64,000 nucleotides of DNA from an uncultured Anaerolineae bacterium. Lineage in GTDB: Bacteria; Chloroflexota; Anaerolineae; Aggregatilineales; Phototrophicaceae. Made by a program: the position numbers and the translations under genes. Location of the stretch: NCBI GenBank assembly GCA_937995825.1, contig CALKJO010000003.1, positions 1 through 64,000 of the forward strand. Reading direction: 5' to 3'. This document shows positions 1-64,000 of the stretch, piece by piece (position 1 is the stretch's first letter; each line of letters starts with the position of its first letter). The notes under the pieces were generated by a model, which saw only the letters and a program-made list of their open reading frames with translations, did no database searches and was not told where the DNA came from.

Positions 1-145
1 GACGCCGACGGACACACCGACACCGACGGACACACCGACACCGACGGACACACCGACGCTGACGGCGACGTCGACGGACACACCGACGCCGACGCCGACG
101 TCGACGGACACACCGACGCCGACGGACACACCGACGCCGACTGAA
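1..145. repeat. Thr-Pro/Asp coding minisatellite
   Basis: Degenerate tandem repeat of about 18 bases built from cc-gac-g and ggacacac blocks. It lies in an open reading frame (codons start at base 2) and encodes alternating T-P-T-P and T-D-T-P units. The frame has no stop and runs into the LysM protein, so this is a coding linker and not a CRISPR or intergenic satellite. The low-complexity DNA may change length by replication slippage. The left edge of the window cuts it. Confidence 0.85.
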
Positions 146-781
146 ATACCAACATTGGAGGTACTGCCGACAGCGATTGTGCTGTTCCCTGAGGAAATCG
201 ATATGCCGCCATCGGTTGAACTGACACCAGCCGAGGCACAGGCAGGCTGCGCTCTCCCTCCGGAATGGACGACCTATATTGTCCAGCCTGGCGACACGCT
301 GTTTGCGATAGCGCAGGCGATAGACAGCAGTCTGAATGACCTGCTGATCGTCAACTGCATTGTGTCAGAGGATGAGATCAGTGCAGGCTCGGTGCTGTTT
401 GTGCCGCGTCTGCCTGTCGCGCTTGTACCGACTGCGGCTCCGACCAACGCGCTGATCCCGTTCAATGATCTGCGTCTGGTCGGCTGCGACCAGCCGGGCG
501 CGCAAATCATCAGCCCAACCGTGGGTCAAGAAGTTGGTGGGATTTTTGATGTTTACGGCAACGCTTCGATACCGAATTTCACCGTGTATCTCATTGAAGT
601 GCGACCGGCATCCGCGCGCAATTACACAGTCTACAGCTTCTCGCAGAGTCCTGTTACGGCGGGCAGTCTAGGCACGATTAACACGCGCTTCTTCGGAAGC
701 GGGCTGCACTTCATTCGGCTTGCGGTTGCTGACACCAGCGGCGTGCCGCTGACATGTGTCGTGCCCGTCGTCTTCCGCTGA
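2..781 (+). CDS. LysM-domain extracellular protein, 5' partial
   Basis: The 5' end is cut by the window edge; 259 residues are visible. Order: a Thr-Pro/Thr-Asp repeat linker (about residues 1-50), a short spacer, a LysM peptidoglycan-binding domain (around residues 85-140, with the hallmark YIVQPGDTLFAIAQAI), and a C-terminal beta-rich domain of about 100 residues starting near GCDQPGAQIISPTVGQ. That domain resembles Ig-like modules found after LysM in Chloroflexota, but I cannot name it with certainty. Cys residues in the LysM loop and near the C terminus suggest an oxidising, extracytoplasmic location. The TTG at 155 is only an internal codon, because the frame is open upstream. Probable role: wall-attached or surface protein. 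Two other LysM proteins lie at 60.8-63.2 kb. Confidence 0.8.
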   Translation, partial: TPTDTPTPTDTPTPTDTPTLTATSTDTPTPTPTSTDTPTPTDTPTPTEIPTLEVLPTAIVLFPEEIDMPPSVELTPAEAQAGCALPPEWTTYIVQPGDTLFAIAQAIDSSLNDLLIVNCIVSEDEISAGSVLFVPRLPVALVPTAAPTNALIPFNDLRLVGCDQPGAQIISPTVGQEVGGIFDVYGNASIPNFTVYLIEVRPASARNYTVYSFSQSPVTAGSLGTINTRFFGSGLHFIRLAVADTSGVPLTCVVPVVFR

Positions 782-845
782 ACCAATCAGGGCAAAGTCA
801 GGCTGTTTTCTGCGCAAAGTTCGCGCATAATCGTGAGGTAGGCGT

Positions 846-2483
846 ATGCTGCCCCATGATGTCTATGTGTTGGGAGTGACTATGGTGAATGCAAGTGCGC
901 CGCGCCGCCGCCGGCGGATGCCGCCAGTGATGTTTTGGGTCGTGCTGCTTGCGCTGCTTGGCGCGATCATCATCTTCGGCGCGCGCGTGATCAACGCGGT
1001 CTTTATCCAGATCGGAGCACAGGCGGAGACGCAGCGCCGGCTGCCCTTGTATCAGGCGACGGCAACGGCGCTTGCCTCATCGGTGCGCAGTAAGGCGAAG
1101 AGCTATTTTGCTGCCAAAGTGAACAGCGCAGCCGAGCAGGTCTTTGCGACGAATACACCTTCTGCACCCGATCAGCCGACACCTGCGCCGACACTGCCGG
1201 ACGTGACGCCGCGACCGCTGCCGACTTTATTTGTGTATCAAGGCGCGGAACCCGGCACGGTTGCCAACGGCACGCTGGTTCCGACGGCAGTTCCCGCTGT
1301 GGATCGACGCGGACAGGACTTGGTCAATATCATTCTGCTGGGCAACGACGGCGAGATCACAGGCGGCGGCTACTTCGGCACGGACACGATGATCATCGTC
1401 TCCGTCAACCGGACAGCAGGAACGGTCGCGATGCTCAGTCTTCCGCGTGATCTGCTTGTTTATATTCCCGGCTGGACGATGCAGCGGCTCAATATCGCGT
1501 ATGTGCGCGGCGAAACGGGCGGCTGGACGAACGGCGGATTCGGGCTGCTTCGACAGACCATCTTTTACAATCTCGGCATCAATGTGCATTATTACGCGAT
1601 GGTCGATCTGAGCGGGTTCAAGGCAATTGTCGATGCAGTGGGTGGAGTGAATATCGCGGTGGATTGCGCGATTCAGAACCTGCCCCTGATCGGCGCGGAA
1701 GTGCCGGCGGCAGCGGTTCGAGTCAATGATGACGGGGAGTATGTGCTGCCGGTGGGTTACTACCATTTCAACGGGGCGGAGGCGCTCTGGTATGCGCGAG
1801 CGCGCGATAACAGCAGCGACTTTGATCGCGGTCGGCGTCAGCAGCAGGTGCTGCGCGCTGTATGGCGTCAGGCACGCGACAACGGTCTGCTGCTGAATGC
1901 GCCGGCGCTGTGGGCGGAAGGCAGCCAGTACGTCCAGACCAACATGGCATTCGAGGATTTAATCAGTCTGATCCCGATTGCGCTCAATCTCGATCCCAGC
2001 CGCATCGAGCAGTTCCGCTTCCGTCGTCTTTACGACACCCAGCCCTGGCAGCCGCCGGATGGCAGCTTTGTTCAGGTTCCGGTTTACGAGCATATTCTAG
2101 AGATGCTCAATGACTTCTACACGCCCCCAACCCCAAATCAGATCGCGCGCGCTAATGATCGGATTCGCGTCCTGAATGGCACAACCAACGAGAATTGGGA
2201 TATGGTTGCGGCTGATTCACTTGGATGGCGCGGTTTCGCTGCATTTTCAGCGGGAAGCGCGGCGGAACCGACCGAACGCACGATTTTGATCGACTACACG
2301 GGCAGCGAACGCGGCAGCAACCGCCAGACGATTGCCGCCGCGCTCCATGTTTCGCCAGACAATATTCGCATTCAGCCTGATCCTAATCGGACGGTCGATT
2401 TTGAGGTTGTCGTCGGCGCAGATTACAATTCATGCACCGAGCCGGGCATTTTGCCAGTCGATGCGCTGCCGACAACAAATTGA
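846..2483 (+). CDS. LytR-CpsA-Psr (LCP) family protein
   Basis: 545 residues from the ATG at 846. A second ATG at 882 with GGGAG just upstream is equally good (533 residues). A basic stretch (PRRRRR) precedes one membrane helix (VMFWVVLLALLGAIIIFG). A Pro/Thr-rich linker follows, then the LCP catalytic domain starting at VNIILLGND, with the family hallmarks GTDTMIIVSV, SLPRDLLV and the NIAYVRG segment. A C-terminal LytR_C-type domain follows (NDRIRVLNGTT onward). LCP enzymes transfer polyprenyl-phosphate-linked glycopolymers to peptidoglycan on the outer face of the membrane. The neighbouring LysM protein fits a cell-wall context. The acceptor polymer cannot be deduced. Confidence 0.9.
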   Translation: MLPHDVYVLGVTMVNASAPRRRRRMPPVMFWVVLLALLGAIIIFGARVINAVFIQIGAQAETQRRLPLYQATATALASSVRSKAKSYFAAKVNSAAEQVFATNTPSAPDQPTPAPTLPDVTPRPLPTLFVYQGAEPGTVANGTLVPTAVPAVDRRGQDLVNIILLGNDGEITGGGYFGTDTMIIVSVNRTAGTVAMLSLPRDLLVYIPGWTMQRLNIAYVRGETGGWTNGGFGLLRQTIFYNLGINVHYYAMVDLSGFKAIVDAVGGVNIAVDCAIQNLPLIGAEVPAAAVRVNDDGEYVLPVGYYHFNGAEALWYARARDNSSDFDRGRRQQQVLRAVWRQARDNGLLLNAPALWAEGSQYVQTNMAFEDLISLIPIALNLDPSRIEQFRFRRLYDTQPWQPPDGSFVQVPVYEHILEMLNDFYTPPTPNQIARANDRIRVLNGTTNENWDMVAADSLGWRGFAAFSAGSAAEPTERTILIDYTGSERGSNRQTIAAALHVSPDNIRIQPDPNRTVDFEVVVGADYNSCTEPGILPVDALPTTN

Positions 2484-2523
2484 ACGAGACAGCGTTCCTG
2501 AAGGCGCGCTATCTTATCTCGTT
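2483..2523. terminator. possible hairpin between convergent genes
   Basis: AACGAGA (2483-2489) can pair with TCTCGTT (2517-2523), enclosing a smaller AGCG/CGCT pairing. It sits between the stop of the LCP gene and the stop of the convergent aldo/keto reductase. There is no clear U tract, so this is a weak call. Confidence 0.3.
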
Positions 2524-2529
2524 TGAGGG

Positions 2530-3516
2530 TTACCAACGCTGATGCACCAGCGGCTTAATGCGCTGATTGTAAATCCGCTCAACTGCCTGCATCGTTTCCG
2601 GCGTCAGCGGCGGCAGATCGGCGGCACGGGCATTATCCTCAACCTGGGATGGGCGTTTTGCGCCCGGAATCGCGCATGAGACCGCATCGAACATCAGAAT
2701 CCAGCGCAGCGCGAACTGCGCCAGCGAGACGCCCTCTGGCAGCAGCGCTTTGAGCTCTTCCACAGCTTCTAACGCGACATCGTAATCGACGCCGGAGAAC
2801 GTCTCGCCAACGTCGAAGCTCTCGCCATGACGGTTGAAGTTCCGGTGATCGTCTTGGGCAAAAGTTGTCTCTCTGGTGAGCTTGCCGGTCAGCATACCGC
2901 TTGCCAGCGGCACGCGCGCCAGAATGCCGACCTGGCGCTCCCGCGCCAGTGGGAAGAAGCGCTCTGCTGGGCGCAGGCGGAAGGCATTGAAGATGATCTG
3001 CACGGACTGCACACCTAGAAACTCAGTCGCCTTGATCGCCTCTTCAACCTTTTCGACGCTCACGCCGTAAAATTTGATCTTGCCTGCTGCAACCAGATCG
3101 TCCAGAATGCCGAAGACCTCAGGCATATAGTAGACCTGTGTCGGCGGGCAGTGGAGCTGCACCAGATCGAGCGCGTCCACCTCTAGATTTTTCAGGCTGC
3201 GGTCGATCCAGGCGTTGAGGTTTTCGCGGGAATAGCCTTCTGGAACCTGTTTAGGCAGCCGCCGTCCCGCTTTGGTGACGACATAAAACGGATCATGTGG
3301 GCGCTCTTTGCGCAGTCGGGCGATCAGGCGCTCACTGTGTCCGTCACCGTAGACATCAGCGGTATCGATCAGGTTGATACCCAGATCGAGCGCCTTGTGC
3401 ATGGCTGCCATCGACTCATTGTCGTCCACTTTGCCCCAGGCTGAGCCGATTGCCCATGCGCCGAAGCTGATGGTCGAGACCTGCCAGCCCGTCCTTCCAA
3501 GCGAGCGATACTGCAT
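2530..3516 (-). CDS. aldo/keto reductase
   Basis: 328 residues, a full-length AKR barrel. The N terminus MQYRSLGRTGWQVS is typical of the family. The catalytic tetrad is visible: Asp in LIDTADVYG, Tyr in the same motif, Lys in VVTKAG and His in LVQLHCPP. The C-terminal NADP(H)-binding segment AIPGAKRPSQVEDN is present. The gene lies 14 bases downstream of rhaI on the same strand, so the two probably form one transcript. In that context it may reduce L-lactaldehyde to 1,2-propanediol or act on a deoxysugar. This is inference, because AKRs of this type have broad specificity. Confidence 0.88.
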   Translation of the reverse strand: MQYRSLGRTGWQVSTISFGAWAIGSAWGKVDDNESMAAMHKALDLGINLIDTADVYGDGHSERLIARLRKERPHDPFYVVTKAGRRLPKQVPEGYSRENLNAWIDRSLKNLEVDALDLVQLHCPPTQVYYMPEVFGILDDLVAAGKIKFYGVSVEKVEEAIKATEFLGVQSVQIIFNAFRLRPAERFFPLARERQVGILARVPLASGMLTGKLTRETTFAQDDHRNFNRHGESFDVGETFSGVDYDVALEAVEELKALLPEGVSLAQFALRWILMFDAVSCAIPGAKRPSQVEDNARAADLPPLTPETMQAVERIYNQRIKPLVHQRW

Positions 3517-3530
3517 CGTTTTGCCCTTTC

Positions 3531-4748
3531 CTATGTGGGAAATCCGCCGCCGACTCCCGATGCCGCTCCGCGTTCGTCTGCGATGCGTTTCTCATAGTCA
3601 TCAGCACGGAAAGCCGCAATCGGATCAGCCGGGCGACCCATTTCAAGACGCACCTGCGCTAGCAGCGGGCGGACATCGGTCTGAAATGCGTCTGTCATGA
3701 CTGCGTGCGCGCCCAACACATCGCCCTCCATCTGCCGCGCTTGCAGCGTCTTAGTATCGACAATTAGGGCTTTGGCATAGGCGATCTGGCAGTTGATCAC
3801 GCTGATGATCATCGCTTCAAGCTTGGACTCGATGTTGTGGCACTGATCGATCATATAGGCGACATGATCTGCTTTTTCTCCTGCCATGACCAGCTCAGTG
3901 TAAATTTCGAAAAGCTCCATCGGGTTGTTCGTCCCGACGATCAGATCGTCGTCGGCGTAGCGGCGGGCATTGAAATGAAAACCGCCGAGCCGCCCCTCGT
4001 CGAGCAGGAAAGCGACGATGTGAGCGATGTTGGTTCCCTGCGCATGATGTCCGGTATCGACCAGCACCTGCGCCTGTTCGCCGAGCTTAAGAGCGGTCGC
4101 GTATGCCATGCCCCAGTCCGCCAGGTCAGTGTGATAGAAGGCGGGTTCGAAGAATTTATACTCGATCAACATCCGCGAGCCAGGCGGGAGGTGTTTGTAA
4201 GTTTCCGCGAGCGCCGACTCCATCCGGTGTTTGCGCTCGACGATGCTGTCCTGCCCGGCGTAATTTGTGCCATCGGCAAACCACAGACTGAGCAGGTTGC
4301 TGCCGGTTTTCGTCATGATCTCGCAGCACTCGACCATATGCGCGATGGCTTCTTCACGGACTGAAGCACTGGGATGGGTGATGCTGCCCAGCTTATACTG
4401 ATCATCCTGAAACAGATTGGGATTGACCGCGCCAATCGAAACACCCTGCTCGGCGGCGAACTGTTTCATCATCGTCCAATCATCCGTCTTGTCCCAGGGG
4501 ATATGAATAGCAACCGATGGGGCAACTCCGGTCATTTTGTGGACGTAACCTGCATCGGACAATTTTTCCTGAATGGTGCGCGCAGCGCCGCGCCAGGGGA
4601 AAGTCTTAAAGCGCGTGCCGCTGTTGGCATAGCCCCATGATGGTGTTTCAATGTGCTGCTGCTTGAGCTTGGCTTTCACAGCGTCAACATCAATGCCTTT
4701 GGCGGTCAATGCGTCCGCTAAGGCGTCATAACCGAGTACATTTACCAT
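3531..4748 (-). CDS. L-rhamnose isomerase, RhaI type
   Basis: 405 residues, the usual size of the Pseudomonas-type RhaI subgroup (not the E. coli RhaA type). It interconverts L-rhamnose and L-rhamnulose in the cytoplasm with divalent metal ions in a TIM barrel. Family segments seen are [12 protein letters not shown] near the N terminus, [28 protein letters not shown], the metal-binding [10 protein letters not shown] and [13 protein letters not shown], and [15 protein letters not shown] strong Shine-Dalgarno (GAGGAG) precedes the ATG. It is transcribed away from rhaEW from a sigma70-like promoter at 4791-4819. With rhaB and rhaEW it forms a complete rhamnose-to-triose pathway. Confidence 0.93.
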
Positions 4749-4790
4749 AAAATCTCCTCACAAGGGGGATATTCTTCACAGTGTTTGGTG

Positions 4791-4819
4791 AGTTTATTGT
4801 GTATCAAGCGAGATGTCAA
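4791..4819 (-). promoter_or_regulatory. sigma70-type promoter for rhaI and AKR
   Basis: Read leftward: -35 TTGACA (4814-4819, 6/6), 17-base spacer, -10 TAAACT (4791-4796, 4/6). The start of rhaI is about 40 bases downstream. Its -35 box is only 12 bases from the -35 of the rightward promoter. Confidence 0.7.
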
Positions 4820-4831
4820 CCAGACCATTGA

Positions 4832-4860
4832 TTGACACACCGCATACCGGACGCTAGACT
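4832..4860 (+). promoter_or_regulatory. sigma70-type promoter for rhaEW-rhaB operon
   Basis: -35 TTGACA (4832-4837, 6/6), 17-base spacer, -10 TAGACT (4855-4860, 4/6). It predicts an mRNA start near 4867 and a leader of about 55 bases before the ATG at 4922. The TTG within the -35 box opens the same frame but cannot be the real start if this promoter is used. Confidence 0.7.
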
Positions 4861-4921
4861 CCGGATGTGCCGCGATAATTACGAAAAAGCCTTTGTTACG
4901 CAGAAAAGAAGGTCACAGACG

Positions 4922-6985
4922 ATGCCACAGAACTTATGGAACGATGCAGAAGCCGCTGCGCTGCCCGATCTGGATGGATTGGTCTATCGCAGCAACTTAC
5001 TTGGGCGCGATCGTGCAGTGGTCAATATCTACGGCGGCAACACCAGCGCGAAAATGATCCTAAGCGATCATGTTGGGCGCAGCGTGCGCGTCATGGCGGT
5101 CAAGGCGTCCGGGTCGGATGTGTTGAACATCACTGAACGTGGGTTTGCGTTGCTCAAGCTCGATGAGATCGATCCGCTTTTCGAACGCGAGGCGATGACC
5201 GATGAGGAGATGGTCGCTTATCTGGAGCGCTGTGTCTTCGAGCCGGGGCGTCCACGCCAGAGCATCGAGACGCTGCTGCACGCTTTTGTCCCGTTTCCCC
5301 ATGTGGATCATACGCATCCCGACGCGGTGATCTCGATTGCCTGCGCGCCGGATGGTGAGGCGGAAGCGCGCCGCGTCTATGGCGACCGGATGGCGTATGT
5401 CCCGTATATCCGCCCGGGCTTCACGATGAGCAAATGGATCGGCGAGAAGGTCAAGCAGAACCCCAAGATCGAATGTGTCGTGATGGGTAAGCACGGCTTG
5501 GTCACCTGGGGCGATACGGCGAAATCCAGCTATGACATTACGATCCGTCTCATTCAGGAAGCTGAAGATTACATTGCCGATGCACAGAAGGGCAAGCGCG
5601 TTTTCGGCGATCTGATCGTCAAGCCGCTGAGCGAAGATGAGCGCCTGGCGATCATGGCGGAGGTACTGCCCGTCATTCGTGGGGCGGTTTCAAAGCGCCG
5701 CCATGCGATCCTGCAATACGACGCTGACCCCGCTGTGCTGGATATGGTCGGCAGCGAGAAATCGCCGACGGTGAGTCAGTTGGGCGCGGCATGTCCTGAC
5801 CATCTCGTGCATGTCAAGCGGCAGCCGTTTTTTGTCGATTGGCGTCCTGATGAAGGTGTTGAAGCGCTCAAGGCGAAGCTTAAGGTGGGTATCGCGGACT
5901 ATGATCAGCGCTATGCCGAATACTTTGAGCGCAACAAAGAGCCGGGCGATGAGATGCGCGATCCTGCGCCGCGCGTCATTTTGATACCGGGCGTCGGGAT
6001 GGTCAACACCGGCAAGGACATCACCAATGCCGATGTCAGCCGCCAGCTCTATCATCGCGCGGTCGCAGTGATCGGCGGGGCGGAGGCGCTTGGCGGGTTC
6101 AACTGCCTGACTGAGAAAGAAGCCTATGACATCGAATACTGGCCCCTTGAGCTGTATAAGCTGAAGCTTGCGCCGCCGGATCGCGACTTTGCCGGCAAAG
6201 TCGTTTTCATCACTGGCGCGGCGTCCGGCATTGGGAAAGCGACGGCACAGCGCCTCGCCGCTGACGGCGCGCACATCGTGATTGCGGACATCAACATCGA
6301 GGGCGGACACGCTGCTGCGGATGCGATACAGACGAAGTATGGCAAGGGCAGGGCAATCTTTGTGTCCTGCAATGTGACCGATGAAAGCGCGGTGATCGCG
6401 GCGTTTCGCACTGCTGTGCTGCAATATGGCGGCGTTGACATTGTGATCAACAATGCTGGGATCGCCGGCGGCGCGCTCATTGAAGAGACGACTCTCAAAG
6501 AGTGGCAGCGGCAGATCGACATCCTGCTCACAGGCTATTTTTTGGTTGCGCGCGAAGGCTTTAAAGTCCTCAAGGCGCAGGGGATCGGCGGCGTCCTGAT
6601 CTTTGTTGGCAGCAAAAACAGCGTCTTTGCCGGCAAGGGCGCAAGCGCATACAGTGCGGCGAAAGCGGGCGAAATCCACATGGCGCGCTGCCTGGCTGAG
6701 GAGGGCGGGACGTACGGCATTCGCGTTAACTCAGTCCTGCCCGATGCGGTCATTCGTGGCAGCAGCATCTGGGATGGACAGTGGAAAGAGGCGCGCGCCA
6801 AGCAGTATGGCGTTGATGTAGAACAGTTGAGCGAGGTCTACCGCCAGCGTAACACGCTCAAGGTGGAGATCTTCCCGGAAGATATTGCAGAGACAATCGC
6901 ATTTCTGGCGAGCAGCCGCAGCGCCAAGACGACCGGCGCGGTGATCACCGTCGATGGCGGCGTCCCCGGCGCATATGTGCGCTGA
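4922..6985 (+). CDS. rhaEW: bifunctional rhamnulose-1-phosphate aldolase / lactaldehyde dehydrogenase
   Basis: 687 residues from ATG 4922, chosen because AGAAGG lies just upstream and the promoter at 4832 overlaps any earlier start. The N-terminal ~430 residues are a class II (zinc) aldolase, with HTHPDAVI and GKHGLVTWG as metal/active-site segments. The C-terminal ~260 residues are a short-chain dehydrogenase: NAD-binding FITGAASGIGKATAQ, NNAGIAGG, catalytic Tyr and Lys in SAYSAAKAGE, and ITVDGG at the end. This fusion is the known RhaEW arrangement: it cleaves L-rhamnulose 1-phosphate to dihydroxyacetone phosphate and L-lactaldehyde, then oxidises the aldehyde to lactate. It is followed by rhaB after 56 bases. 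Confidence 0.93.
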   Translation: MPQNLWNDAEAAALPDLDGLVYRSNLLGRDRAVVNIYGGNTSAKMILSDHVGRSVRVMAVKASGSDVLNITERGFALLKLDEIDPLFEREAMTDEEMVAYLERCVFEPGRPRQSIETLLHAFVPFPHVDHTHPDAVISIACAPDGEAEARRVYGDRMAYVPYIRPGFTMSKWIGEKVKQNPKIECVVMGKHGLVTWGDTAKSSYDITIRLIQEAEDYIADAQKGKRVFGDLIVKPLSEDERLAIMAEVLPVIRGAVSKRRHAILQYDADPAVLDMVGSEKSPTVSQLGAACPDHLVHVKRQPFFVDWRPDEGVEALKAKLKVGIADYDQRYAEYFERNKEPGDEMRDPAPRVILIPGVGMVNTGKDITNADVSRQLYHRAVAVIGGAEALGGFNCLTEKEAYDIEYWPLELYKLKLAPPDRDFAGKVVFITGAASGIGKATAQRLAADGAHIVIADINIEGGHAAADAIQTKYGKGRAIFVSCNVTDESAVIAAFRTAVLQYGGVDIVINNAGIAGGALIEETTLKEWQRQIDILLTGYFLVAREGFKVLKAQGIGGVLIFVGSKNSVFAGKGASAYSAAKAGEIHMARCLAEEGGTYGIRVNSVLPDAVIRGSSIWDGQWKEARAKQYGVDVEQLSEVYRQRNTLKVEIFPEDIAETIAFLASSRSAKTTGAVITVDGGVPGAYVR

Positions 6986-7041
6986 GTTGCAGCGAGATGG
7001 GCGCTCTGCTGGGCTGATTCATTCCTGAGACAGGTGAACTG

Positions 7042-8487
7042 ATGACAAATAAAAGGGTGGTCGCAATCGATTTAGGAGCTGAGTCTGGTCGGGTGATTGC
7101 AGCGAGCTTCAATGGTCAGTCTTTAGAACTACAGGTGATTCACCGCTTCCCCAATGTGCCTGTTCGCGCAAGGACAACGCTCTATTGGGACGCGCTGCGG
7201 CTGTTTCATGACATGACCGAGGGGATTGCCGCTGCCAAGCGGAGCAGCGCGGTGGACAGCATCGGCATCGATACCTGGGGCGTCGATTGGGCGCTGCTGG
7301 ATCGAAACGGTGAGCTGATCGGCAGCCCGGTGCATTATCGGGACAGCCGCACCGATGGCATGATGGAGTGGGTTTTCGAGCGCGTCCCCAAGCGAACCTT
7401 GTTCGAACGCACGGGCATTCAGTTCATGCAGATCAATGGGCTGTATTCGCTTGCCAGTTTGGTAAAAAATTGCAGTCCGCAGCTTGATATTGCCGCCCAT
7501 TTCCTCACGATTGCAGATTTATTCAATTACTGGCTTACAGGGGCAAAAACCTGCGAATTCACCCATGTCACCACGCAGCAGATGTTCAACCCGCGCACAG
7601 GAAATTGGGATTGGGAGACGCTGAATGCAGTCGGCATTCCTACTGGAATCTTTGGCGAGATCGTGCCTTCAGGGACATCTCTAGGCGAATATGATGGCAT
7701 CAAGGTGATTGCGCCGGCAGTGCATGACACCGGTTCAGCAGTTGTGGCTGTGCCAACGATAACGCGCGACTACTGCTATATCAGCAGCGGGACATGGAGT
7801 CTGATCGGGCTAGAGATGCCCCAGCCGATCATCAATGACGACTCGTATCGCGCCAATTTGACCAATGAAGGCGGTGTCGAGGGGACATATCGCCTGCTTA
7901 AGAACATCATGGGCTTGTGGCTGATACAGCAGAGCCGCGCCACATGGCGTGCCTCCGGGCAGGACTACACCTATGAGACGCTGATTGAGCTTGCCGCTGC
8001 TGCTGAGCCGTTTCGCAGCTTGTTCGACCCTGATGATCCAGTGTTCCTCCCGCCAGGGGATATGCCAGCGCGAATTCAGCGCCTGTGCGCCGACTCCGGA
8101 CAGCCCATTCCCGAAACTCCGGGTCAGATTTTGCGCTCGATCATGGAAAGCCTGGCGCTGAAATACCGCTTTGTGCTGGACAACCTGATCGCTATCAGCG
8201 CGCAGCCCGTCGAGCGCATTCACATCATCGGCGGCGGCACGCAGAATACACTGCTTTGCCAGATGACGGCAAATGCCTGCCAGCGTCCTGTGTATGCGGG
8301 TCCCGTCGAAGCTACAGCGCTCGGGAATGCCATCGTGCAGTTGATCGCATTGGGCGAATTAGGAAGTGTCGCGGAGGCGCGCCAAATGCTGGCGGACTCG
8401 CTCGACCTGGCAGTTTACCGCCCAAGTGACGCAGACGCTTGGGCTGAGGCGTCTTCCCGTTTTCGCAGTTTGGTGACAACCATTTGA
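7042..8487 (+). CDS. rhaB: rhamnulokinase
   Basis: 481 residues, FGGY carbohydrate kinase family, full length. The ATP-binding phosphate-1 loop AIDLGAESGRV is at the N terminus. The sugar-binding region contains the catalytic-base motif DTWGVDWALLD, and the C-terminal ATPase half has YISSGTWSLIG and the adenosine motif HIIGGGTQN. It phosphorylates L-rhamnulose at O1 with ATP. It lies between rhaEW and a second class II aldolase in one rightward operon. Among FGGY members, RhaB is the best choice because the isomerase and aldolase of the same pathway are adjacent. Confidence 0.93.
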   Translation: MTNKRVVAIDLGAESGRVIAASFNGQSLELQVIHRFPNVPVRARTTLYWDALRLFHDMTEGIAAAKRSSAVDSIGIDTWGVDWALLDRNGELIGSPVHYRDSRTDGMMEWVFERVPKRTLFERTGIQFMQINGLYSLASLVKNCSPQLDIAAHFLTIADLFNYWLTGAKTCEFTHVTTQQMFNPRTGNWDWETLNAVGIPTGIFGEIVPSGTSLGEYDGIKVIAPAVHDTGSAVVAVPTITRDYCYISSGTWSLIGLEMPQPIINDDSYRANLTNEGGVEGTYRLLKNIMGLWLIQQSRATWRASGQDYTYETLIELAAAAEPFRSLFDPDDPVFLPPGDMPARIQRLCADSGQPIPETPGQILRSIMESLALKYRFVLDNLIAISAQPVERIHIIGGGTQNTLLCQMTANACQRPVYAGPVEATALGNAIVQLIALGELGSVAEARQMLADSLDLAVYRPSDADAWAEASSRFRSLVTTI

Positions 8488-8519
8488 CTATTTGATTTGA
8501 TTTGATTGAGAGGGCTGAG

Positions 8520-9284
8520 ATGTCGCATTCCACTGAAAAGCTCGCAGCTCTAGTCGAGATGACTCGTACTTTAGGACAGCCGCACCTGGATTATGTTATC
8601 GTCGGCGAGGGCAACACATCGATGCGCATTGATGACTCGTCGTTCTGGATCAAGGCGAGCGGTCAGGGGATGCACGGTATTGATGCGACTGGCTTTGTTG
8701 CTGTGAAATTTGCGCCGCTTTTGGCACTGATGGATGCGCCTACCTCCGACCCCCACGCTGCGATGGCGTCAGCGATGAATGAAGCTAAAGTCGAGCCGGC
8801 TTTGGCGCTGAAGCCCTCCGTTGAGGTGACCTTTCACGCGTCACTGCTGCATGACTGCGGCATTGGCTGCGTCGCGCACACGCACCCGCTGTTGATCAAT
8901 CAGATCATGTGCAGCACGCGCGCTGAGGAATTTGCGCGGCGTCGCTTATTCCCCGATCAGGTTGTCCTATGCGGTCCTACATCGGTGTTCGTGCCGTATG
9001 TCGATCCAGGTTTGCCGCTGGCGCTGGAAATTCGTGCGCGCGTGCGCGCATATATGGATGAATACGGAGAGTTTCCCCGTGTTGTCCTGCTGGCGAATCA
9101 CGGGCTGATCGCGCTTGGTCAAACGCCAAAGGACGCGCTCAACGTGACGGCGATGTGCGTCAAAGCGGCAGGCATCTACGTCGGCGCGCGCAGCATTGGC
9201 GAGCCGGCTTTCATGAGCGAGGCGGATATCCGTCACATCTACAGGCGTCCCGACGAGATCTATCGCCGCAGGCTGTTTGAGTAA
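8520..9284 (+). CDS. class II aldolase/adducin family protein
   Basis: 254 residues from ATG 8520; AGAGGG lies upstream, so this start is preferred to a TTG six codons earlier. A single class II aldolase domain is present: GEGNTSMRI substrate loop, catalytic region with Glu, zinc-ligand pair AHTHPL, and the third His in LLANHGLIALG. Relatives split phosphorylated deoxy-sugars (fuculose-, rhamnulose- or ribulose-phosphate) into dihydroxyacetone phosphate and an aldehyde. The pathway already has an aldolase in rhaEW, so this may be a second aldolase, or serve another deoxysugar such as L-fucose. The exact substrate is unknown. A terminator hairpin follows directly. Confidence 0.85.
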   Translation: MSHSTEKLAALVEMTRTLGQPHLDYVIVGEGNTSMRIDDSSFWIKASGQGMHGIDATGFVAVKFAPLLALMDAPTSDPHAAMASAMNEAKVEPALALKPSVEVTFHASLLHDCGIGCVAHTHPLLINQIMCSTRAEEFARRRLFPDQVVLCGPTSVFVPYVDPGLPLALEIRARVRAYMDEYGEFPRVVLLANHGLIALGQTPKDALNVTAMCVKAAGIYVGARSIGEPAFMSEADIRHIYRRPDEIYRRRLFE

Positions 9285-9314
9285 AAAAACGGGGCTTGAA
9301 AATGCCCCATTTTT
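9283..9314. terminator. bidirectional Rho-independent terminator
   Basis: GGGGC (9291-9295) pairs with GCCCC (9304-9308). The A-rich run before and T-run after (ATTTTTG) flank the stem, so it can serve both the rhamnose operon (+) and the converging permease operon (-). Confidence 0.75.
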
Positions 9315-9327
9315 GATTCAGCGTGGT

Positions 9328-10257
9328 TTAGTCGCGGCTGGTCGGGTCGAATGCGTCTCGGATGCCGTCCCCGATAACATACAGACACAGCACAGTGATG
9401 AAGATCAGCAGACCGGGGAAAATGACCAGATGCACGCCTTTCGTGAAGAACGTCTGCGAATTGGACAGCATATTGCCCCATGATGGGATCGGCGGCATCA
9501 CACCCAAGCCAAGAAAGCTCAAGGCGGCTTCAGTCAGGATCAGCGAGCCGATATCGATCGCCAGCGCGATCACGATCACAGAGAACAAGTTGGGCAGGAT
9601 ATGTGTAAACATGATGCGCCAGGGGGTTGCCCCAATTGCGCGCGCGCTGATGATATATTCACGCTCGCGCAGGGACAGTGTTTCACCGCGAACGATGCGG
9701 GTTGTCCCAGTCCAGCCAAGAAAGCCTAGAGCGATAATCAGCGAAATATCCGAAGGCGGCGCGTTGCTCAGCGAGCGCAGCACCGACGAAATGATCAGCA
9801 GAAGGAACAGCAACGGGACAGAGGTCAGGGTTGCGATCAGCCAGTTGATGATATCGTCGATGATCCCGCCGTAAAATCCGGTGATGATCCCTAAAGCCAC
9901 GCCGATGGTCAGGGATAAACCTGCTGCCAGAAATGCGATGCGCAGCGACACTTGTCCTGCATAAAGCAGACGCGCGAGGTGGTCACGACCTAGATCGTCT
10001 GTGCCAAGAATATGAACAGGACTGCCAGGCGGTAGAAATGTCTTATCAGTCTGCGTGCGCGTCGGACTCACGCCTAGCGCCTGTGTGATCAGGGGTGCGC
10101 TAAACGACAGGATCGCGAGGATGATCACGACCGTCATCGCAAGAATGGTGAGTCGATCTTTACGCAGCCGGCGCAGCGCAAGCTGCGTCAGGGAGAGTCC
10201 GACTGTTCCAGATTTTTGCTTGAGATCGAGTTTGGTGACCGCGCTCTGTGCTGCCAT
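9328..10257 (-). CDS. ABC importer permease, DppC/OppC family
   Basis: 309 residues with about six membrane helices. It contains the N-terminal OppC_N segment (LRRLRKDRLTILAMTVVIIL), a periplasmic loop with HILGTDDLGRDHLARLLYAG (hallmark GTDxxGRDxxSR), and the EAA loop region EYIISARAIGATPWRIMFTH followed by LPNL. It forms a permease pair with the DppB-like protein encoded 18 bases upstream and takes substrate from the binding protein at 11458-13233. No ATPase gene is nearby, so a shared DppD/F pair must be encoded elsewhere. Family-5 systems carry peptides, nickel or oligosaccharides. The adjoining rhamnose genes make a sugar substrate possible. Confidence 0.9.
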   Translation of the reverse strand: MAAQSAVTKLDLKQKSGTVGLSLTQLALRRLRKDRLTILAMTVVIILAILSFSAPLITQALGVSPTRTQTDKTFLPPGSPVHILGTDDLGRDHLARLLYAGQVSLRIAFLAAGLSLTIGVALGIITGFYGGIIDDIINWLIATLTSVPLLFLLLIISSVLRSLSNAPPSDISLIIALGFLGWTGTTRIVRGETLSLREREYIISARAIGATPWRIMFTHILPNLFSVIVIALAIDIGSLILTEAALSFLGLGVMPPIPSWGNMLSNSQTFFTKGVHLVIFPGLLIFITVLCLYVIGDGIRDAFDPTSRD

Positions 10258-10275
10258 AGCGATATGCTGTCCCGT

Positions 10276-11352
10276 CTAGTTGAAACGAATACGCGGATCG
10301 ATCAGCGCGTATAGGATATCAGACAAGATGAAGCCAAGAACGGTAGACACGGCGGCGATGATGACCACTGCCATGACGACCGGGTAATCCTGAGAAGTAA
10401 CTGCCTGGACACCGAACCGACCCAGACCAGGCCAAGAAAAGATCGTTTCCGTAATCGCTGCGCCGCTCAGCAGCCCGGTAATCGAGGGGCCGAGAAAGGT
10501 TGCCAGCGGGATGAGCGCATTGCGCGCCCCGTGACGAAACCAAGTCATTTGATTACTCAGCCCTTTTGACTTGGCGGTGCGCATGTAGTCCTGGTTGATC
10601 ACGTCCAGCATCGATGCGCGCATGAAGCGCGACCAGATCGCAACCGCGCTGCCACCCAATACCAGGGTGGGTAGGATTAAGTATTCCAGCCGCTCATAAA
10701 TGGGTGGATAGCCGCTTAAAATGGAGGAAGGCGCTCTGCCTCCCATCGGCAGCACCCGAAGCCATGAGCCGAAGATCAGAATGAGAATTAGCCCAAGCCA
10801 GAAATTGGGAATGGCATTCAGAATCACTGCGCCGACACGAGTTACGTTATCAAATGCGCCGCCTTTGCGCACGGCTGCAAAAATACCGATGGGAATACCA
10901 AAAATGAGCGCAAAAGTCAGCGATGAGATGCCGAGTTCGAGCGTGGCTGCAACACGTTCCCCGATCATATCTGCTACCGGACGGCGATAGAAGAAGGAGC
11001 GCCCGAAATCGCCGCGTAAGATGCCGCGTCGATTGCCGGGTGGCTCTGGAATGCCGTCGCCATCAGCATCTAACGGGATGATCACCGCGCCATCAGCGAT
11101 CCCATCTCCGTCTGAGTCCCAGCGCATCCAGTCGTCTCCCAGCAGCCAGCGCAGATACTGGATTGGGAGTGGATCGTTTAAGCCGAGTTCAGCTTCCACA
11201 CGCGCGATCTGTTGTGGTGTGGTGTTGGCGGAAAAGGTGAGCGCTTTTGCTGGACCGCCAGGCGCAGCCGACATCAGCAGGTAAGATAAAACGGTGATGC
11301 CGAATAATGTAGGTATCGCCTGTACCAAGCGGCGGAATATGTACTTGATCAT
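10276..11352 (-). CDS. ABC importer permease, DppB/OppB family, with acidic DGDG insert
   Basis: 358 residues. It has the first membrane helix, a long external loop, then five further helices and the EAA motif MRTAKSKGLSNQMTWFRHG. Typical DppB marks are SAAPGGPA, LGLNDPLPIQYLRWL and GDFGRSF. Between QYLRWL and GDFG (residues about 71-111) lies an extra ~40-residue loop with two calcium-loop-like motifs, DSDGDGIAD (79-87) and DADGDGIPE (95-103). The paralogue at 17752-18780 has one such motif at the same place. The gene is second in a leftward operon after the binding protein; a long hairpin separates them. Confidence 0.9.
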   Translation of the reverse strand: MIKYIFRRLVQAIPTLFGITVLSYLLMSAAPGGPAKALTFSANTTPQQIARVEAELGLNDPLPIQYLRWLLGDDWMRWDSDGDGIADGAVIIPLDADGDGIPEPPGNRRGILRGDFGRSFFYRRPVADMIGERVAATLELGISSLTFALIFGIPIGIFAAVRKGGAFDNVTRVGAVILNAIPNFWLGLILILIFGSWLRVLPMGGRAPSSILSGYPPIYERLEYLILPTLVLGGSAVAIWSRFMRASMLDVINQDYMRTAKSKGLSNQMTWFRHGARNALIPLATFLGPSITGLLSGAAITETIFSWPGLGRFGVQAVTSQDYPVVMAVVIIAAVSTVLGFILSDILYALIDPRIRFN

Positions 11353-11392
11353 CGTCGTGCTTACTTTGACTGCCTATTAATGTGAACAAGGA

Positions 11393-11425
11393 TGCATGAG
11401 GGTGTGGACTCCACACCCTCATGCA
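11393..11425 (-). terminator. 15-bp perfect intercistronic hairpin
   Basis: TGCATGAGGGTGTGG (11393-11407) pairs perfectly with CCACACCCTCATGCA (11411-11425) around a three-base loop. It lies between the binding-protein gene and the permease genes of one operon and has no strong U tract. It may act as a partial terminator or a 3'-end stabiliser that raises the level of binding protein over permease. Confidence 0.6.
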
Positions 11426-11457
11426 GTAGTGACGACTTTATACCTCACGTATCACGG

Positions 11458-13233
11458 CTAGGGAGTCGCTGAGAAACTCCACTGATCGACATTCCAATAC
11501 AAGTTGTTGCCACCACCGTAGGGTGTCCAGGGTGTAAGCGAGGCATCTGCTGCGTATAAGCCGTCTTGAGTGAACAGCGGCACATAGGGCAGGTCTTGCT
11601 GGAAAATTTCCTGCATCTCGCGATAGAAGCCAGCGCGGACTTCCGGATCGCAGCCGTTGGTGCTGGTCGCGCTCTTGGCGAGCGTGTTCAGCTCAACAAA
11701 GCGGGCATTGTAGTAGCTGACATCATTGCTGCCGCCGCCGACTACGTCGCCGACTGGCGTGAAGAGCTGCGTCACATCTGGATCATCCGGGTAGCCGTTG
11801 CGCCAGCCGAGGATGAACGCGTCGAAGGTCTGGCTGTCCATGATGTCGAGCAGGGTATTGAAGTCGATGGTCTGGAAATCGACCTGAATGCCGATCTGCG
11901 CGAGCTGATCCTGAACCAGCGTGCCGATGGCTTCGCGGCGGGTATTGCCCTGATTGGTGAACAGCGTGAAGCGCAGCGGCGTACCATCCGGTGAATAGAG
12001 CGCGCCTTGAGCGATACGCGGTGTTGCAGGATTGTTGTCGTGATCGATCCAGCCGGCTTCATCCAACAGCGCCGAGGCAGCCTGCGGATCATAAGCAATG
12101 GGCGGCAGTTCGCTGTGATATGCCCACGATGCGGGAATGATGAATGAGGTCATGCGCGAGCCTTCGCCGAAGAGCGCGGCGTCGACCATCGCATCGACAT
12201 CAAGACCGCGAGAAATCGCGGTGCGCACGCGCGGATCACCGAAGATCGGGTGGAAGCCTTGGTCAATCGGGTTGCCATTCGCGTCTGCGCCGTTCTGCGG
12301 ATTGTTCGGGTCAGCCATGTTCAGCGCTAGGTAATCCCAAGTCACGCCGGGGAAGCGGTAAACCTGTTTAGTCCCTGCCTCAGCAGCGGCATAGATATCT
12401 GAGCGCCGATTGACCGGTACATTGTCGATCACATTGGTCTCACCGGCGAGGAACTGCTCGATGACTACTGTCTGATCTGGGACCTGCTTGTAGATGAAGC
12501 CCTCTGGGCTGACATAGCCGAGCGCAGCATCCACGTAATTCTGGTTGGCGATCAGGCTAACCTGTTCAGATGGGCGGATTTCACCGAAGTTGAACGGGCC
12601 GCTGGTGACCTGTGGCGACAGATTGAACGGATCATCGTTCAGCGCCGACAGATCGCTGGGCAGGATGTGCGACGGAACAGGCACGAGAGATGACGCGTAG
12701 TTCAGCGCTGTGCATTCTGCGTTTTTGAAGGTCACGACGATAGTGTAGTCATCGACAGCTTCAACACTTTCGATGCTGTCGAGGACATATGTGAGCGGCG
12801 TGCTGACAATATTCTGCGCGCCTGCCTGAATCGCGTTCCAGGTGTACAGGGAGTCAGCAGCTGTGATCGGTGTGCCGTCGTTCCAAGTCAAATCCTGACG
12901 CAGAGTGAACGTATAGGTTGTGCCATCTTCACTTACTGTCCAGCCGTTCACAAGCGCGTTGGCTCTGAGTGGATTGCCCGGCTCTGAGGGGACGATCACA
13001 CCCTCGGACGGATCAGCGGCGAGGAATCCCGGAAAGATTAACGAAATGATACGGCTGCTTGCAGTGTCGCTGGCGATAATCGGGTTGAAGCTTGCCGGAT
13101 CGCCTGCGAAGGTCGCCTCGATGATGATGCCGCCCTGACCAGGACCGTCTTGGGCGACTGCCGGGACGATTGCCAATGCGCCAGTCAGCGACACCGCGGC
13201 TCCAACCAGCAAATATTTGAACAACTTCCTCAT
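11458..13233 (-). CDS. ABC substrate-binding protein, family 5 (Opp/Dpp type)
   Basis: 591 residues from ATG 13233; AAGGAG is upstream, and the protein then begins MRKLFKYLLVGAAVSL, a clean signal peptide ending near PAVAQ. The SBP_bac_5 fold follows. Seen are the family segments WTVSEDGTTYTFTLRQDLTW, NDGTPITAADSLYTWN, TSGPFNFGEI and ISRGLDVDAMVDAALFGEG, and the C-terminal DAFILGWRNGYPDDPD. No lipobox is visible, so it may be tethered in another way or stay soluble in the envelope. It is the first gene of a leftward importer operon. Substrate unknown: peptides or sugars are both compatible. Confidence 0.9.
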   Translation of the reverse strand: MRKLFKYLLVGAAVSLTGALAIVPAVAQDGPGQGGIIIEATFAGDPASFNPIIASDTASSRIISLIFPGFLAADPSEGVIVPSEPGNPLRANALVNGWTVSEDGTTYTFTLRQDLTWNDGTPITAADSLYTWNAIQAGAQNIVSTPLTYVLDSIESVEAVDDYTIVVTFKNAECTALNYASSLVPVPSHILPSDLSALNDDPFNLSPQVTSGPFNFGEIRPSEQVSLIANQNYVDAALGYVSPEGFIYKQVPDQTVVIEQFLAGETNVIDNVPVNRRSDIYAAAEAGTKQVYRFPGVTWDYLALNMADPNNPQNGADANGNPIDQGFHPIFGDPRVRTAISRGLDVDAMVDAALFGEGSRMTSFIIPASWAYHSELPPIAYDPQAASALLDEAGWIDHDNNPATPRIAQGALYSPDGTPLRFTLFTNQGNTRREAIGTLVQDQLAQIGIQVDFQTIDFNTLLDIMDSQTFDAFILGWRNGYPDDPDVTQLFTPVGDVVGGGSNDVSYYNARFVELNTLAKSATSTNGCDPEVRAGFYREMQEIFQQDLPYVPLFTQDGLYAADASLTPWTPYGGGNNLYWNVDQWSFSATP

Positions 13234-13419
13234 GTTTACAAAACTCCTTACTGAAAAGGGACAGTGCATCGACTGCTAATGCAGCAGCCACAGAAACCAA
13301 GTGCTGCAACACCTGGCGTGTTATACTTTATACTCAGAGATAAGGCTGCTGGTTCGAAATTAACATATCCAGTATTTAACCAGTGTTCAGATTGGATTGC
13401 AATATCTAGAATTAGAGAC

Positions 13420-13448
13420 AAAAAAGACATCTCAACGTTGAGATGTCT
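13420..13448 (-). terminator. Rho-independent terminator of tRNA-Pro
   Basis: A perfect 24-base palindrome at 13425-13448 (AGACATCTCAAC and its complement) lies four bases past the CCA end of tRNA-Pro. Read leftward, it is followed by a run of T (13420-13424), a canonical intrinsic terminator. Confidence 0.85.
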
Positions 13449-13451
13449 TGC

Positions 13452-13528
13452 TGGTCGGGGTGCCGGGATTTGAACCCGGAGCCTCTTGCACCCCATGCAA
13501 GCGCGCTACCAGATTGCGCCACACCCCG
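13452..13528 (-). tRNA. tRNA-Pro (anticodon GGG)
   Basis: 77 nt cloverleaf on the minus strand. The acceptor stem CGGGGTG/CACCCCG, D stem GCGC/GCGC, anticodon stem CTTGC/GCAAG with loop ATGGGGT (anticodon GGG, codon CCC), and T stem CCGGG/CCCGG with loop TTCAAAT are all intact. The discriminator is A, and the CCA end is encoded (TGG at 13452-13454 on the + strand). The two tRNA-Arg genes in the window lack an encoded CCA. Confidence 0.95.
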
Positions 13529-13659
13529 ATTTGCACTCAGAGTGTACTCGATCGCGCGTGCTGCCGCAAGTCTCAACCGCGCTTTGGAAATTCCTACAAC
13601 AAACCTTGACATTCTTCATCGCCAATGTCACCGTTGGTCGGCTTCGGTCGCTCTGACGG

Positions 13660-13933
13660 AGGATTGGAATTCCCCGCATGAGCAGCCGACGGCGGTTGCT
13701 GCCGTGAGCGACCACGTAGCGATAACCGCTATCCAGTTGGCACAGCAGGTGAGCTTTTAAGCTTTTAAGTTGGAGAAACGCTGTCGATCATCGGCTTCGA
13801 TGACGCCCCAATCACGCGTTTTGCCCATCCCTCCCTAACAACGCTGCGTCAGCCACTGCACACGCCGCCGCAGCGATTGTCTCTGCCGGAGTTGATCATT
13901 CGCGCGTTGTGCGCAGCGCCTCAATTCGGCTGA
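13660..13933 (+). pseudogene. remnant of a LacI-family transcriptional regulator
   Basis: Two reading frames together encode the C-terminal third of a LacI-type regulator. The first (to 13760) reads PTAVAAVSDHVAITAIQLAQ, the conserved sugar-binding segment. The second (13769-13933) reads ETLSIIGFDDAPITRF and HPSLTTLRQPLH, the conserved GFDD and LTT-RQP motifs. They are separated by a tandem duplication of GCTTTTAA (13753-13760 and 13761-13768), which shifts the frame and leaves a TAA stop. No helix-turn-helix region is found upstream, where tRNA-Pro now lies. The 3' end overlaps the convergent HAD gene by 38 bases. The gene is truncated and broken. Its neighbour, a beta-phosphoglucomutase-like enzyme, suggests a lost disaccharide-use operon. 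Confidence 0.75.
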
Positions 13934-14561
13934 TCAGGTCGCGCGGTGATGTCTCGGTCAGATCAGGTAGGGCGATATGGGCATGACCGATATTGGAATG
14001 ACCGATGCCGACCGTCCAGAATCCAGCCTTGAGCGCCGCATCGATGCCCGCTTCGGCGTCTTCAAACACAACTGCCTCAGGCACAGCCACGCGCAGCCCA
14101 CCCGCAACCCACAGAAACAGATCGGGCGCTGGTTTGGTATTGACCACCGAGTAGCCATCCCCGATGACATCGAAGGTGTGAAAGAGATCGAGCCGTGTCA
14201 GCACATCACGGGCGTTCCTGCTTGCGCTGCCAAGGCCGATGCGGATACCGAGTGTCTGTGCATCTTCGATGAAGCGAGTAACTCCGGGCAGCCGATCCTG
14301 AGGCGTAATTCGGGTCAGATAGGTCTGGTAATAGTCGTTCTTGCGGCGCATCCACGCCTGCATCGTCTGTTCATCGATGACGTTTCCCTTGAGAAGCTGG
14401 AGCAGGCTGTCGCGGCGTGAAAGCCCGCGCAGCTTTTCATTGTCTTCGCGTGAAAAAGGCAGTCCTTCCTCATCAGCGAGCTGCTTCCATGCGAGATAAT
14501 GATATTCGGCGGTGTCCGTGATCACGCCGTCTAGGTCAAAGATAAAGGCTCGGATTGGCAT
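13896..14561 (-). CDS. pgmB: HAD hydrolase, beta-phosphoglucomutase-like
   Basis: 221 residues from ATG 14561, preferred because GGAGAG precedes it; an upstream in-frame start would add 14 residues of no recognisable sequence. HAD motif I FIFDLDGVITDTAEYHYLAW has the nucleophile Asp and the acid/base Asp two residues later. The cap contains REDNEKLRGLSRRDSL, the substrate-specificity loop of beta-phosphoglucomutases. Motif II is GLGSASRNA, the Lys is in VNTKPAPDLFL, and motif IV is VVFEDAEAGIDAA. The enzyme interconverts beta-glucose 1-phosphate and glucose 6-phosphate, usually after a maltose, trehalose or kojibiose phosphorylase. No such phosphorylase is seen here. A LacI-family remnant overlaps its 3' end. 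Confidence 0.87.
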   Translation of the reverse strand: MPIRAFIFDLDGVITDTAEYHYLAWKQLADEEGLPFSREDNEKLRGLSRRDSLLQLLKGNVIDEQTMQAWMRRKNDYYQTYLTRITPQDRLPGVTRFIEDAQTLGIRIGLGSASRNARDVLTRLDLFHTFDVIGDGYSVVNTKPAPDLFLWVAGGLRVAVPEAVVFEDAEAGIDAALKAGFWTVGIGHSNIGHAHIALPDLTETSPRDLISRIEALRTTRE

Positions 14562-14698
14562 TGGTCTCTCTCCCGCAGTGAGCAGTCGGATTTGGCTGTT
14601 CAAGTCATTTGCAGCAGGTCATTGCCGCAATCCTCAGTTTCGGGGATGATATAGGGCATTATTTTATCCTGAAGTTGAGCCAATGCGGGGAGTCTGAC

Positions 14699-15850
14699 GT
14701 GCAGTCCATCACAATTCGAACCATCCAGTTACATGCGGTCGCGCTGCCTTATGTTGAACCCCTGAGGACAAGCTTTGGTGAAGAGCCGTTCAAGGCGTGT
14801 ATCCTTATTGAAGTGGGGACTGAGGAGGGAGTGACAGGATGGGGGGAAGCTTCGGTTGAGATCGCGCCGGGCTATGGCGCTGAGACGATGCTGACCGCTC
14901 TGCACATTCTGCGTGAATTTATCGTGCCGCGCTTGATCGGCAAGACTATCTGCGATGCGACCGAGTTTCCGAGGCTGATTCGCGGTGTGCGCGGCAACCA
15001 TCATGCAAAAGCCGGGGTTGAGGCGGCAGTCTGGGATGCACTGGCGCGGGTCAATGCGATGCGGTTGGCGGATTATTTCGCGGCGCATCTGCCAGCGGAT
15101 CATACGCCGCGCGGCGCGGCGGTGGTCGGCGTCAGCATTGGCATTCAGCCGAGCATCGACGCGACTCTCGCGATCATTCACAAGCGGGTGAGTCAGGGCT
15201 ACAGACGCATCAAGCTCAAGATTCAGCCCGGCTGGGACATCGACATAGCGCGCGCGGTCAGATCAGAGTTTCCCGATACGCTGCTGATGCTGGACGCCAA
15301 CAGCGCCTACCGCCTTGATGATGCTGCCCATTTGCAGCGCTTTGACGCGCTCGACCTGCTGATGATTGAGCAGCCGCTCGCCGATGATGATATCTATGAA
15401 CACAGTCTGCTTCAGCCGCAGCTTCGGACGCCGATCTGCCTGGATGAGAGCATCAAAAATGTCAACGATCTGCGCTTGGCGCTCCACGTTGGCGCGCTCC
15501 GCGTGCTTAACCTCAAACCTGCGCGTGTTGGCGGCTTCACAGAGAGTTTGGCGATGTATCGGGTCTGTGTCGAAAATAATCTCCCTTTGTGGATCGGCGG
15601 TATGATGGAAACTGGCATTGGACGCGCCGCGAATGTGGCGTTTGCATCGCTGCCGGGTGTGACGCTGCCGTGCGATATCTCCGCCACGGATCGCTATTTC
15701 AACCCTGACATTACCGAGCCGCCATTTGTCTTACAGCCGGACAGCACACTGCTTGTGCCAGACGGTATCGGCAGTGGGGTGGAGGTGATACGAGAGCGCG
15801 TTGCGGAAGCTGAGGCGCGCTGGCAGGCACATTATCCATACAAAGGGTGA
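14699..15850 (+). CDS. enolase-superfamily enzyme, MenC / N-acylamino-acid racemase type
   Basis: 383 residues from GTG 14699, with GGGGAG six bases upstream; no better start is present. The muconate-lactonizing subgroup fold has catalytic Lys in KLKIQPGWD, metal ligands in LMLDANSAY, IEQPL and CLDES, and the second Lys in NLKPARVGG. The C-terminal stretch GGMMETGIGRAANVA and DISATDRYF is typical of the o-succinylbenzoate synthase/N-succinylamino-acid racemase family and not of dipeptide epimerases. It could make o-succinylbenzoate for menaquinone or racemise N-succinylamino acids. No other men gene is nearby, and the flanking ABC importers would suit an amino-acid or peptide substrate. Function is therefore open between these two. 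Confidence 0.85.
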   Translation: MQSITIRTIQLHAVALPYVEPLRTSFGEEPFKACILIEVGTEEGVTGWGEASVEIAPGYGAETMLTALHILREFIVPRLIGKTICDATEFPRLIRGVRGNHHAKAGVEAAVWDALARVNAMRLADYFAAHLPADHTPRGAAVVGVSIGIQPSIDATLAIIHKRVSQGYRRIKLKIQPGWDIDIARAVRSEFPDTLLMLDANSAYRLDDAAHLQRFDALDLLMIEQPLADDDIYEHSLLQPQLRTPICLDESIKNVNDLRLALHVGALRVLNLKPARVGGFTESLAMYRVCVENNLPLWIGGMMETGIGRAANVAFASLPGVTLPCDISATDRYFNPDITEPPFVLQPDSTLLVPDGIGSGVEVIRERVAEAEARWQAHYPYKG

Positions 15851-15934
15851 AGGATAAACACTGACTACTTGCGGGTGCTGTTTGATTGACGACCCCTACT
15901 AGGCGCACCGCTGAGCTTGGGACTGTGAAGAAAA

Positions 15935-15964
15935 TTGAACTTGGCTGCAAGGAATGAGTATACT
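15935..15964 (+). promoter_or_regulatory. probable promoter of the second importer operon
   Basis: -35 TTGAAC (4/6), 18-base spacer, -10 TATACT (5/6). It lies about 60 bases upstream of the binding-protein start codon at 16027. Confidence 0.5.
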
Positions 15965-16026
15965 CTTTTAAAGTTTCACACACACAATTGATACAAATTA
16001 GCGTTCAGCCAAAGAGGGAGGGTTTT

Positions 16027-17679
16027 ATGCACTTCAGAAAAAATTTACTTGGCGCAATCACTATTCTGATGATGGTCAGCATGGTGTTGGGGGGCGTCGG
16101 CGCGCAAAATACAAAATCGCTCAGCCTGGCGTTTGTCCAGGAGATTGATTCCCTCAATTTTGGGATGTATTCAAGCCAGTTCTTCTCAGCCCTGCTGACC
16201 ACGCTGTGGAACAGTCCGGCATGGGTGTTTGACGATCAGCTCAATCCGATTCCGCGCCTGGCGGCTGAAATACCCAGCACTGACAACGGCGGCGTCTCCC
16301 CTGATGGGAAAACGATCACAATTCGCCTGCGCGATGATATTGTCTGGTCGGATGGTGAGCCGATCACCAGTGCAGATTTTGTATTCACTTACGAGATGTT
16401 CATGGCGGATGGCAATGCGGTCGATTCGCGTTCGCCTTACAGCCTCATGGAGAGCGTAACTGCGCCCGATTCGCAAACGGTGGTGGTTAAATTTGCCGAT
16501 GTCTACGCGCCTTGGCTGACTTCGATTTTCACGCTGGTGCATCCCAAGCACATTCTAGAGCCGATTTTTGAGGCGGAAGGCACGCTTGACAATGCGTCCT
16601 ACAATCGCATTCCCACGGTGAGCAGCGGGCCGTTCGTCGTCAGTGAATGGCAGACGGGGAATTACATCTTGTTTACCCGAAATGAGGCATATTTCGATGA
16701 GCCAGCGATCCTTGACCAAATTTTTGTTCGCTTCATTCCGGATGATGCGGCGCAGGTTGCCGCATTGATCAATCGCGATGTCGATCTGGGCATTTTCATC
16801 GCGCCGGATGATGCGCTGACGCTTCAACGAAATGGCATTGACATCATCGCAGTCAACAGCGGTTACAATGAAGGTCTCTATTTCAACTTCCGCGAAGGCA
16901 AAGCGCCGGCAATCAAGGAGCTGGCAGTTCGTCAGGCGATCGCCTACGGCATGGATCGCCAGGGAATCGTCGAAGACCTGCTGCGTTATGGCGACGGTCC
17001 GGATGATCACAATGTGGTTGCGACCAACTTCTGGTACAACACGCCCTGGAGTAACCCCGATATCCAGGTTGAAGAGTACAATCCTGACCTGGCACGCCAA
17101 ATTCTCGAAGAGGCGGGTTGGATCGATGAGGATGGCGATGGCATCCGCGAAAAGGACGGCGTCCGCCTGAGGCTGACTTGGGCGACCAATCAGCGCCGCC
17201 TGCGCACGCTGGTTCAGGCGGTGGGACAGCAGCAGCTTGCCGAAGTCGGCATTGAAGTCCAGTTGGTCAATCTGCCCTCTGACATTTTCTTTGGCAGCTA
17301 CGGCGATGGCAATCCGGTTGCGCTTGGCGAATATGACTTCTGGGAATTCTCGACGACGCCAGGTTCTTTCCCAGACCCGAATCACGTGTACTGGACGTGC
17401 GCCGAAATTCCGAGCGACGATAACCCATCTGGCGCGAATGACATGGCGCTGTGCGATGAAGAACTAGACGCGCTTTTCCAGCTCCAACGCACGCTCGCTG
17501 ATCCGGAAGCGCGGCAAGCAATCTTCTATCAAATTCAGCAGATTATGCATGACAACGTGTATTGGCTGCCGATGTGGCACGACCCCGATCTGTATGCGCT
17601 GAGCGCCCGCTTTGAGAATGCGCGCATCGCACCGATCTTTCAGTTCTGGAATGCGGCAAACTGGGATGTCTCATCCTGA
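16027..17679 (+). CDS. ABC substrate-binding protein, family 5 (Opp/Dpp type)
   Basis: 550 residues from ATG 16027 with GGGAGG upstream. Signal peptide MHFRKNLLGAITILMMVSMV ends near GVGAQ. The SBP_bac_5 fold is complete: ISPDGK-like VSPDGKTITIRLRDD, WSDGEPITSADFVFTYEMF, VSSGPFVVSEW, VRQAIAYGMDRQGIVEDLL, and AGWIDEDGDGIREKDG near the end of lobe II. It is the first gene of a rightward operon with DppB- and DppC-like permeases. It is divergent in sequence from the binding protein at 11458-13233, so the two systems probably carry different substrates. A stem-loop follows the gene. Confidence 0.9.
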   Translation: MHFRKNLLGAITILMMVSMVLGGVGAQNTKSLSLAFVQEIDSLNFGMYSSQFFSALLTTLWNSPAWVFDDQLNPIPRLAAEIPSTDNGGVSPDGKTITIRLRDDIVWSDGEPITSADFVFTYEMFMADGNAVDSRSPYSLMESVTAPDSQTVVVKFADVYAPWLTSIFTLVHPKHILEPIFEAEGTLDNASYNRIPTVSSGPFVVSEWQTGNYILFTRNEAYFDEPAILDQIFVRFIPDDAAQVAALINRDVDLGIFIAPDDALTLQRNGIDIIAVNSGYNEGLYFNFREGKAPAIKELAVRQAIAYGMDRQGIVEDLLRYGDGPDDHNVVATNFWYNTPWSNPDIQVEEYNPDLARQILEEAGWIDEDGDGIREKDGVRLRLTWATNQRRLRTLVQAVGQQQLAEVGIEVQLVNLPSDIFFGSYGDGNPVALGEYDFWEFSTTPGSFPDPNHVYWTCAEIPSDDNPSGANDMALCDEELDALFQLQRTLADPEARQAIFYQIQQIMHDNVYWLPMWHDPDLYALSARFENARIAPIFQFWNAANWDVSS

Positions 17680-17688
17680 TGATGCCGG

Positions 17689-17714
17689 GCTGGGGAACTT
17701 CAGGTCTCCCCAGC
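17689..17714 (+). terminator. intercistronic hairpin after binding-protein gene
   Basis: GCTGGGGA (17689-17696) pairs perfectly with TCCCCAGC (17707-17714) around a ten-base loop. It lies between the binding-protein gene and the DppB-like gene. The paralogous operon at 9.3-13.2 kb has a hairpin at the same position. No U tract follows, so it may reduce read-through or stabilise the upstream message. Confidence 0.5.
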
Positions 17715-17751
17715 TCATCCCTCCGTTTGCCGTTCACATGGCGGGTTGGCA

Positions 17752-18780
17752 ATGCTCAGATTCATAGTTCGGCGATTGATTCAATCGATCCCGTTGTTAT
17801 TTCTGATCAGCGCTATCCTTTTTGTCATCCTGAATAATATCGGTGATCCTTTAGCGACCCTGGGCGGGCGGCAGCGCACTTCTGCGGCGGAGCGTGATCG
17901 ACTAGAACGCCAGCTCGGTTTGGATCAGCCCATTCATATGCAGTATATCTTCTGGTTAATCGGCAATGATTGGTTTCAGTTTGACAGTGATGGCGATGGC
18001 GTAGGCGACCGCTATGGCACGCGCAGAGGAATTCTGCGCGGCGATCTGGGAAGCTCATTTCGTGAGCGGCGACCGGTCAGCGATGTCATTTCGGATCGAC
18101 TGCCGCCGACGCTGCTGCTGATGGGAACGGCTTACGTCTTCACTATCATCATGGCACTCGGGGTCGGTATCTACTCAGCGCTGCGCCCATATTCCCGCGC
18201 CGATAATGTGATCACGGCGCTGTCTTTTATCCTTTACTCGATGCCGATTTTCTGGATTGCGCTTTCCCTGTTGTGGATTTTCGCCGTGACGTTCAAGCAG
18301 GCGGGATTACCCTATCTGCCAACAGTCGGGATGTATGAGCCGGGTCAGCCGGTGACAGTGGCGCAGGTGGCGCGGCATATGGTGCTGCCTGTTCTCAGCT
18401 TATCACTGATCAGTATTGCTGGCTACAGCCGCTATGTGCGGTCGGGTATGCTGGAAGTGATCAATTCGGATTACATTCGGACAGCCTACGCGAAGGGCTT
18501 GAGCGGACGGCGTGTTTTGTACCGTCATGCGCTGAAAAACGCTTCCCTTCCCCTTGTAACTCTGATCGGGCTGGATATCCCTTTTCTGCTTGGCGGCGCA
18601 GTGGTGACCGAGCAGATTTTCTCCTGGCCCGGCATGGGGCAGCTGTTCATCAATGCGCTTGACGGCGCTGATTTTCCAGTGCTGATGGGGCTTCTGATGC
18701 TGATCGCGCTGCTTGTGGTCATATTTCAGATTTTGACCGATGTCGTCTATGCCTTGATCGATCCGCGCATTCGGTTGTGA
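17752..18780 (+). CDS. ABC importer permease, DppB/OppB family
   Basis: 342 residues from ATG 17752 (a TTG two codons earlier is also possible). The six-helix DppB fold has RRLIQSIPLLFLIS at the N terminus, LGLDQPIHMQYIFWLIG before the external loop, GDLGSSF after it, and the EAA motif IRTAYAKGLSGRRVLYRHAL. The external loop holds one acidic motif DSDGDGVGD at residues 78-86, as in the paralogue at 10276-11352, where there are two. It pairs with the DppC-like protein encoded ten bases downstream. Confidence 0.9.
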   Translation: MLRFIVRRLIQSIPLLFLISAILFVILNNIGDPLATLGGRQRTSAAERDRLERQLGLDQPIHMQYIFWLIGNDWFQFDSDGDGVGDRYGTRRGILRGDLGSSFRERRPVSDVISDRLPPTLLLMGTAYVFTIIMALGVGIYSALRPYSRADNVITALSFILYSMPIFWIALSLLWIFAVTFKQAGLPYLPTVGMYEPGQPVTVAQVARHMVLPVLSLSLISIAGYSRYVRSGMLEVINSDYIRTAYAKGLSGRRVLYRHALKNASLPLVTLIGLDIPFLLGGAVVTEQIFSWPGMGQLFINALDGADFPVLMGLLMLIALLVVIFQILTDVVYALIDPRIRL

Positions 18781-18790
18781 GGAGCTGAGG

Positions 18791-19750
18791 ATGGCAGCAT
18801 CTCAACGATCCATCGATGATGTGGTCAACCTTCAGCAGCATGACTCGCTTGTGATGCCGCGCACACTGGCTGGACTGGCGTGGATGCGCTTCCGACGACA
18901 CCGCATGGCGATGGTTGGATTAATCATGCTGGGGCTGCTGATCGCCTACATCGTCATTGGCAGCTTGGTGTTTACAGAAGCGTTTGCCAATTTCAATAAT
19001 ACGCGGATTCGCGTCCAGCCTCCTAGTTTGGAGCATCCGTTTGGGACAGATGAAATCGGGCGCAGCATCCTGGCGCGCACGATCTACGGCGGCCAGATTT
19101 CACTGATCATCGCTCTGCTGTCCGTCCTGCTCTCGATCACCATCGGAACAGCCATCGGCGTGATCGCCGGCTATTATGGCAAGCTTGCAGACAGCGTGCT
19201 GATGCGCTTTACGGAAGCAGTGCTGTCCCTCCCGACGCTGCTGCTGCTGCTGGTCATGGCGAAGTTTTTCGGCGGGCGCGTCCCCGATCTGGCGCTGCTC
19301 GGGCGTACATTCAGCGGCAGCGTCATTGTCATCATCCTGATTATCGGCTTTACAAGCTGGACGTATCTGGCGCGGCTCGTGCGTTCCAGCTATCTCACCC
19401 TGAAAGAGCAGGATTTTGTTCTTGCGGCGCGTGCGCTTGGCGCAAGCGACCGCCAAATCGTGCTGCGTCACATCCTGCCGAATGCGATGGCTCCGATCCT
19501 GGTTGCCGCGACGTTGGGCATCGCCAACGCCATCCTGCAAGAGGCATACATCAGCTTTCTGGGACTGGGCGTTCAAGCGCCGACCGCTACCTGGGGATCG
19601 ATGATGCAGGGTGCGACCGGCGCGATCACGCGCGGACAGTGGTGGCTGTGGTTCTTTCCCGGTTTGCTGATCGTGCTGACTGTGCTGGGGATCAATTTTC
19701 TCGGCGATGGGCTGCGAGATGCGCTCGACCCGCGTTCTCAGAGAGGATGA
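18791..19750 (+). CDS. ABC importer permease, DppC/OppC family
   Basis: 319 residues; GAGGAG precedes the ATG. OppC_N region RFRRHRMAMVGLIMLGLLI is followed by the hallmark FGTDEIGRSILARTIYGG and five further helices. The EAA motif is DFVLAARALGASDRQIVLRH with ILPN after it. It is the last gene of the second importer operon. No ATP-binding subunit gene follows; the operon ends in a palindrome and meets a convergent phosphatase gene. The ATPases must be encoded elsewhere and might be shared with the first system. Confidence 0.9.
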   Translation: MAASQRSIDDVVNLQQHDSLVMPRTLAGLAWMRFRRHRMAMVGLIMLGLLIAYIVIGSLVFTEAFANFNNTRIRVQPPSLEHPFGTDEIGRSILARTIYGGQISLIIALLSVLLSITIGTAIGVIAGYYGKLADSVLMRFTEAVLSLPTLLLLLVMAKFFGGRVPDLALLGRTFSGSVIVIILIIGFTSWTYLARLVRSSYLTLKEQDFVLAARALGASDRQIVLRHILPNAMAPILVAATLGIANAILQEAYISFLGLGVQAPTATWGSMMQGATGAITRGQWWLWFFPGLLIVLTVLGINFLGDGLRDALDPRSQRG

Positions 19751-19751
19751 G

Positions 19752-19779
19752 AGGATGCCGAACTGCGCAGTTCGGCATC
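19752..19779. terminator. perfect 28-base palindrome at operon end
   Basis: GGATGCCGAACTGC (19752-19765) is followed directly by its exact complement (19766-19779). The dppC-like stop codon is two bases before it, and the convergent PhoD-like gene ends 13 bases after it. There is no U tract on either side, so it is a hairpin of unusual type or a protein-binding palindrome. Confidence 0.55.
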
Positions 19780-19792
19780 CAGGCTGAAAAAA

Positions 19793-21655
19793 TCAGCGCT
19801 GCGGCGTCACGGTGAAGCGGCTCAGCACCGCTGGCGTCTGATCGATGATGGCGTCAGGATTTGCCTCAAGCGTGTCCCGATCATAGGCGGGTATGCCGTA
19901 AGTCGTCACAGTGAGCATCTGCGACTCGGCGTCGATGTCAAATTCCGTCCAGCCGAAGCTGTGTCCAAGGACGTAACCGCCCTCGCTGAAAGTCGCGTTT
20001 ACAAGCGAATTTTCCAGTCCCAGCGTGTCGTAACCTTGCAACCGCAGCACAAGGCGGTTGAACAAATCCTCAAGGAGCGCATCTTTTTCGACAAGGCTGC
20101 TGCTGCGATAGGTATTGAAGACGCTCTCGCTGATCAAGCCGAACTCCCGCGCGCCCTCTACCAGCGACTGCCCGGTTGGAGGATAGAATGCGACTGAACC
20201 GGTTGAGATTTCAAAGGCGTGGGTCGGGATCACATCCCCGCCCGGCTCAGTCTGGTAGGTGATGTTGTTGATGAAGGTGGTATGCACGTCGGCGGCGACG
20301 AACACCACATTGCGAATGTTGTTGTCCTCGATGAACTGCATGACCTCGGTGCGTTCCGGTGCGAAGCCTTCCCAGTGGTCATTCCCGGCGAACCAACCCA
20401 TCAGCTGAGCGGGTTGGGGGATCAGGATGAATTTCCAGGTGATCCCTGCATTGTGCGCCGCCAGCAGATCGCGCTTCAGGTCTTCGACCTGCGGGCGACC
20501 GAGCATCGTTCGACCTTCGACGAAAAGCGACTCCAGATAGGCTTGGATGGCTTCACGATTGAAGATGTCGAGCGTGCCTGCCTGATTCTGATCACGGAAT
20601 GAGCGTGCATCGAGGATGATCATGGCGGCGTCGCTGCCGAAGGTGACATAACGATACAGCTTTGGACGCCCATCCACACGGCGGTCGCCGGTATCAGCGT
20701 AAAACTCATCGCGCAGCGGGTTATATTCCTGAAAGACCTGCAAACCGTTGCGGTAGAGCGCGGTCTGATTGATGAATTCGACGGTTTCGCCGGCGAAGCG
20801 TTCATCGCTGGATGGCGGCGCGCCGCCTGCAAAGTCATCGGTGACTTCATGGTCGTCAATCGTGGCATAGATCGCAGTACTGGCGCGCACGTCCGCCCAG
20901 TAATTCCGTCCGAAGCGCTCCGAGTAGACTTCGGCGTGCTTGATGCGATACTCATCGACGCTGACGGCTTGTTCAGCCGGAAGATCAACCGAGGGGACAT
21001 CTGCGTAGATGGTATCGCCATGCTCGACGAAGAAGGCGAGATTGCGCTCGGGGACGTTGGACAGCGCTGGATAAGGGCGCAGCTCACCGCGCCAGTCACC
21101 GGAGACGCCGAAACGCAGTCCTGCATAGATGCCGATCTCCGCGGGTGTCCGAAACTGTCCGCTCATGCGCTCGCCCGTCGAGTCTGTCACTGTATAATTA
21201 TAAGACATACCCGGACGCAGCCCGTCGATGTTGACTTTGACCGGTATCATCGAGTCCGTCGAATTGGCGGTGTAAGTGCCGACAACTTGACCGTCAGCCG
21301 ACGCCAGCTCAAAGGTTACCGTTCCCGGATTTGCAGCTCGTGTCCATAAAACGGCGCTGGTCTGATCGACATCACCAGCTGCGACGCCGTTAGGGAAAGC
21401 TGGCGTGCTGGATGCTGGACGAGCTAATTGTTTAGCCGGTGCAGCCTTAGCGGTGGCGTGCTGCGAAGTGCCTGCCGCGCCGGAAAATGCCAGCGCCGCG
21501 GCGCTGGCTCCTAGCAGCTTGACAAACTCGCGGCGAGAAATGAGCGTGACAAAGTCGCGCACTGCCTGCGGTGATGTGGCGTAGCGCCGCGCCTCGTTTT
21601 CGATCCGCGACCAAAGAGTCTGATAGTTAAACTTTGTCATTTGTTGATTTTTCAT
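19793..21655 (-). CDS. PhoD-like alkaline phosphatase / phosphodiesterase, Tat-exported
   Basis: 620 residues. A twin-arginine motif SRREFVKLLGASAAALAFSG begins near residue 40, so export is probably through Tat as a folded protein. The PhoD_N domain follows (FPNGVAAGDVDQTSAVLWTR), then the calcineurin-like metallophosphatase domain with metal ligands in FGVSGDWRG, FFVEHGDTIYAD and IDDHEVTDDF, and later AADVHTTF. PhoD enzymes hydrolyse phosphomonoesters and diesters, including teichoic acid and phospholipid-derived material, with Fe/Ca cofactors, and often respond to phosphate limitation. No Pho box could be recognised. The 40-residue stretch before the Tat motif is longer than usual. Confidence 0.92.
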   Translation of the reverse strand: MKNQQMTKFNYQTLWSRIENEARRYATSPQAVRDFVTLISRREFVKLLGASAAALAFSGAAGTSQHATAKAAPAKQLARPASSTPAFPNGVAAGDVDQTSAVLWTRAANPGTVTFELASADGQVVGTYTANSTDSMIPVKVNIDGLRPGMSYNYTVTDSTGERMSGQFRTPAEIGIYAGLRFGVSGDWRGELRPYPALSNVPERNLAFFVEHGDTIYADVPSVDLPAEQAVSVDEYRIKHAEVYSERFGRNYWADVRASTAIYATIDDHEVTDDFAGGAPPSSDERFAGETVEFINQTALYRNGLQVFQEYNPLRDEFYADTGDRRVDGRPKLYRYVTFGSDAAMIILDARSFRDQNQAGTLDIFNREAIQAYLESLFVEGRTMLGRPQVEDLKRDLLAAHNAGITWKFILIPQPAQLMGWFAGNDHWEGFAPERTEVMQFIEDNNIRNVVFVAADVHTTFINNITYQTEPGGDVIPTHAFEISTGSVAFYPPTGQSLVEGAREFGLISESVFNTYRSSSLVEKDALLEDLFNRLVLRLQGYDTLGLENSLVNATFSEGGYVLGHSFGWTEFDIDAESQMLTVTTYGIPAYDRDTLEANPDAIIDQTPAVLSRFTVTPQR

Positions 21656-21728
21656 GGGCTGATCCTCAATTCACATTTTGACAGGCTCGACGCTACCCGA
21701 TTATCGTGATCGAAGGATAAAGCCCACT

Positions 21729-22919
21729 TTAAGACGCTTGCAATCCACGTTTGGACAGTGTTTCCAGCGTGAGCGCGAGCAGCTCAATCCGTTCGTGCAG
21801 CATGGGGAGATAGATAGTTTCATTGGGTGTGTGAATATCTGCGGTTGGCGCGCCCATGCCGCAGATCGCCGGCGTGCCGCTGGCGCTGATGTAATTGGCG
21901 TCGCTGCCGCCGCCGCGCGCAATCGGGATGACATTGTGACCGAGCAGCGCCGCCTGTTCGAGGACAATATCGATCATCAATTGGCTGCGTTCAGTTCGTT
22001 CCATCGGTGGGATGAATGAGTCGAGGGTGTAGGTGGCGCTGTCCCATAGATCAAGCTGCGGATTGTAAACGCACGAGTCAAGCACAGCTTCAATCACTGC
22101 ATTGCGCGTCATTTCCCCATCGCTCAGGCGTTCGAAACGGAAGCTGACCGCCGCTTCGACCGTACCAGCAATGGTATTGGCGGAGATGCCGCCGCGCACC
22201 ATGCCGACATTAACGCTAATGCTGCGCTCAGGATTATTGAGCGCGTGCAGGCGAATAATGCGGTGCGCCATCGCCTCGGTCGCGCTCAGGCCGAGATGGG
22301 GCGTGCCAGAATGCGCCGATTTGCCGTTCACAGTGAAGTTGATGGCGCCGTAACCGCGCCGCTGATAAACCACACCGAGCGGAACCGTCGGCGTCAGCAC
22401 GCCCTGTGGGAAGCCTGGTTCCAAGCCGATGCCGAAGTCGGCGTGGGTTGGGTTGGCGAGATACCAGTCGCGGATCGTGGGCGAGCCGATCTCCTCATCA
22501 GCGCTGACAATCATCTGCACATCATAATCGGACGCAAATTCGCGCAGCGCTGCCATTGCCCATAAGCCCATGACCAGCCCGCCTTTGATATCTCCGACGC
22601 CGGGTCCGCGCACGAAGCCGTCGCCCAGCGCCATGTAATGGAGAAAATCTCCATCCGGAGGAAAGACTGTGTCCATGTGGCTGATTAAAAGAATGCGCGG
22701 TGCAGCGCCGCGTTTTCTCAGGCTGATCAGGCGATGGCGCGCATGAATGCGCTCGACGATGAACCCTGCCTCAGACGCCGCCTGATCCAAAAGCGCCATG
22801 CCTTGATCCACGCCGGACTCGTTTGCTGTGTAAGTATTGATCTCGACTAGGTCGCGCAGAAGCGACTCCACCGCCGGTTTCTGCGACTCGACCCACAGTT
22901 TTAGTGCAGAGCGTTCCAC
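21729..22919 (-). CDS. M20 family metallopeptidase (carboxypeptidase G2-like)
   Basis: 396 residues from GTG. A di-zinc M20 peptidase: first metal His and catalytic Asp in LISHMDTVF, bridging Asp in GVGDIKGGL, catalytic Glu pair in VSADEEIGSP, and the later ligand in DIHTPNETIYLP. The inserted dimerisation domain is in the middle (VNGKSAHSGTPHLG). No signal peptide, so it is cytoplasmic. It probably removes an amino acid (often Glu) from N-acyl amino acids or small peptides. The preceding importers and the enolase-superfamily enzyme would fit N-acylamino acid or peptide use, but that is inference. Confidence 0.88.
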   Translation of the reverse strand: MERSALKLWVESQKPAVESLLRDLVEINTYTANESGVDQGMALLDQAASEAGFIVERIHARHRLISLRKRGAAPRILLISHMDTVFPPDGDFLHYMALGDGFVRGPGVGDIKGGLVMGLWAMAALREFASDYDVQMIVSADEEIGSPTIRDWYLANPTHADFGIGLEPGFPQGVLTPTVPLGVVYQRRGYGAINFTVNGKSAHSGTPHLGLSATEAMAHRIIRLHALNNPERSISVNVGMVRGGISANTIAGTVEAAVSFRFERLSDGEMTRNAVIEAVLDSCVYNPQLDLWDSATYTLDSFIPPMERTERSQLMIDIVLEQAALLGHNVIPIARGGGSDANYISASGTPAICGMGAPTADIHTPNETIYLPMLHERIELLALTLETLSKRGLQAS

Positions 22920-23097
22920 GATTTTAACTGTCCATTCTAAAGTTACAGGCTGAGTTTATATGGATTATAACGCTTGTAGATAGCTCTTAAAGGAGTGCTT
23001 GCTCAGACTCGGATGCAGTTTGTTTTTGTGTTGCGTCGTGCGTCGCTTTAGATGTACACTGAGTGTGCGTAATCATTATCCCATCTGGAGAGTCCAC

Positions 23098-24204
23098 ATG
23101 AATGACGCGACGAGTCAAGCGCTGGAACAGGCTTATGAGCATATCGAAGCCGGTCGCCCTGACGACGCCGTTCCTCTTCTCAAGCCGCTTGTGGCGGACG
23201 ATCCAGACAATCTCGATGCCTGGTGGATGCTTGCCTACGCAGTTAGCGATCCACAGGAGGCGCGCACGGCGCTGAATAATGTGCTGCGTCTTGACCCGGA
23301 TTATCCCGGCGCGGCGGCGCTGATGGAAACCTTGAATGAGAAATATCCAGCGCCGCGAATCCGCCCGATCAGGGCGGTTAGCGCGCCGGAGACCATGCCC
23401 GAAGCGCCGCAGGCACTTCCAGAACCCCCTCCGTCGCCTTCAACTGCTCATGCGCTAGCGGCGGAGCAGGTGAGGGCAGCTCAGCCACCTCCAGCAAAGC
23501 GCTTGAGGCAGCCTCTCCCAGTAATTGCAGCTGTGGCAATTGCAGCTGTGGCAGTTGTTGTGGTTGTCTTCCTGATACTGCAGCTTGGCAGCGGCGGAGG
23601 AGACGCCGATAGTCAAAATGCGGCGCAGACGCAAACGGCGTCAGCGTTGGTGGCTGTTGCGCCTACGGAGACGCCGTCGATCAGCGTGATCGATGCTTTG
23701 CCCACGCCAGAAACTGTGCTTGAAATGACCGATGAGCCAACCGCCGAAATGACGCCGGAGCCGATCATCGTTGAGACTGTCGAGTTGACACCCGAACCCG
23801 AACTGACGCTTGAAGTGGAAGTGACGCTAGAGGCGGCGATTGAGGCTGGCGGCGGCTCTAGTGGCGATGAGTTTGCCGGCATTCTGAGTGCGCTGGCTCG
23901 CTACACTTTGCCAGATGCGCCGGTCGAAATTGTTGATACGTCGCTGGGCAGCACGCTGCTTGCCAGCGTTTGCAGCGCGCCCGGACGGGAAGCGCGCACC
24001 CGTGTTGAGGAAGTGCTGACGTTAGCCGCGCGCGAAAGCGCGGGACTGCCAGAGAGTGTCGATGCAGTTGGGGCGCGGATGGTCAACTGCGATGATGGGT
24101 CAACTATCCTTGCGCTTGGCGTAGATCGTGCCACTGCGGTTGGATTTGCGCAGCGCAGTGTCTCGGCGCGCGATTTCTCCGCTGCATGGCGTCCTGTGCG
24201 GTGA
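23098..24204 (+). CDS. TPR-containing single-pass membrane protein
   Basis: 368 residues from ATG 23098 with GGAG upstream; earlier in-frame codons lack homology features. Residues about 1-85 form two TPR-like helical repeats (EQAYEHIEAGRPDDAVPLLK; DPQEARTALNNVLRLDPDY). A Pro-rich linker leads to one helix (VIAAVAIAAVAVVVVVFLIL, about residues 142-165). The outer part begins with a Thr/Glu/Pro-rich stretch and ends in a ~110-residue domain that I do not recognise (ALARYTLPDAPVEIVDTSLG onward). The N-terminal TPR would face the cytoplasm. It may link internal partners to the envelope; its function is unknown. Confidence 0.7.
   Translation: MNDATSQALEQAYEHIEAGRPDDAVPLLKPLVADDPDNLDAWWMLAYAVSDPQEARTALNNVLRLDPDYPGAAALMETLNEKYPAPRIRPIRAVSAPETMPEAPQALPEPPPSPSTAHALAAEQVRAAQPPPAKRLRQPLPVIAAVAIAAVAVVVVVFLILQLGSGGGDADSQNAAQTQTASALVAVAPTETPSISVIDALPTPETVLEMTDEPTAEMTPEPIIVETVELTPEPELTLEVEVTLEAAIEAGGGSSGDEFAGILSALARYTLPDAPVEIVDTSLGSTLLASVCSAPGREARTRVEEVLTLAARESAGLPESVDAVGARMVNCDDGSTILALGVDRATAVGFAQRSVSARDFSAAWRPVR
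23524..23553 (+). repeat. 15-base tandem duplication in a membrane helix
   Basis: ATTGCAGCTGTGGCA occurs twice in tandem, encoding a repeated I-A-A-V-A in the transmembrane helix of the TPR protein. The reading frame is kept. Confidence 0.8.
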
Positions 24205-24219
24205 AAAGCACAGCTTGCG

Positions 24220-25845
24220 TCAGGCGCGGTCGGAGTAGATGGGCAGGCGCACAATGAACTGCGAGCCTTTGCCTACTTCGCTTCTCGCTTCGATTGTGCC
24301 TTGATGGCTCTGTATGATTCCGTAGCTCACCGATAGCCCCAGCCCGGTTCCGTTCGGTTTGGTTGTGAAGAATGGATCAAAAATCTGGTCAATGATGTCC
24401 GGTGGGATGCCATGACCAGTATCTTCAATGGATACTTCAACCATCTTCTCAACCTGCTGAACACGGATCGTCAGTCTCCCGCCGTGCGGCTCCATCGCGG
24501 CAATCGCATTCAGCATCAAATTCATGAAAACCGACTGGAGCTGTGACTTACTCCCATAGACCAGCGGAATTTTCGGAAGCTGCTTCTCGATTTGGATATG
24601 CTGCTGCTGCAGAAGCTTGTAATTCAGTTCGAGGATGTTGAGCAGCAGCTGACTCAGATCGAGCGGATGTAAATCGGCGGTATTCGGTCGATTGCTGGCA
24701 AAATCGCGCATGAGGTCAATCGTGTGTGCGATGCGGTCGATGTTTTCACGGATGATTTCAAGTCCATGTTTATCATAGACAACGGATTGATGACTGAGTT
24801 CTTCAGCCAGATCATCGAAGAGGGTTCTGATCGGCTGCATGGAGTTGCCAATCTCATGGGCGATGCTGGCGGCAAGTGTGCCAACGGCAGCCAGCTTTTC
24901 GTTGCGGATGATCATCTTCTGCGCGGATTGAAGCGCCTGAGTGCGCTCGCTGACCATTTCCTCAAGATGCTGGGCGTAGTTTGACTGAATGGTGAACAGC
25001 CGTGTGTTGTTGAGCGCCAGTGCCGCCTGGCGCGCAGACCCGGCGAACAGCCGATAGTGATGATCATCGTAAAGTTCGGTCTTATGCAGCAGGACGATAA
25101 AACCAACCACAGTCATGCCATGACGCAGGACTGCGCCCAGACCATCGACGTAGCAGTTGCCCAATAGTTCTGGTGGGACTCGAAAAGTGGAGTTGTTATG
25201 CTCGATAGCGACCCGAAAATAAGTCTCGTCCAGCAAAGTCTGGATGATCGAATCCATGCTGCCGACCAGGCGATGAGCAAGCTGGCTGCCATCTGAGTCA
25301 AGGTAGAGAAGGATGGCTGCATCCGATGGGAGAATCTGGGTCATCAATGAGATGATAGTGTCGAGCAGTTCGTCATGGTTAAGGTGCTGGTTGAACTGCT
25401 CAGCCGCTTGTAAGAGTGCCTCAAGTTCATTCGTCCGCCGTTCGAGCGCGTCTTCAAGTCGACGCGCTTTGATTTTACTCATAACGCGGGCGACCAGTTC
25501 GGTTGGCTGAATTGGCTTGATCAGAAAGTCATCTGCGCCGAGATTGAGACCGCGTGCGATGTCAGCGGGTTCTTTCGCATTCGCGGTGATGATAATCGTA
25601 GGAATTCTGACGGTGCGTTCATCTTCACGAAGCATTCGCAGCACATCGAAGCCGCTGAGCCGCGGCATCATGACATCAAGTAAAATTAGATCAGGCTTTT
25701 GAGTTTGGGCAATTTCAAGCGCGGCTGCGCCGTCAGTCGCTTTTTCAACACGAAATCCTTCGCGCTCGAACACATACTGCATCAGCGTCGTTGTGTTTGG
25801 ATGGTCATCAGCGACCAGAATGAGCGGTGCTTGGGATGAGGTCAT
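24220..25845 (-). CDS. hybrid REC-GAF-histidine kinase
   Basis: 541 residues, no membrane helix. An N-terminal receiver domain has the acidic pocket VADDH and phospho-acceptor Asp in LILLDVMMP, with the conserved Lys in FLIKPIQPTE. A coiled linker and a GAF-like domain follow (about residues 140-295). The kinase core has the H-box SIAHEIGNSMQP, N-box NLMLNAIAAMEP, DTGHGIPPDI and GTGLGLSVSYG. A receiver placed before a kinase suggests regulation of the kinase by an upstream phosphorelay. No dedicated output regulator is adjacent. The divergent protease gene starts 45 bases away and may share control. Confidence 0.9.
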   Translation of the reverse strand: MTSSQAPLILVADDHPNTTTLMQYVFEREGFRVEKATDGAAALEIAQTQKPDLILLDVMMPRLSGFDVLRMLREDERTVRIPTIIITANAKEPADIARGLNLGADDFLIKPIQPTELVARVMSKIKARRLEDALERRTNELEALLQAAEQFNQHLNHDELLDTIISLMTQILPSDAAILLYLDSDGSQLAHRLVGSMDSIIQTLLDETYFRVAIEHNNSTFRVPPELLGNCYVDGLGAVLRHGMTVVGFIVLLHKTELYDDHHYRLFAGSARQAALALNNTRLFTIQSNYAQHLEEMVSERTQALQSAQKMIIRNEKLAAVGTLAASIAHEIGNSMQPIRTLFDDLAEELSHQSVVYDKHGLEIIRENIDRIAHTIDLMRDFASNRPNTADLHPLDLSQLLLNILELNYKLLQQQHIQIEKQLPKIPLVYGSKSQLQSVFMNLMLNAIAAMEPHGGRLTIRVQQVEKMVEVSIEDTGHGIPPDIIDQIFDPFFTTKPNGTGLGLSVSYGIIQSHQGTIEARSEVGKGSQFIVRLPIYSDRA

Positions 25846-25890
25846 GTTCAGGTTGATATACTGGATTATCCGTCTCGATGTTAAAATTAT

Positions 25891-27120
25891 ATGCTGACAT
25901 CAGGATGGATGATGGTAAAAACACAGGTACGCATGACTTATCGACGCTCGATCCTGCTCGGGCTGCTGTTGGGTGTGGTGATGGCAGCAGTGTTTGCGGG
26001 TGGATTTCTTTTCCGTGATGTTTTGGATCGCCGAATCAATGCGGCGGCGGTCACCTCAGGTGAGTATGTCCTGCTAAGTGAGGTGCAGCGGTTGCTTGAC
26101 CGCCACTATCTGCGTGAGCAGCCGGATTTTTCACTCCGCCAGTATGCGGCTGTGCGCGGAATGCTCGGCACGTTGGGGGATCGTTTCACTTTTTTCATCG
26201 ATCCGCCGGTTGCTGCGAGCGAGTCGGATGCGTTGGCGGGTACTTACGGCGGGATCGGTGTCGATATTATCCGTTCAGAGCAGGGTGAAATCGTGCTGTA
26301 CCCGTTTGAGAACAGCCCCGCCGCTCAAGCTGGGATTGCAGGAGGTGATGTGCTGCTGATGGTGAATGGCGCGCCCATTGACTTATCACTGTCGCAGGAC
26401 GCGCTTGATCAGCTGCTCCGAGGTGAGGTGCGGGATGGAAACGGCGTCACGCTCACCGTTCGTCAGGGGGAGTCCGAACGAACACTGTTTGTCCTGTTTG
26501 CTGTGATCAATGTGCCGTCGGTTATCTGGCGTGTGTTAAGCGAGGATGAGCGGATTGGGTATGTGCAGATCAAGATGTTTACCAGTCGGACACCTGAAGA
26601 GCTGATAACCGCACTGAACGAGCTTCGCGCAGCCCAAGTCCGCGCGCTGATCGTCGATTTGCGCGGCAACACCGGCGGTCTGCTGCAAGAGTCGATCCGT
26701 GTCGCCGATGAATTTATCGATGGCGGCGTGCTTGTCTATGAGCGCAATAACGTGGGTCAGCGTTCGCACAATGGTCAGGCGGGTGGACTCGGCGTCGATC
26801 TGCCGCTGATCGTCTTGGTCAACAGCCGGACAGCGAGCGGGGCGGAGCTGGTTGCAGGAGCTATTCAGGATCGGGAGCGCGGCATCCTGATCGGGCAGCG
26901 CACTTTCGGCAAAGGCACAGTGCAGCAGATTTTTCCGCTTTCTGATGGGTCATCGCTGCATGTTACCTCGTCGGAGTGGTTCACGCCCGCTCAGCAGCCG
27001 CTGGAAGCCGTCGGATTGACGCCGGATGTCGAAATGATCCCAGATAGCAGCGGGCGCGATGTCGAATTGGGTGAAGCGGTGCGCCGTCTGCAAGCGCAGC
27101 TCGCAGAGCATGGATCATGA
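25891..27120 (+). CDS. S41 carboxy-terminal processing peptidase (CtpA-like)
   Basis: 409 residues from ATG 25891; starts at 25909 and 25933 are also possible, and all keep the N-terminal helix (SILLGLLLGVVMAAVFAGGF). A short helical region is followed by a PDZ domain (GTYGGIGVDI to LTVRQGES) and the tail-specific protease domain. Catalytic Ser is in SRTASGAELVAGAI and the Lys in FGKGTVQQIF. The enzyme would cleave C-terminal ends of envelope proteins. Its stop overlaps the smpB start by ATGA, so the two are translationally coupled. CtpA-SmpB pairing links two quality-control functions on one transcript. Confidence 0.93.
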   Translation: MLTSGWMMVKTQVRMTYRRSILLGLLLGVVMAAVFAGGFLFRDVLDRRINAAAVTSGEYVLLSEVQRLLDRHYLREQPDFSLRQYAAVRGMLGTLGDRFTFFIDPPVAASESDALAGTYGGIGVDIIRSEQGEIVLYPFENSPAAQAGIAGGDVLLMVNGAPIDLSLSQDALDQLLRGEVRDGNGVTLTVRQGESERTLFVLFAVINVPSVIWRVLSEDERIGYVQIKMFTSRTPEELITALNELRAAQVRALIVDLRGNTGGLLQESIRVADEFIDGGVLVYERNNVGQRSHNGQAGGLGVDLPLIVLVNSRTASGAELVAGAIQDRERGILIGQRTFGKGTVQQIFPLSDGSSLHVTSSEWFTPAQQPLEAVGLTPDVEMIPDSSGRDVELGEAVRRLQAQLAEHGS

Positions 27121-27590
27121 AGCAGTCTGGAATCAAGGTTATCACTCGCAATCGTAAGGCGGGATTTGATTACTTTCTGGAGGCGACCTATGAGGCGGGG
27201 ATCGTCTTGACCGGTTCAGAGATCAAGTCGATCCGCGCCAATCAGGTCAATCTTTCGCAGGGGTTTGTTCAGGAGCAGGGAGGTGAACTCTGGTTAATGA
27301 ATGTTCACATCACCCCCTATGAACAGAGCGGGCGCTATGGCTACACAGAGCCGATGCGTCCGCGTAAGCTGCTGCTGCACAAGCGCGAGATCGCGCAGAT
27401 CATCACGCGCTCGCGGGAACGCGGCTACACGATCGTGCCGACGATGCTGTATCTTAAGAATGGGCGGGCGAAAGTGGAGATCGCGCTGGCAAAAGGCAAA
27501 AAGCACTATGACAAGCGCGACGACATTGCTAAACGCGACTCAGACCGGCAGTTGCGTCAGATCATCAAGCAGGGGCGCTACGACGAATGA
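27117..27590 (+). CDS. smpB: SsrA-binding protein SmpB
   Basis: 157 residues, normal length. An OB-fold small basic protein with the motifs NRKAGFDYFLEATYEAGIVL, GSEIKSIRANQVNLSQGF, LKNGRAKVEIALAKGKKHYD and KRDDIAKRD. It binds the tRNA-like part of tmRNA and brings it to stalled ribosomes for trans-translation. The usual neighbour ssrA was not found in this window. It overlaps the CtpA-like gene by four bases and is followed by a tRNA-Arg gene with its own promoter. Confidence 0.97.
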   Translation: MKQSGIKVITRNRKAGFDYFLEATYEAGIVLTGSEIKSIRANQVNLSQGFVQEQGGELWLMNVHITPYEQSGRYGYTEPMRPRKLLLHKREIAQIITRSRERGYTIVPTMLYLKNGRAKVEIALAKGKKHYDKRDDIAKRDSDRQLRQIIKQGRYDE

Positions 27591-27592
27591 GG

Positions 27593-27620
27593 TTGACCGC
27601 CGCGTAAACTGGGCTACAAT
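27593..27620 (+). promoter_or_regulatory. promoter of tRNA-Arg (TCG)
   Basis: -35 TTGACC (27593-27598, 5/6), 16-base spacer, -10 TACAAT (27615-27620, 5/6), ten bases before the mature tRNA 5' end. It starts right after the smpB stop codon. Confidence 0.7.
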
Positions 27621-27630
27621 ACAAATGAAG

Positions 27631-27703
27631 GCGCTCATAGCTCAGTGGATAGAGCATTGGTCTTCGGAACCAACGGTCGGGGGTTCGAATCCCTCTGGGC
27701 GCG
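27631..27703 (+). tRNA. tRNA-Arg (anticodon TCG)
   Basis: 73 nt. Acceptor GCGCTCA/TGGGCGC, D stem GCTC/GAGC, anticodon stem TTGGT/ACCAA with loop CTTCGGA (anticodon TCG, codons CGN), T stem GGGGG/CCCTC with loop TTCGAAT. Discriminator G. CCA is not encoded. A long hairpin follows. Confidence 0.95.
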
Positions 27704-27708
27704 CAGAA

Positions 27709-27736
27709 AAGGGCGGTCTGCGTTCAGACCGCCCTT
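27709..27736. terminator. 12-bp perfect hairpin after tRNA-Arg
   Basis: AAGGGCGGTCTG (27709-27720) and CAGACCGCCCTT (27725-27736) pair around CGTT. It lies between the tRNA and the 3' end of the convergent thiB gene, and could end both transcripts. There is no U run after the stem. Confidence 0.65.
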
Positions 27737-27746
27737 GATGGATTGT

Positions 27747-28787
27747 TCAGCGGAGAATGTTTTCCACCCAGGTCTGAATCCATGCGTCACGATTGGCATC
27801 GATCAGAGCCTGATCGAGCCTGACCGGGTTATCTGGGATTTGCGCGTACTCAACGAACACCTCTGGCAGCACAGCATCCTGATTGACTGGAAAGACGAAC
27901 ATTTGCAGCGGCATGTCGGACTGGAATTCGACGCTGAGCAGGAAGTCAATGAACTGCTGCGCGCCTTCGAGATTGTCCGTCCCGTTGAGGATGCCCGCAA
28001 ATTCGATCTGCCGGAAGCAGGTTTCGTCGGCGACGATCGCGCCGGTCGGCGCTGACTCCAGTTCAGTTTCGGCAAAAAAGACCTCTGCCGGCGGGCTGCT
28101 GGCATAGCTCACCACCAACGGATAAGTGCCTTGACCGGTGGCGCTGAACTGTCCATAGTAAGCATCCGTCCAGTCGGACGCGATCAACGTTTCGTTAGCG
28201 ATCAGATCAGCCCAGTAATCCAGATAGCCATCTTCGCCAAAAACCGCAATCGTTGTCAGCAGAAATGCCAAGCCTGGCGAGGATGTCGCCGGATTCTGCA
28301 CCACCAGCATTCCTCGATAGCGCGGATCGGCCAGGTCTTGCAGACTCGTCGGCAGGGGCAGGTCGTTGCTTGCAAAATAGGCAGCGTCGTAGTTCAGACA
28401 GACATCGCCGAAATCAATTGGCGTGACGCGGTGTTCAGGATCGATCAACAAGGACTCGTCGACTTTTTCCAGAAGCGGGGAGACATACGGGACGAATAAG
28501 TCATTTTCCAGTCCTCGACCTAAAAAGGTGTTGTCGATGCCGAACATGACATCGCCCAGCGGATTACGGCGGGTCAGGACAGCCCGATTGACCATGCTGC
28601 CGGTGTCGCCAAGCCGAAGCACTTCAACACGCAGTCCTGTCTGCGCTTCAAATGCCGCCATGACAGCTTCTGAGTAGTTGAAACTGTCATGGGCAATGAC
28701 GGTCAAAGTACGGCTGTCCTGCGCTGAAACGGTCTGAATGCTCAGTATCAGCAGCAGAACGGTGAACCCAATCGTCGTTCGTCTCAT
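27747..28787 (-). CDS. thiB: thiamine ABC transporter substrate-binding protein
   Basis: 346 residues with a signal peptide (MRRTTIGFTVLLLILSIQ, cleavage near VSAQD). Family segments are LTVIAHDSFNYSEAVMAAFE, GDVMFGIDNTFLGRGLEND, VTPIDFGDVCLNYD, SSPGLAFLLTTIAVFG and SYASSPPAEVFF. ThiB proteins bind thiamine and its phosphates outside the membrane for the ThiPQ importer. A TPP riboswitch precedes the gene, which independently supports the substrate. No thiP or thiQ is adjacent: the gene ends at a hairpin against a convergent tRNA. The importer's other subunits must therefore be elsewhere. Confidence 0.94.
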   Translation of the reverse strand: MRRTTIGFTVLLLILSIQTVSAQDSRTLTVIAHDSFNYSEAVMAAFEAQTGLRVEVLRLGDTGSMVNRAVLTRRNPLGDVMFGIDNTFLGRGLENDLFVPYVSPLLEKVDESLLIDPEHRVTPIDFGDVCLNYDAAYFASNDLPLPTSLQDLADPRYRGMLVVQNPATSSPGLAFLLTTIAVFGEDGYLDYWADLIANETLIASDWTDAYYGQFSATGQGTYPLVVSYASSPPAEVFFAETELESAPTGAIVADETCFRQIEFAGILNGTDNLEGAQQFIDFLLSVEFQSDMPLQMFVFPVNQDAVLPEVFVEYAQIPDNPVRLDQALIDANRDAWIQTWVENILR

Positions 28788-28824
28788 GGATGAAACTCCT
28801 TAACCTCTCAACAATGACAATCCA

Positions 28825-28858
28825 AACAAAACACCCCTGCCGGATTAGGGTAGGGGTG
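28825..28858 (-). terminator. riboswitch-controlled terminator
   Basis: Read leftward, CACCCCT (28852-28858) and AGGGGTG (28832-28838) form a stem followed by TTTTGTTT. It lies between the TPP aptamer and the thiB start, the expected place for TPP-dependent transcription termination. Confidence 0.8.
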
Positions 28859-28880
28859 CATGAATTGGCTCAAGGCTTGT

Positions 28881-28977
28881 CATTACCTCCCTACGCCGGC
28901 ATGATCCGGATCAGGTTAAGGGTCGGCACGGCATCTACGCGCCCTCTCAGCCCGCTTGCGCGGACTCCCCTGGAATG
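28881..28977 (-). promoter_or_regulatory. TPP riboswitch (THI element)
   Basis: Read leftward, the conserved THI-box parts occur in order: CAGGGG near 28972, GGCTGAGAGGG (about 28942-28952), ACCCTTAACCTGATC-CGGATCATGCC (about 28899-28923) and GCGTAGGGAGG (28887-28897). Closing stem P1 can form from CATTCC and GGTAATG. TPP binding would favour the terminator at 28825-28858 and shut off thiB. Confidence 0.95.
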
Positions 28978-28993
28978 TTGATTGTCAATAATG

Positions 28994-29022
28994 ATGATAA
29001 CGCAGTCACTCTCATTTGTCGA
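28994..29022 (-). promoter_or_regulatory. promoter of the TPP riboswitch-thiB transcript
   Basis: Read leftward, -35 TCGACA (29017-29022, 5/6), 17-base spacer, -10 TATCAT (28994-28999, 5/6). The start would fall about ten bases before the aptamer. It overlaps the terminator hairpin of the upstream gene. Confidence 0.6.
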
Positions 29023-29038
29023 GAGCGACTGCGTTATC
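28996..29038 (-). terminator. hairpin ending the 29047-29826 gene
   Basis: GATAACGCAGTC-CTCTC (28996-29013) pairs with GAGAG-GACTGCGTTATC (29021-29038), with one mismatch and a seven-base loop. It is eight bases beyond the stop codon. A mixed A/T-rich run follows. The thiB promoter is embedded in the same DNA. Confidence 0.7.
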
Positions 29039-29046
29039 TGCTGGGG

Positions 29047-29826
29047 CTATTCTCCTATACTGCCTTCACTGGTCGATCCCTCAGCGGATGAAGCTGGTTC
29101 TGAAGGCTCTGGTGTGGCGAAAACAGGCATTTCCGCTGGCGCATATTCACCGCCAAACGATGGGACATAGGGAACTGCCGTCGGGACGAGCGTGGGCAGC
29201 ATGAGCTGAAGCTCCTCATCGGTGAAACTGCCGAGTTCGCTTGGCAGTGTCGCGCCTGGCTCATAGCATTCTGTGCCAACCAGCGGTATGGTTGGACGCT
29301 GACGCATGACGACATTGTCAATTCGGAAGTATCCAACGCCATCATCCGACGAAGCGTAAATCGATAGATAAGCGGATGTCCATGCCTCAGTGGTGTAGGT
29401 GCGCATCACACGAGTTTGGAGCGCTGTATTCTGCGCAATCCAGAAGGTGCAGACCTGAAGATCGCTAAAATCCTCATCATGGACGAGGATGGTGATGCGT
29501 TTGCGAACATTGCTGGAATTGCCGATGTCGATCCGGACTTCCAGGCGCGCAAACTGTGGGAGCGCGACCCCGGTATTCTGGAGTACCACCGCCTGGCTCG
29601 ATCCAACTTGGCGGTAGAACTCGAAAACGCCGCCTACAGTGCGATACTGGATTGCGCTGGCTGAGGGCGCGCCAAAGACAGCCCATCCATTTGGCAGGCT
29701 GCCCGTAACGGCGGAGAATGTCCCGTTGGTGATATAGTTGCCAGAGTCCTGTGCGGATACTGTCGCTGTCAGCATGAGCAGTGCAGACAGGATGAGCAGG
29801 ACACTTGCGGCTTTTTTCAGAGCCAT
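29047..29826 (-). CDS. exported protein with carbohydrate-binding-like jelly roll
   Basis: 259 residues. Signal peptide (LKKAASVLLILSALLMLTAT, cleavage near VSAQD). The start of the mature part, NYITNGTFSAVTGSLPNGWA, and the later YFRIDNVVM are marks of CBM4/9-like beta-sandwich domains (residues about 28-180), which bind carbohydrate in known proteins. The C-terminal 70 residues are Pro/Glu/Ser-rich and end in SEGSIGE, with no sorting signal or anchor. Function unknown: possibly a secreted glycan-binding protein. It is a single gene between gyrB and the TPP riboswitch. Confidence 0.75.
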   Translation of the reverse strand: MALKKAASVLLILSALLMLTATVSAQDSGNYITNGTFSAVTGSLPNGWAVFGAPSASAIQYRTVGGVFEFYRQVGSSQAVVLQNTGVALPQFARLEVRIDIGNSSNVRKRITILVHDEDFSDLQVCTFWIAQNTALQTRVMRTYTTEAWTSAYLSIYASSDDGVGYFRIDNVVMRQRPTIPLVGTECYEPGATLPSELGSFTDEELQLMLPTLVPTAVPYVPSFGGEYAPAEMPVFATPEPSEPASSAEGSTSEGSIGE

Positions 29827-30006
29827 ACTTACTCCAACATGATTTTCCTGAGCTGAACTGTTCTTATCATATCACGCTTCTTGTCGGAGTACATAGATTG
29901 TCAGTCCATCAACCGATTATCGAAAAGCCGCACGAAGCACCGCTCTTTTGACTAAAAGACGGGCTTGAGTTTCTCACAGCTTGTGAAACCTGTTTCAAGA
30001 GCGGAT

Positions 30007-31986
30007 TCAAATATCCAGATTGCGGACGCTTTTTGCGTGCGTCTGGATGAAGCGGCGTCGTGGCGGCACAGCAGCTCCCATCAGCTCATCGAAAACACGA
30101 TCCGCTTCGGCAGCATTTTCAATAGTGACTTGAAGCAGCGTTCGCCGAGCAGGATCCATCGTCGTTTCCCAGAGCTGCTCTGGATTCATCTCGCCAAGAC
30201 CTTTGTAGCGGCTGATTTTGAGCTTGTCCGGGTCTGGATAGCGATGCAGCGCGCGATTGAGAATTTCGGATTCGTGCAGTCCCGCTTCGGGATACAGATA
30301 CTCAGACTCTTTGCCGTTGACGATCCGAAAGATCGGCGGCTGCGCAACGTAGAGATGTCCAGTCTGGATCAGAGGCTGCATATGGCGGAAGAAGAAGGTC
30401 AGCAGCAGCGTTCGGATGTGTGAACCATCCACATCAGCGTCCGTCATGATGATCACGCGCTCGTAGCGCAGGCTTTCCACATCGAAATCCTCGCCGATGC
30501 CTGCGCCCAGCGCACTGACTAGCGCCTTGATCTCATTGTTGTCGAGCATTTTGTCCAGTCGTGCGCGCTCAGTGTTGAGGATTTTTCCACGCAGCGGGAG
30601 GATCGCTTGAAAATGTCGGTCGCGTCCTTGCTTGGCGCTTCCGCCAGCGCTGTCACCTTCGACAATGTAGATTTCCGAACCTGCGCCGTGCTGTGAACAG
30701 TCGGCGAGCTTGCCCGGCAGCGTTGTACTTTCGAGGAGGCTCGGACCACTGCGCACAAGGTCGCGGGCTTTGCGCGCCGCTTCTCGAGCGCGCATACTGG
30801 TTGCGCATTTCTCGATGATCCGCCGTGCTTCACGCGGGTTGACTTCTAGAAATTCGGTGAAGGCTTCGCTGACGATCTGAGAGACCGCGCCTTGTGTTTC
30901 TGGATTGAGCAGCTTCACCTTCGTCTGACTTTCAAACGATGGTGCTGGGTGCTTGATGCTGACAATTGCCGTAATCCCCTCCAGCGTATCGCTTCCGGAG
31001 AAATTGCTGTCCTTGTCCTTAAGGAAACCGGCTTTGCGCGCATATCGATTGATCACGCTGGTGATCGCTGAACGCAGTCCTGTCAGATGCGTGCCACCGT
31101 CCGGCGTATTGATGGTGTTGGCAAACGCGAGTTCGGTTGTAGTGGCGGAGTCGGTATATTGAAAAGCGACCTCGATGCCGATGGTGAATGGCGCGCCGTT
31201 CTCCGGTGTGACTTCAACCTCGCGCTCAGCGTGAATCACTGGATGCAGCCCATCGCGATGCCGATTTAAGTAGCGAACAAACGATTTCAGACCGCCTTCG
31301 AAGTAGAAGGTAGTCTCTTTGGGAAGCGGCTGTACTCGCTCATCCCGTAAAGTCAGTGTGACTTTGCGGGTCACAAATGCCATTTCGCGGAATCGCGTCT
31401 CCAGCGTATCATAGCTGAATTCATGACGCTCCATAATCGTGAAGTCCGGCTTGAACGTGATGATCGTCCCTGTTGACTCGCCGGGCTCCATCGGGCGAAT
31501 TGGAGTAACTTTGGTCATGGCTTTGCCCATGCGATAATCTTGCCGCCAGACCATCCCGTCGCGGAAAACCTGCGCGATCAGTTCTTCTGACAGGGCGTTG
31601 ACCGCCGAAACACCAACGCCATGCAAACCGCCGCTGACTTTGTATGCGCCAGTTGCGAATTTGCCCCCTGCGTGCAAATGGGTCATGACCAGTTCAAGCG
31701 TGGAGATGCCTTTGTCTTTATTGATGCCGACTGGAATGCCGCCGCCATTGTCCGCAATCGACACGTAGTGGTCAGGATACAGCGTGACGGTGATATGGTC
31801 GCAGCGACCGGCAAGCGCCTCGTCAATGGCATTGTCTACGACTTCATATATCAGATGGTGAAGGGCGCGCAGGTCGGTTCCACCGACATACATGCCTGGT
31901 CGGGTTCGAACCGGGTCTAAGCCTTCCAGCACCTTAATCTGATCTTCGGTCTGCCGATTCACGGCAGCGAAATCCTTATCAACCAT
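30007..31986 (-). CDS. gyrB: DNA gyrase subunit B
   Basis: 659 residues. GHKL ATPase with the N-box [22 protein letters not shown] and [14 protein letters not shown], then the transducer domain with its Lys in the [10 protein letters not shown] region, and the TOPRIM domain with [18 protein letters not shown] and [17 protein letters not shown]. The C terminus is the gyrB tail [17 protein letters not shown]. GyrB could be confused with ParE, but length and motifs fit GyrB better. With GyrA (not in the window) it introduces negative supercoils. A strong promoter lies at 32109-32137, leaving a leader of about 115 bases. Confidence 0.93.
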
Positions 31987-32108
31987 CTGAGCTCCTCATC
32001 CTCTGAGCTGCCAATCCAATCGTTCGGAACAAACGGGTGAGATTGTGAAACTGCGCCTTACTTAGATTGGGTGTCACTTAGGGAAGAAGGCGATCTTTTA
32101 GGAATATC

Positions 32109-32137
32109 ATTATATATCAACTTAGCCGCTTTCTCAA
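32109..32137 (-). promoter_or_regulatory. strong promoter of gyrB
   Basis: Read leftward, -35 TTGAGA (32132-32137, 5/6), 17-base spacer, -10 TATAAT (32109-32114, 6/6). It is well placed for gyrB and close to the divergent tRNA promoter. Confidence 0.75.
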
Positions 32138-32183
32138 ACGCTTCTACTTCGAATTGGCACAAAAGAGCGAACTGCCAGTCTGC

Positions 32184-32212
32184 TTGACACGTTTCAAGGG
32201 GATGTATACAAT
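32184..32212 (+). promoter_or_regulatory. promoter of tRNA-Arg (TCT)
   Basis: -35 TTGACA (32184-32189, 6/6), 17-base spacer, -10 TACAAT (32207-32212, 5/6), ten bases before the tRNA. Together with the gyrB promoter it makes a divergent pair 46 bases apart. Confidence 0.8.
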
Positions 32213-32222
32213 CCTGGCAAAT

Positions 32223-32295
32223 GCCCCTGTAGCTTAATGGATAGAGCAAAGACCTTCTAAGTCTGAGGTTACAGGTTCGAGTCCTGTCAGGGGCA
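32223..32295 (+). tRNA. tRNA-Arg (anticodon TCT)
   Basis: 73 nt. Acceptor GCCCCTG/CAGGGGC, D stem GCTT/GAGC, anticodon loop CTTCTAA (anticodon TCT, codons AGA/AGG), T stem ACAGG/CCTGT with TTCGAGT loop. Discriminator A, CCA not encoded. Confidence 0.95.
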
Positions 32296-32335
32296 AAAGA
32301 CAGACGGCGTCAGCCTGGGCTTGGAACGCAGGTCA

Positions 32336-33616
32336 TCAAGCGCGGGCAAGAATTTCGTCGCGCAGTAAGGCTGTTTCAGGTTCAAGCGCACGATTTGCGC
32401 GCGCGGCAACTTCGGCGACGCGCTGAAGATGCGCCGCCGCCTCGCTCCTCCTTCCCATTTTCAGATAAAGGCGCATAATCTTTCGATGGATGTCCTCGTT
32501 GAGCGTCTCGGTCAGCGCGGCTGCGCGTTGATAAACGCTGAGCGCGATTTCAGGGCGCTGTCGTTCAGTCCAGTGGTCAGCAATTGCGTTTAATGCCTCA
32601 AGGTATCCAGCAAGATAACTTGCGCGCCGCTCGACAATCCATGAGTCCTGATGTCCCTGTAGAAAATGACCCCGATATAGCTCAACTGCGCGCTGATAAG
32701 CGTCCACGCGCTCAGGATTATTTTCCTCACGTCCCTCTAGAAGCTGGCTGACAAAGACAGCGGTGTCGTAATACAAGTCAAGCGCTGGATTGATCCGATA
32801 AAAGCCGTTTTCATGTACCAGAACATCAGCGTTAAGCGCCTTGTGCAGGCGGCGCTTGGTCACGTGAAATACGTTCACTGCCTGATCGCTGTCCAGTTCC
32901 TCCCAGAATGCCTGGCATATCTCGGATCGGGTGATCATCGGGCGGTCAAGTGCGAAGAAAAACAGCAGTCTGGGTAGATGACCCTCCCAGTTATCGATCA
33001 GGCGATCCTTGAAGACGACAAAGCCCGGCCCCAACGCATTGACTTCAAGGGGCGTGCCGCCGCGCTGCGCTGTGCCATAAAAGTCGGCTTTGACCAACTG
33101 ATCGTCGCGCAGGATCAAGGCATAGCGTTGGGCGATCATCGCTGTCCAGGGTAAACGGGGGATAGTGCGGCTGTTGAGAATCAGGTGGCACTGCGGCGGA
33201 AGCTCAGTGATCAGCTTTTCAAGAAATCTTTGAACCTGATCCGAACTGTCGCTGCGATCATAATCGTCTAAAATAAGCATATAGCGCTCAAAGTCGAGCT
33301 GTCGCAGATCGGTGAGAAAGGCATTGGCGACCACACTGGTTTGTGACCAATCCGAGTCCTCGAGCGCGTTCACGTGTGCGCCAAACAGCGGTTCACTGAG
33401 CGCGATTCGGTAAGTGAGGGCGCGAACAAAAGACTCCAGGTTAGCATCATCTTGCCCCAGCCCGTAGTAAAATAGGGGGCAAGTCGCAGTTTCATGTAAA
33501 TAAGCGATGAATGGAGAACGATATCGACTTGCGGGGTGGAACAGGGTTACGCGCGTTTGTGAGGTGTAATGATTGAACTGAGCGTTGATGCGTTCAAGGA
33601 TGGGTCGGACGCTCAT
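32336..33616 (-). CDS. BTAD-containing regulator with degenerate ATPase-like N-half
   Basis: 426 residues. Residues about 1-200 resemble the NTPase part of LuxR/MalT-like and SARP regulators: a Walker-B-like strand YMLILDDYDRSD and a sensor-like LILNSRTIPRLPW, but no P-loop (GxxxxGK) is present. Residues about 215-280 form a winged helix (ITRSEICQAFWEELDSDQAV, then HVTKRRLHKALN), and about 290-420 form a BTAD/TPR region (YQRAVELYRGHFLQG). Such proteins bind DNA and respond to protein or ligand input. Because the P-loop is missing, ATP hydrolysis is doubtful. No target gene is clear. It converges on tRNA-Arg and diverges from a small membrane protein. Confidence 0.75.
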   Translation of the reverse strand: MSVRPILERINAQFNHYTSQTRVTLFHPASRYRSPFIAYLHETATCPLFYYGLGQDDANLESFVRALTYRIALSEPLFGAHVNALEDSDWSQTSVVANAFLTDLRQLDFERYMLILDDYDRSDSSDQVQRFLEKLITELPPQCHLILNSRTIPRLPWTAMIAQRYALILRDDQLVKADFYGTAQRGGTPLEVNALGPGFVVFKDRLIDNWEGHLPRLLFFFALDRPMITRSEICQAFWEELDSDQAVNVFHVTKRRLHKALNADVLVHENGFYRINPALDLYYDTAVFVSQLLEGREENNPERVDAYQRAVELYRGHFLQGHQDSWIVERRASYLAGYLEALNAIADHWTERQRPEIALSVYQRAAALTETLNEDIHRKIMRLYLKMGRRSEAAAHLQRVAEVAARANRALEPETALLRDEILARA

Positions 33617-33735
33617 ACGAAAAAACCCTATTTATTTGGAAACATGATCGTTAGTATAACATGTTTTATCTGATCTACCATCGGGGCGCGCGCTAGTGTG
33701 GGTGGTATGAGGGGCTTATACCATGAGGAGCATTC

Positions 33736-34296
33736 ATGGGTGTGATTGAGTCAAAGCATACTGGGCAGCGTCCACCTCGGACTTTGGGATTGTCGCTGGC
33801 GATCCTGGTCAGCATCATGTGGTTTTCTATCCTGCCGATCATGCAGGCAGGGGCGATCCTGCTGCTTGAGCGGCGGCTGAGAGAAGCTGAGCAGGGGCTG
33901 TCATTGGGTAACGATCTGCCAGCGTTTGCCTACGGCGGAGAATTTCGCGGCGTGTCAGATGCAGTTTTGTGGTTCCAAGCTGCAACCGGCTGTGTATTTC
34001 TGGTGATTGGAGCAGCGGCATGGCGCGGTCGTCCTCGTTCGATCCGCTGGATCATGGCTTTTGCTGTGGTCACTTTAACCGCTGTGACGCTGGTGACAAC
34101 GGCTGCGGCGCTGAACCAGCCTTCCACAATTTACGAAGGAATCGACTCAGGCGCATCGATTGCAACAGCGTTTCTCAACATCCGCCTGATCCTGACGGTG
34201 CTGATACCGCTGTATGTCCTGTGGTATATGAATCGCGCGCCAGCGCGGGCATTCTATCGCGGCTATTACCTGCCCGGCGCTGTCGCTCTCCGGTGA
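33736..34296 (+). CDS. four-helix membrane protein, unknown
   Basis: 186 residues. Four predicted membrane helices: around residues 14-37 (LGLSLAILVSIMWFSILPIM), 75-95 (WFQAATGCVFLVIGAAAW), 100-120 and 142-165 (RLILTVLIPLYVLWYM). No family was recognised. A SD-like GAGGAG lies just upstream of the ATG. It ends exactly where the convergent thioesterase gene ends (TGATCA contains both stop codons). Probably an integral protein of the cytoplasmic membrane; function unknown. Confidence 0.6.
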   Translation: MGVIESKHTGQRPPRTLGLSLAILVSIMWFSILPIMQAGAILLLERRLREAEQGLSLGNDLPAFAYGGEFRGVSDAVLWFQAATGCVFLVIGAAAWRGRPRSIRWIMAFAVVTLTAVTLVTTAAALNQPSTIYEGIDSGASIATAFLNIRLILTVLIPLYVLWYMNRAPARAFYRGYYLPGAVALR

Positions 34297-34713
34297 TCAT
34301 GCTCCCCAGGCGCGCCATGCTGCAGGAATGGATGCCACATGCCCATCTTTGCTGATGCAGATGTGTTTGGTGAAGCCAGTGACATGCAGCGCGCCAGTGT
34401 CGGCGTCAATGATCTCATACTCGAACTTGAGTCCACGGCTCTTTATCTCTCTAATCCAGCAGCGGACGGTCAGCTTTTGACCATACACGGCTGGCTTGAC
34501 ATAGCGCGCGCTGATTTCAGTGACCGTCAGATAGAGTCCGCTGCGCTCAAAGCTGGCGTAGTCGTGTCCGCGCTGGCGCGCGTAGTTTGTCCGTCCCTCC
34601 TCAAAATAGAGGATATAGCTGGCATGGTGGACAATTCCCATGGCGTCTGTTTCGGCATAACGAACGTAGAAGCTGGTTTCGCCGATGAAACGGTCTATAG
34701 GTGCCAAAGTCAA
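34297..34713 (-). CDS. acyl-CoA thioesterase, YbgC/4-hydroxybenzoyl-CoA type
   Basis: 138 residues, a single hot-dog fold. The active-site motif VRYAETDAMGIVHHASYIL has the catalytic Asp in the TDAMG turn and the following His. Later strands KPAVYGQKLTVRCWI and LKFEYEII are as in YbgC. It hydrolyses short- or medium-chain acyl-CoA. It is the last gene of the his operon, three bases after hisE; a metabolic link to histidine is not known and it may be only a passenger. Confidence 0.88.
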   Translation of the reverse strand: MTLAPIDRFIGETSFYVRYAETDAMGIVHHASYILYFEEGRTNYARQRGHDYASFERSGLYLTVTEISARYVKPAVYGQKLTVRCWIREIKSRGLKFEYEIIDADTGALHVTGFTKHICISKDGHVASIPAAWRAWGA

Positions 34714-34716
34714 AAC

Positions 34717-35010
34717 CTACTCCTGTTTGGGCTGGTGGCGCTGTTGAAGCACGGCGCGCACCTCATCGAGGCTGATATTCTGATGCGCCATTAACACCAG
34801 CGTATGATAGAAAAGGTCGGCAAGTTCATCGATCTGCCGTTCGCGGCTCTGGCTGAGCGCGGCGATCACAACTTCCACCGCTTCCTCACCGACTTTCTGC
34901 GCCACCGCTTGAATTCCTTGGTCGAGCAGGGCATTGGTATAGCTCGACGGTTTTGGATTTGCTTTACGGTCGGCGATGATGGCTTCCAACTGGCTGATCA
35001 TGTCGGTCAT
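34717..35010 (-). CDS. hisE: phosphoribosyl-ATP pyrophosphatase
   Basis: 97 residues, MazG-like all-alpha NTP pyrophosphatase. Seen: [33 protein letters not shown] with the Mg-binding Glu residues, and [14 protein letters not shown]. It catalyses the second step of histidine synthesis, PRATP to PRAMP. Its ATG overlaps the hisI stop (ATGA). Confidence 0.95.
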
Positions 35011-35345
35011 CGTTCAAGCTCTCGGTAGAAACACGAGTATTCGCCTGTATGACAGGCTGCACCTGCTGGCTCAACGCGCAGGAGCAGTGTGTCCTCATCG
35101 CAGTCAACCCGTATCTCCTGAACGCGCTGAATGTTTCCTGATGTCGCCCCTTTGTGCCACAGCGCGTTACGACTGCGGCTCCAGAATACCGCTTCACCTG
35201 TCTCCAGAGTCAAGCGGAGCGACTCGGCGTTCATGTAGGCGACCATTAGCACGGCGTGGGTCTGCGCATCCTGAACAACAGCGGGTATCAGCCCATTGTC
35301 GTCGAATTTTAACTCAGCAATACGAACAGCCGATTTGTCGATCAT
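35007..35345 (-). CDS. hisI: phosphoribosyl-AMP cyclohydrolase
   Basis: 112 residues from ATG 35345, which overlaps the hisF stop by ATGA and has GGGAAAG upstream; an ATG four codons earlier is less likely. Motifs: [38 protein letters not shown], and the Zn-binding Cys in VDCDED and [11 protein letters not shown]. It opens the purine ring of PRAMP. It is separate from HisE here, not the HisIE fusion. Confidence 0.96.
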
Positions 35346-36115
35346 CGTCTTTCCCATCCTGTTAAGCGCACTGGAACATTTTCAGCCGCGAGAAAGCGCT
35401 TTAGGGCGTCGATGCGAATTTCGTTGAAGTGAAATAGGGAGGCGGCAAGCGCGGCATCGGCTTTACCTACTGTAAGCACATTGAGGAAGTCTGCCATTGA
35501 ACCCGCGCCGCCTGACGCGATCACGGGGATGCTGACCGCTTCGGCGATCAGGCGTGTCAGTTCGATGTTGTAGCCCGTTTTCGTCCCATCGCGATCCATG
35601 CTGGTGAGCAGAATTTCGCCTGCGCCGCGCTTTTCAACTTCGCGCGCCCAAGCGACCGCATCCAGTCCTGTTGGTACGCGCCCGCCGTTGATGAACACTT
35701 CATAGCGCCTATCGACCCACTTGGGATCGATGGCGACGACGATGCACTGACTGCCAAACCCCCACGCGCCCTGATTGATCAGGTCTGGATTGCGCACAGC
35801 GGCGCTGTTGATGCTGACTTTGTCAGCGCCGGCGAGCAGCGTTGCCCGAATGTCATCGAGGGACCGGATGCCGCCGCCGACGCAGAAGGGGATGAAGATG
35901 CTGTCTGCGACATGGCGAACCATCTCTAGTGTTGTATTACGATTCTCATGAGAAGCAGTGATGTCTAGAAAGACCAGCTCATCCGCGCCTTCACGATCAT
36001 AAATTGACGCCTGCTCAACTGGATCGCCGGCATCGCGCAGGTCAACGAAGTTGACCCCCTTGACCACCCGCCCGTTCAACACATCTAGGCAGGGAATAAT
36101 GCGTTTTGCTAACAT
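35342..36115 (-). CDS. hisF: imidazole glycerol-phosphate synthase cyclase subunit
   Basis: 257 residues, TIM barrel. Catalytic Asp residues are in [16 protein letters not shown] and [13 protein letters not shown]. Phosphate-binding loops are [12 protein letters not shown] and [13 protein letters not shown]. With HisH it makes imidazole glycerol phosphate and AICAR. It is three bases downstream of hisA and overlaps hisI. Confidence 0.97.
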
Positions 36116-36118
36116 CGC

Positions 36119-36850
36119 TTATCCTCTTGATGCATCGAGCGCCTCTTTCAGTGTGATTTTGCCTTCATAAAGCGCCATCCCGATCACTACGCCGGCGACG
36201 ACACCGCTCTCTGCTAGCGCTCGAATGTCGTCGGTTGAGGACACGCCGCCTGATGCAATCACCTGCAGCCCAGTGTCTTGCGCGATCCGGGTCGCCTCGA
36301 CGACATCTACGCCCCCAAGCCCACCGTCGCGGGTGACATCGGTGTAGAGCGCATGAATGACCCCCTGCGCCGCCATCGCCCGTCCTAGTTCAACTGGGGT
36401 AGTCTCGCTGGTTGCAGTCCAGCCGTGCGTGGTGATTTTGCCGCCGCGCGCATCCAGCGCGATACCGACGCGCTCAGCGCCATAGCGTTCAACCGCTGCC
36501 ACAACGCGGTTTGGATCGGTCAGCGCGAGTGTTCCTAGGATGACCCGCGCCGCGCCGGATGCAATCGCTCGCTCAACGTCGGCTGCTGATCGCAGTCCGC
36601 CTGCAAACTGGACGCGCACGCCAAACAATGCCGCAATGCTTGCCACTTGGCGCAGCGTTGACAGGGTATCGTTAGCTTCAGAAAACGCGCCATCCAGATT
36701 GACCATGTGCAGCCACTGCGCGCCCTCGTCGATCCAGCGGCGCGCCGTTTCCAGTGGGTTGTTGCTGAACACCACCTGGCGCGAGGGATCGCCTTCGCGC
36801 AGACGGACGACTTTGCCATGCCGCACGTCGAGCGACGGATAGATGATCAT
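36119..36850 (-). CDS. hisA: ProFAR isomerase
   Basis: 243 residues, TIM barrel. Catalytic Asp residues in IIYPSLDVRHGKVVRL and YTDVTRDGGLGGVD, phosphate loops FAGGLRSAADVE and VIASGGVSSTDDI. It converts ProFAR to PRFAR. Start overlaps the hisH stop by ATGA, so the order hisH-A-F-I-E is translationally coupled. The first strand differs slightly from the usual PAIDL form (YPSLDV). Confidence 0.96.
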   Translation of the reverse strand: MIIYPSLDVRHGKVVRLREGDPSRQVVFSNNPLETARRWIDEGAQWLHMVNLDGAFSEANDTLSTLRQVASIAALFGVRVQFAGGLRSAADVERAIASGAARVILGTLALTDPNRVVAAVERYGAERVGIALDARGGKITTHGWTATSETTPVELGRAMAAQGVIHALYTDVTRDGGLGGVDVVEATRIAQDTGLQVIASGGVSSTDDIRALAESGVVAGVVIGMALYEGKITLKEALDASRG

Positions 36851-37458
36851 CGTTCGATCTCCAGGAAATTGGACAGGATTTTCAGCCCGGTTTGCTGGCT
36901 CTTTTCGGGATGGAACTGAACGCCATACAGATTATCGCGCTGGACAGCAGCAGTCACTTGAATGCCATAGTTCACTTGCAGTATGATATCCTTCTCTTGG
37001 CGCGGCACACAGTGATAGCTGTGAACAAAATAGGCATATCCGCCATTTATACCCTGGAGCAGCGGGGAAGGTCGGGCTGGTTTGATCTCATTCCAGCCCA
37101 TATGCGGAACTTTATAGCCAGGCAGGTTCGGAAAGCGCGTCACATATCCGGGGAGCAGCCCCAGCCCTTCATGATGACCCATCTCGTCGCTGTATTCGAA
37201 CAGAAACTGCATCCCCAGGCAGATACCAAGATAGGGTATGCCTGCAAATACGGCATCCTTGATCGCGGGGATCAGATTTTGCTCATGCAGCTTCTGCATT
37301 CCAGCGCCAAATGCCCCAACTCCGGGTAGGATAATCCGATCCGCGCCGCGCAGCTCATGCGGACTGCGGATGACGCGCATACTTTCCACGCCGAGATACG
37401 TGAGGGCGTGAAGTACGCTGCGAAGATTACCAGCGCCATAATCGATCACGGCTAACAT
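36847..37458 (-). CDS. hisH: imidazole glycerol-phosphate synthase glutaminase subunit
   Basis: 203 residues from ATG 37458 (MLAVIDYGAGNL, the conserved HisH start); a start 13 codons earlier would lie too near the attenuator. Catalytic triad: Cys in YLGICLGMQFLFE, His and Glu in GVQFHPEKSQ. It supplies ammonia from glutamine to HisF. It is the first gene of the his operon, preceded by a His-rich leader peptide and terminator, which indicates transcription attenuation. Confidence 0.96.
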   Translation of the reverse strand: MLAVIDYGAGNLRSVLHALTYLGVESMRVIRSPHELRGADRIILPGVGAFGAGMQKLHEQNLIPAIKDAVFAGIPYLGICLGMQFLFEYSDEMGHHEGLGLLPGYVTRFPNLPGYKVPHMGWNEIKPARPSPLLQGINGGYAYFVHSYHCVPRQEKDIILQVNYGIQVTAAVQRDNLYGVQFHPEKSQQTGLKILSNFLEIER

Positions 37459-37484
37459 GCAATCTGCCTTTCCCAGACAGAAAC

Positions 37485-37510
37485 GAAAAATCCCCACCAG
37501 TGGGAGGGGA
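37485..37510 (-). terminator. his operon attenuator terminator
   Basis: Read leftward, TCCCC (37506-37510) pairs with GGGGA (37491-37495), followed by TTTTT and CG. It lies between hisL and hisH. GGACA (37537-37541) can instead pair with TGTCC (37508-37512), which overlaps the 5' arm of the terminator and would act as antiterminator. Confidence 0.8.
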
Positions 37511-37545
37511 CACAGATTTGAGCCAGCGTTCGCAAATGTCCGTGT

Positions 37546-37602
37546 TTACGCCACCACCGCGCGGTTTGAAACGATTTGATTAGCGTGATGATGGCACTTC
37601 AT
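37546..37602 (-). CDS. hisL: his operon leader peptide
   Basis: 18 codons: MKCHHHANQIVSNRAVVA, then TAA. Codons 4-6 are CAT-CAT-CAC, three consecutive histidines. The leader lies 24 bases after the predicted transcription start and is followed by alternative hairpins and a terminator before hisH. The segment GCCATCAT (37588-37595, the His codons) can pair with GTGGTGGC (37550-37557), the usual pause-type hairpin. Stalling at the His codons when His-tRNA is low would free downstream RNA to form the antiterminator. The gene is too short for ordinary gene callers. Classical attenuation is best known in Proteobacteria, so its presence here is notable. Confidence 0.82.
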   Translation of the reverse strand: MKCHHHANQIVSNRAVVA

Positions 37603-37632
37603 CGACTTATGTCCTGTTTCCAAGCTGACGTC

Positions 37633-37661
37633 AGTATAGCGAAGCGAGATCGTGTTGTCAA
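37633..37661 (-). promoter_or_regulatory. his operon promoter
   Basis: Read leftward, -35 TTGACA (37656-37661, 6/6), 17-base spacer, -10 TATACT (37633-37638, 5/6). Predicted start near 37626, just upstream of hisL. Its -35 box overlaps the -35 of the murA promoter. Confidence 0.8.
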
Positions 37662-37682
37662 CGCAGATGCTTTCGCTACAAT
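37655..37682 (+). promoter_or_regulatory. murA promoter
   Basis: -35 TTGTCA (37655-37660, 5/6), 16-base spacer, -10 TACAAT (37677-37682, 5/6), about 25 bases before the murA start. It shares the TTGTCAA site with the divergent his promoter, so the two cannot easily be occupied at once. Confidence 0.65.
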
Positions 37683-37711
37683 GAAGCGGTGATTGAGGGG
37701 ACGAAAAGCCA

Positions 37712-39037
37712 ATGCAGGAATTCATCATTGAGGGCGGTCTGCCCCTGCGCGGGGAAGTGACTGTAAGCGGAAACAAGAACGCGGCGCTGAAGATGCTGGC
37801 AGCCTGCCTGCTGACAGACGAGCCGGTCACGCTGACTAACATGCCCGACATTGGCGATGTCCGCACGCAAATTGACATTCTGCGCCAGCTTGGCGTTGAG
37901 ATCAACTGGGTGGCTCCGGGAGAACTGCGCGTCCATGCTCGGTCTGTGTCAACAACCACCCTCGATCCGATCCTCGCAGCCAAAATGCGTTCTAGTATTG
38001 TGCTGGCGGGTCCAATGCTGGCGCGGGCAGGTGAAGTGCATCTGCCGCTTCCGGGTGGCGACGCAATTGGGGAGCGCCGTCTCGATATGCACGTGTTTGC
38101 ACTGCGCAAACTTGGCGCTCAGATCGACTATGAAGCCGGATTCGGCTTTCACATGCGCGCGGATAAACTGATCGGCACGGATATCTTGTTAATTGAAGCA
38201 AGTGTCACCGCAACTGAGAACGCGATCATGGCGGCTGTGCTTGCAGAAGGCAAAACGCGCATCCGCAATGCGGCGTCCGAGCCGCACATTCAGGATTTGT
38301 GCAGAATGCTCGTCAGTATGGGTGCGCAGATCGAAGGCGTTGGCTCCAACCAACTGATAATACAGGGCGTTTGCTCGCTGCATGGTGGTCAAGCACGAGT
38401 AGGCGCAGATTATATGGAAGCTGGCAGTTACATCGGCGCCGCGGTCGTGACGGGTGGAGAAATTCTGATCCGTCAGGCTGACCCCGACTATCTGGATATG
38501 GTGGGGCTGATCTTTGAACGGCTTGGGGTGGTCTTTGAACGACGCGGAGATGATGTGTTCGTCCCAGCTTCGCAGCCGCTCACGGTCATCCCCGATTTGG
38601 GTAATCGCATTCCGATCATTAAAGCGCAGCCGTGGCCCGGCTTTCCGCCCGACCTGATGAGCATTGCGCTTGTCATCGCGACCCAAAGCGCGGGCGCGGT
38701 GCTGTTTCACGACTGGATGTATGAAAGCCGCTTTTTTTTCACCGATAAGCTGATGCGGATGGGGGCGCGCATCACTTTATGCGATCCGCATCGGGTTCTG
38801 GTGCAGGGTCCGGGAACGCTTCGAAGTGCGCCCTACATCTCAAGCCCGGATATTCGGGCGGGCATGGCGCTGCTGCTGGCGGCACTGAGCGCGCGCGGGC
38901 AGACGCGCATCTCGAATGTCCATCAGATCGACAAAGGGTATGAGCGGGTCGATGAAAAGCTCAGAGAGTTGGGCGCGCAGATACAGCGCATTGAGCGCGA
39001 TGAACCGACGCAGGAAATGATACCACTCCGCTTGTGA
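37712..39037 (+). CDS. murA: UDP-N-acetylglucosamine 1-carboxyvinyltransferase
   Basis: 441 residues, EPSP-synthase-like fold. N-terminal GGLPLRGEVTVSGNKNAALK and the C-terminal IRAGMALLLAALSARGQTRI are typical. It adds enolpyruvate to UDP-GlcNAc, the first committed step of peptidoglycan synthesis. The usual active-site Cys (PGGC in E. coli, Cys115) is Asp117 here: LPLPGGDAIGERRLD. The same change occurs in mycobacterial and chlamydial MurA, which stay active and are not alkylated by fosfomycin. It is divergent from the his operon. Confidence 0.95.
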   Translation: MQEFIIEGGLPLRGEVTVSGNKNAALKMLAACLLTDEPVTLTNMPDIGDVRTQIDILRQLGVEINWVAPGELRVHARSVSTTTLDPILAAKMRSSIVLAGPMLARAGEVHLPLPGGDAIGERRLDMHVFALRKLGAQIDYEAGFGFHMRADKLIGTDILLIEASVTATENAIMAAVLAEGKTRIRNAASEPHIQDLCRMLVSMGAQIEGVGSNQLIIQGVCSLHGGQARVGADYMEAGSYIGAAVVTGGEILIRQADPDYLDMVGLIFERLGVVFERRGDDVFVPASQPLTVIPDLGNRIPIIKAQPWPGFPPDLMSIALVIATQSAGAVLFHDWMYESRFFFTDKLMRMGARITLCDPHRVLVQGPGTLRSAPYISSPDIRAGMALLLAALSARGQTRISNVHQIDKGYERVDEKLRELGAQIQRIERDEPTQEMIPLRL

Positions 39038-39074
39038 CAGCGCTTATGCTGCATGCCGCCCAGCGCCTGCCTTC

Positions 39075-40319
39075 TCATGATGTTGCGCCGTTTTTCGCCC
39101 CGTTTCCCGAGTCGACTCGGCTGGCAGCAGAAGAACCCGCCGCTGACAATGCAGTTGGATGAGTGTCATAGGTCATCAGAAGCGCTTGATAGCGCTCGCG
39201 GTAAAGTTGGGCGCGCTCGCGCTCTAGACTCCACAGGCGGTCAATTGCGTCCTGAATCGGTGGGAATTTCTCAAGCATTTCGTTGATCAATGCGACGTAA
39301 TGCTCAAATTCTTTATCGTGCTGCCGCCAGATCTCATCGGTGGATAGGGTGAACTGTTTCCATCGGCGTTGATCATCACCGCGCCAATCGTTCCACTCAG
39401 TGCGGAAGCGCTCCTCGCTCAAACGCTGCATTTCTGCCACTTCGTTGGTGCGCCGTTCGATGCGTTCGCCGAGCCGTTCGAAATCATCGATAATGCGCTT
39501 CATCTCGCGATATGCTTCCGACCAAGTTTCGAAGCGTTCGATGTTGCGCTGCATCTGGCTGTCTTGCTCTCCGAACCGTTTCAAGATTTCAGCGATCTGC
39601 TGGTCGCGCTGTTGAAGGAGCAGATTTTGCTGATCGATAAACTGCTGAATCTGTTCCCGACGATCACGCTCGGCGGTCTGCAATTCCTGAATCCGGCGTT
39701 CGTTGCGCAGGGAGAGGTCTTCAAGCAGGGTGGTTTTCGGCTTAATGCTGTCGATCGTCTTGCGCAGCTCAGGTAGTTCGCTCTCAAGCTCGCCGATCCG
39801 CCGCGAGTCGGTTCGGCGCTGCTCTTCCAGGAATGCGAGGCGGCGGTCAGGTTCTTCAAACCGCTTGTAGAGATCATCAAGCCGCTGCTGAAGCGACGAG
39901 ATCGATGCCCCAAGACGATCTTTTTCCACACTGATAGCGGGCAGCTCAGTGGTGCGCCGCTCCAGATTGCTAAGTTTGTCGATCATGTCTCGAACGGGGC
40001 GCATCATGTTATCGCGCGCAATCTCCATGCGGCGTTCGGCTTCGCGTTCAGCCGTGAGTCGTTTGGATTCGATGCTTTCGATGAGCTGGTGCATTTCCTT
40101 GCGCAGCGTCTCCATGATTTCTGCATCGCGTCCCACCGGTAGGGTCTGCATGCGCAGGACGGACTGGTCGGACTCGATGCTGTTAATGCGTTTGAGGAGA
40201 GTATCAATTGCGTCCTGCTGCTGAGACAAACGCTCCTGTAAGGTGGCGATGGTTTGTTTGTCGCGTCGGCGTTCCTCGTCCAGCCATTCGATCATTCGCG
40301 CCGCTTGATTGATATCCAT
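39075..40319 (-). CDS. long coiled-coil protein, unknown
   Basis: 414 residues from ATG 40319, which has GGAGGAG upstream. Almost the whole chain (about residues 5-380) is predicted alpha-helical coiled coil, rich in E, R, Q and L (ERLSQQQDAIDTLLKRINSI; LEEQRRTDSRRIGELESEL). The last ~30 residues are Ser/Ala/Gly-rich and disordered. No signal peptide or membrane helix, so it is cytoplasmic. It could be a structural or SMC-like scaffold protein. I do not recognise a family. It is divergent from the dGTPase gene, 120 bases away, and convergent with murA. Confidence 0.65.
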   Translation of the reverse strand: MDINQAARMIEWLDEERRRDKQTIATLQERLSQQQDAIDTLLKRINSIESDQSVLRMQTLPVGRDAEIMETLRKEMHQLIESIESKRLTAEREAERRMEIARDNMMRPVRDMIDKLSNLERRTTELPAISVEKDRLGASISSLQQRLDDLYKRFEEPDRRLAFLEEQRRTDSRRIGELESELPELRKTIDSIKPKTTLLEDLSLRNERRIQELQTAERDRREQIQQFIDQQNLLLQQRDQQIAEILKRFGEQDSQMQRNIERFETWSEAYREMKRIIDDFERLGERIERRTNEVAEMQRLSEERFRTEWNDWRGDDQRRWKQFTLSTDEIWRQHDKEFEHYVALINEMLEKFPPIQDAIDRLWSLERERAQLYRERYQALLMTYDTHPTALSAAGSSAASRVDSGNGAKNGATS

Positions 40320-40441
40320 GCTCTCCTCCGACAAATCTCTAACACACTCTATTATAGCGCTTCCTAAAGGCGATCACATATCCGGTAAGTCAGGCAAGAC
40401 AAATCACATTACAATGAATAAACAGGTGAAGGGTATATAGT

Positions 40442-41593
40442 ATGGTTTTTGATCGAAAAAAACTGGAACAGATTGAGTCAGATGTCCTTGCACCCTATGC
40501 GCTGCGGAGTGCTGACAGCCGAGGGCGCGCCTATCCTGAACCAGAACCACGCTATCGGACTGTATTCCAGCGCGACCGCGACCGAATTGTCCACGCGGCG
40601 GCGTTTCGGAGACTGGAATACAAAACTCAGGTCTTTGTCAATGATGAAGGTGATTACTACCGAACCCGTTTGACGCACACCCTAGAGGTGGCGCAGATCG
40701 GACGCACGATTGCGCGAGCGCTTGGCGCTAATCAGGACTTGGTTGAAGCTGTTGCACTTGCGCATGATCTGGGTCATCCGCCGTTCGGTCATGCTGGGGA
40801 GGATGCTCTGAATGAGTTGATGCGCGATCAGGGCGGCTTCAATCACAATCATCAGAGCTATCGTGTGGTCACTGAACTTGAAACCCGATACCCAGCTTTT
40901 CCCGGATTGAATCTCACCTGGGAAACCCTTGAAGGGATCGCCAAGCATGAGACCCATGATAACATCGGCGCAATGCTGGGCTTTGACCCGCATTTGCGCG
41001 CCAGCTTGGAGGCGCAGATTGCAGACATCGCGGACGAAGTCGCGTACAATGCACACGATCTGGATGATGGACTGCGCGCTGGGCTGCTCCATCCGGAGGG
41101 GCTGCGTGAACTTGCCGTGTGGCGCTTACTCTGCGAACGCTTGAACTGGAATGGAAATGCTTTAAATGAAGTTGATCGGCATGTGTTCATCCGCGAATTG
41201 ATCGGGTTTATGGTAGACAGCATCCTGGATGAGTCGGTCAGATGTCTCGAGGAGAGCGGCGTCAATGCCCCACGCGAGGTTCAGCAGCTTGATTACAATA
41301 TTGTGCAGTATGGGGCGGAAGCGCGCGCGCTGAGCGCGGCGCTCAAAGCGTATTTGTCTGAGCATATGTATTACAGTTTTCGCATTGTGCGCATGAAAAA
41401 GCGCGCTGAGCGCTTCATTGTCCAGATCTTTGAGACGCTGATCGAAGAACCGAGGCAACTGCCTGAGTCCTATCAGGCGATGCTGAGTCGGCTTCCGCTT
41501 CATCGCGTAGTGGCGGATTATATTGCAAGTATGACAGATCGCAGCGCGCTGTTAGAATATCGGCATCTATACGATCCGCTCATGCGTCCTTGA
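40442..41593 (+). CDS. dgt: deoxyguanosinetriphosphate triphosphohydrolase-like protein
   Basis: 383 residues, HD-domain dGTPase family. Motifs are FQRDRDRIVHAAAFRRLEYK, TRLTHTLEVAQIGRTIAR (first His), ALAHDLGHPPFGHAGE (His-Asp) and DIADEVAYNAHDLDDGL with the last Asp. Members hydrolyse dGTP or other dNTPs to the nucleoside and triphosphate. They control nucleotide pools, and some act in phage defence. It heads a co-directional run with a kinase, a WYL regulator and an envelope cassette. Confidence 0.93.
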   Translation: MVFDRKKLEQIESDVLAPYALRSADSRGRAYPEPEPRYRTVFQRDRDRIVHAAAFRRLEYKTQVFVNDEGDYYRTRLTHTLEVAQIGRTIARALGANQDLVEAVALAHDLGHPPFGHAGEDALNELMRDQGGFNHNHQSYRVVTELETRYPAFPGLNLTWETLEGIAKHETHDNIGAMLGFDPHLRASLEAQIADIADEVAYNAHDLDDGLRAGLLHPEGLRELAVWRLLCERLNWNGNALNEVDRHVFIRELIGFMVDSILDESVRCLEESGVNAPREVQQLDYNIVQYGAEARALSAALKAYLSEHMYYSFRIVRMKKRAERFIVQIFETLIEEPRQLPESYQAMLSRLPLHRVVADYIASMTDRSALLEYRHLYDPLMRP

Positions 41594-41620
41594 GAAGCGT
41601 GCTTGAGAGAGAATGAGTCA

Positions 41621-42934
41621 ATGAACAACAATGAAGTGGTGCTGAATGGGCGTTTTCGACTCCTGCAGCAGCAGGGATCAGGCGGCATGGCAGTCATCTA
41701 TCGCGCGCAGGATTTGTCACTGGGGCGCATTGTTGCGGTCAAGATTCTGCGTCCAACTTTGACCAGCGATCCCGCGTTTCTGGCGCGCTTTCGCCAAGAG
41801 GCACGCAGCGTCGCGAACTTCACCCATCCCAATATCGTCACAATTCACGACTTCAGCAACGACGGACTGACCTATTACATCGTGATGGAGTTTGTAGAAG
41901 GGCAAGACCTGAAGCGCATCATCAAGGCTGAAGGCAGACTCCCGCTGGATCGTGTGCTTTCCCTGGCAATCCAGATATGCGATGGGATCGGGTTTGCGCA
42001 TCGGGCGGGCTGGGTTCATGCTGACATCAAGCCGCAGAATATTCTGGTCAACAAGGATGATATGGTCAAAGTGACGGACTTTGGCATTGCGCAGGCGCTT
42101 ACCAACGCGCAGCAGGGTGAGAAAGTGTCGGTCGTGTGGGGAAGCCCGCATTATTTCGCCCCCGAACAAGCGCGCGGTGAACGTCCAACAACGGCATCGG
42201 ATGTGTATTCGATTGGCATTGTGCTGTTTGAGATGCTGACTGGTCAGCTCCCGTATACGGGAAGTAATCAGCAGGAACTGGCGCTGGCGCACATTCGCGA
42301 AACTGTGCCGATGGTGACCGATTTCAACCCTGATGTTCCGAAGGCGCTGGCGAATGTGGTTTACAAGACGATGAGCAAGGAGCCGAGCGCGCGCTACCGA
42401 GTTGCTGATCAACTGGGGCAGATTCTACGCACATTTAAGGAGCGCGGCTTTGAGTCGCTGCCAGCGGCGCGACCAATGAGCGCGCCGGTTATACCCACAG
42501 TTCGAAATCAACCGCCAGTTGTGCAGCCCACGCCGTCGACTCCCTCTGTGCCGGAGTCTTCGGCTGGCGCGTCAAAATCCATACCTCCGCAGCCTAGCTC
42601 GACCTATCCTGCGCCGTCGTCTTTCAGATCAGGCGGGAGCGATCAGCCGCCAACGCAGCGCTACGATCTCGCGCCAAATGCACCAAACCCATACCCGTTG
42701 CCGCAGGTATCTTATCCAGCCCCACCAGGATACGCGCCGGGGTATCAGACGCCATCGGGAAATACCAGCCAGCAGTACGCGCCGTTGAGCTACGCGCAGC
42801 CTTATCCGCCACGCCCGGAAGCGCCCGCTGCGCTCGATGCACTGACGATTGGTTTGGGCGTGCTTGCGTTTTTTGCGGTGGCTTGTCTGATCCCGCTTTA
42901 CATTGCGGTCTTTCAGTCCCGTTTTGGCGGCTAA
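41621..42934 (+). CDS. membrane-anchored Ser/Thr protein kinase (PknB-like)
   Basis: 437 residues from ATG 41621 with GAGAGA upstream. Kinase domain residues 11-275: glycine loop QGSGGMAVIYRAQ, ATP Lys41 in VAVKIL, catalytic loop WVHADIKPQN (Asp135), DFGIA at 153-157, and SPHYFAPEQARGE. The catalytic loop has His-Ala-Asp instead of His-Arg-Asp, so activation-loop phosphorylation may not be needed. A Pro-rich linker follows, then one helix near the C terminus (IGLGVLAFFAVACLIPLYIA). There is no PASTA or other sensor domain outside. It lies 27 bases after dgt. Substrates unknown. Confidence 0.9.
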   Translation: MNNNEVVLNGRFRLLQQQGSGGMAVIYRAQDLSLGRIVAVKILRPTLTSDPAFLARFRQEARSVANFTHPNIVTIHDFSNDGLTYYIVMEFVEGQDLKRIIKAEGRLPLDRVLSLAIQICDGIGFAHRAGWVHADIKPQNILVNKDDMVKVTDFGIAQALTNAQQGEKVSVVWGSPHYFAPEQARGERPTTASDVYSIGIVLFEMLTGQLPYTGSNQQELALAHIRETVPMVTDFNPDVPKALANVVYKTMSKEPSARYRVADQLGQILRTFKERGFESLPAARPMSAPVIPTVRNQPPVVQPTPSTPSVPESSAGASKSIPPQPSSTYPAPSSFRSGGSDQPPTQRYDLAPNAPNPYPLPQVSYPAPPGYAPGYQTPSGNTSQQYAPLSYAQPYPPRPEAPAALDALTIGLGVLAFFAVACLIPLYIAVFQSRFGG

Positions 42935-43006
42935 GACGAGCCGATAGGCACGATTTGACGTTTGCTGCTATACTGCCAGCAGTGTCTATGGATTAAGGAA
43001 GAGCTT

Positions 43007-43765
43007 GTGCCAACGCCTCACATGAGCCGATCAGAGCGGCTGTTGCGTATTGAACAGATTCTAGCGCGGAGTGTTCGCGGGCTGCGCGCGGTTGAGCTTG
43101 CGGCGGCATGTGGTGTTGACCGGCGGACAGTTTATCGCGACCTTGCGCTGCTTTCTGAACTAGGGGTTCCGATTTACCAGAAAGATGGGCGCTTCAGCAT
43201 TGATCGCGCGGCGTATCGTGCGCCGCTGCGTCTGAGCTGTGATGAAGCGCTGCAGCTGCTGCTTGCAGCAGCTGCGATTGCTCGGCACGCGCATGTGCGC
43301 AATGCGTCGCTTGAGTCGGCGCTGCGCCATCTGACTCATATCGTGCCGGAGTCTATAGCCGTTCATGCAGGCTACCGAAGTGAAAGAGAGCAGACTGAGC
43401 AAAGCGGCGACCGGGGATACTTTAATCAACTGACTAAAGCGTGGGTTGAACACCGCCGTGTCAAACTGCGCTATTGGACGCGGGATCGTGATAACCCTGA
43501 GCGACGAACATTTCTTGAAATGGAAATGCTCATCTATTTTGTGGAGCTGATGCCGCATGGCACGGTCTATATTGTCGGCAAGGATAGTCAGATGGGCAAG
43601 ATTCGCACACTCAAGATGAGCCGGATCGTTGATTTGGAAGTCTTGAATACCACTTATGAAATCCCACTGCACTTTGATCCCCGTCCTTATTTAGCGCAAC
43701 TGCGCGAAGATTCGGAATCGACCTCAACACAGCGGCAAGACGCAGTAGCAGGCGATCAGGGCTGA
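43007..43765 (+). CDS. WYL-domain transcriptional regulator
   Basis: 252 residues from GTG 43007 with AAGGA upstream; ATG 43022 is an alternative. An N-terminal DeoR-type helix-turn-helix (SRSERLLRIEQILARSVRGL; CGVDRRTVYRDLALLSELGV) is followed by a WYL-type domain from about residue 120 (KAWVEHRRVKLRYWTRD), with the WYL-like core YFVELMPHGTVYIVG. WYL regulators sense ligands, often nucleic acids or nucleotides, and control stress or defence genes. It starts 72 bases after the kinase gene and 52 bases before the DUF2207 gene on the same strand, so it may regulate the cassette downstream. Confidence 0.83.
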   Translation: MPTPHMSRSERLLRIEQILARSVRGLRAVELAAACGVDRRTVYRDLALLSELGVPIYQKDGRFSIDRAAYRAPLRLSCDEALQLLLAAAAIARHAHVRNASLESALRHLTHIVPESIAVHAGYRSEREQTEQSGDRGYFNQLTKAWVEHRRVKLRYWTRDRDNPERRTFLEMEMLIYFVELMPHGTVYIVGKDSQMGKIRTLKMSRIVDLEVLNTTYEIPLHFDPRPYLAQLREDSESTSTQRQDAVAGDQG

Positions 43766-43817
43766 GCATTCGACTGCGCAAATTGAGCGTGATTGACCGG
43801 AAACCAAAGGGGAGGAT

Positions 43818-45722
43818 ATGCGACGCACGGTACTGCTGCTGACTATCGCACTGCTGATTGTCACAGGAAGTGTTCAAGCACAAGACCGCAGCCTGATATG
43901 GGATGAATGGAATGTTCGGATTGACGCGGTCGATGTGCGGCAGAACCAATTCAATGTCACTGAAAGCCATCGCGTCACCTTCAATGGGGCATTCCGGTTT
44001 GGGAACTTCACGCTGCCCGCAGCGCGCCTTGAACGGGTCGATCAAATGCGCGTCACCGTGAATGGGGTGCGTTTGGAGCAGGATTGTAATCGCTCGCTTC
44101 CTGGTTCATTCTGCTTGAGTCGAAGCGCGGGCGATTATAATATGACCTATTACTTTCCCAATCAAGTCACCGATGAAACCCTTTCGATTGAGATTGCATA
44201 CCGTGTCACTGGTGCGCTGCGCGTGTATGAGGGTGGGGATCAGCTCTGGTGGGATGCCATTCCTGAGGAACATTTTGGATTTCCCATTCGCAGCGCGCAA
44301 GTGACAGTCGTCTTGCCTGAAAATCTTGCGCCCCGCGAGGGCATTGACCCCATCGAGACTTATGGAGCAACCGGTGAGATCGAGGTCAAGGACAATATTA
44401 TTACTGCGACCGCAGTGAACGGGTTGACTGGCAGCGAGGGCTTCAGCATCCGCGTGCAGTACCCACACACTCCGGAGGCGCGTCAGTCGAGCTGGCAGGT
44501 GGCTTTTGATGAACGGCGCAGTTTTGAAGAAAATGTGCTTCCGCTGGTCAACATTGGAACATGCCTGCTGTCGATGCTGATCGGCTTGGGTGTGCCGCTG
44601 GCGGTGTATGCGCGCTGGCGGACGCATGGACGCGATCCGGAAGTTGGACCCGTGCCGCAGTATCTGGCGGAGCTTCCTTCAAAGCTGCCTCCGGGAGTTG
44701 TGGGGGCGTTGTTGGATGAAACAGCCGATATGCGGGATATTCTGGCAACGCTGATCGACCTGGCGCGTCGTGGTTATCTGGTGATTGAGGAAGAAAAGGC
44801 GGCAAGTTTATTTGGGACGATTCAGAACAGTGAATTCGTCTTTAAGCGCACCGATAAGCAGCTGGATGATCTACGCGAATATGAACGGATTCTGCTGCGT
44901 GGGGTGTTCAGCGGCAAAAGCCTTGAAAAGAGACTGAGCGATCTGCGCAACAAGTTCTACACCGTGGTTCCGCGTATTCAGTCAGCGCTTTATAAGGAGC
45001 TTGTCCGAGAGAATTTGTTTGCGATCAATCCTGAAACAACCCGTTCACGTTGGTCAACCTTGGGCGTGTTTTTGTTGATCGTTGGTATCGCAGGTTTTTT
45101 TGTTACCAGCCCGCTGTCTGATTTCAGTGTGCTGATCTTTGCCATCCCTATCGCCATCATTATCGCTGCGTTTTCCGTTTTCATTGCTGGGATGGCGATG
45201 AGTTCAAAAACGCCGCACGGCGCGCTGGAGGCGGCGCGTTGGAATGCCTTCAGGGAATACCTGAGAAATTTAGAGAAATACAGCGATTTGGAGGCAGCAT
45301 CTTCCAAGTTTGATGAATTTCTACCGTATGCGATTGCGTTTGGCTTAGACAGGGTCTGGATGCGGCGCTTCCGACAAGTGGAGTCAGTGCCGATGCCGCC
45401 TTGGTACATCCCAATCTATCGCGGCGGCTATTACCGCCGTTACACTCCTGGTACGCCGTTCAATCCGGCTGAAACCGCCGGAGGACTGCCCGGCGATCTA
45501 GCGCGTGCTGGCGGGTCTGGACTGGACAGCATGTCAGGCGGTTTATCGCGCGGTCTGGAGTCGCTGTCCACCGGGCTTTCGACGATGCTGAATTCAGCAT
45601 CGAGCATTTTCACCAGTGTTCCGCAGTCCTCTAGCAGCGGACGGTGGGGTGGAGGGAGCTTCAGCGGAGGCGGATTCAGCGGCGGGGGCGGAAGCGGCGG
45701 CGGCTCGCGCGGATTCGGTTGA
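43818..45722 (+). CDS. DUF2207-family membrane protein
   Basis: 634 residues; a signal peptide (MRRTVLLLTIALLIVTGSVQ) and GGGGAGG upstream of the ATG. The outer N-terminal part (about residues 25-235) is beta-rich and typical of DUF2207 (WDEWNVRIDAVDVRQNQFNV). One helix (CLLSMLIGLGVPLAVYA) is followed by a cytoplasmic region with winged-helix-like LLDETADMRDILATLIDLAR, a pair of helices (LGVFLLIVGIAGFF and SVLIFAIPIAIIIAAFSVFI), and a C-terminal Gly/Ser tail GGGFSGGGGSGGGSRGFG. Function is unknown in the family. Its place with SPFH and zinc-ribbon proteins suggests an envelope-stress role. Confidence 0.85.
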   Translation: MRRTVLLLTIALLIVTGSVQAQDRSLIWDEWNVRIDAVDVRQNQFNVTESHRVTFNGAFRFGNFTLPAARLERVDQMRVTVNGVRLEQDCNRSLPGSFCLSRSAGDYNMTYYFPNQVTDETLSIEIAYRVTGALRVYEGGDQLWWDAIPEEHFGFPIRSAQVTVVLPENLAPREGIDPIETYGATGEIEVKDNIITATAVNGLTGSEGFSIRVQYPHTPEARQSSWQVAFDERRSFEENVLPLVNIGTCLLSMLIGLGVPLAVYARWRTHGRDPEVGPVPQYLAELPSKLPPGVVGALLDETADMRDILATLIDLARRGYLVIEEEKAASLFGTIQNSEFVFKRTDKQLDDLREYERILLRGVFSGKSLEKRLSDLRNKFYTVVPRIQSALYKELVRENLFAINPETTRSRWSTLGVFLLIVGIAGFFVTSPLSDFSVLIFAIPIAIIIAAFSVFIAGMAMSSKTPHGALEAARWNAFREYLRNLEKYSDLEAASSKFDEFLPYAIAFGLDRVWMRRFRQVESVPMPPWYIPIYRGGYYRRYTPGTPFNPAETAGGLPGDLARAGGSGLDSMSGGLSRGLESLSTGLSTMLNSASSIFTSVPQSSSSGRWGGGSFSGGGFSGGGGSGGGSRGFG

Positions 45723-45739
45723 TTGGGCGAAGGAAAACG

Positions 45740-46258
45740 ATGAACGGAAATCGCTTGATTGGGGTTATTCTGACGGTTGCAGGCATTGGCGTCGCGCTGA
45801 TTGCGGGGCTGTGGCTAGCATCGCAGGTCGCTTCGGGAGCGCTCACCAGTGGCGGAGCGCTCGTTGGCGCGGGGCTGGCGTTTATTCCCGTCGCGTTGTT
45901 AACCGGTTTTGGTATTTATCTATTCGTCCAAGGCGGCAGAGAAGCGCAGCAGGAATCAGTGATGCAGAAGCAGCGCCAGCTTCTTGACATTGTGAAAAGC
46001 CGTGGACAGGTGACGATCTCGAATCTGGCAATTGAATTGGGCATCAGCGCTGACACAGTCAAGAATATGGTGCATGAGCTGGTAGGGCTTCAGGTCTTCA
46101 GTGGTTACGTCAATTGGAATGATGGCATGCTGTATTCTGCTGAAGCCGCTAACCTGCGTGCTCTGGACAGATGCAAAAACTGCGGCGGCGAGATCGTGCT
46201 GGCTGGTAAAGGCATTGTGGTCTGCAAGTACTGCGGCACTGAATATTTCCTGTCTTGA
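45740..46258 (+). CDS. membrane winged-helix protein with zinc ribbon
   Basis: 172 residues from ATG 45740 with AGGAAAACG upstream. Two membrane helices (LIGVILTVAGIGVALIAGLW and ALVGAGLAFIPVALLTGFGI) are followed by a winged helix (LLDIVKSRGQVTISNLAIEL; ISADTVKNMVHELVGL) and a C-terminal zinc ribbon CKNCGG-x10-CKYCG. Such a layout resembles YdjG-like proteins of Psp-type systems, but the sequence match was not tested. It could bind nucleic acid or a partner protein at the membrane. It starts 17 bases after the DUF2207 gene. Confidence 0.7.
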   Translation: MNGNRLIGVILTVAGIGVALIAGLWLASQVASGALTSGGALVGAGLAFIPVALLTGFGIYLFVQGGREAQQESVMQKQRQLLDIVKSRGQVTISNLAIELGISADTVKNMVHELVGLQVFSGYVNWNDGMLYSAEAANLRALDRCKNCGGEIVLAGKGIVVCKYCGTEYFLS

Positions 46259-46326
46259 CTAGGCGTCTGCAGCTGTCTTGAGGCGGTTTTCGCATTCAGT
46301 ATTAGGAACAGAAGGAGCAGGAGGCT

Positions 46327-46863
46327 ATGTCTGAGCTGTATGATCGCATTGTCAACCAGCGCGGAGACTTTGAAAAGCTGCTTGCGCGCATTCCCGGATT
46401 TCGCGGCTATCTCGAAGAGGCGACCCGCCGCACGGCAGATCGGATGCTGCGCGACTACATTGCGGATTTGCTCGCTCGGCGGATTCAGCGGCTGATTCAG
46501 CTTGAGCGCAGGCTGCTGGATAAAGGCAGCATGGCGCTCATGAGCCAGACTGCGAGCGTCAAGCTCAAGCTGCAAACGTATCGGGATCGGGTCGCAGCCG
46601 CGATGCCCGGCTATTCGGCTTTCGACTCCGCCGTTAAGATCGATCAAAACGCGCTTGAAATGATTTACAGCTTCGATGAAGCGCTGATCAACTATGTGGA
46701 TCGAATCGACTCCGCCCTAGATGCGCTGGAGAACGCAATACAGGATAACGCCGGTATCGATGCGGCGATTGCCGATATTGATGCTTTATCAGTTGAGGCA
46801 AATGAGGCTTTTTCGCTGCGTGAGCAGGTTCTGACCAATCTTGATCAGTCCTTGATGAAATAG
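46327..46863 (+). CDS. helical cytoplasmic protein of the SPFH cassette
   Basis: 178 residues, predicted all alpha-helical (SELYDRIVNQRGDFEKLLAR; RRIQRLIQLERRLLDKG; ENAIQDNAGIDAAIADIDA), with no signal peptide or membrane helix. A strong SD (GGAGCAGGAGG) precedes the ATG. It occupies the position that PspA has in YdjFGHI-type clusters but has no PspA signature, so common ancestry is only a guess. It lies 12 bases before the SPFH gene. It may be an adaptor or scaffold for that protein. Confidence 0.6.
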   Translation: MSELYDRIVNQRGDFEKLLARIPGFRGYLEEATRRTADRMLRDYIADLLARRIQRLIQLERRLLDKGSMALMSQTASVKLKLQTYRDRVAAAMPGYSAFDSAVKIDQNALEMIYSFDEALINYVDRIDSALDALENAIQDNAGIDAAIADIDALSVEANEAFSLREQVLTNLDQSLMK

Positions 46864-46875
46864 GGGCTAAATACA

Positions 46876-47964
46876 ATGGCGCGAATTATTGATGTAGTCG
46901 ATCATACCTTTGTCAGCGCGGATGAGCTGGTTTGGAAAGAGCCGCAGCGTGGGCAGGGCGATTTCAGGATGGGGTCGCAGGTGATCGTCTCGGAGTCACA
47001 GGCGGCGGTCTTTTTCCGGGCGGGACAGGCGTTGGATGTGCTGAGGCCTGGACGGCACACGCTGTCAACGGCGAATCTGCCGATCCTCTCCAATCTAATC
47101 GGCTTGGCGACCAGCGGACGCACGCCGTTCACGGCGGAACTTTACTTCGTCAACATGCGCGATATGCCGCAGGTGGGCTGGGGAACGAATCCGCCAATTG
47201 TCTTAGAAACGCCTGGGCGTGGGCTAGGCGTGGTGCTGCTTATTGGTCATGGCGTGATCGATATTGGCGTAGATGATCCGGGTCGGTTCGTCAAACAGTA
47301 TGCGGTCAATTTGCCGGTTGTGCGGCTGAGCGACATTAAGGACCGGATTCAGGCGATGCTGCTTGCCGAGATCGCTGAACTGTTGATGAAGTCAGGCGCG
47401 CAGAGCGTCGGCGATGTCAACCGCATCCTCAGCGACCTGAAGGGCGCGATGCTGGTCAAGCTGAACGAGAAATTCCAGGCGTTGGGGATGCGGATCAAAG
47501 CGTTTGAAGCCGTGCCGTTCCGCGCTAAAGAGAACGTCACTATCGACGAACTGCGCGATTACCTCACAGATTTTGATGCGTTCGAACGTCTGCGGCGTTT
47601 AGAGATTGCAGAAAAAGCGGCGTCCAACGAAGGTATGGGTGGGGCGCTGGCTGGCGCAGGGATCGGTCTCGGTGTTGGACAAACGCTCGGCGCTGCAATG
47701 AACCCAGATATGAATGCGCTTCAGCAGCAGTTGGCGCAGCAGCAGATGATGATGCAGCAGTTGATGATGAAAATGATGCAGGAGAGGGGAGGCGATGCCT
47801 CAGCTGCGCCGCCAACAGCCGCTCCGCCGGCTCCACAGACGAAGGCGGAAATACAAGCTTTGATCGATGCGCTGGATGTGCGGTTTGCGAATGGCGAGAT
47901 CAGCGAAGCAGCCTATAACCGGCTCATCGAGAAATGGCAGCAGCGCCTTCAGGAGCTTGCCTGA
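46876..47964 (+). CDS. SPFH/Band 7 (YdjI-like) protein with C-terminal SHOCT domain
   Basis: 362 residues. Residues about 20-245 form an SPFH/Band 7 domain of the YdjI type: GDFRMGSQVIVSESQAAVFF, LSTANLPILSNLIGL, ELYFVNMRDMPQVGWGT and KENVTIDELRDYLTDFDAFE. A Gly-rich helix (GGALAGAGIGLGVGQTLGAA) and a Gln/Met-rich stretch follow. The C-terminal 40 residues form a SHOCT domain (KAEIQALIDALDVRFANGEI). No membrane helix is at the N terminus, so it may attach to lipid through the Gly-rich helix or through partners. SPFH proteins build membrane microdomains or respond to envelope stress. It is the last gene of the cassette. Confidence 0.85.
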   Translation: MARIIDVVDHTFVSADELVWKEPQRGQGDFRMGSQVIVSESQAAVFFRAGQALDVLRPGRHTLSTANLPILSNLIGLATSGRTPFTAELYFVNMRDMPQVGWGTNPPIVLETPGRGLGVVLLIGHGVIDIGVDDPGRFVKQYAVNLPVVRLSDIKDRIQAMLLAEIAELLMKSGAQSVGDVNRILSDLKGAMLVKLNEKFQALGMRIKAFEAVPFRAKENVTIDELRDYLTDFDAFERLRRLEIAEKAASNEGMGGALAGAGIGLGVGQTLGAAMNPDMNALQQQLAQQQMMMQQLMMKMMQERGGDASAAPPTAAPPAPQTKAEIQALIDALDVRFANGEISEAAYNRLIEKWQQRLQELA

Positions 47965-47971
47965 ACGATGC

Positions 47972-49792
47972 TCAAGGGATGATCAGGGAACCAATCTTGA
48001 AGAAGTCAGCGCTTTGCGAGTCGGTCACCGTAAGGCGCTGATTGGTTGTCGGATCATACCATCCCACAACCACCTGATACTCACCGGCGGGGAGATTTGC
48101 GACCGGAAGCGCATAGACATCGCGAAACGGCGCGGTCTCCCAAGTGGTCGAGTTCAAGCGCCCGTCCTGTGGGAACTGGTCATCCTGTGACCAAAGCGGC
48201 GTTCCGCTTGCGGGATTGATCCCGCCGATTACATGGACGAAAACCTTGAGCGGAGTGCCTGTTGTCCGCAGCGGAAGCCACTCCAGCCATACCGTCTGTT
48301 CGCCGCTAGGTTCGGTTAAGGGAGCAATCGTTGCGCCCAGCAGCGCAGCTATCTCATCGAACTGTGCTAGGGGTTGCTCTGAGTTCGACTCGACCTGCCA
48401 TGAAGCAAACTGACGGATGGGCAGGGTGTCGATCTGAGTCATTCGGAGTAATTGTGCATGGTCATTAAACCAACGCAACACAACAGTCCCATTATCCCAT
48501 CCAAGAGGAGGATCAGTGACAACCCAGATACTTGAATAAGTTCGAAGCGCCGCTTCTGCAATCGAGGTGATCTCCGATTCGGCTTGGTATGGGTTGGCTG
48601 GAAGGCGAATTGCTGTTCCTGGCACATGATGCTCTTCAAAATAGAATGTAAAAGCCTCATCAGCCGCAGACTGGATCACCAGATCACTCGAATGCGTCCT
48701 CTCTCGCAGGTATGATGCTAAAGCCCGCCAATCGGGTGATTTCGTATAGTCATTAAAAACACCAAAATAACCAAACAAACTAAAGATCGAAAACACCATC
48801 ACCAAAGATCCAAAAATCAAGCCAGACCAGCCAAGTCTCGGTACAGCAATCACAACTAACAAGACCAACGACACAGAAACAGGCAGCACATAACGAGGCG
48901 TAAAGACACTCAGCCGAGTAGACACTACCGCCAAACAAATCAAAGGAACAAAAAACCAAAACAGCAGGAGAATATACTGCTTACGCCAATTTAACAAAAG
49001 CATAACTAAGCAAAGAAGAGAGATAAATAGAGCAGCAGTTACAACAGAGAAAGTATCACCAAACATCAGCGTAGGAACAAACCACGTTAACAGAAGCTCA
49101 GGCTCAAAAGTAAGCGCTGTTCCAGTATAACCGCTGCTGAACAACAACCGCCCTTGAAGAAACCATACCGCCAAGCAAACACCAAGGATAACCTGTACCA
49201 CAAACCAGAGGCGAAGCACACGAGATGAATACGGATAAATAATCAAAACATACAGATTAAGTGCGACAACAAAAAATAGCTCCAAATAGTACAGATAACA
49301 TGCAGTCAAAGCTGAACCAAGATATACAATCCCGCGCCGCCACGTCTGACGGTCAAGAAAACGCAGCCCAGCAGCTAGCGCAATAGGCGAAGCAGCGCCC
49401 CAGAGAGCATAATTCCGAGCATCCTGAGCGTGCCATATCTGAAAAGGATGAACCGCCCACAGAAGCGCCGCAATACAGCCGCCATATCTACCCGCAAAAC
49501 GCCTACCCAACAAATAAAGCGCAGGAATACCTATGACATTAAACAGAGCAGGCAAATACCGAACAATATATTCATCCGATCCAACAAGAAGCGACCACAT
49601 ACGATAAATGGCGTATGCTAGAGGTGGCTGAGGATCAACTGTGGCGATCTGATCAAGTGTTTGCGAAAGCGGCTCACGCATCCAATGGATAACAGTAAAA
49701 GCTTCGTCGCCGCGTAGAGAGAAGCGGTTGATGTCATGAATTCGGAGTATAAAACCAACCGCAATCAGAGTTAGTAAAAATAGTCTAGGCAC
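47972..49792 (-). CDS. GT39-like membrane glycosyltransferase
   Basis: 606 residues. About twelve membrane helices and the N-terminal motif FSLRGDEAFTVIHW (the Asp-Glu pair that binds the lipid-sugar donor in ArnT/PMT enzymes), followed by DPQPPLAYAIYRMW. The C-terminal ~200 residues are soluble and outside. Members transfer mannose or other sugars from polyprenyl phosphate to proteins or lipids. The first two-thirds of the gene (about 48.7-49.7 kb) is clearly more AT-rich than its neighbours: 26/60 and 22/60 G+C in two counted lines. This suggests recent transfer or different selection. It overlaps the next gene by eight bases. Confidence 0.82.
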   Translation of the reverse strand: MPRLFLLTLIAVGFILRIHDINRFSLRGDEAFTVIHWMREPLSQTLDQIATVDPQPPLAYAIYRMWSLLVGSDEYIVRYLPALFNVIGIPALYLLGRRFAGRYGGCIAALLWAVHPFQIWHAQDARNYALWGAASPIALAAGLRFLDRQTWRRGIVYLGSALTACYLYYLELFFVVALNLYVLIIYPYSSRVLRLWFVVQVILGVCLAVWFLQGRLLFSSGYTGTALTFEPELLLTWFVPTLMFGDTFSVVTAALFISLLCLVMLLLNWRKQYILLLFWFFVPLICLAVVSTRLSVFTPRYVLPVSVSLVLLVVIAVPRLGWSGLIFGSLVMVFSIFSLFGYFGVFNDYTKSPDWRALASYLRERTHSSDLVIQSAADEAFTFYFEEHHVPGTAIRLPANPYQAESEITSIAEAALRTYSSIWVVTDPPLGWDNGTVVLRWFNDHAQLLRMTQIDTLPIRQFASWQVESNSEQPLAQFDEIAALLGATIAPLTEPSGEQTVWLEWLPLRTTGTPLKVFVHVIGGINPASGTPLWSQDDQFPQDGRLNSTTWETAPFRDVYALPVANLPAGEYQVVVGWYDPTTNQRLTVTDSQSADFFKIGSLIIP

Positions 49793-50513
49793 GATCTAGA
49801 AACTGCTGCTCAAATTCCTGAATTTGCTGCGGGGACAAAGAAACCTGCGACGCCTTGCCAACATCGCGAAGATAGGCTTTCAGATTTGGAGTCCGCTTGA
49901 TATCAGGATACAGCACGGGAACGGAGGGATTGATCATCTCTACCTCAGCACGAGGATCGACGAAAACGATCAGCGGCTGCACAATTACGCCTGTCGCCAC
50001 CCGGTCAACCAGCGCCTGAACATGTGCAGCGGCGGCGCGCGCATCCTCAGATGGATTACCGATACTGTCAAAACGAAATAGGCTAAAAAACCGACCAAGC
50101 GCGCTGCGATGTGTTTTCCATTTGTCCCCCTCAACGGTAAAGCGCCCATCCTGAAAGCGCGTAACTATCGCATAGACCCCCTGAGGCGTGATCAGCACAT
50201 GACGAGCAGGGAAAAGATAATAATTGTACAACACACTTTTATTGCTGATGCCTTTAAGACCATCCCGAATCACGTTTTCAGGGCGCGGGACACGCACCCA
50301 TAGATTAGTCATGCGCACAGAAATCATCGTCGCAACAAATGCTAACGGTAAAACCAACGCAGGAACTAGGAATGGCAGCAGATCATCATCCTGACCAACT
50401 CGCACATTAGACACCAACAAGCCGATAATCAGCAGTCCGAAACTCGCAAAAAATAAATACTGAGCGATCTGGCGGTTCCGCCGCGCCAGGCGCACGTTCG
50501 TTTCAACCCGCAT
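49785..50513 (-). CDS. membrane protein with NERD-like domain lacking catalytic residues
   Basis: 242 residues. Two membrane helices (AQYLFFASFGLLIIGLLVS and FLVPALVLPLAFVATMISV) are followed by a domain similar to NERD nuclease-like folds: HVLITPQGVYAIVTRFQDG and KWKTHRSALGRFF. The acidic and Lys residues of active NERD domains (E-x-K) are replaced (V-T-R), so nuclease activity is doubtful. It overlaps the GT39 gene and may act with it. The family call is tentative. Confidence 0.5.
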   Translation of the reverse strand: MRVETNVRLARRNRQIAQYLFFASFGLLIIGLLVSNVRVGQDDDLLPFLVPALVLPLAFVATMISVRMTNLWVRVPRPENVIRDGLKGISNKSVLYNYYLFPARHVLITPQGVYAIVTRFQDGRFTVEGDKWKTHRSALGRFFSLFRFDSIGNPSEDARAAAAHVQALVDRVATGVIVQPLIVFVDPRAEVEMINPSVPVLYPDIKRTPNLKAYLRDVGKASQVSLSPQQIQEFEQQFLDRA

Positions 50514-50524
50514 TAAGAAATCCT

Positions 50525-51553
50525 TTAGTTGCGTGTGAAATAGGACAGGCTTCCGCCGTACTGAACCTCAGCGCAAACCAGGTCTCCAAATCGCGCCGTA
50601 GGTAGAATGCGCCAGTGGCGCGGCGCGCCATATGCAAGACCGATCACTGCGCTTTCCAGATATGGAGGTTCAGGTCGAATACAGTGCGTCAGCGCGAAGC
50701 TCAACCGTCCCCAAGCGACAACGCCATTTGCCTTGAAGAAATAGACATCGTATAGGAAACCGCGCTGTGTGTATCCTACAGGAGCAGGAGGAGCCTGATA
50801 GGAAGCAACAATGTTACAATGAACATTGACGATATCGCTGTACGTGACCAATTCATCGGCAGTATCGTAGAACAAGTCTGTACATGCACTAAGCGGCTGA
50901 AGCACGCTAGCGTCACCCATGATCGTGCCAACATTGATCTGTCCGGGCGCGGATGCGCTGGAGGTGACGATCTCCGCAGTGATACGCGCCCGACCATTCA
51001 TATTGATATTGACAGGCGCGCTTCCATCAGCCGGTCCGAATACCTGAGCTGACGCCAGGTTTACCAAGTCAAAGCGACCACCCGGCGTCCAAGCCCAATA
51101 CGTGAGGGTTGATGTGCCGGATGCATCTGCAAAAAATCGGAAATTCACCGGCAGATAAAAGCCGATCCACACAGCGGGCTGCGTGACAGTCACTGGCTTG
51201 ATCGGGATTGTCACCAGTCCTGCCTGATTGATCGTCACTTGAGTTTGGCTGACCAAACGGGCATCACGTGGAGAGCCGCCGTTGGCGTCCTCATAGACGA
51301 CGATGTCAATCGGCGCATCAGGCACAGCGGTCTGAACCGAAATGCCAACCCGATCTATGGTCGTTGGCAAACTGATCCCAAGTGCATTCAGATCAAAGCC
51401 ATTTATCACCAGAGAAGGCTCCCCGCTGATGAACCACACCGTATTTTGACCGCCCGAGTTGATCGACAGCACCCGGTCTCCCGCTAAAACAAAACTGGCA
51501 TTCAGAGAGATGATGCCCAAAATCAGGCAGACCGCCATAAATTTTCTGAACAT
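50525..51553 (-). CDS. exported beta-rich protein, unknown
   Basis: 342 residues. Signal peptide (FMAVCLILGIISLNASFVLA) followed by a beta-rich region with segments such as TIDRVGISVQTAVPDAPIDI and VWIGFYLPVNFRFFADASG. Cys residues occur near ACTDLFYDTAD and in the C-terminal half. No domain was recognised. It precedes the NERD-like and GT39 genes on the same strand (11-base gap), so the three may be one transcript and act at the cell surface. Confidence 0.65.
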   Translation of the reverse strand: MFRKFMAVCLILGIISLNASFVLAGDRVLSINSGGQNTVWFISGEPSLVINGFDLNALGISLPTTIDRVGISVQTAVPDAPIDIVVYEDANGGSPRDARLVSQTQVTINQAGLVTIPIKPVTVTQPAVWIGFYLPVNFRFFADASGTSTLTYWAWTPGGRFDLVNLASAQVFGPADGSAPVNINMNGRARITAEIVTSSASAPGQINVGTIMGDASVLQPLSACTDLFYDTADELVTYSDIVNVHCNIVASYQAPPAPVGYTQRGFLYDVYFFKANGVVAWGRLSFALTHCIRPEPPYLESAVIGLAYGAPRHWRILPTARFGDLVCAEVQYGGSLSYFTRN

Positions 51554-51630
51554 ACATTATTCCTTCAACAGCTGGAACACATTGCTCGGTATTTTAGGAG
51601 CAAAACGACTGCTCCGCAAGCAGTACTCGA

Positions 51631-51659
51631 TTGTCTTGCCAGATATGGGAGCTTATAAT
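51631..51659 (+). promoter_or_regulatory. promoter of yajC-secDF
   Basis: -35 TTGTCT (51631-51636, 4/6), 17-base spacer, -10 TATAAT (51654-51659, 6/6). It predicts a start near 51666, only about 12 bases before the yajC ATG. Confidence 0.7.
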
Positions 51660-51677
51660 TGCGTCCATCGCAAGCAG

Positions 51678-52013
51678 ATGGCATTTGACAGCATGGAAGA
51701 GTTCGTCATTCTAGGCTTAGTGATGATATTGGGGCTGGGCGCATATTGGTCGCTCGTCATCTTCCCGCGTCAGCGCGAGTTTCAGAAGCAGCAAAAAACG
51801 GTCAGGAAGATGCAGATCGGGGACGAGATCATCACACACGGGGGCATCATTGGAAAAATCCGTGAGATCGACGCTAATAATGGCATTGCCTATCTCGAGA
51901 TAGCAGACGGTGTAACGATCCGAGTGGTCACATTTGCACTGCTGCACCCTTATGATCCCAGCGAACTTGCTCGCAATGCGCAAAGACAGAGCGCAGAAGG
52001 ACAACAGTCTTAG
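51678..52013 (+). CDS. yajC: Sec translocase subunit YajC
   Basis: 111 residues from ATG 51678; a second ATG at 51693 is possible. Any longer reading frame starts upstream of the promoter, so it is rejected. One membrane helix (FVILGLVMILGLGAYWSLVI) is followed by the conserved cytoplasmic part PRQREFQKQQKTVRKMQIGD and THGGIIGKIREI. YajC joins SecDF in the SecYEG holotranslocon. Its stop is one base before the secD start. Confidence 0.93.
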   Translation: MAFDSMEEFVILGLVMILGLGAYWSLVIFPRQREFQKQQKTVRKMQIGDEIITHGGIIGKIREIDANNGIAYLEIADGVTIRVVTFALLHPYDPSELARNAQRQSAEGQQS

Positions 52014-52014
52014 C

Positions 52015-53409
52015 ATGAGCGTCAATGGAAGATGGCTGTTCGGCATTCTCCTGCTGACGGCGTTTTGCATCTGGGTCAGTTTGCCTGACACAACAGGACT
52101 GCGGATCGACCTAGACAATGACGGAACCGATGACATCGTCCTCAATGTGAGGCTTAGTCAGGGACTCGACATTGTGGGCGGCGTGCGCGTGCTGCTGCAG
52201 TCGGAACTGCCACCGAGCGCATATACCATCGAAGACCTACGTCAAACAGCAAATAATGTCGCTCGGCGAGTAAATGCGCTTGGCGTTACGGAACCGACGG
52301 TGCAGGTGCAGGGAAATAATCGTATTCTGGTTGAGCTTCCCAACGTTGAAGATCCGAATGAAGCCGTTAACACGATCCAACAGACGGCACTGCTCGAATT
52401 CGTCAATTTCAGCGGTCTGGGTGGGCAAGTTGATCAGTTTATCGGTCGGCATATTCTAACGACACAGCAAGCCCTCATCATCAGCCAGCGCGGGGAGGTT
52501 GCTGATGAGATCGTTAGGTTGGTCAACCCATTGACCAATCAACCTTTCCAAACCGTGATCACAGGTGCTGATCTGCAAGCAGCAGCGGCTGAATACAATC
52601 AGCAGTGGATCATTCGTTTTGATCTTAAACCGGAAGCGAGCGCCGCCTTCAGCCAGTACACTGGCGCAAATATCAACCAACCGATGGCAATCGTGTTGGA
52701 TGGAGTCGTTCTGTCTGCGCCATTTATCCGCGCTCAGCTCGACAGCGGCGGCGTCATCGAGGGCGGATTCACTGAGCAGGAAGCGCGGCAGCTGGCGCTT
52801 CAGCTTCGTTCCGGTGCGCTGCCCATTCCGCTGCGTGTAGAAGCCACCGAAACTGTCGGCGCAACCCTAGGACAAGAGTCAATCAATCTCAGCATCCGCG
52901 CCGGCGTCATTGGCGTGCTGATGGTGCTGCTGTTCATGCTTATTTACTACCGTGTCCCTGGGCTGGCGGCAAATCTAGCGCTGATCCTGTTTATCCTGAT
53001 CAACTTCTCGATGTTCAAGCTGATTCCTGTAACGCTGACGCTGCCTGCCATCACCGGTTTTCTAATCTCGATTGGAACCGCCGTTGATGGAAACATCCTG
53101 ATTTTTGAACGCATCAAGGAAGAAATTCGCGCGGGAAAGCGACTTGATAACGCGATCGAAGCGGGGTTCTTTCGCGCCTGGCACTCGATTCGCGACTCGA
53201 ACACCTCCACGATCATCATCTGTGCCATTCTGTTCTTTTTCGGTCAGACACCGGGAGCAAGTATTGTCGCCGGGTTCGCTGTGACGCTCGCAATCGGGCT
53301 GATCATCAACCTGTTCACAGCAGTCGTCGTGACACGCACTTTTCTGAGGGTCTTGGTCACCCTACTGCGGCAGCCCATCGAGCGCCGCGCCTGGTTGGTG
53401 GGAGCATGA
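52015..53409 (+). CDS. secD: protein translocase subunit SecD
   Basis: 464 residues from ATG 52015; upstream in-frame codons overlap yajC. First helix (WLFGILLLTAFCIWVSLP), an external region with GLDIVGGVRVLLQ and RRVNALGVTEPTVQVQGNNR, and five C-terminal helices with SINLSIRAGVIGVLMVLLFM and GTAVDGNILIFERIKEE. It couples the proton gradient to late steps of protein export with SecF. An unusual acidic segment DLDNDGTDD (residues 32-40) precedes GLDI, like the DGDG loops in the DppB-like permeases. Confidence 0.96.
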   Translation: MSVNGRWLFGILLLTAFCIWVSLPDTTGLRIDLDNDGTDDIVLNVRLSQGLDIVGGVRVLLQSELPPSAYTIEDLRQTANNVARRVNALGVTEPTVQVQGNNRILVELPNVEDPNEAVNTIQQTALLEFVNFSGLGGQVDQFIGRHILTTQQALIISQRGEVADEIVRLVNPLTNQPFQTVITGADLQAAAAEYNQQWIIRFDLKPEASAAFSQYTGANINQPMAIVLDGVVLSAPFIRAQLDSGGVIEGGFTEQEARQLALQLRSGALPIPLRVEATETVGATLGQESINLSIRAGVIGVLMVLLFMLIYYRVPGLAANLALILFILINFSMFKLIPVTLTLPAITGFLISIGTAVDGNILIFERIKEEIRAGKRLDNAIEAGFFRAWHSIRDSNTSTIIICAILFFFGQTPGASIVAGFAVTLAIGLIINLFTAVVVTRTFLRVLVTLLRQPIERRAWLVGA

Positions 53410-53412
53410 CGT

Positions 53413-54366
53413 ATGTTTAGCCTGATTCAAAAACGCCGCTGGTTCTATCTATTCTCATCAGCGCTGATCATTCCCGGCGTGATCATTATGCTGTACTCGC
53501 TCGTCACAGCCGGGTCACTTTTCCGCCTCGGCAATGAATTCATTGGGGGCAGCATCTACGAGCTGCGCTTTCTGGAAGATGGCGCGACGGAAGCCAATAT
53601 CCGGCAGGTGTTCCAGGTAAATGGCAGCGATGATGTGACAATTCAACGATTGGGCAGTCCAGAAGCAAACCGCTGGTCGGTGCGTGCATCGTTCCAGGAA
53701 ACCAGCACGAGCCAGCAGATTATTGAGAGCCTGAATGCGCTTGCTCCGCTTGATCGTGAGTCGCTGCGTATCGAACAGGTCTCGCCAACAGTGGGGCAGG
53801 AAGTCACACAGTCCGCCATTCTCGCTGTACTGGTCGCTGCAGCCGTGGTGACTGGGTTTATTGTGATCGCCTTTCGGCAGGTTCCGAATGCAGTTCAGTA
53901 TGGACTGTGCGCCATCGCCGCGATGGTGCATGATGTTCTGGTAGTATGCGGGTTTGTATCGCTGATGGGTCTGCTGCTCGGTTGGGAAGTCGATGCACTG
54001 TTCCTGACTGCGTTATTAACCGTCGTAGGTTTTTCCATCCAGGACACCATTGTGCTGTTCGACCGTATCCGTGAAAACATCCCCAAATACCTCGGCGAAC
54101 CTTATGAGACGATCATCAACCGCAGCATTTTGGAGACCATCCATCGCTCCTTGGCGACGCAGCTCAATGCATTTTTCATCATGATCGCCATCCTTCTGTT
54201 TGGCGGAGACTCTATTAAACAATTTATCGCTACCCTGTTCGTTGGACTGCTTACCGGCACATATTCCTCCATCTTCATCGCTGTGCCGCTCTTGGTTTCC
54301 ATCCAGAAGGGCGAAATCCCGTTCATCAATCGGCGCACAGCACTGGCAGAAAGTCCAGCAAGCTGA
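53413..54366 (+). CDS. secF: protein translocase subunit SecF
   Basis: 317 residues, six predicted helices. Seen: the first periplasmic part FIGGSIYELRFLEDGATEAN, SPTVGQEVTQSAILAVLVAA, and the family motif TVVGFSIQDTIVLFDRIREN. It forms a heterodimer with SecD. It is three bases after secD and overlaps the next gene (TGATG). Confidence 0.96.
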   Translation: MFSLIQKRRWFYLFSSALIIPGVIIMLYSLVTAGSLFRLGNEFIGGSIYELRFLEDGATEANIRQVFQVNGSDDVTIQRLGSPEANRWSVRASFQETSTSQQIIESLNALAPLDRESLRIEQVSPTVGQEVTQSAILAVLVAAAVVTGFIVIAFRQVPNAVQYGLCAIAAMVHDVLVVCGFVSLMGLLLGWEVDALFLTALLTVVGFSIQDTIVLFDRIRENIPKYLGEPYETIINRSILETIHRSLATQLNAFFIMIAILLFGGDSIKQFIATLFVGLLTGTYSSIFIAVPLLVSIQKGEIPFINRRTALAESPAS

Positions 54367-55313
54367 TGCGCGCGCTCGTTTTTGACGGAACGCTGCGCCT
54401 CGAACGCAGCTATCCAACACCTGAAGCATCCGCCGGAGAAGCGCTGCTCAAAATCCGAAGAGCAGGAATCTGCAACACCGATCTGGAACTGATCGCCGGC
54501 TATCTGGATTTCAGCGGTGTGCTTGGACATGAATTCGTCGCTGAAGTCGTCTCTGGCGACCCAAGCTGGATAGGAGCGCGTGTGGTGGGTGAGATCAACG
54601 TTGCTGATGGCACATGTGACTTTTGCCAAAAGGGTATACCGAGCCACTGCCGAAATCGAACAGTGGTCGGGATTGCAGGGCATCAGGGCGCGTTTTCAGA
54701 CTACATGGCGTTGAACATAGCAAACCTGCATCGCGTTCCCGACCGCGTGACCGACGATCAAGCCGTCTTTGTAGAGCCGCTGGCGGCGGCATTTCAAATC
54801 CTGGAGGCACAGCATATCTCACCGCGCAACCGTGTGATCGTCGTTGGAATGGGGAAGCTTGGCATGTTATGCGCCCAGGTAATCCGGCTGACCGGCGCAG
54901 AAGTGATCGGCGTTGTCCGCAGAGAAAAGCAGGCGCGTCTGTTAAATCAGTGGCATATCCAAGCGGAAGCCAAAACTGAACTATCATTCGCTCAGGCGGA
55001 TGTGGTCGTAGACTGCACCGGGACGCAGGAGGGTTTCGCTGATGCGCTTGATCTGGTCAAGCCGCGCGGGACGATTGTCCTCAAAAGCACTTATAAAGGG
55101 CTGCCGCAAGCGAATCTATCACGTGTTGCAGTGGGCGAGATTCGCGTGATCGGCAGCCGCTGCGGTCCCTTTGACGCAGCTCTGCGAGCGCTAGAAGCTG
55201 GATTAGTAGATGTTGACTCGCTGGTTGAGGCGCGCTATCCGTTTGACCAAATCGTGCAGGCGGTTCAACATGCAGCACAGCAGGGATGTCTTAAAGTATT
55301 AGTCGATATCTAA
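54366..55313 (+). CDS. zinc-dependent alcohol dehydrogenase-like (MDR family)
   Basis: 315 residues. GroES-like N-terminal domain with zinc ligands RRAGICNTDLEL, LGHEFVAEV and the structural-zinc region GTCDFCQKGIPSHCRN, which has three Cys instead of four. The Rossmann part contains VIVVGMGKLGMLCAQVIRL, typical of threonine or polyol dehydrogenases. The substrate is unknown. It is translationally coupled to secF (TGATG), an unusual partner, and its stop codon overlaps that of the convergent kinase. Confidence 0.87.
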   Translation: MRALVFDGTLRLERSYPTPEASAGEALLKIRRAGICNTDLELIAGYLDFSGVLGHEFVAEVVSGDPSWIGARVVGEINVADGTCDFCQKGIPSHCRNRTVVGIAGHQGAFSDYMALNIANLHRVPDRVTDDQAVFVEPLAAAFQILEAQHISPRNRVIVVGMGKLGMLCAQVIRLTGAEVIGVVRREKQARLLNQWHIQAEAKTELSFAQADVVVDCTGTQEGFADALDLVKPRGTIVLKSTYKGLPQANLSRVAVGEIRVIGSRCGPFDAALRALEAGLVDVDSLVEARYPFDQIVQAVQHAAQQGCLKVLVDI

Positions 55314-56551
55314 GCTAACGGGAGTGTAATAAAGAATGTCGATCCCTGTCCTTCTGCGCTTTCCAGCCAGATCAAGCCTTTATGGCTTTCAATAATACGC
55401 TTAGCGATCAACAGCCCCAGTCCTGTGCCGGTTGTATGATTGGCGGTGCTAGCGACACGGAAGAATTTCTCAAACAGATGGGCTTGGTTCTCTTTAGAAA
55501 TGCCGAACCCCGTATCGGACACCGCAATTTCAACAAATGGCTCATCGTGACGAAGGCTACGATAGGCATTGACCACAATTTCGCCGTGATCGCGGTTGTA
55601 TTTGATAGCATTAGTTAGCAGATTAAGCAAGACCTGTTTAATCTTTCCGCGATCTCCTTCAACCTCAAACTGTTCATCGCTGATCGTAATTGTAATTTTA
55701 ATCCCGCGCGCTTCAGCCTGATGAGTCACAATGTCAATGCACTCTCTCACCAGAATCGTGAGATCAAACTGCGAGACTTCCAGCCTAGTACGACCAGACT
55801 CCAAGCGCGCCAGATCGAGAAAGTCGCTTGTCAGCCGGATCAGACGTTCGGTTTCTCCCTGCATGGTTGAGACGATATCGTTGATCTTTTCGCGCGGCAG
55901 ATCGGAGCGCAGAAGCAGCACTGTGCTGGTTTTGAGCGCCATCAATGGCGTCCTCAGCTCATGCACCATCTCTGCCATAAAGTCGCTTTGTTGAAACAGG
56001 CGCGCGTTCTCAATCGCAATGGCTGCTTGTACGGCAAGCGTCGCGAGAATCTTCACATCCCCGTCATCGTAGCGCTCACCGCCGCGCTTATTCAGCGCCT
56101 CAAGCGCACCGATTACCTTGTTGTGCGTGCGCATTGGGACAGCAAGGATATTGCGGGTGGTAAAGTTAATCTGTTCATCGACATTGCGGAAAAAACTAGG
56201 TTCTTTAGACACGTCATGAATCACACGTGCTTCGCCATGCGTGACCACCCAACCCGCAATGCTGCTATCCATAGGGACAACTATCGAGTCGACGTAACCA
56301 GAGTCGATATTGGGCGCCATTTCGAAGCGGAGTTCGCCTGTACTCGGGTCTAGCAGGAGGATAGAAGCAGTTTCGCTATCGGTCAGTTCCATTGCCGCCG
56401 AAACAATCCGGCGCAGCAGCGAAACATGATCGAGCGTTGAAGCCAACTGCTGACTGATCTCGATGATCCGCTCATACCGCGCTAGCAGCTGCCGACCGGG
56501 GTCACTTAGCTGAATGCCCGAAGATGGAGATGTCCGATTTGAAGTCATCAC
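55310..56551 (-). CDS. GAF-domain sensor histidine kinase
   Basis: 413 residues, no membrane helix. A coiled stretch (LARYERIIEISQQLASTLDH) precedes a GAF domain (residues about 45-185). The kinase core has the H-box FMAEMVHELRTPLMALKTS, N-box LLNLLTNAIKYNRDHG, DTGFGISKEN and TGTGLGLLIAKRI. It is cytoplasmic, so it senses an internal ligand or partner. The REC-ParA gene ends 15 bases upstream in the same operon, so the two probably act together. Confidence 0.92.
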   Translation of the reverse strand: MMTSNRTSPSSGIQLSDPGRQLLARYERIIEISQQLASTLDHVSLLRRIVSAAMELTDSETASILLLDPSTGELRFEMAPNIDSGYVDSIVVPMDSSIAGWVVTHGEARVIHDVSKEPSFFRNVDEQINFTTRNILAVPMRTHNKVIGALEALNKRGGERYDDGDVKILATLAVQAAIAIENARLFQQSDFMAEMVHELRTPLMALKTSTVLLLRSDLPREKINDIVSTMQGETERLIRLTSDFLDLARLESGRTRLEVSQFDLTILVRECIDIVTHQAEARGIKITITISDEQFEVEGDRGKIKQVLLNLLTNAIKYNRDHGEIVVNAYRSLRHDEPFVEIAVSDTGFGISKENQAHLFEKFFRVASTANHTTGTGLGLLIAKRIIESHKGLIWLESAEGQGSTFFITLPLA

Positions 56552-56566
56552 TCCCCCGGAAAAATC

Positions 56567-57727
56567 TCACGGCATTTCAACTGCTGTCACAGTGTGGGCG
56601 CGGACATGCAGTTCTTCTGACAGCTTGATCAATTGGCTGGAGGCGATAGCGGTTGGCTGATAAAGCACAATCGGCATGTTGACATGGAGCGCCTGCGATA
56701 CCAATTCTGAAGCCAGCGAGATCGTAGCGCGAATCTCGCGCCCTAGGATTTGTTCCACTTCCTGCCACGAGGGAAGCGAGCTGCTGGCGGCGCGATTCAC
56801 CACGACGACCTGCGCCCTTGCATTATCTGGTCTCAGCGAGTCAATCTCATTGAGAATTTCCCTTGCCATGCTTAACGTAAGAGGGAGGGGATCGACAACG
56901 ACAACAAGTCGGTCCAACTCTTTCTGAAGCTGTATGATAAGCGGTGTCAGCCCTGCGCCAATGTCAAACACGGCGGGACGCCCCATCGTTCTCAGCGCAC
57001 GCACTAATGCGATGATAGACTCTATCGGTGGCGAAAAATAGGCTTCCTTAGCCCGTGCCGAGGACAAGAGCGCGCGCAGACCTGATTGATGTACCACAAG
57101 TTCAGGCTCAATCGTGCGCGGTCGGATTTCTTCAATGGGTTTGGACAGCACATTCACCATGCCCTGAGTGCGTGCCGCTCCCATTGCCAATGACAGACTG
57201 CCCTGTCCGAACCGAAAGTCAGCAATGATCGGATTGTCCCCGGCGAGCATTCGTGCAGCGGCAATGTTGAGTGCAATCGTGCTTGTGCCAACACCACCTT
57301 TCACCCCCATCACGCCGATGGTGGCTCCCTTGGCAATTGCTTGAGGGCGCTGCGCAACACTGCGTGAAAGGATAGCGCGAATGCGGGATGCCAGCTCAGC
57401 AGGATGTGTGGGCTTAGTCAGGTAATCATCTGCCCCCGCCTCAAATCCAGCTACCTTATCATCGATCAGGGTCTTAGCAGTGAACATGATGATCGGAATA
57501 GCGCGAGTTTCCGGGTGTTTACGCAAACTGCGGCACACTTCGTACCCGTTCATATCCGGCATCATCACATCAAGAATGATCAGATCAGGGTGTTCAGATG
57601 CAGCTTTGGTTAAAGCCTGCGAGCCAACGCTGGCAGCAATCACTTCATAGCCATTTCGCTGCAGCATCAAGCCGATCAGTTTCAGACTATCGATATCGTC
57701 GTCAACGACCAGGATTTTCTCAGGCAT
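56567..57727 (-). CDS. response regulator fused to CpaE/ParA-like ATPase
   Basis: 386 residues. N-terminal receiver domain (residues 4-120) with VDDDIDS, phospho-Asp in LIILDVMMPDMNG and Lys in DYLTKPTHP. C-terminal MinD/ParA-like ATPase with a deviant Walker A (MGVKGGVGTSTIALN) and Walker A' region IIADFRFGQGSLSLA. CpaE-like proteins help place pilus secretion machines at a site in the cell. The kinase 15 bases downstream is the likely partner. No pilus genes are in the window, so the target is unknown. Confidence 0.88.
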   Translation of the reverse strand: MPEKILVVDDDIDSLKLIGLMLQRNGYEVIAASVGSQALTKAASEHPDLIILDVMMPDMNGYEVCRSLRKHPETRAIPIIMFTAKTLIDDKVAGFEAGADDYLTKPTHPAELASRIRAILSRSVAQRPQAIAKGATIGVMGVKGGVGTSTIALNIAAARMLAGDNPIIADFRFGQGSLSLAMGAARTQGMVNVLSKPIEEIRPRTIEPELVVHQSGLRALLSSARAKEAYFSPPIESIIALVRALRTMGRPAVFDIGAGLTPLIIQLQKELDRLVVVVDPLPLTLSMAREILNEIDSLRPDNARAQVVVVNRAASSSLPSWQEVEQILGREIRATISLASELVSQALHVNMPIVLYQPTAIASSQLIKLSEELHVRAHTVTAVEMP

Positions 57728-57929
57728 TTCAAAGCCGCCATTGACCAGTATTTGAAGGTAAACTCTTGCAGTCTAACATGAACAGTGCCGGCGCGCAAGT
57801 AACCCCAAGTCGTCATGCGGAGCCACCGTATCTTGATGCGATGCCCGGTGCAATGGTGCTGTAATAAAATACAGAGCTATAATCATAAGTAAATTGGATC
57901 GACTAGATCGGCTCATACTGGATTCAAGT

Positions 57930-58976
57930 ATGTTCTCGGCATCGTTCAGTCATCAGCTTGTGCGCTCACTGATTATGAGTTCACCTGACCCCATCATCGT
58001 GTTTGATGCAGATTGGCAGATCCTCGCGCTGAATAATGCCGCTGAAACGACCTTAAGCTGTTCCGCCGATGCTGTCGTGGGTCACGTGTACACTGACGCA
58101 GCTCCACACACAGAAATTGCAGCAATTCTGAGCGCCTGCCATTCAGGGACATCATGGCGCACGAACGATAAGGTCTATCAGCCTCAGCTTTATAATGTTG
58201 GGGAAGAATCGCTTATTGGTTGGGTGGCAGTTTTACGCGATATCACACAAATCGACAAACTCAACCGCAGCCAGAATGAGTTCATTCGTCTAGTGTCGCA
58301 TGATCTGCGTTCACCACTGACTTCGATACGGGGCTTTGCGAGTATGCTCAGCGCTGCGGGCGCTCTCAATGAAAAACAGACCCAATTTGTCGAGAAAGTG
58401 CTTTCGGGCATCGCGCAGATGACCGCGCTGATCGAGAATATTCAAGACGCCGGACGATTCGATCCGGAAACCGGCTTTTATGAGATGAAGAGAACACCTT
58501 GTGATGTCGGCATGTTGGTGCGGCGGATCATCGCCGATCACCTCGTCCCTGCAGAAAAGCAGGAGTTGACGCTAACTGTCAATCTAGTTGAACCCTTACC
58601 GATCATCAACGCAGACAACCTTATGCTCGAACGCGCCATCACCAATCTCATCGACAATGCAATCAAGTTCACACCGAATGGCGGCTTGATCACGGTGCAT
58701 GTCATGGTACAAGGCGGCGCGCTGGTCATCGGTGTGGAGGATACAGGTCTGGGGATTGACGCAGAGGATCAAAAGCTGCTGTTTCAACGCCATGTACGCC
58801 TAGTCCGCAAGGAACATCAGCGCAAAGCCAAAGGAAGTGGACTAGGATTATTCATCGTTCGCAGTGTTGCGCAGCGCCATCAGGGAGAGGCTTGGGTGGT
58901 CAGCGAGTCTGGAAAGGGCAGCACCTTTTATTTCAGTATTCCCCTTTCCAATGCCAACTTGATCGCGCAGCGATGA
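57930..58976 (+). CDS. PAS-domain sensor histidine kinase
   Basis: 348 residues from ATG 57930; a TTG at 57894 is possible but is only ten bases after a TATAAT box at 57878-57883. A PAS domain (MSSPDPIIVFDADWQILALN, residues about 15-120) is followed by the kinase core: H-box FIRLVSHDLRSPLTSIRGF, N-box AITNLIDNAIKFTPNGG, DTGLGIDAEDQ and GSGLGLFIVRSV. No membrane helix. It lies in front of mutL with eight bases between, so they may share a transcript. Confidence 0.88.
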   Translation: MFSASFSHQLVRSLIMSSPDPIIVFDADWQILALNNAAETTLSCSADAVVGHVYTDAAPHTEIAAILSACHSGTSWRTNDKVYQPQLYNVGEESLIGWVAVLRDITQIDKLNRSQNEFIRLVSHDLRSPLTSIRGFASMLSAAGALNEKQTQFVEKVLSGIAQMTALIENIQDAGRFDPETGFYEMKRTPCDVGMLVRRIIADHLVPAEKQELTLTVNLVEPLPIINADNLMLERAITNLIDNAIKFTPNGGLITVHVMVQGGALVIGVEDTGLGIDAEDQKLLFQRHVRLVRKEHQRKAKGSGLGLFIVRSVAQRHQGEAWVVSESGKGSTFYFSIPLSNANLIAQR

Positions 58977-58983
58977 CAATCCG

Positions 58984-60753
58984 ATGACCATTCGAATTCT
59001 TAACGATCAAGTGGTTGCGCAGATCGCCGCTGGCGAAGTGGTTGAGCGTCCAGCATCGGTCGTAAAAGAACTAATCGAAAACGCGCTTGATGCAGAAGCC
59101 ACCAGCATCATCGTTCAAACCAAAGGCGATGGCAGCTCGCACATCCAGATCACAGACAATGGATCAGGCATCAAGTCAAACGAGGTTGAGCTGGCATTTG
59201 CGCGCCATGCGACCAGCAAATTAGAAACTGCCGACGATCTTTTCCAGATACGAACGCTGGGCTTTCGCGGTGAAGCGCTTGCAAGCATCGCATCAGTCAG
59301 CCACACTACCATCAGCACTCGGCATCGCAGCGATGAAACCGGCACGCTGCTGCGGCTTGAAGGCGGCGTGATTGTTCAGCGGCGCAGCATTGGCATTCCG
59401 ACTGGAACAACGCTGACTGTGGAGAATTTGTTCTACAACACTCCTGCCCGACTGAAATTCATGAAGAAAGCACTCACGGAAAAACGCCAGATCGCCGCCG
59501 TTGTCGCACGGTATGCGATGGCTTATCCGCATGTCAGATTCCTGCTTGAACAGGACGGACGTGAGTCGTTTCGAACAACGGGCAGCGGTGAACTCATCGA
59601 TGTGATCTTTGTAGCGCTCGGTCTCGATCAGATACGCCACATGCTCCCAGTCGATGATCACAACGAAGACATTTCCGTCAGAGGTTATACATCTTCGCCC
59701 AGCCTCAACCGCAGCGACCGAAGCCGAATCACCCTTTTCGTAAACGGAAGATGGATTCAGGATACCAGCCTGACCCATGCTGTGGTGCAAGCTTATCACA
59801 CGCTGCTGATGACCGGTCGCTATCCGGTCTCAGTTCTGATGATCGAAATGCCGCCCGATCAAGTCGATGTCAATGTTCATCCAACTAAAGCAGAGGTTCG
59901 CTTTCGCGATCAGGATCGGGTCTTTTCGGCAGTTCAGCGCGCTGTCAGGCGGGCAGTCATCGATCACGCACACACACCCTCACTGCGGCTGTTTCAACGT
60001 TCTCGACCACAGCGCTCGCTGTGGGAAATTGAGGGACGCATCGCTGAAACCCAGATTGACATGCCATTGGGACTTGCAGACCCAGGACAATATCCGCAGC
60101 ATCGCATTGAAACGACGGACACTGATCCAACGGCGATCCCTTTCGGTCTCGGCGCGCCGGATCGACCACGAACGCTGCCGATTTTGCGGGTGGTAGGGCA
60201 GGTTGCAGCCACTTATATCGTCGCGGAAGGTCCTGCCGGGCTTTATCTGATCGATCAGCACGCCGCTCATGAACGCATCCTCTACGAGCAGTTCCTTGAA
60301 GACCATGACCGTAAGGGACTGAGCGCGCAGTATACGCTGGCGGCGCAAACAGTGCAGGTCTCTGCCGAAGAGGAGCGCCTGCTGGAGGAGCATCTCGACA
60401 TCCTAGCTGACATTGGGCTGATCATCGAAGCGTTTGGACGCGGCGTGTTTGTCGTGCGCAGCGTGCCAGCCATGTTAGCGGATACCGACATTATAGAGAC
60501 GCTCGCTTTGATCGTCGACGATCTGGAGACGGGCAGACAACCAGGACGCGAAGCCACTGAAGCGATCATCATTCGGCGCGTTTGCAAGCAAGCAGCAATT
60601 AAAGCGGGTCAAATTCTCAGTTTTGACCAGATGCAGGCTTTGATCCGACAGTTGGAACGCTGTAAGTCACCTCTGACATGCCCACATGGTCGCCCGACTC
60701 TGATTCATCTTAGCGCGGATCAGTTGGCGCGAGAGTTCGGCAGAATCTCCTAA
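58984..60753 (+). CDS. mutL: DNA mismatch repair protein MutL
   Basis: 589 residues. GHKL ATPase: IAAGEVVERPASVVKELIEN, ITDNGSGI, and TLGFRGEALASIASV. The transducer has NVHPTKAEVRF. The C-terminal domain contains the endonuclease motif DQHAAHERILYE, CKQAAIKAG and CPHGRPT, so this MutL nicks DNA itself, as expected in bacteria without MutH. It links MutS to strand removal. Neighbouring mutS is not in the window. Confidence 0.96.
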   Translation: MTIRILNDQVVAQIAAGEVVERPASVVKELIENALDAEATSIIVQTKGDGSSHIQITDNGSGIKSNEVELAFARHATSKLETADDLFQIRTLGFRGEALASIASVSHTTISTRHRSDETGTLLRLEGGVIVQRRSIGIPTGTTLTVENLFYNTPARLKFMKKALTEKRQIAAVVARYAMAYPHVRFLLEQDGRESFRTTGSGELIDVIFVALGLDQIRHMLPVDDHNEDISVRGYTSSPSLNRSDRSRITLFVNGRWIQDTSLTHAVVQAYHTLLMTGRYPVSVLMIEMPPDQVDVNVHPTKAEVRFRDQDRVFSAVQRAVRRAVIDHAHTPSLRLFQRSRPQRSLWEIEGRIAETQIDMPLGLADPGQYPQHRIETTDTDPTAIPFGLGAPDRPRTLPILRVVGQVAATYIVAEGPAGLYLIDQHAAHERILYEQFLEDHDRKGLSAQYTLAAQTVQVSAEEERLLEEHLDILADIGLIIEAFGRGVFVVRSVPAMLADTDIIETLALIVDDLETGRQPGREATEAIIIRRVCKQAAIKAGQILSFDQMQALIRQLERCKSPLTCPHGRPTLIHLSADQLAREFGRIS

Positions 60754-60759
60754 CGCGCA

Positions 60760-61869
60760 TTACCGACCGCGCCATTGAAATGAGCGCCACTGTGCCTCAC
60801 CACCGATAAACTGGTAATCGCCAACGCTGTTTGGCTCAGCAATTGACACTCGCCAGCGCATCTGATGAAGGGTTTCGTCGGGCGGAACTAAGTTCGCTGG
60901 CAGCGGATACGATGTTGAGCGAGTTACATCGATAAAACTTGCGCCTGTTGTCCGATCTTCGATCTGTATTAAATACACTTGATCGCCTTGCAGCACGCCG
61001 GCGCTGACCCACTGCAGTTGAAATGTTCCTCCCGTTAGCGTAACACCATTCGGTGGAAAGACCAAAATCGGTGGAGCAAACGTCGGTGTTGGAAGCGGAG
61101 TCTCGTTCCCTGAAAAGGTGGGAGAGAGTGTCGGCGTTGGTGTCGGCGCTGGGACATTGACCGTCTGCCCGACGATCAGCGGGACATTGCAGTCTGGTCC
61201 GCCGCTGGGATTGCTGAAATCGCAGTTCAGAAACACAAGCTGGGGATTGAGACGACGCAGCACGGAAAGCGTTGTATTATTCTGCTCGGCGATCCCCAAG
61301 ATCGTGTTGCCTTCGCGCACCACTACTTCTATAACCTGTATCTCACCTTCAAGCTGAGCCGTCTGCAACGAGGGCGGACGAGCGGCAATCGTGAGTTCAT
61401 AGCCAATAGGCGTAGGCGGAATAGTCGGGCGAGGGATTAGAATGGTTGAACCAGGGGGCGGAAGCCGATCCACACTGGCGATATTGGGGTTCAGGCGCAG
61501 AATTTCATTGACGACATCGAAATTACGATAATTCCACGGCGGAAGCTGGATGATGAAATACAGCGTGTCATTTGGCTGGATCACATATTCATAAGGTCCG
61601 GGTGTCTCCGTCGGTGTAGGCGCTTCGGTCGCTGTTCCTGGAAGAAGGGTATCCGTCGGCTCAGCCAGGCGCGGCTGACGAGATGGCGATGGGCTGGGAG
61701 ATGGCAAAACCACGGCGGAAGTCGGCGTATCTTCTAGAGAGAATGTCATGGTGAGCTGGACAGGTTCGCTCTGCACTGTTGGGTTAGGCGGCGTAAAAGT
61801 CAGGTCACAAGCAGAGAGCAGCCCCCCCAAAAGAACCATACTCAATGTCACAAATGGGGACATCTTCAT
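60760..61869 (-). CDS. LysM-repeat lipoprotein
   Basis: 369 residues. Lipobox LLSAC at residues 17-21, so it is probably lipid-anchored on the outer face of the membrane. After a Ser/Pro-rich linker come LysM 1 (YEYVIQPNDTLYFIIQ) and LysM 2 (VVVREGNTILGIAEQNNTT), with conserved paired Cys in the second. The C-terminal ~110 residues are a beta-domain (PPNGVTLTGGTFQLQWVSAG). The arrangement is that of the gene just upstream, whose stop overlaps this start (ATGA), so the two arose by duplication. Confidence 0.85.
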   Translation of the reverse strand: MKMSPFVTLSMVLLGGLLSACDLTFTPPNPTVQSEPVQLTMTFSLEDTPTSAVVLPSPSPSPSRQPRLAEPTDTLLPGTATEAPTPTETPGPYEYVIQPNDTLYFIIQLPPWNYRNFDVVNEILRLNPNIASVDRLPPPGSTILIPRPTIPPTPIGYELTIAARPPSLQTAQLEGEIQVIEVVVREGNTILGIAEQNNTTLSVLRRLNPQLVFLNCDFSNPSGGPDCNVPLIVGQTVNVPAPTPTPTLSPTFSGNETPLPTPTFAPPILVFPPNGVTLTGGTFQLQWVSAGVLQGDQVYLIQIEDRTTGASFIDVTRSTSYPLPANLVPPDETLHQMRWRVSIAEPNSVGDYQFIGGEAQWRSFQWRGR

Positions 61870-63194
61870 CGCTCACGTCTTCCTTGCCAACTGAACAGCC
61901 GAGGCTGTGTTGTGAAAAGCGGGCTGTCGGGTTGTTCCAAGCGGATGACGCTTACAGTCCATTCAAAGTCGTGACGATTGCCATCTGTTGGCTGCCAATC
62001 CAGGGGAAGAATGAATGACAGCTCAGTGGTATCCCCAACATACACCACACCAGTATTCAAATCCATGACGCGCACGCGATACATCTCCCCGCTATCCAAC
62101 GACCCAGATGCAACCCAGCGCAGAGTCACCAGATCACTTTGCGTGAAGAAAGCGCGATCAGGCGGGCTAATCGGACTGGGCGCGTTGAATGTAGGTGTGG
62201 GAGATGGAGTGGGCGTTTCGCTACCAGAAGGCGTGGGAGAGAGAGTCACTGTCGGAAGCGGAATTGGCACACGAATCTGCTGACCCGCAATCAGATTCAC
62301 TGTACAGCGCTCTCCGCCGGTGACAAACTGAAAGTCACACTGCAGAAAGCTCAGCTCTGGATTGAGCTGCTGAAGAACTTCGGCTTCCGTACCATAAGCA
62401 AACACGATCTCATACATATTCTGATTGGGCTGAACGACATGCCAGCCAACTCCTGGAAGCAGCGTTGCTGTTGGGCGAATGGTAGGCGAAGGTCGAACAG
62501 TGGGCTGATCCAGCGCTACCAGCCCGACGGGTGGCTGAACCGCGCCCGAAGCAGTGTCAACTTGCGGGAGCGCAGAATTGGGATCGCCTACTTCCGTTGG
62601 GCGTGGGATTTCCAGATTTTGACCGACTTGAATCAGCTCCGGCGCGGACAGCTCATTGATCTGCAGAACCTGCGTGAGGATGAACAGGTCACGATGACCG
62701 CAGCGCCAGGCAAGGCTGATCAAGTCGTCACCTGGCTGTACCCGAACCATGCAAGGACCTTCCGTAGGAGGCGGCGTCGATGTCGGCGGGGAGGGCGTAA
62801 CCGTCTCCATCAAGATGGTGGGACGCGGCGTATTGGTGGCAAGAATTTCAAGCACAGGCGAGCCGAACACAAAGGGCGTTTCAGTCGCTGCGGGCTGCGT
62901 ATTCAGGCTGACAAAGCTCATACTGCCAATGATGATCGCGGCTGCGAATGCAGCCGACGTGAGCCCAAGCAGCAGCACCCATAGATACGTTTGACGCGGA
63001 CGATGCAAATCACCTTCAAAGAGATCGGTCTCACCGTACCGGCGATCATAGCTGGCTTGAATTGGTCGAATCGGGCGAGTGTCGCCATTTGAAACTTCGA
63101 CATCCTTGAGCGACGTGCCGCAGACCGAACAAATCAAAGCCGCGCTGTGCGCGCGTGTCCCACAAATTGGACATGCTTTATACCGTTGTGCCAA
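61866..63194 (-). CDS. zinc-ribbon, transmembrane, LysM protein
   Basis: 442 residues. N-terminal cytoplasmic zinc ribbon (CPICG-x11-CSVCG, residues 8-26), one membrane helix (YLWVLLLGLTSAAFAAAIII, about residues 70-92), a Thr/Pro-rich linker, LysM 1 (MVRVQPGDDLISLAWRCGH), a second linker, LysM 2 (WHVVQPNQNMYEIVFAYG) and a C-terminal beta-domain (ISPPDRAFFTQSDLVTLRWV). It thus joins an internal metal site to external peptidoglycan-binding domains. Its downstream paralogue lacks the ribbon and is a lipoprotein. Possible role: sensing or tethering wall and cytoplasm; function unproven. Confidence 0.85.
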   Translation of the reverse strand: MAQRYKACPICGTRAHSAALICSVCGTSLKDVEVSNGDTRPIRPIQASYDRRYGETDLFEGDLHRPRQTYLWVLLLGLTSAAFAAAIIIGSMSFVSLNTQPAATETPFVFGSPVLEILATNTPRPTILMETVTPSPPTSTPPPTEGPCMVRVQPGDDLISLAWRCGHRDLFILTQVLQINELSAPELIQVGQNLEIPRPTEVGDPNSALPQVDTASGAVQPPVGLVALDQPTVRPSPTIRPTATLLPGVGWHVVQPNQNMYEIVFAYGTEAEVLQQLNPELSFLQCDFQFVTGGERCTVNLIAGQQIRVPIPLPTVTLSPTPSGSETPTPSPTPTFNAPSPISPPDRAFFTQSDLVTLRWVASGSLDSGEMYRVRVMDLNTGVVYVGDTTELSFILPLDWQPTDGNRHDFEWTVSVIRLEQPDSPLFTTQPRLFSWQGRRER

Positions 63195-63326
63195 TCGACC
63201 GCCTCTGACGCTCCTGAAACATCTTGCAGCGCCACATTATAGCGTTTCACTGTCAAGGCGCGAGGGGCAAATGGGTTGGGTATAATCGAGTGCAGATGAG
63301 AAACGCATCGATTGAGGGCAAATATC

Positions 63327-63548
63327 GTGAACAATAGTAAGAAAATTCTTGCTTATCTGCTCACGCGTCTGAATCATCGCGATCCTCAGGTGCGGCTCAA
63401 GTCCATTCAGGAACTTGCCGATTTGGGCGATCCAGAAGCGCTTGAGCCGCTTGAGCGCGTGTTCAAGACAGACGCTGATGAGTCTGTCAGGAATGCCGCA
63501 TTGGCGGCTGGGCGCGCAATCTTCGTGAAGCAGCTTAAAGCAAAATAG
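63327..63548 (+). CDS. small HEAT-repeat protein
   Basis: 73 residues from GTG 63327; GAGGG lies upstream. The sequence is close to two HEAT repeats: LLTRLNHRDPQVRLKSIQEL and ADLGDPEALEPLERVF, then ADESVRNAALAAGRAI. HEAT repeats make protein contacts. A TATAAT box is at 63281-63286 without a good -35. The role is unknown; proteins this short may be partner adaptors. Confidence 0.7.
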   Translation: MNNSKKILAYLLTRLNHRDPQVRLKSIQELADLGDPEALEPLERVFKTDADESVRNAALAAGRAIFVKQLKAK

Positions 63549-63549
63549 G

Positions 63550-63576
63550 CGGGCATGTGCCGCTGGCACATGCCCG
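63550..63576. terminator. 12-bp perfect hairpin between convergent genes
   Basis: CGGGCATGTGCC (63550-63561) pairs with GGCACATGCCCG (63565-63576) around GCT. It follows the HEAT gene stop and precedes the valS stop, so it can end both. There is no U tract. Confidence 0.6.
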
Positions 63577-63591
63577 ACCAGAATTCCATCC

Positions 63592-64000
63592 TCAATGGCA
63601 CAGCGCGCCGATACGCTCATCCAACTGCGCTTGACTCGCCAGAAGCGTCGCAAGTTTTTCACGTTCGCGCTCGATCACATCCGGTCGGGCGCGCTGAATG
63701 AAACCATCGTTATTCAGCATTCCTTGTGAGCGCGCGATCTGCTCGCTCAGCTTTGAACGCTCACGAGCCAGCCGCTCACATTCTGCTTCCTTATCGATGA
63801 AGTCCGCCAGCGGTAGATAGATCGTCAAGTCACCAACGATTACCGCAGCAGAGGCTTCTGGCTGGCTTTGCTCATCGGCCAGCGAAACAATGGAAACAAC
63901 ATTGCACAGACGCGCAAAAAGATAGCTGTAGCGATCAATCAGATCACGCAAACTAGCATTTGCCCTGATAAAGGCTGAAATTTTGCGCCCTGGCTCAACG
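63592..64000 (-). CDS. valS: valyl-tRNA synthetase, C-terminal part (5' partial)
   Basis: The frame is open to the window edge, with 135 residues visible, so the TTG at 63951 is not a start. The segment EPGRKISAFIRAN is the end of the anticodon-binding domain. The rest is the C-terminal coiled-coil arm (DKEAECERLARERSKLSEQI; GFIQRARPDVIEREREKLAT), with the A/RPxxVIExExxKL hallmark of ValRS. It charges tRNA-Val; the catalytic domain lies outside the window. Confidence 0.88.
   Translation of the reverse strand, partial: VEPGRKISAFIRANASLRDLIDRYSYLFARLCNVVSIVSLADEQSQPEASAAVIVGDLTIYLPLADFIDKEAECERLARERSKLSEQIARSQGMLNNDGFIQRARPDVIEREREKLATLLASQAQLDERIGALCH

Follow-up and report, generated by a model that had tools for sequence, protein, structure and literature searches.

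Four genes, encoding a DUF2207 membrane protein, a membrane-anchored winged-helix and zinc-ribbon protein (wH-ZnR), a soluble helical protein (HEL) and an SPFH protein, form in this order a core operon that recurs in dozens of families of the class Anaerolineae. We consider it probable, at roughly 60%, that these proteins constitute a phage-shock-type (Psp-type) module for membrane surveillance and scaffolding, built like the pspA-ydjGHI operon of Bacillus subtilis. On the best reading, HEL would be the core adaptor of the module, and PspA would be an optional component.

The operon and its conservation in Anaerolineae

The operon was identified in the window, the whole stretch of 64,000 nucleotides that was analysed. 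Five open reading frames are present there on the same strand between positions 43007 and 47964 (Table 1). Their positions, as well as the intergenic gaps of 52, 17, 68 and 12 bases, are exactly those given in the first-pass annotation. Promoter and terminator scans returned signals at chance level or below the informative level.

Table 1. Features of the operon region in the window.
Feature	Position	Strand	Basis
WYL-domain regulator, HTH_11 + WYL	43007..43765	+	PF13280 E 4e-9, HTH_11 E 3e-8
DUF2207 membrane protein	43818..45722	+	PF09972 E 3e-9, PF20990 E 1e-44, both above cut-off
wH-ZnR: 2TM anchor, PCI/DDRGK-like winged helix, C-terminal zinc ribbon	45740..46258	+	Alignment, PCI matches, model, hydropathy
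HEL, soluble, predicted four-helix bundle, 178 aa	46327..46863	+	Class distribution, alignment, model, NF047596 relationship
SPFH protein, PF13421 (YdjI) family	46876..47964	+	PF13421 E 4.8e-33, above cut-off
SHOCT-like C-terminal tail of the SPFH protein	47845..47961	+	Sub-threshold PF09851, conserved motif

In 54 of the 60 class loci the SPFH gene lies downstream of HEL in the same orientation; in the 52 of these 54 that are devoid of PspA, the median gap is 38.5 bases. The full four-gene order is found in 27 of the 60, and two further loci have the same order plus PspA, while the outer flanks of the core operon differ from family to family. The arrangement is thus far beyond chance. Recurrence was the test proposed in the first-pass annotation for its claim of a recurrent module, and it is clearly seen across the class loci. 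HEL is present in 159 of 199 class genomes, at about one copy per genome; it occurs without SPFH in one family (f29) and in one other sampled genome. The cultured Anaerolineae with both HEL and SPFH include Longilinea arvoryzae and Levilinea saccharolytica (L151 and L192). In one GTDB scan, the best 80 of 556 matches were from Chloroflexota only. A literature search for DUF2207 together with SPFH gave no match.

The WYL gene had been counted as part of a five-gene cassette, a claim that is not sustained. Its place beside the operon is confined to the taxonomic order of the window, and all the fetched loci outside that order lack it; as a core gene it was, therefore, rejected. The WYL protein of the window also lacks the C-terminal WCX domain, which is present in relatives of another family (L207/L209). 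The WYL gene is a lineage-specific accessory. It appears that in the window's order such a regulator was added upstream of the core operon, which it may control.

HEL and its relation to PspA

HEL has no Pfam match and no transmembrane segment. It carries two conserved motifs, IPGxxGYKEKExRREAD and YGYAGxFDAV, and is modelled as a four-helix bundle (pLDDT 87.6). All 46 aligned HEL proteins match the NCBIfam model NF047596 (LIMLP_15305 family, Leptospira) at E 0.01 or better, the best at 3e-17, but the HEL of the window scores 38.5 bits, far under the equivalog cut-off of 210 bits. HEL is therefore a distant homologue of LIMLP_15305 and not an equivalog. The Leptospira paper naming LIMLP_15305 merely lists the gene beside a non-coding RNA. 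A PDB fold search with the HEL model gave no significant match; the best hits were IncA and designed bundles, within the helical background, with CdvB low in the list. Even the VIA Z of 13.8 for IncA is inside the background stated for helical bundles.

Some of the operons link HEL to PspA. Seven class loci (L088, L090 and L094-L098) read DUF2207, wH-ZnR, HEL::DUF4178, PspA, SPFH, and in L216, from another class, wH-ZnR, HEL, PspA and SPFH are consecutive. DUF4178 is known from PspA operons elsewhere (PMC11237479). Adjacency of PspA to HEL in these eight loci directly supports a Psp link. In addition, L217 and L105 encode a single protein that joins the wH-ZnR 2TM segment directly to a HEL-like sequence and DUF4178, and the anchor is thereby linked to HEL; the HEL match of L105 is a weak one (E 2e-4, three sequences searched). 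The operon of the window is devoid of a PspA/IM30 gene, PspA-like genes being present elsewhere in that genome. Similarly, most class operons lack PspA, and several HEL-bearing genomes have no PspA at all, so that the grounds for calling the module Psp-type come from a minority of the loci and from domain similarity.

Could HEL be a functional replacement for PspA, which itself polymerises on or remodels the membrane as a PspA-free analogue? HEL is the most constant component, is found in genomes without PspA and lies beside SPFH, as would be expected of a PspA partner. Still, we hold this to be unlikely, as PspA and HEL are adjacent in eight operons. A comparison of the HEL profile with that of the operonic PspA gave an hhalign probability of 1%, and HEL has no PF04012 match, which bears out the earlier suggestion that the helical partner is different from PspA. 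Moreover, HEL is predicted to be a compact bundle, whereas the fold of PspA is a long hairpin. HEL as a divergent PspA was likewise rejected, by the profile comparison and by the co-occurrence of both in one operon. Of the PspA-linked, YdjFGHI-like module put forward in the first-pass annotation, the recurrence, the likeness to YdjFGHI and the PspA association hold; HEL, however, is not simply a stand-in for PspA, because the two stand side by side in some operons.

The membrane proteins and the SPFH protein

The DUF2207 protein has a signal-like start and, by hydropathy, transmembrane segments at residues 246-264, 415-433 and 438-456. Its predicted layout comprises an exported N-terminal domain, a transmembrane segment, a cytoplasmic DUF2207_C part with two more transmembrane segments, and a Gly-rich tail ending in GFG, which is kept across loci.

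PF13421 is matched by all 38 aligned SPFH orthologues, and the assignment of the window protein to the YdjI-like family stands. The tails of the orthologues are of three alternative kinds, namely SHOCT-like, a double zinc ribbon as in YdjI (C-terminal in 13 of 38), or an excisionase-type HTH (HTH_17). The SPFH protein of the window has no CxxC and no zinc ribbon. Its tail, earlier taken for SHOCT, is better called SHOCT-like: the PF09851 match (E 0.044, 14 bits) does not reach the gathering score of 27 bits. The motif GEISE..Y is, nevertheless, conserved among the orthologues, 3 of 38 of which match SHOCT at E 0.01 or better.

The wH-ZnR protein has transmembrane segments at residues 7-25 and 46-64 (hydropathy) and a zinc ribbon of the form CKNC...CKYC. 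A Pfam PCI match is found in 17 of 37 aligned wH-ZnR proteins (best E 5e-7), the window protein scoring 20.5 bits against a cut-off of 22. The modelled fold matches COP9 and DDRGK1, with Foldseek E values between 1e-3 and 1e-2 and a VIA Z that reaches 10.4 across 73 residues. A slightly acidic character, with a mean net charge of about -1, marks the recognition helix and wing and is conserved in the 37 proteins.

These features bear on whether the operon encodes a membrane-anchored one-component transcription regulator, with DUF2207 as the sensor, wH-ZnR or the HTH tail of SPFH binding DNA, WYL adding control, and HEL and SPFH as the regulated partners. A winged helix and a zinc ribbon carried on a membrane anchor would suit such a role, as would the HTH_17 of some SPFH tails and the fact that the PDB fold matches of wH-ZnR include some bacterial regulators, for example NiaR and TM1602. 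Yet it is PCI/DDRGK interaction domains that the winged helix resembles most in fold and profile; this resemblance and its lack of basic character argue against a transcription-factor role. Furthermore, in L105 and L217 HEL::DUF4178 replaces the wH-ZnR part while the anchor is kept. Such a regulator is, on balance, quite improbable.

Little credence is given to a scaffold for the quality control or assembly of membrane proteins, with SPFH in an HflK/C-like or prohibitin-like role and no connection to envelope stress. It is common for SPFH proteins to organise proteases or microdomains, and eukaryotic winged-helix domains of the PCI/DDRGK type, to which the best wH-ZnR fold matches belong, scaffold degradation and ER-phagy complexes. 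The operon neighbourhoods, however, contain no recurring protease or chaperone gene, whereas PspA recurs. Finally, an anti-phage defence system is hardly credible and no evidence points to it: defence loci often include WYL regulators (PADLOC model matches) and phage can set off the Psp response, but the WYL gene is not conserved, the other four proteins have no PADLOC defence-family match beyond weak HTH ones, the distribution in the class is near-universal and single-copy, and a search for relatives on viral contigs or plasmids found none.

Comparison with known systems

Like the B. subtilis operon, the operon described here encodes an SPFH protein of the PF13421 family, some orthologues of which end in a zinc ribbon, and two membrane proteins, of which one has a zinc ribbon and the other a low-complexity tail; PspA is present in eight of the related loci. 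YdjI itself has a low-complexity region and a C-terminal zinc finger, and the membrane localisation of YdjI and PspA requires YdjG/YdjH (PMC8581546). In the window, the SPFH gene is accompanied by genes for two membrane partners, as judged from hydropathy and conserved order; these are DUF2207 and the 2TM wH-ZnR, where B. subtilis has TPM and ZnR-NTF2 proteins. A Pfam scan of the five window proteins found DUF2207 and no TPM domain (YdjH), and no test made gave homology of DUF2207 and wH-ZnR to YdjH and YdjG. The Anaerolineae operon further differs in the extra HEL, the usual absence of PspA and the variable SPFH tail.

The polyamine-linked CesT/Tir-PspA-DUF4178-DUF350 operons also combine DUF4178 with PspA (PMC11237479), but here DUF4178 is fused to HEL, and no spermine synthase or DUF350 was recognised nearby. 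Archaeal Meth_adaptin ESCRT loci, with their winged-helix, SPFH-coiled coil-zinc ribbon and ESCRT-III proteins (PMC10936438), share with the loci studied here the combination of a winged-helix protein with a zinc-ribbon SPFH protein and, as far as some lineages are concerned, a member of the ESCRT-III superfamily, which here is PspA. They differ in that here the setting is bacterial, the winged helix is membrane-anchored, and no Vps4 ATPase or adaptin appendage was seen.

Proposed mechanism and significance

In the proposed Psp-type module, DUF2207, with its outside domain and cytoplasmic part, and the 2TM wH-ZnR would form a membrane platform and probably also act as the sensor. On the cytoplasmic side, the soluble HEL bundle would be docked by the PCI-like winged helix and the zinc ribbon, and HEL may in turn bring in or organise the oligomeric SPFH protein at the stressed membrane. 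PspA is a member of the ESCRT-III superfamily; where present, it would be added through the HEL-fused DUF4178 and serve as the effector of membrane remodelling. Most of the class has no operonic PspA, and there HEL and SPFH may work by themselves or together with PspA-like proteins from genes elsewhere.

A bolder proposal is offered tentatively: HEL may define a new family at the core of bacterial membrane modules that resemble Psp and ESCRT, in which the membrane-anchored PCI-type winged helix would be an ESCRT-II-like adaptor, passing HEL, with PspA as an optional addition, on to an SPFH scaffold whose tails can be exchanged. Most Anaerolineae would thus run membrane repair without an operonic PspA.

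If the Psp-type reading is correct, envelope stress would be linked to a module that is nearly universal in a large but little-studied class of bacteria, and a role open to testing could be assigned to HEL, a family without a Pfam model. That a membrane-anchored PCI-like winged helix is found with SPFH, and in certain lineages also with PspA, is relevant to the idea of an old winged-helix/SPFH partnership with ESCRT-III. The operon is a bacterial set of parts with which the age of the winged-helix and SPFH partners of ESCRT-III can be tested.

A conserved four-gene core

The first-pass annotation had described a cassette of five same-strand genes, encoding a WYL protein, a DUF2207 protein, a two-helix membrane anchor with winged helix and zinc ribbon (wH-ZnR), a helical protein (HEL) and an SPFH protein ending in SHOCT. 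The five reading frames, with gaps of 52, 17, 68 and 12 bases, were found exactly as claimed. A Pfam scan of the window proteins confirmed WYL, both halves of DUF2207 and the PF13421-family SPFH protein, and found no family for HEL; the winged helix and zinc ribbon of wH-ZnR are plainly visible in the alignment. The SHOCT ending stood in part: its match in the window is sub-threshold, but the motif is kept among orthologues.

The proposed neighbourhood check revealed that the gene order recurs. When 60 Anaerolineae neighbourhoods were fetched and scored with profiles seeded from the window proteins, HEL was followed by a co-directional SPFH gene in 54, and the complete order DUF2207, wH-ZnR, HEL, SPFH was seen in 27. 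Two further neighbourhoods carry this order plus PspA, wH-ZnR being more distant in one, while a contig end cuts the operon in another two. All four genes occur in 10 of 12 loci from the window's taxonomic order, and SPFH adjoins HEL in 77/80 loci of the GTDB set (best 80 of 556). Outer flanks are common to close relatives only.

Local variations were also observed. In five loci (L050, L058, L066, L077, L089), a gene for a membrane protein with a YccF domain (checked against Pfam in L058) sits directly upstream of HEL, after wH-ZnR, and DUF2207 is tandemly duplicated upstream of the operon in L044, L087, L131, L180-L182 and L205. In family f29 (L047, L051, L056, L061), HEL has no adjacent SPFH and is retained next to genes for a xanthine-dehydrogenase-like oxidoreductase and an aldolase-like protein, a setting confined to this one family. 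The PMT_2-like/NERD pair convergent to the operon retains its place in the near relatives L032-L034, L198 and L200.

Coordinates and examples of the features
Feature	Locus	Positions
WYL gene, without WCX	window	43007-43765
DUF2207 gene	window	43818-45722
wH-ZnR gene	window	45740-46258
HEL gene	window	46327-46863
SPFH gene	window	46876-47964
SHOCT-like SPFH tail	window	47845-47961
Zinc-ribbon SPFH tail	L045, L076, L078	
HTH SPFH tail	L068, L072	
PMT_2 glycosyltransferase-like membrane protein and borderline NERD-domain protein	window	47972-50513
Polyketide_cyc2 (START-like), DUF5939 and guanylate-cyclase fusion protein after SPFH, one genome	L087	10482-12398
Short free-standing ORF downstream of SPFH	L095	11393-11680
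Short free-standing ORF downstream of SPFH	L096	6698-6955

The WYL gene

The WYL gene does adjoin the operon within the window's order. In the window, L034, L200, L201 and L203, all of one family, it precedes the operon and runs in the same direction (an extra gene intervenes in L034); in L207 and L209, from another family of that order, its transcription is divergent. However, a profile of these seven WYL proteins, run at E 0.001 over all fetched loci, detected no further WYL, so WYL is not a core part of the module. Within this order, it is plausibly a regulator. The L207 and L209 proteins bear a C-terminal WCX domain; the window's reading frame stops where WCX would begin.

Distribution

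In an even draw of 199 genomes across the class, a profile search found HEL in 159, nearly always in one copy. In a 301-genome draw of the phylum, it is present in 36 of 38 class members listed and only 9 genomes of other classes. A GTDB scan yielded 556 related stretches, and every one of the best 80 belongs to a record labelled Anaerolineae, Chloroflexi/Chloroflexota or a related group. These relatives would put the window in class Anaerolineae, judging by contigs common to both sets (e.g. L045 = L114). All 46 aligned HEL members match the Leptospira-named family NF047596 (NCBIfam), which points to relatives beyond the phylum.

A separate search placed wH-ZnR in 75/100 class genomes. Most strong matches directly adjoin HEL when compared with the HEL search, and at least 8 genomes have wH-ZnR away from it (e.g. 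G043, G003, G010). PspA is present in 119/199 class genomes. Several have HEL without any PspA (e.g. G001, G003, G009, G010, G027), and the window's genome has two divergent PspA-like genes, both away from the operon.

HEL and its link to PspA

For HEL, AlphaFold2 predicts a short N-terminal segment and then a bundle of four helices (pLDDT 87.6); the invariant P23, Y28, R35, D38 and R42 fall where the first long helix begins. A PDB search gave no significant match, and the comparison with the operonic PspA profile reached a probability of 1%, in keeping with the claim that the helical partner differs from PspA.

In L088, L090 and L094-L098, HEL has a C-terminal DUF4178 domain and is followed by PspA, then SPFH. 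L216, from another class, has the order wH-ZnR, HEL, PspA, SPFH; its HEL is longer, with no tail recognised by the Pfam scan. A published survey of Psp systems records DUF4178 as a stand-alone protein in operons with PspA (PMC11237479). In L217 and L105, a two-TM segment homologous to wH-ZnR continues without a break into HEL-like sequence and then DUF4178. The gene immediately before this fusion encodes DUF2207 and, in L105, the one immediately after it encodes PspA. The HEL match is firm in L217 (E 3e-8 in a search of all ORFs from that set of loci) and weak in L105. By the fusion argument, anchor, HEL, DUF4178 and PspA would form one physical chain.

wH-ZnR and the SPFH tails

As modelled, wH-ZnR combines a pair of long TM helices with a winged helix and a zinc ribbon. 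Searches by profile and by fold alike retrieved the winged helices of PCI and DDRGK1, which are protein-interaction modules, each match being modest. The recognition helix and wing have a mean net charge near -1, unlike that of a DNA reader. Likeness and charge therefore favour an adaptor role, which fits the published connection of winged-helix proteins with ESCRT-III/PspA (PMC10936438). HTH genes beside pspA have elsewhere been read as regulators (PMC9239133).

By a simple motif count, the SPFH orthologues at this place in the operon have one of three C-terminal endings: a SHOCT-like hairpin (21/56), a double zinc ribbon (14/56) or an HTH_17 excisionase-like domain (12/56), with 9/56 in no class. 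With tails swapped on a common scaffold, the choice of partner or output may rest with the tail. The short ORFs of L095 and L096 match the SHOCT-like C-terminal end of the SPFH profile, as though the tail had split off into a gene of its own.

Proposed role

PspA-type operons are already known, the partners on record in the literature searched being band-7, TPM, CesT/Tir and DUF4178. As the first-pass annotation had supposed, no description of DUF2207 with the wH-ZnR anchor and HEL was found in the open-licence literature searched, though absence there is no proof. The suggested likeness to PspA-linked YdjFGHI-type modules agrees with the PF13421 SPFH protein and with PspA in the operon of some related loci. 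In B. subtilis, membrane localisation of YdjI and PspA needs the membrane proteins YdjG and YdjH (PMC8581546). Gene order, adjacency, fusions, domain content and predicted folds are what the analysis shows; taken together with the B. subtilis work, the module is most likely a Psp-type membrane-surveillance scaffold, whose contacts, signal, function and control by WYL we infer. DUF2207 and wH-ZnR would provide the platform, HEL the adaptor and SPFH the oligomeric scaffold, with PspA as an optional effector.
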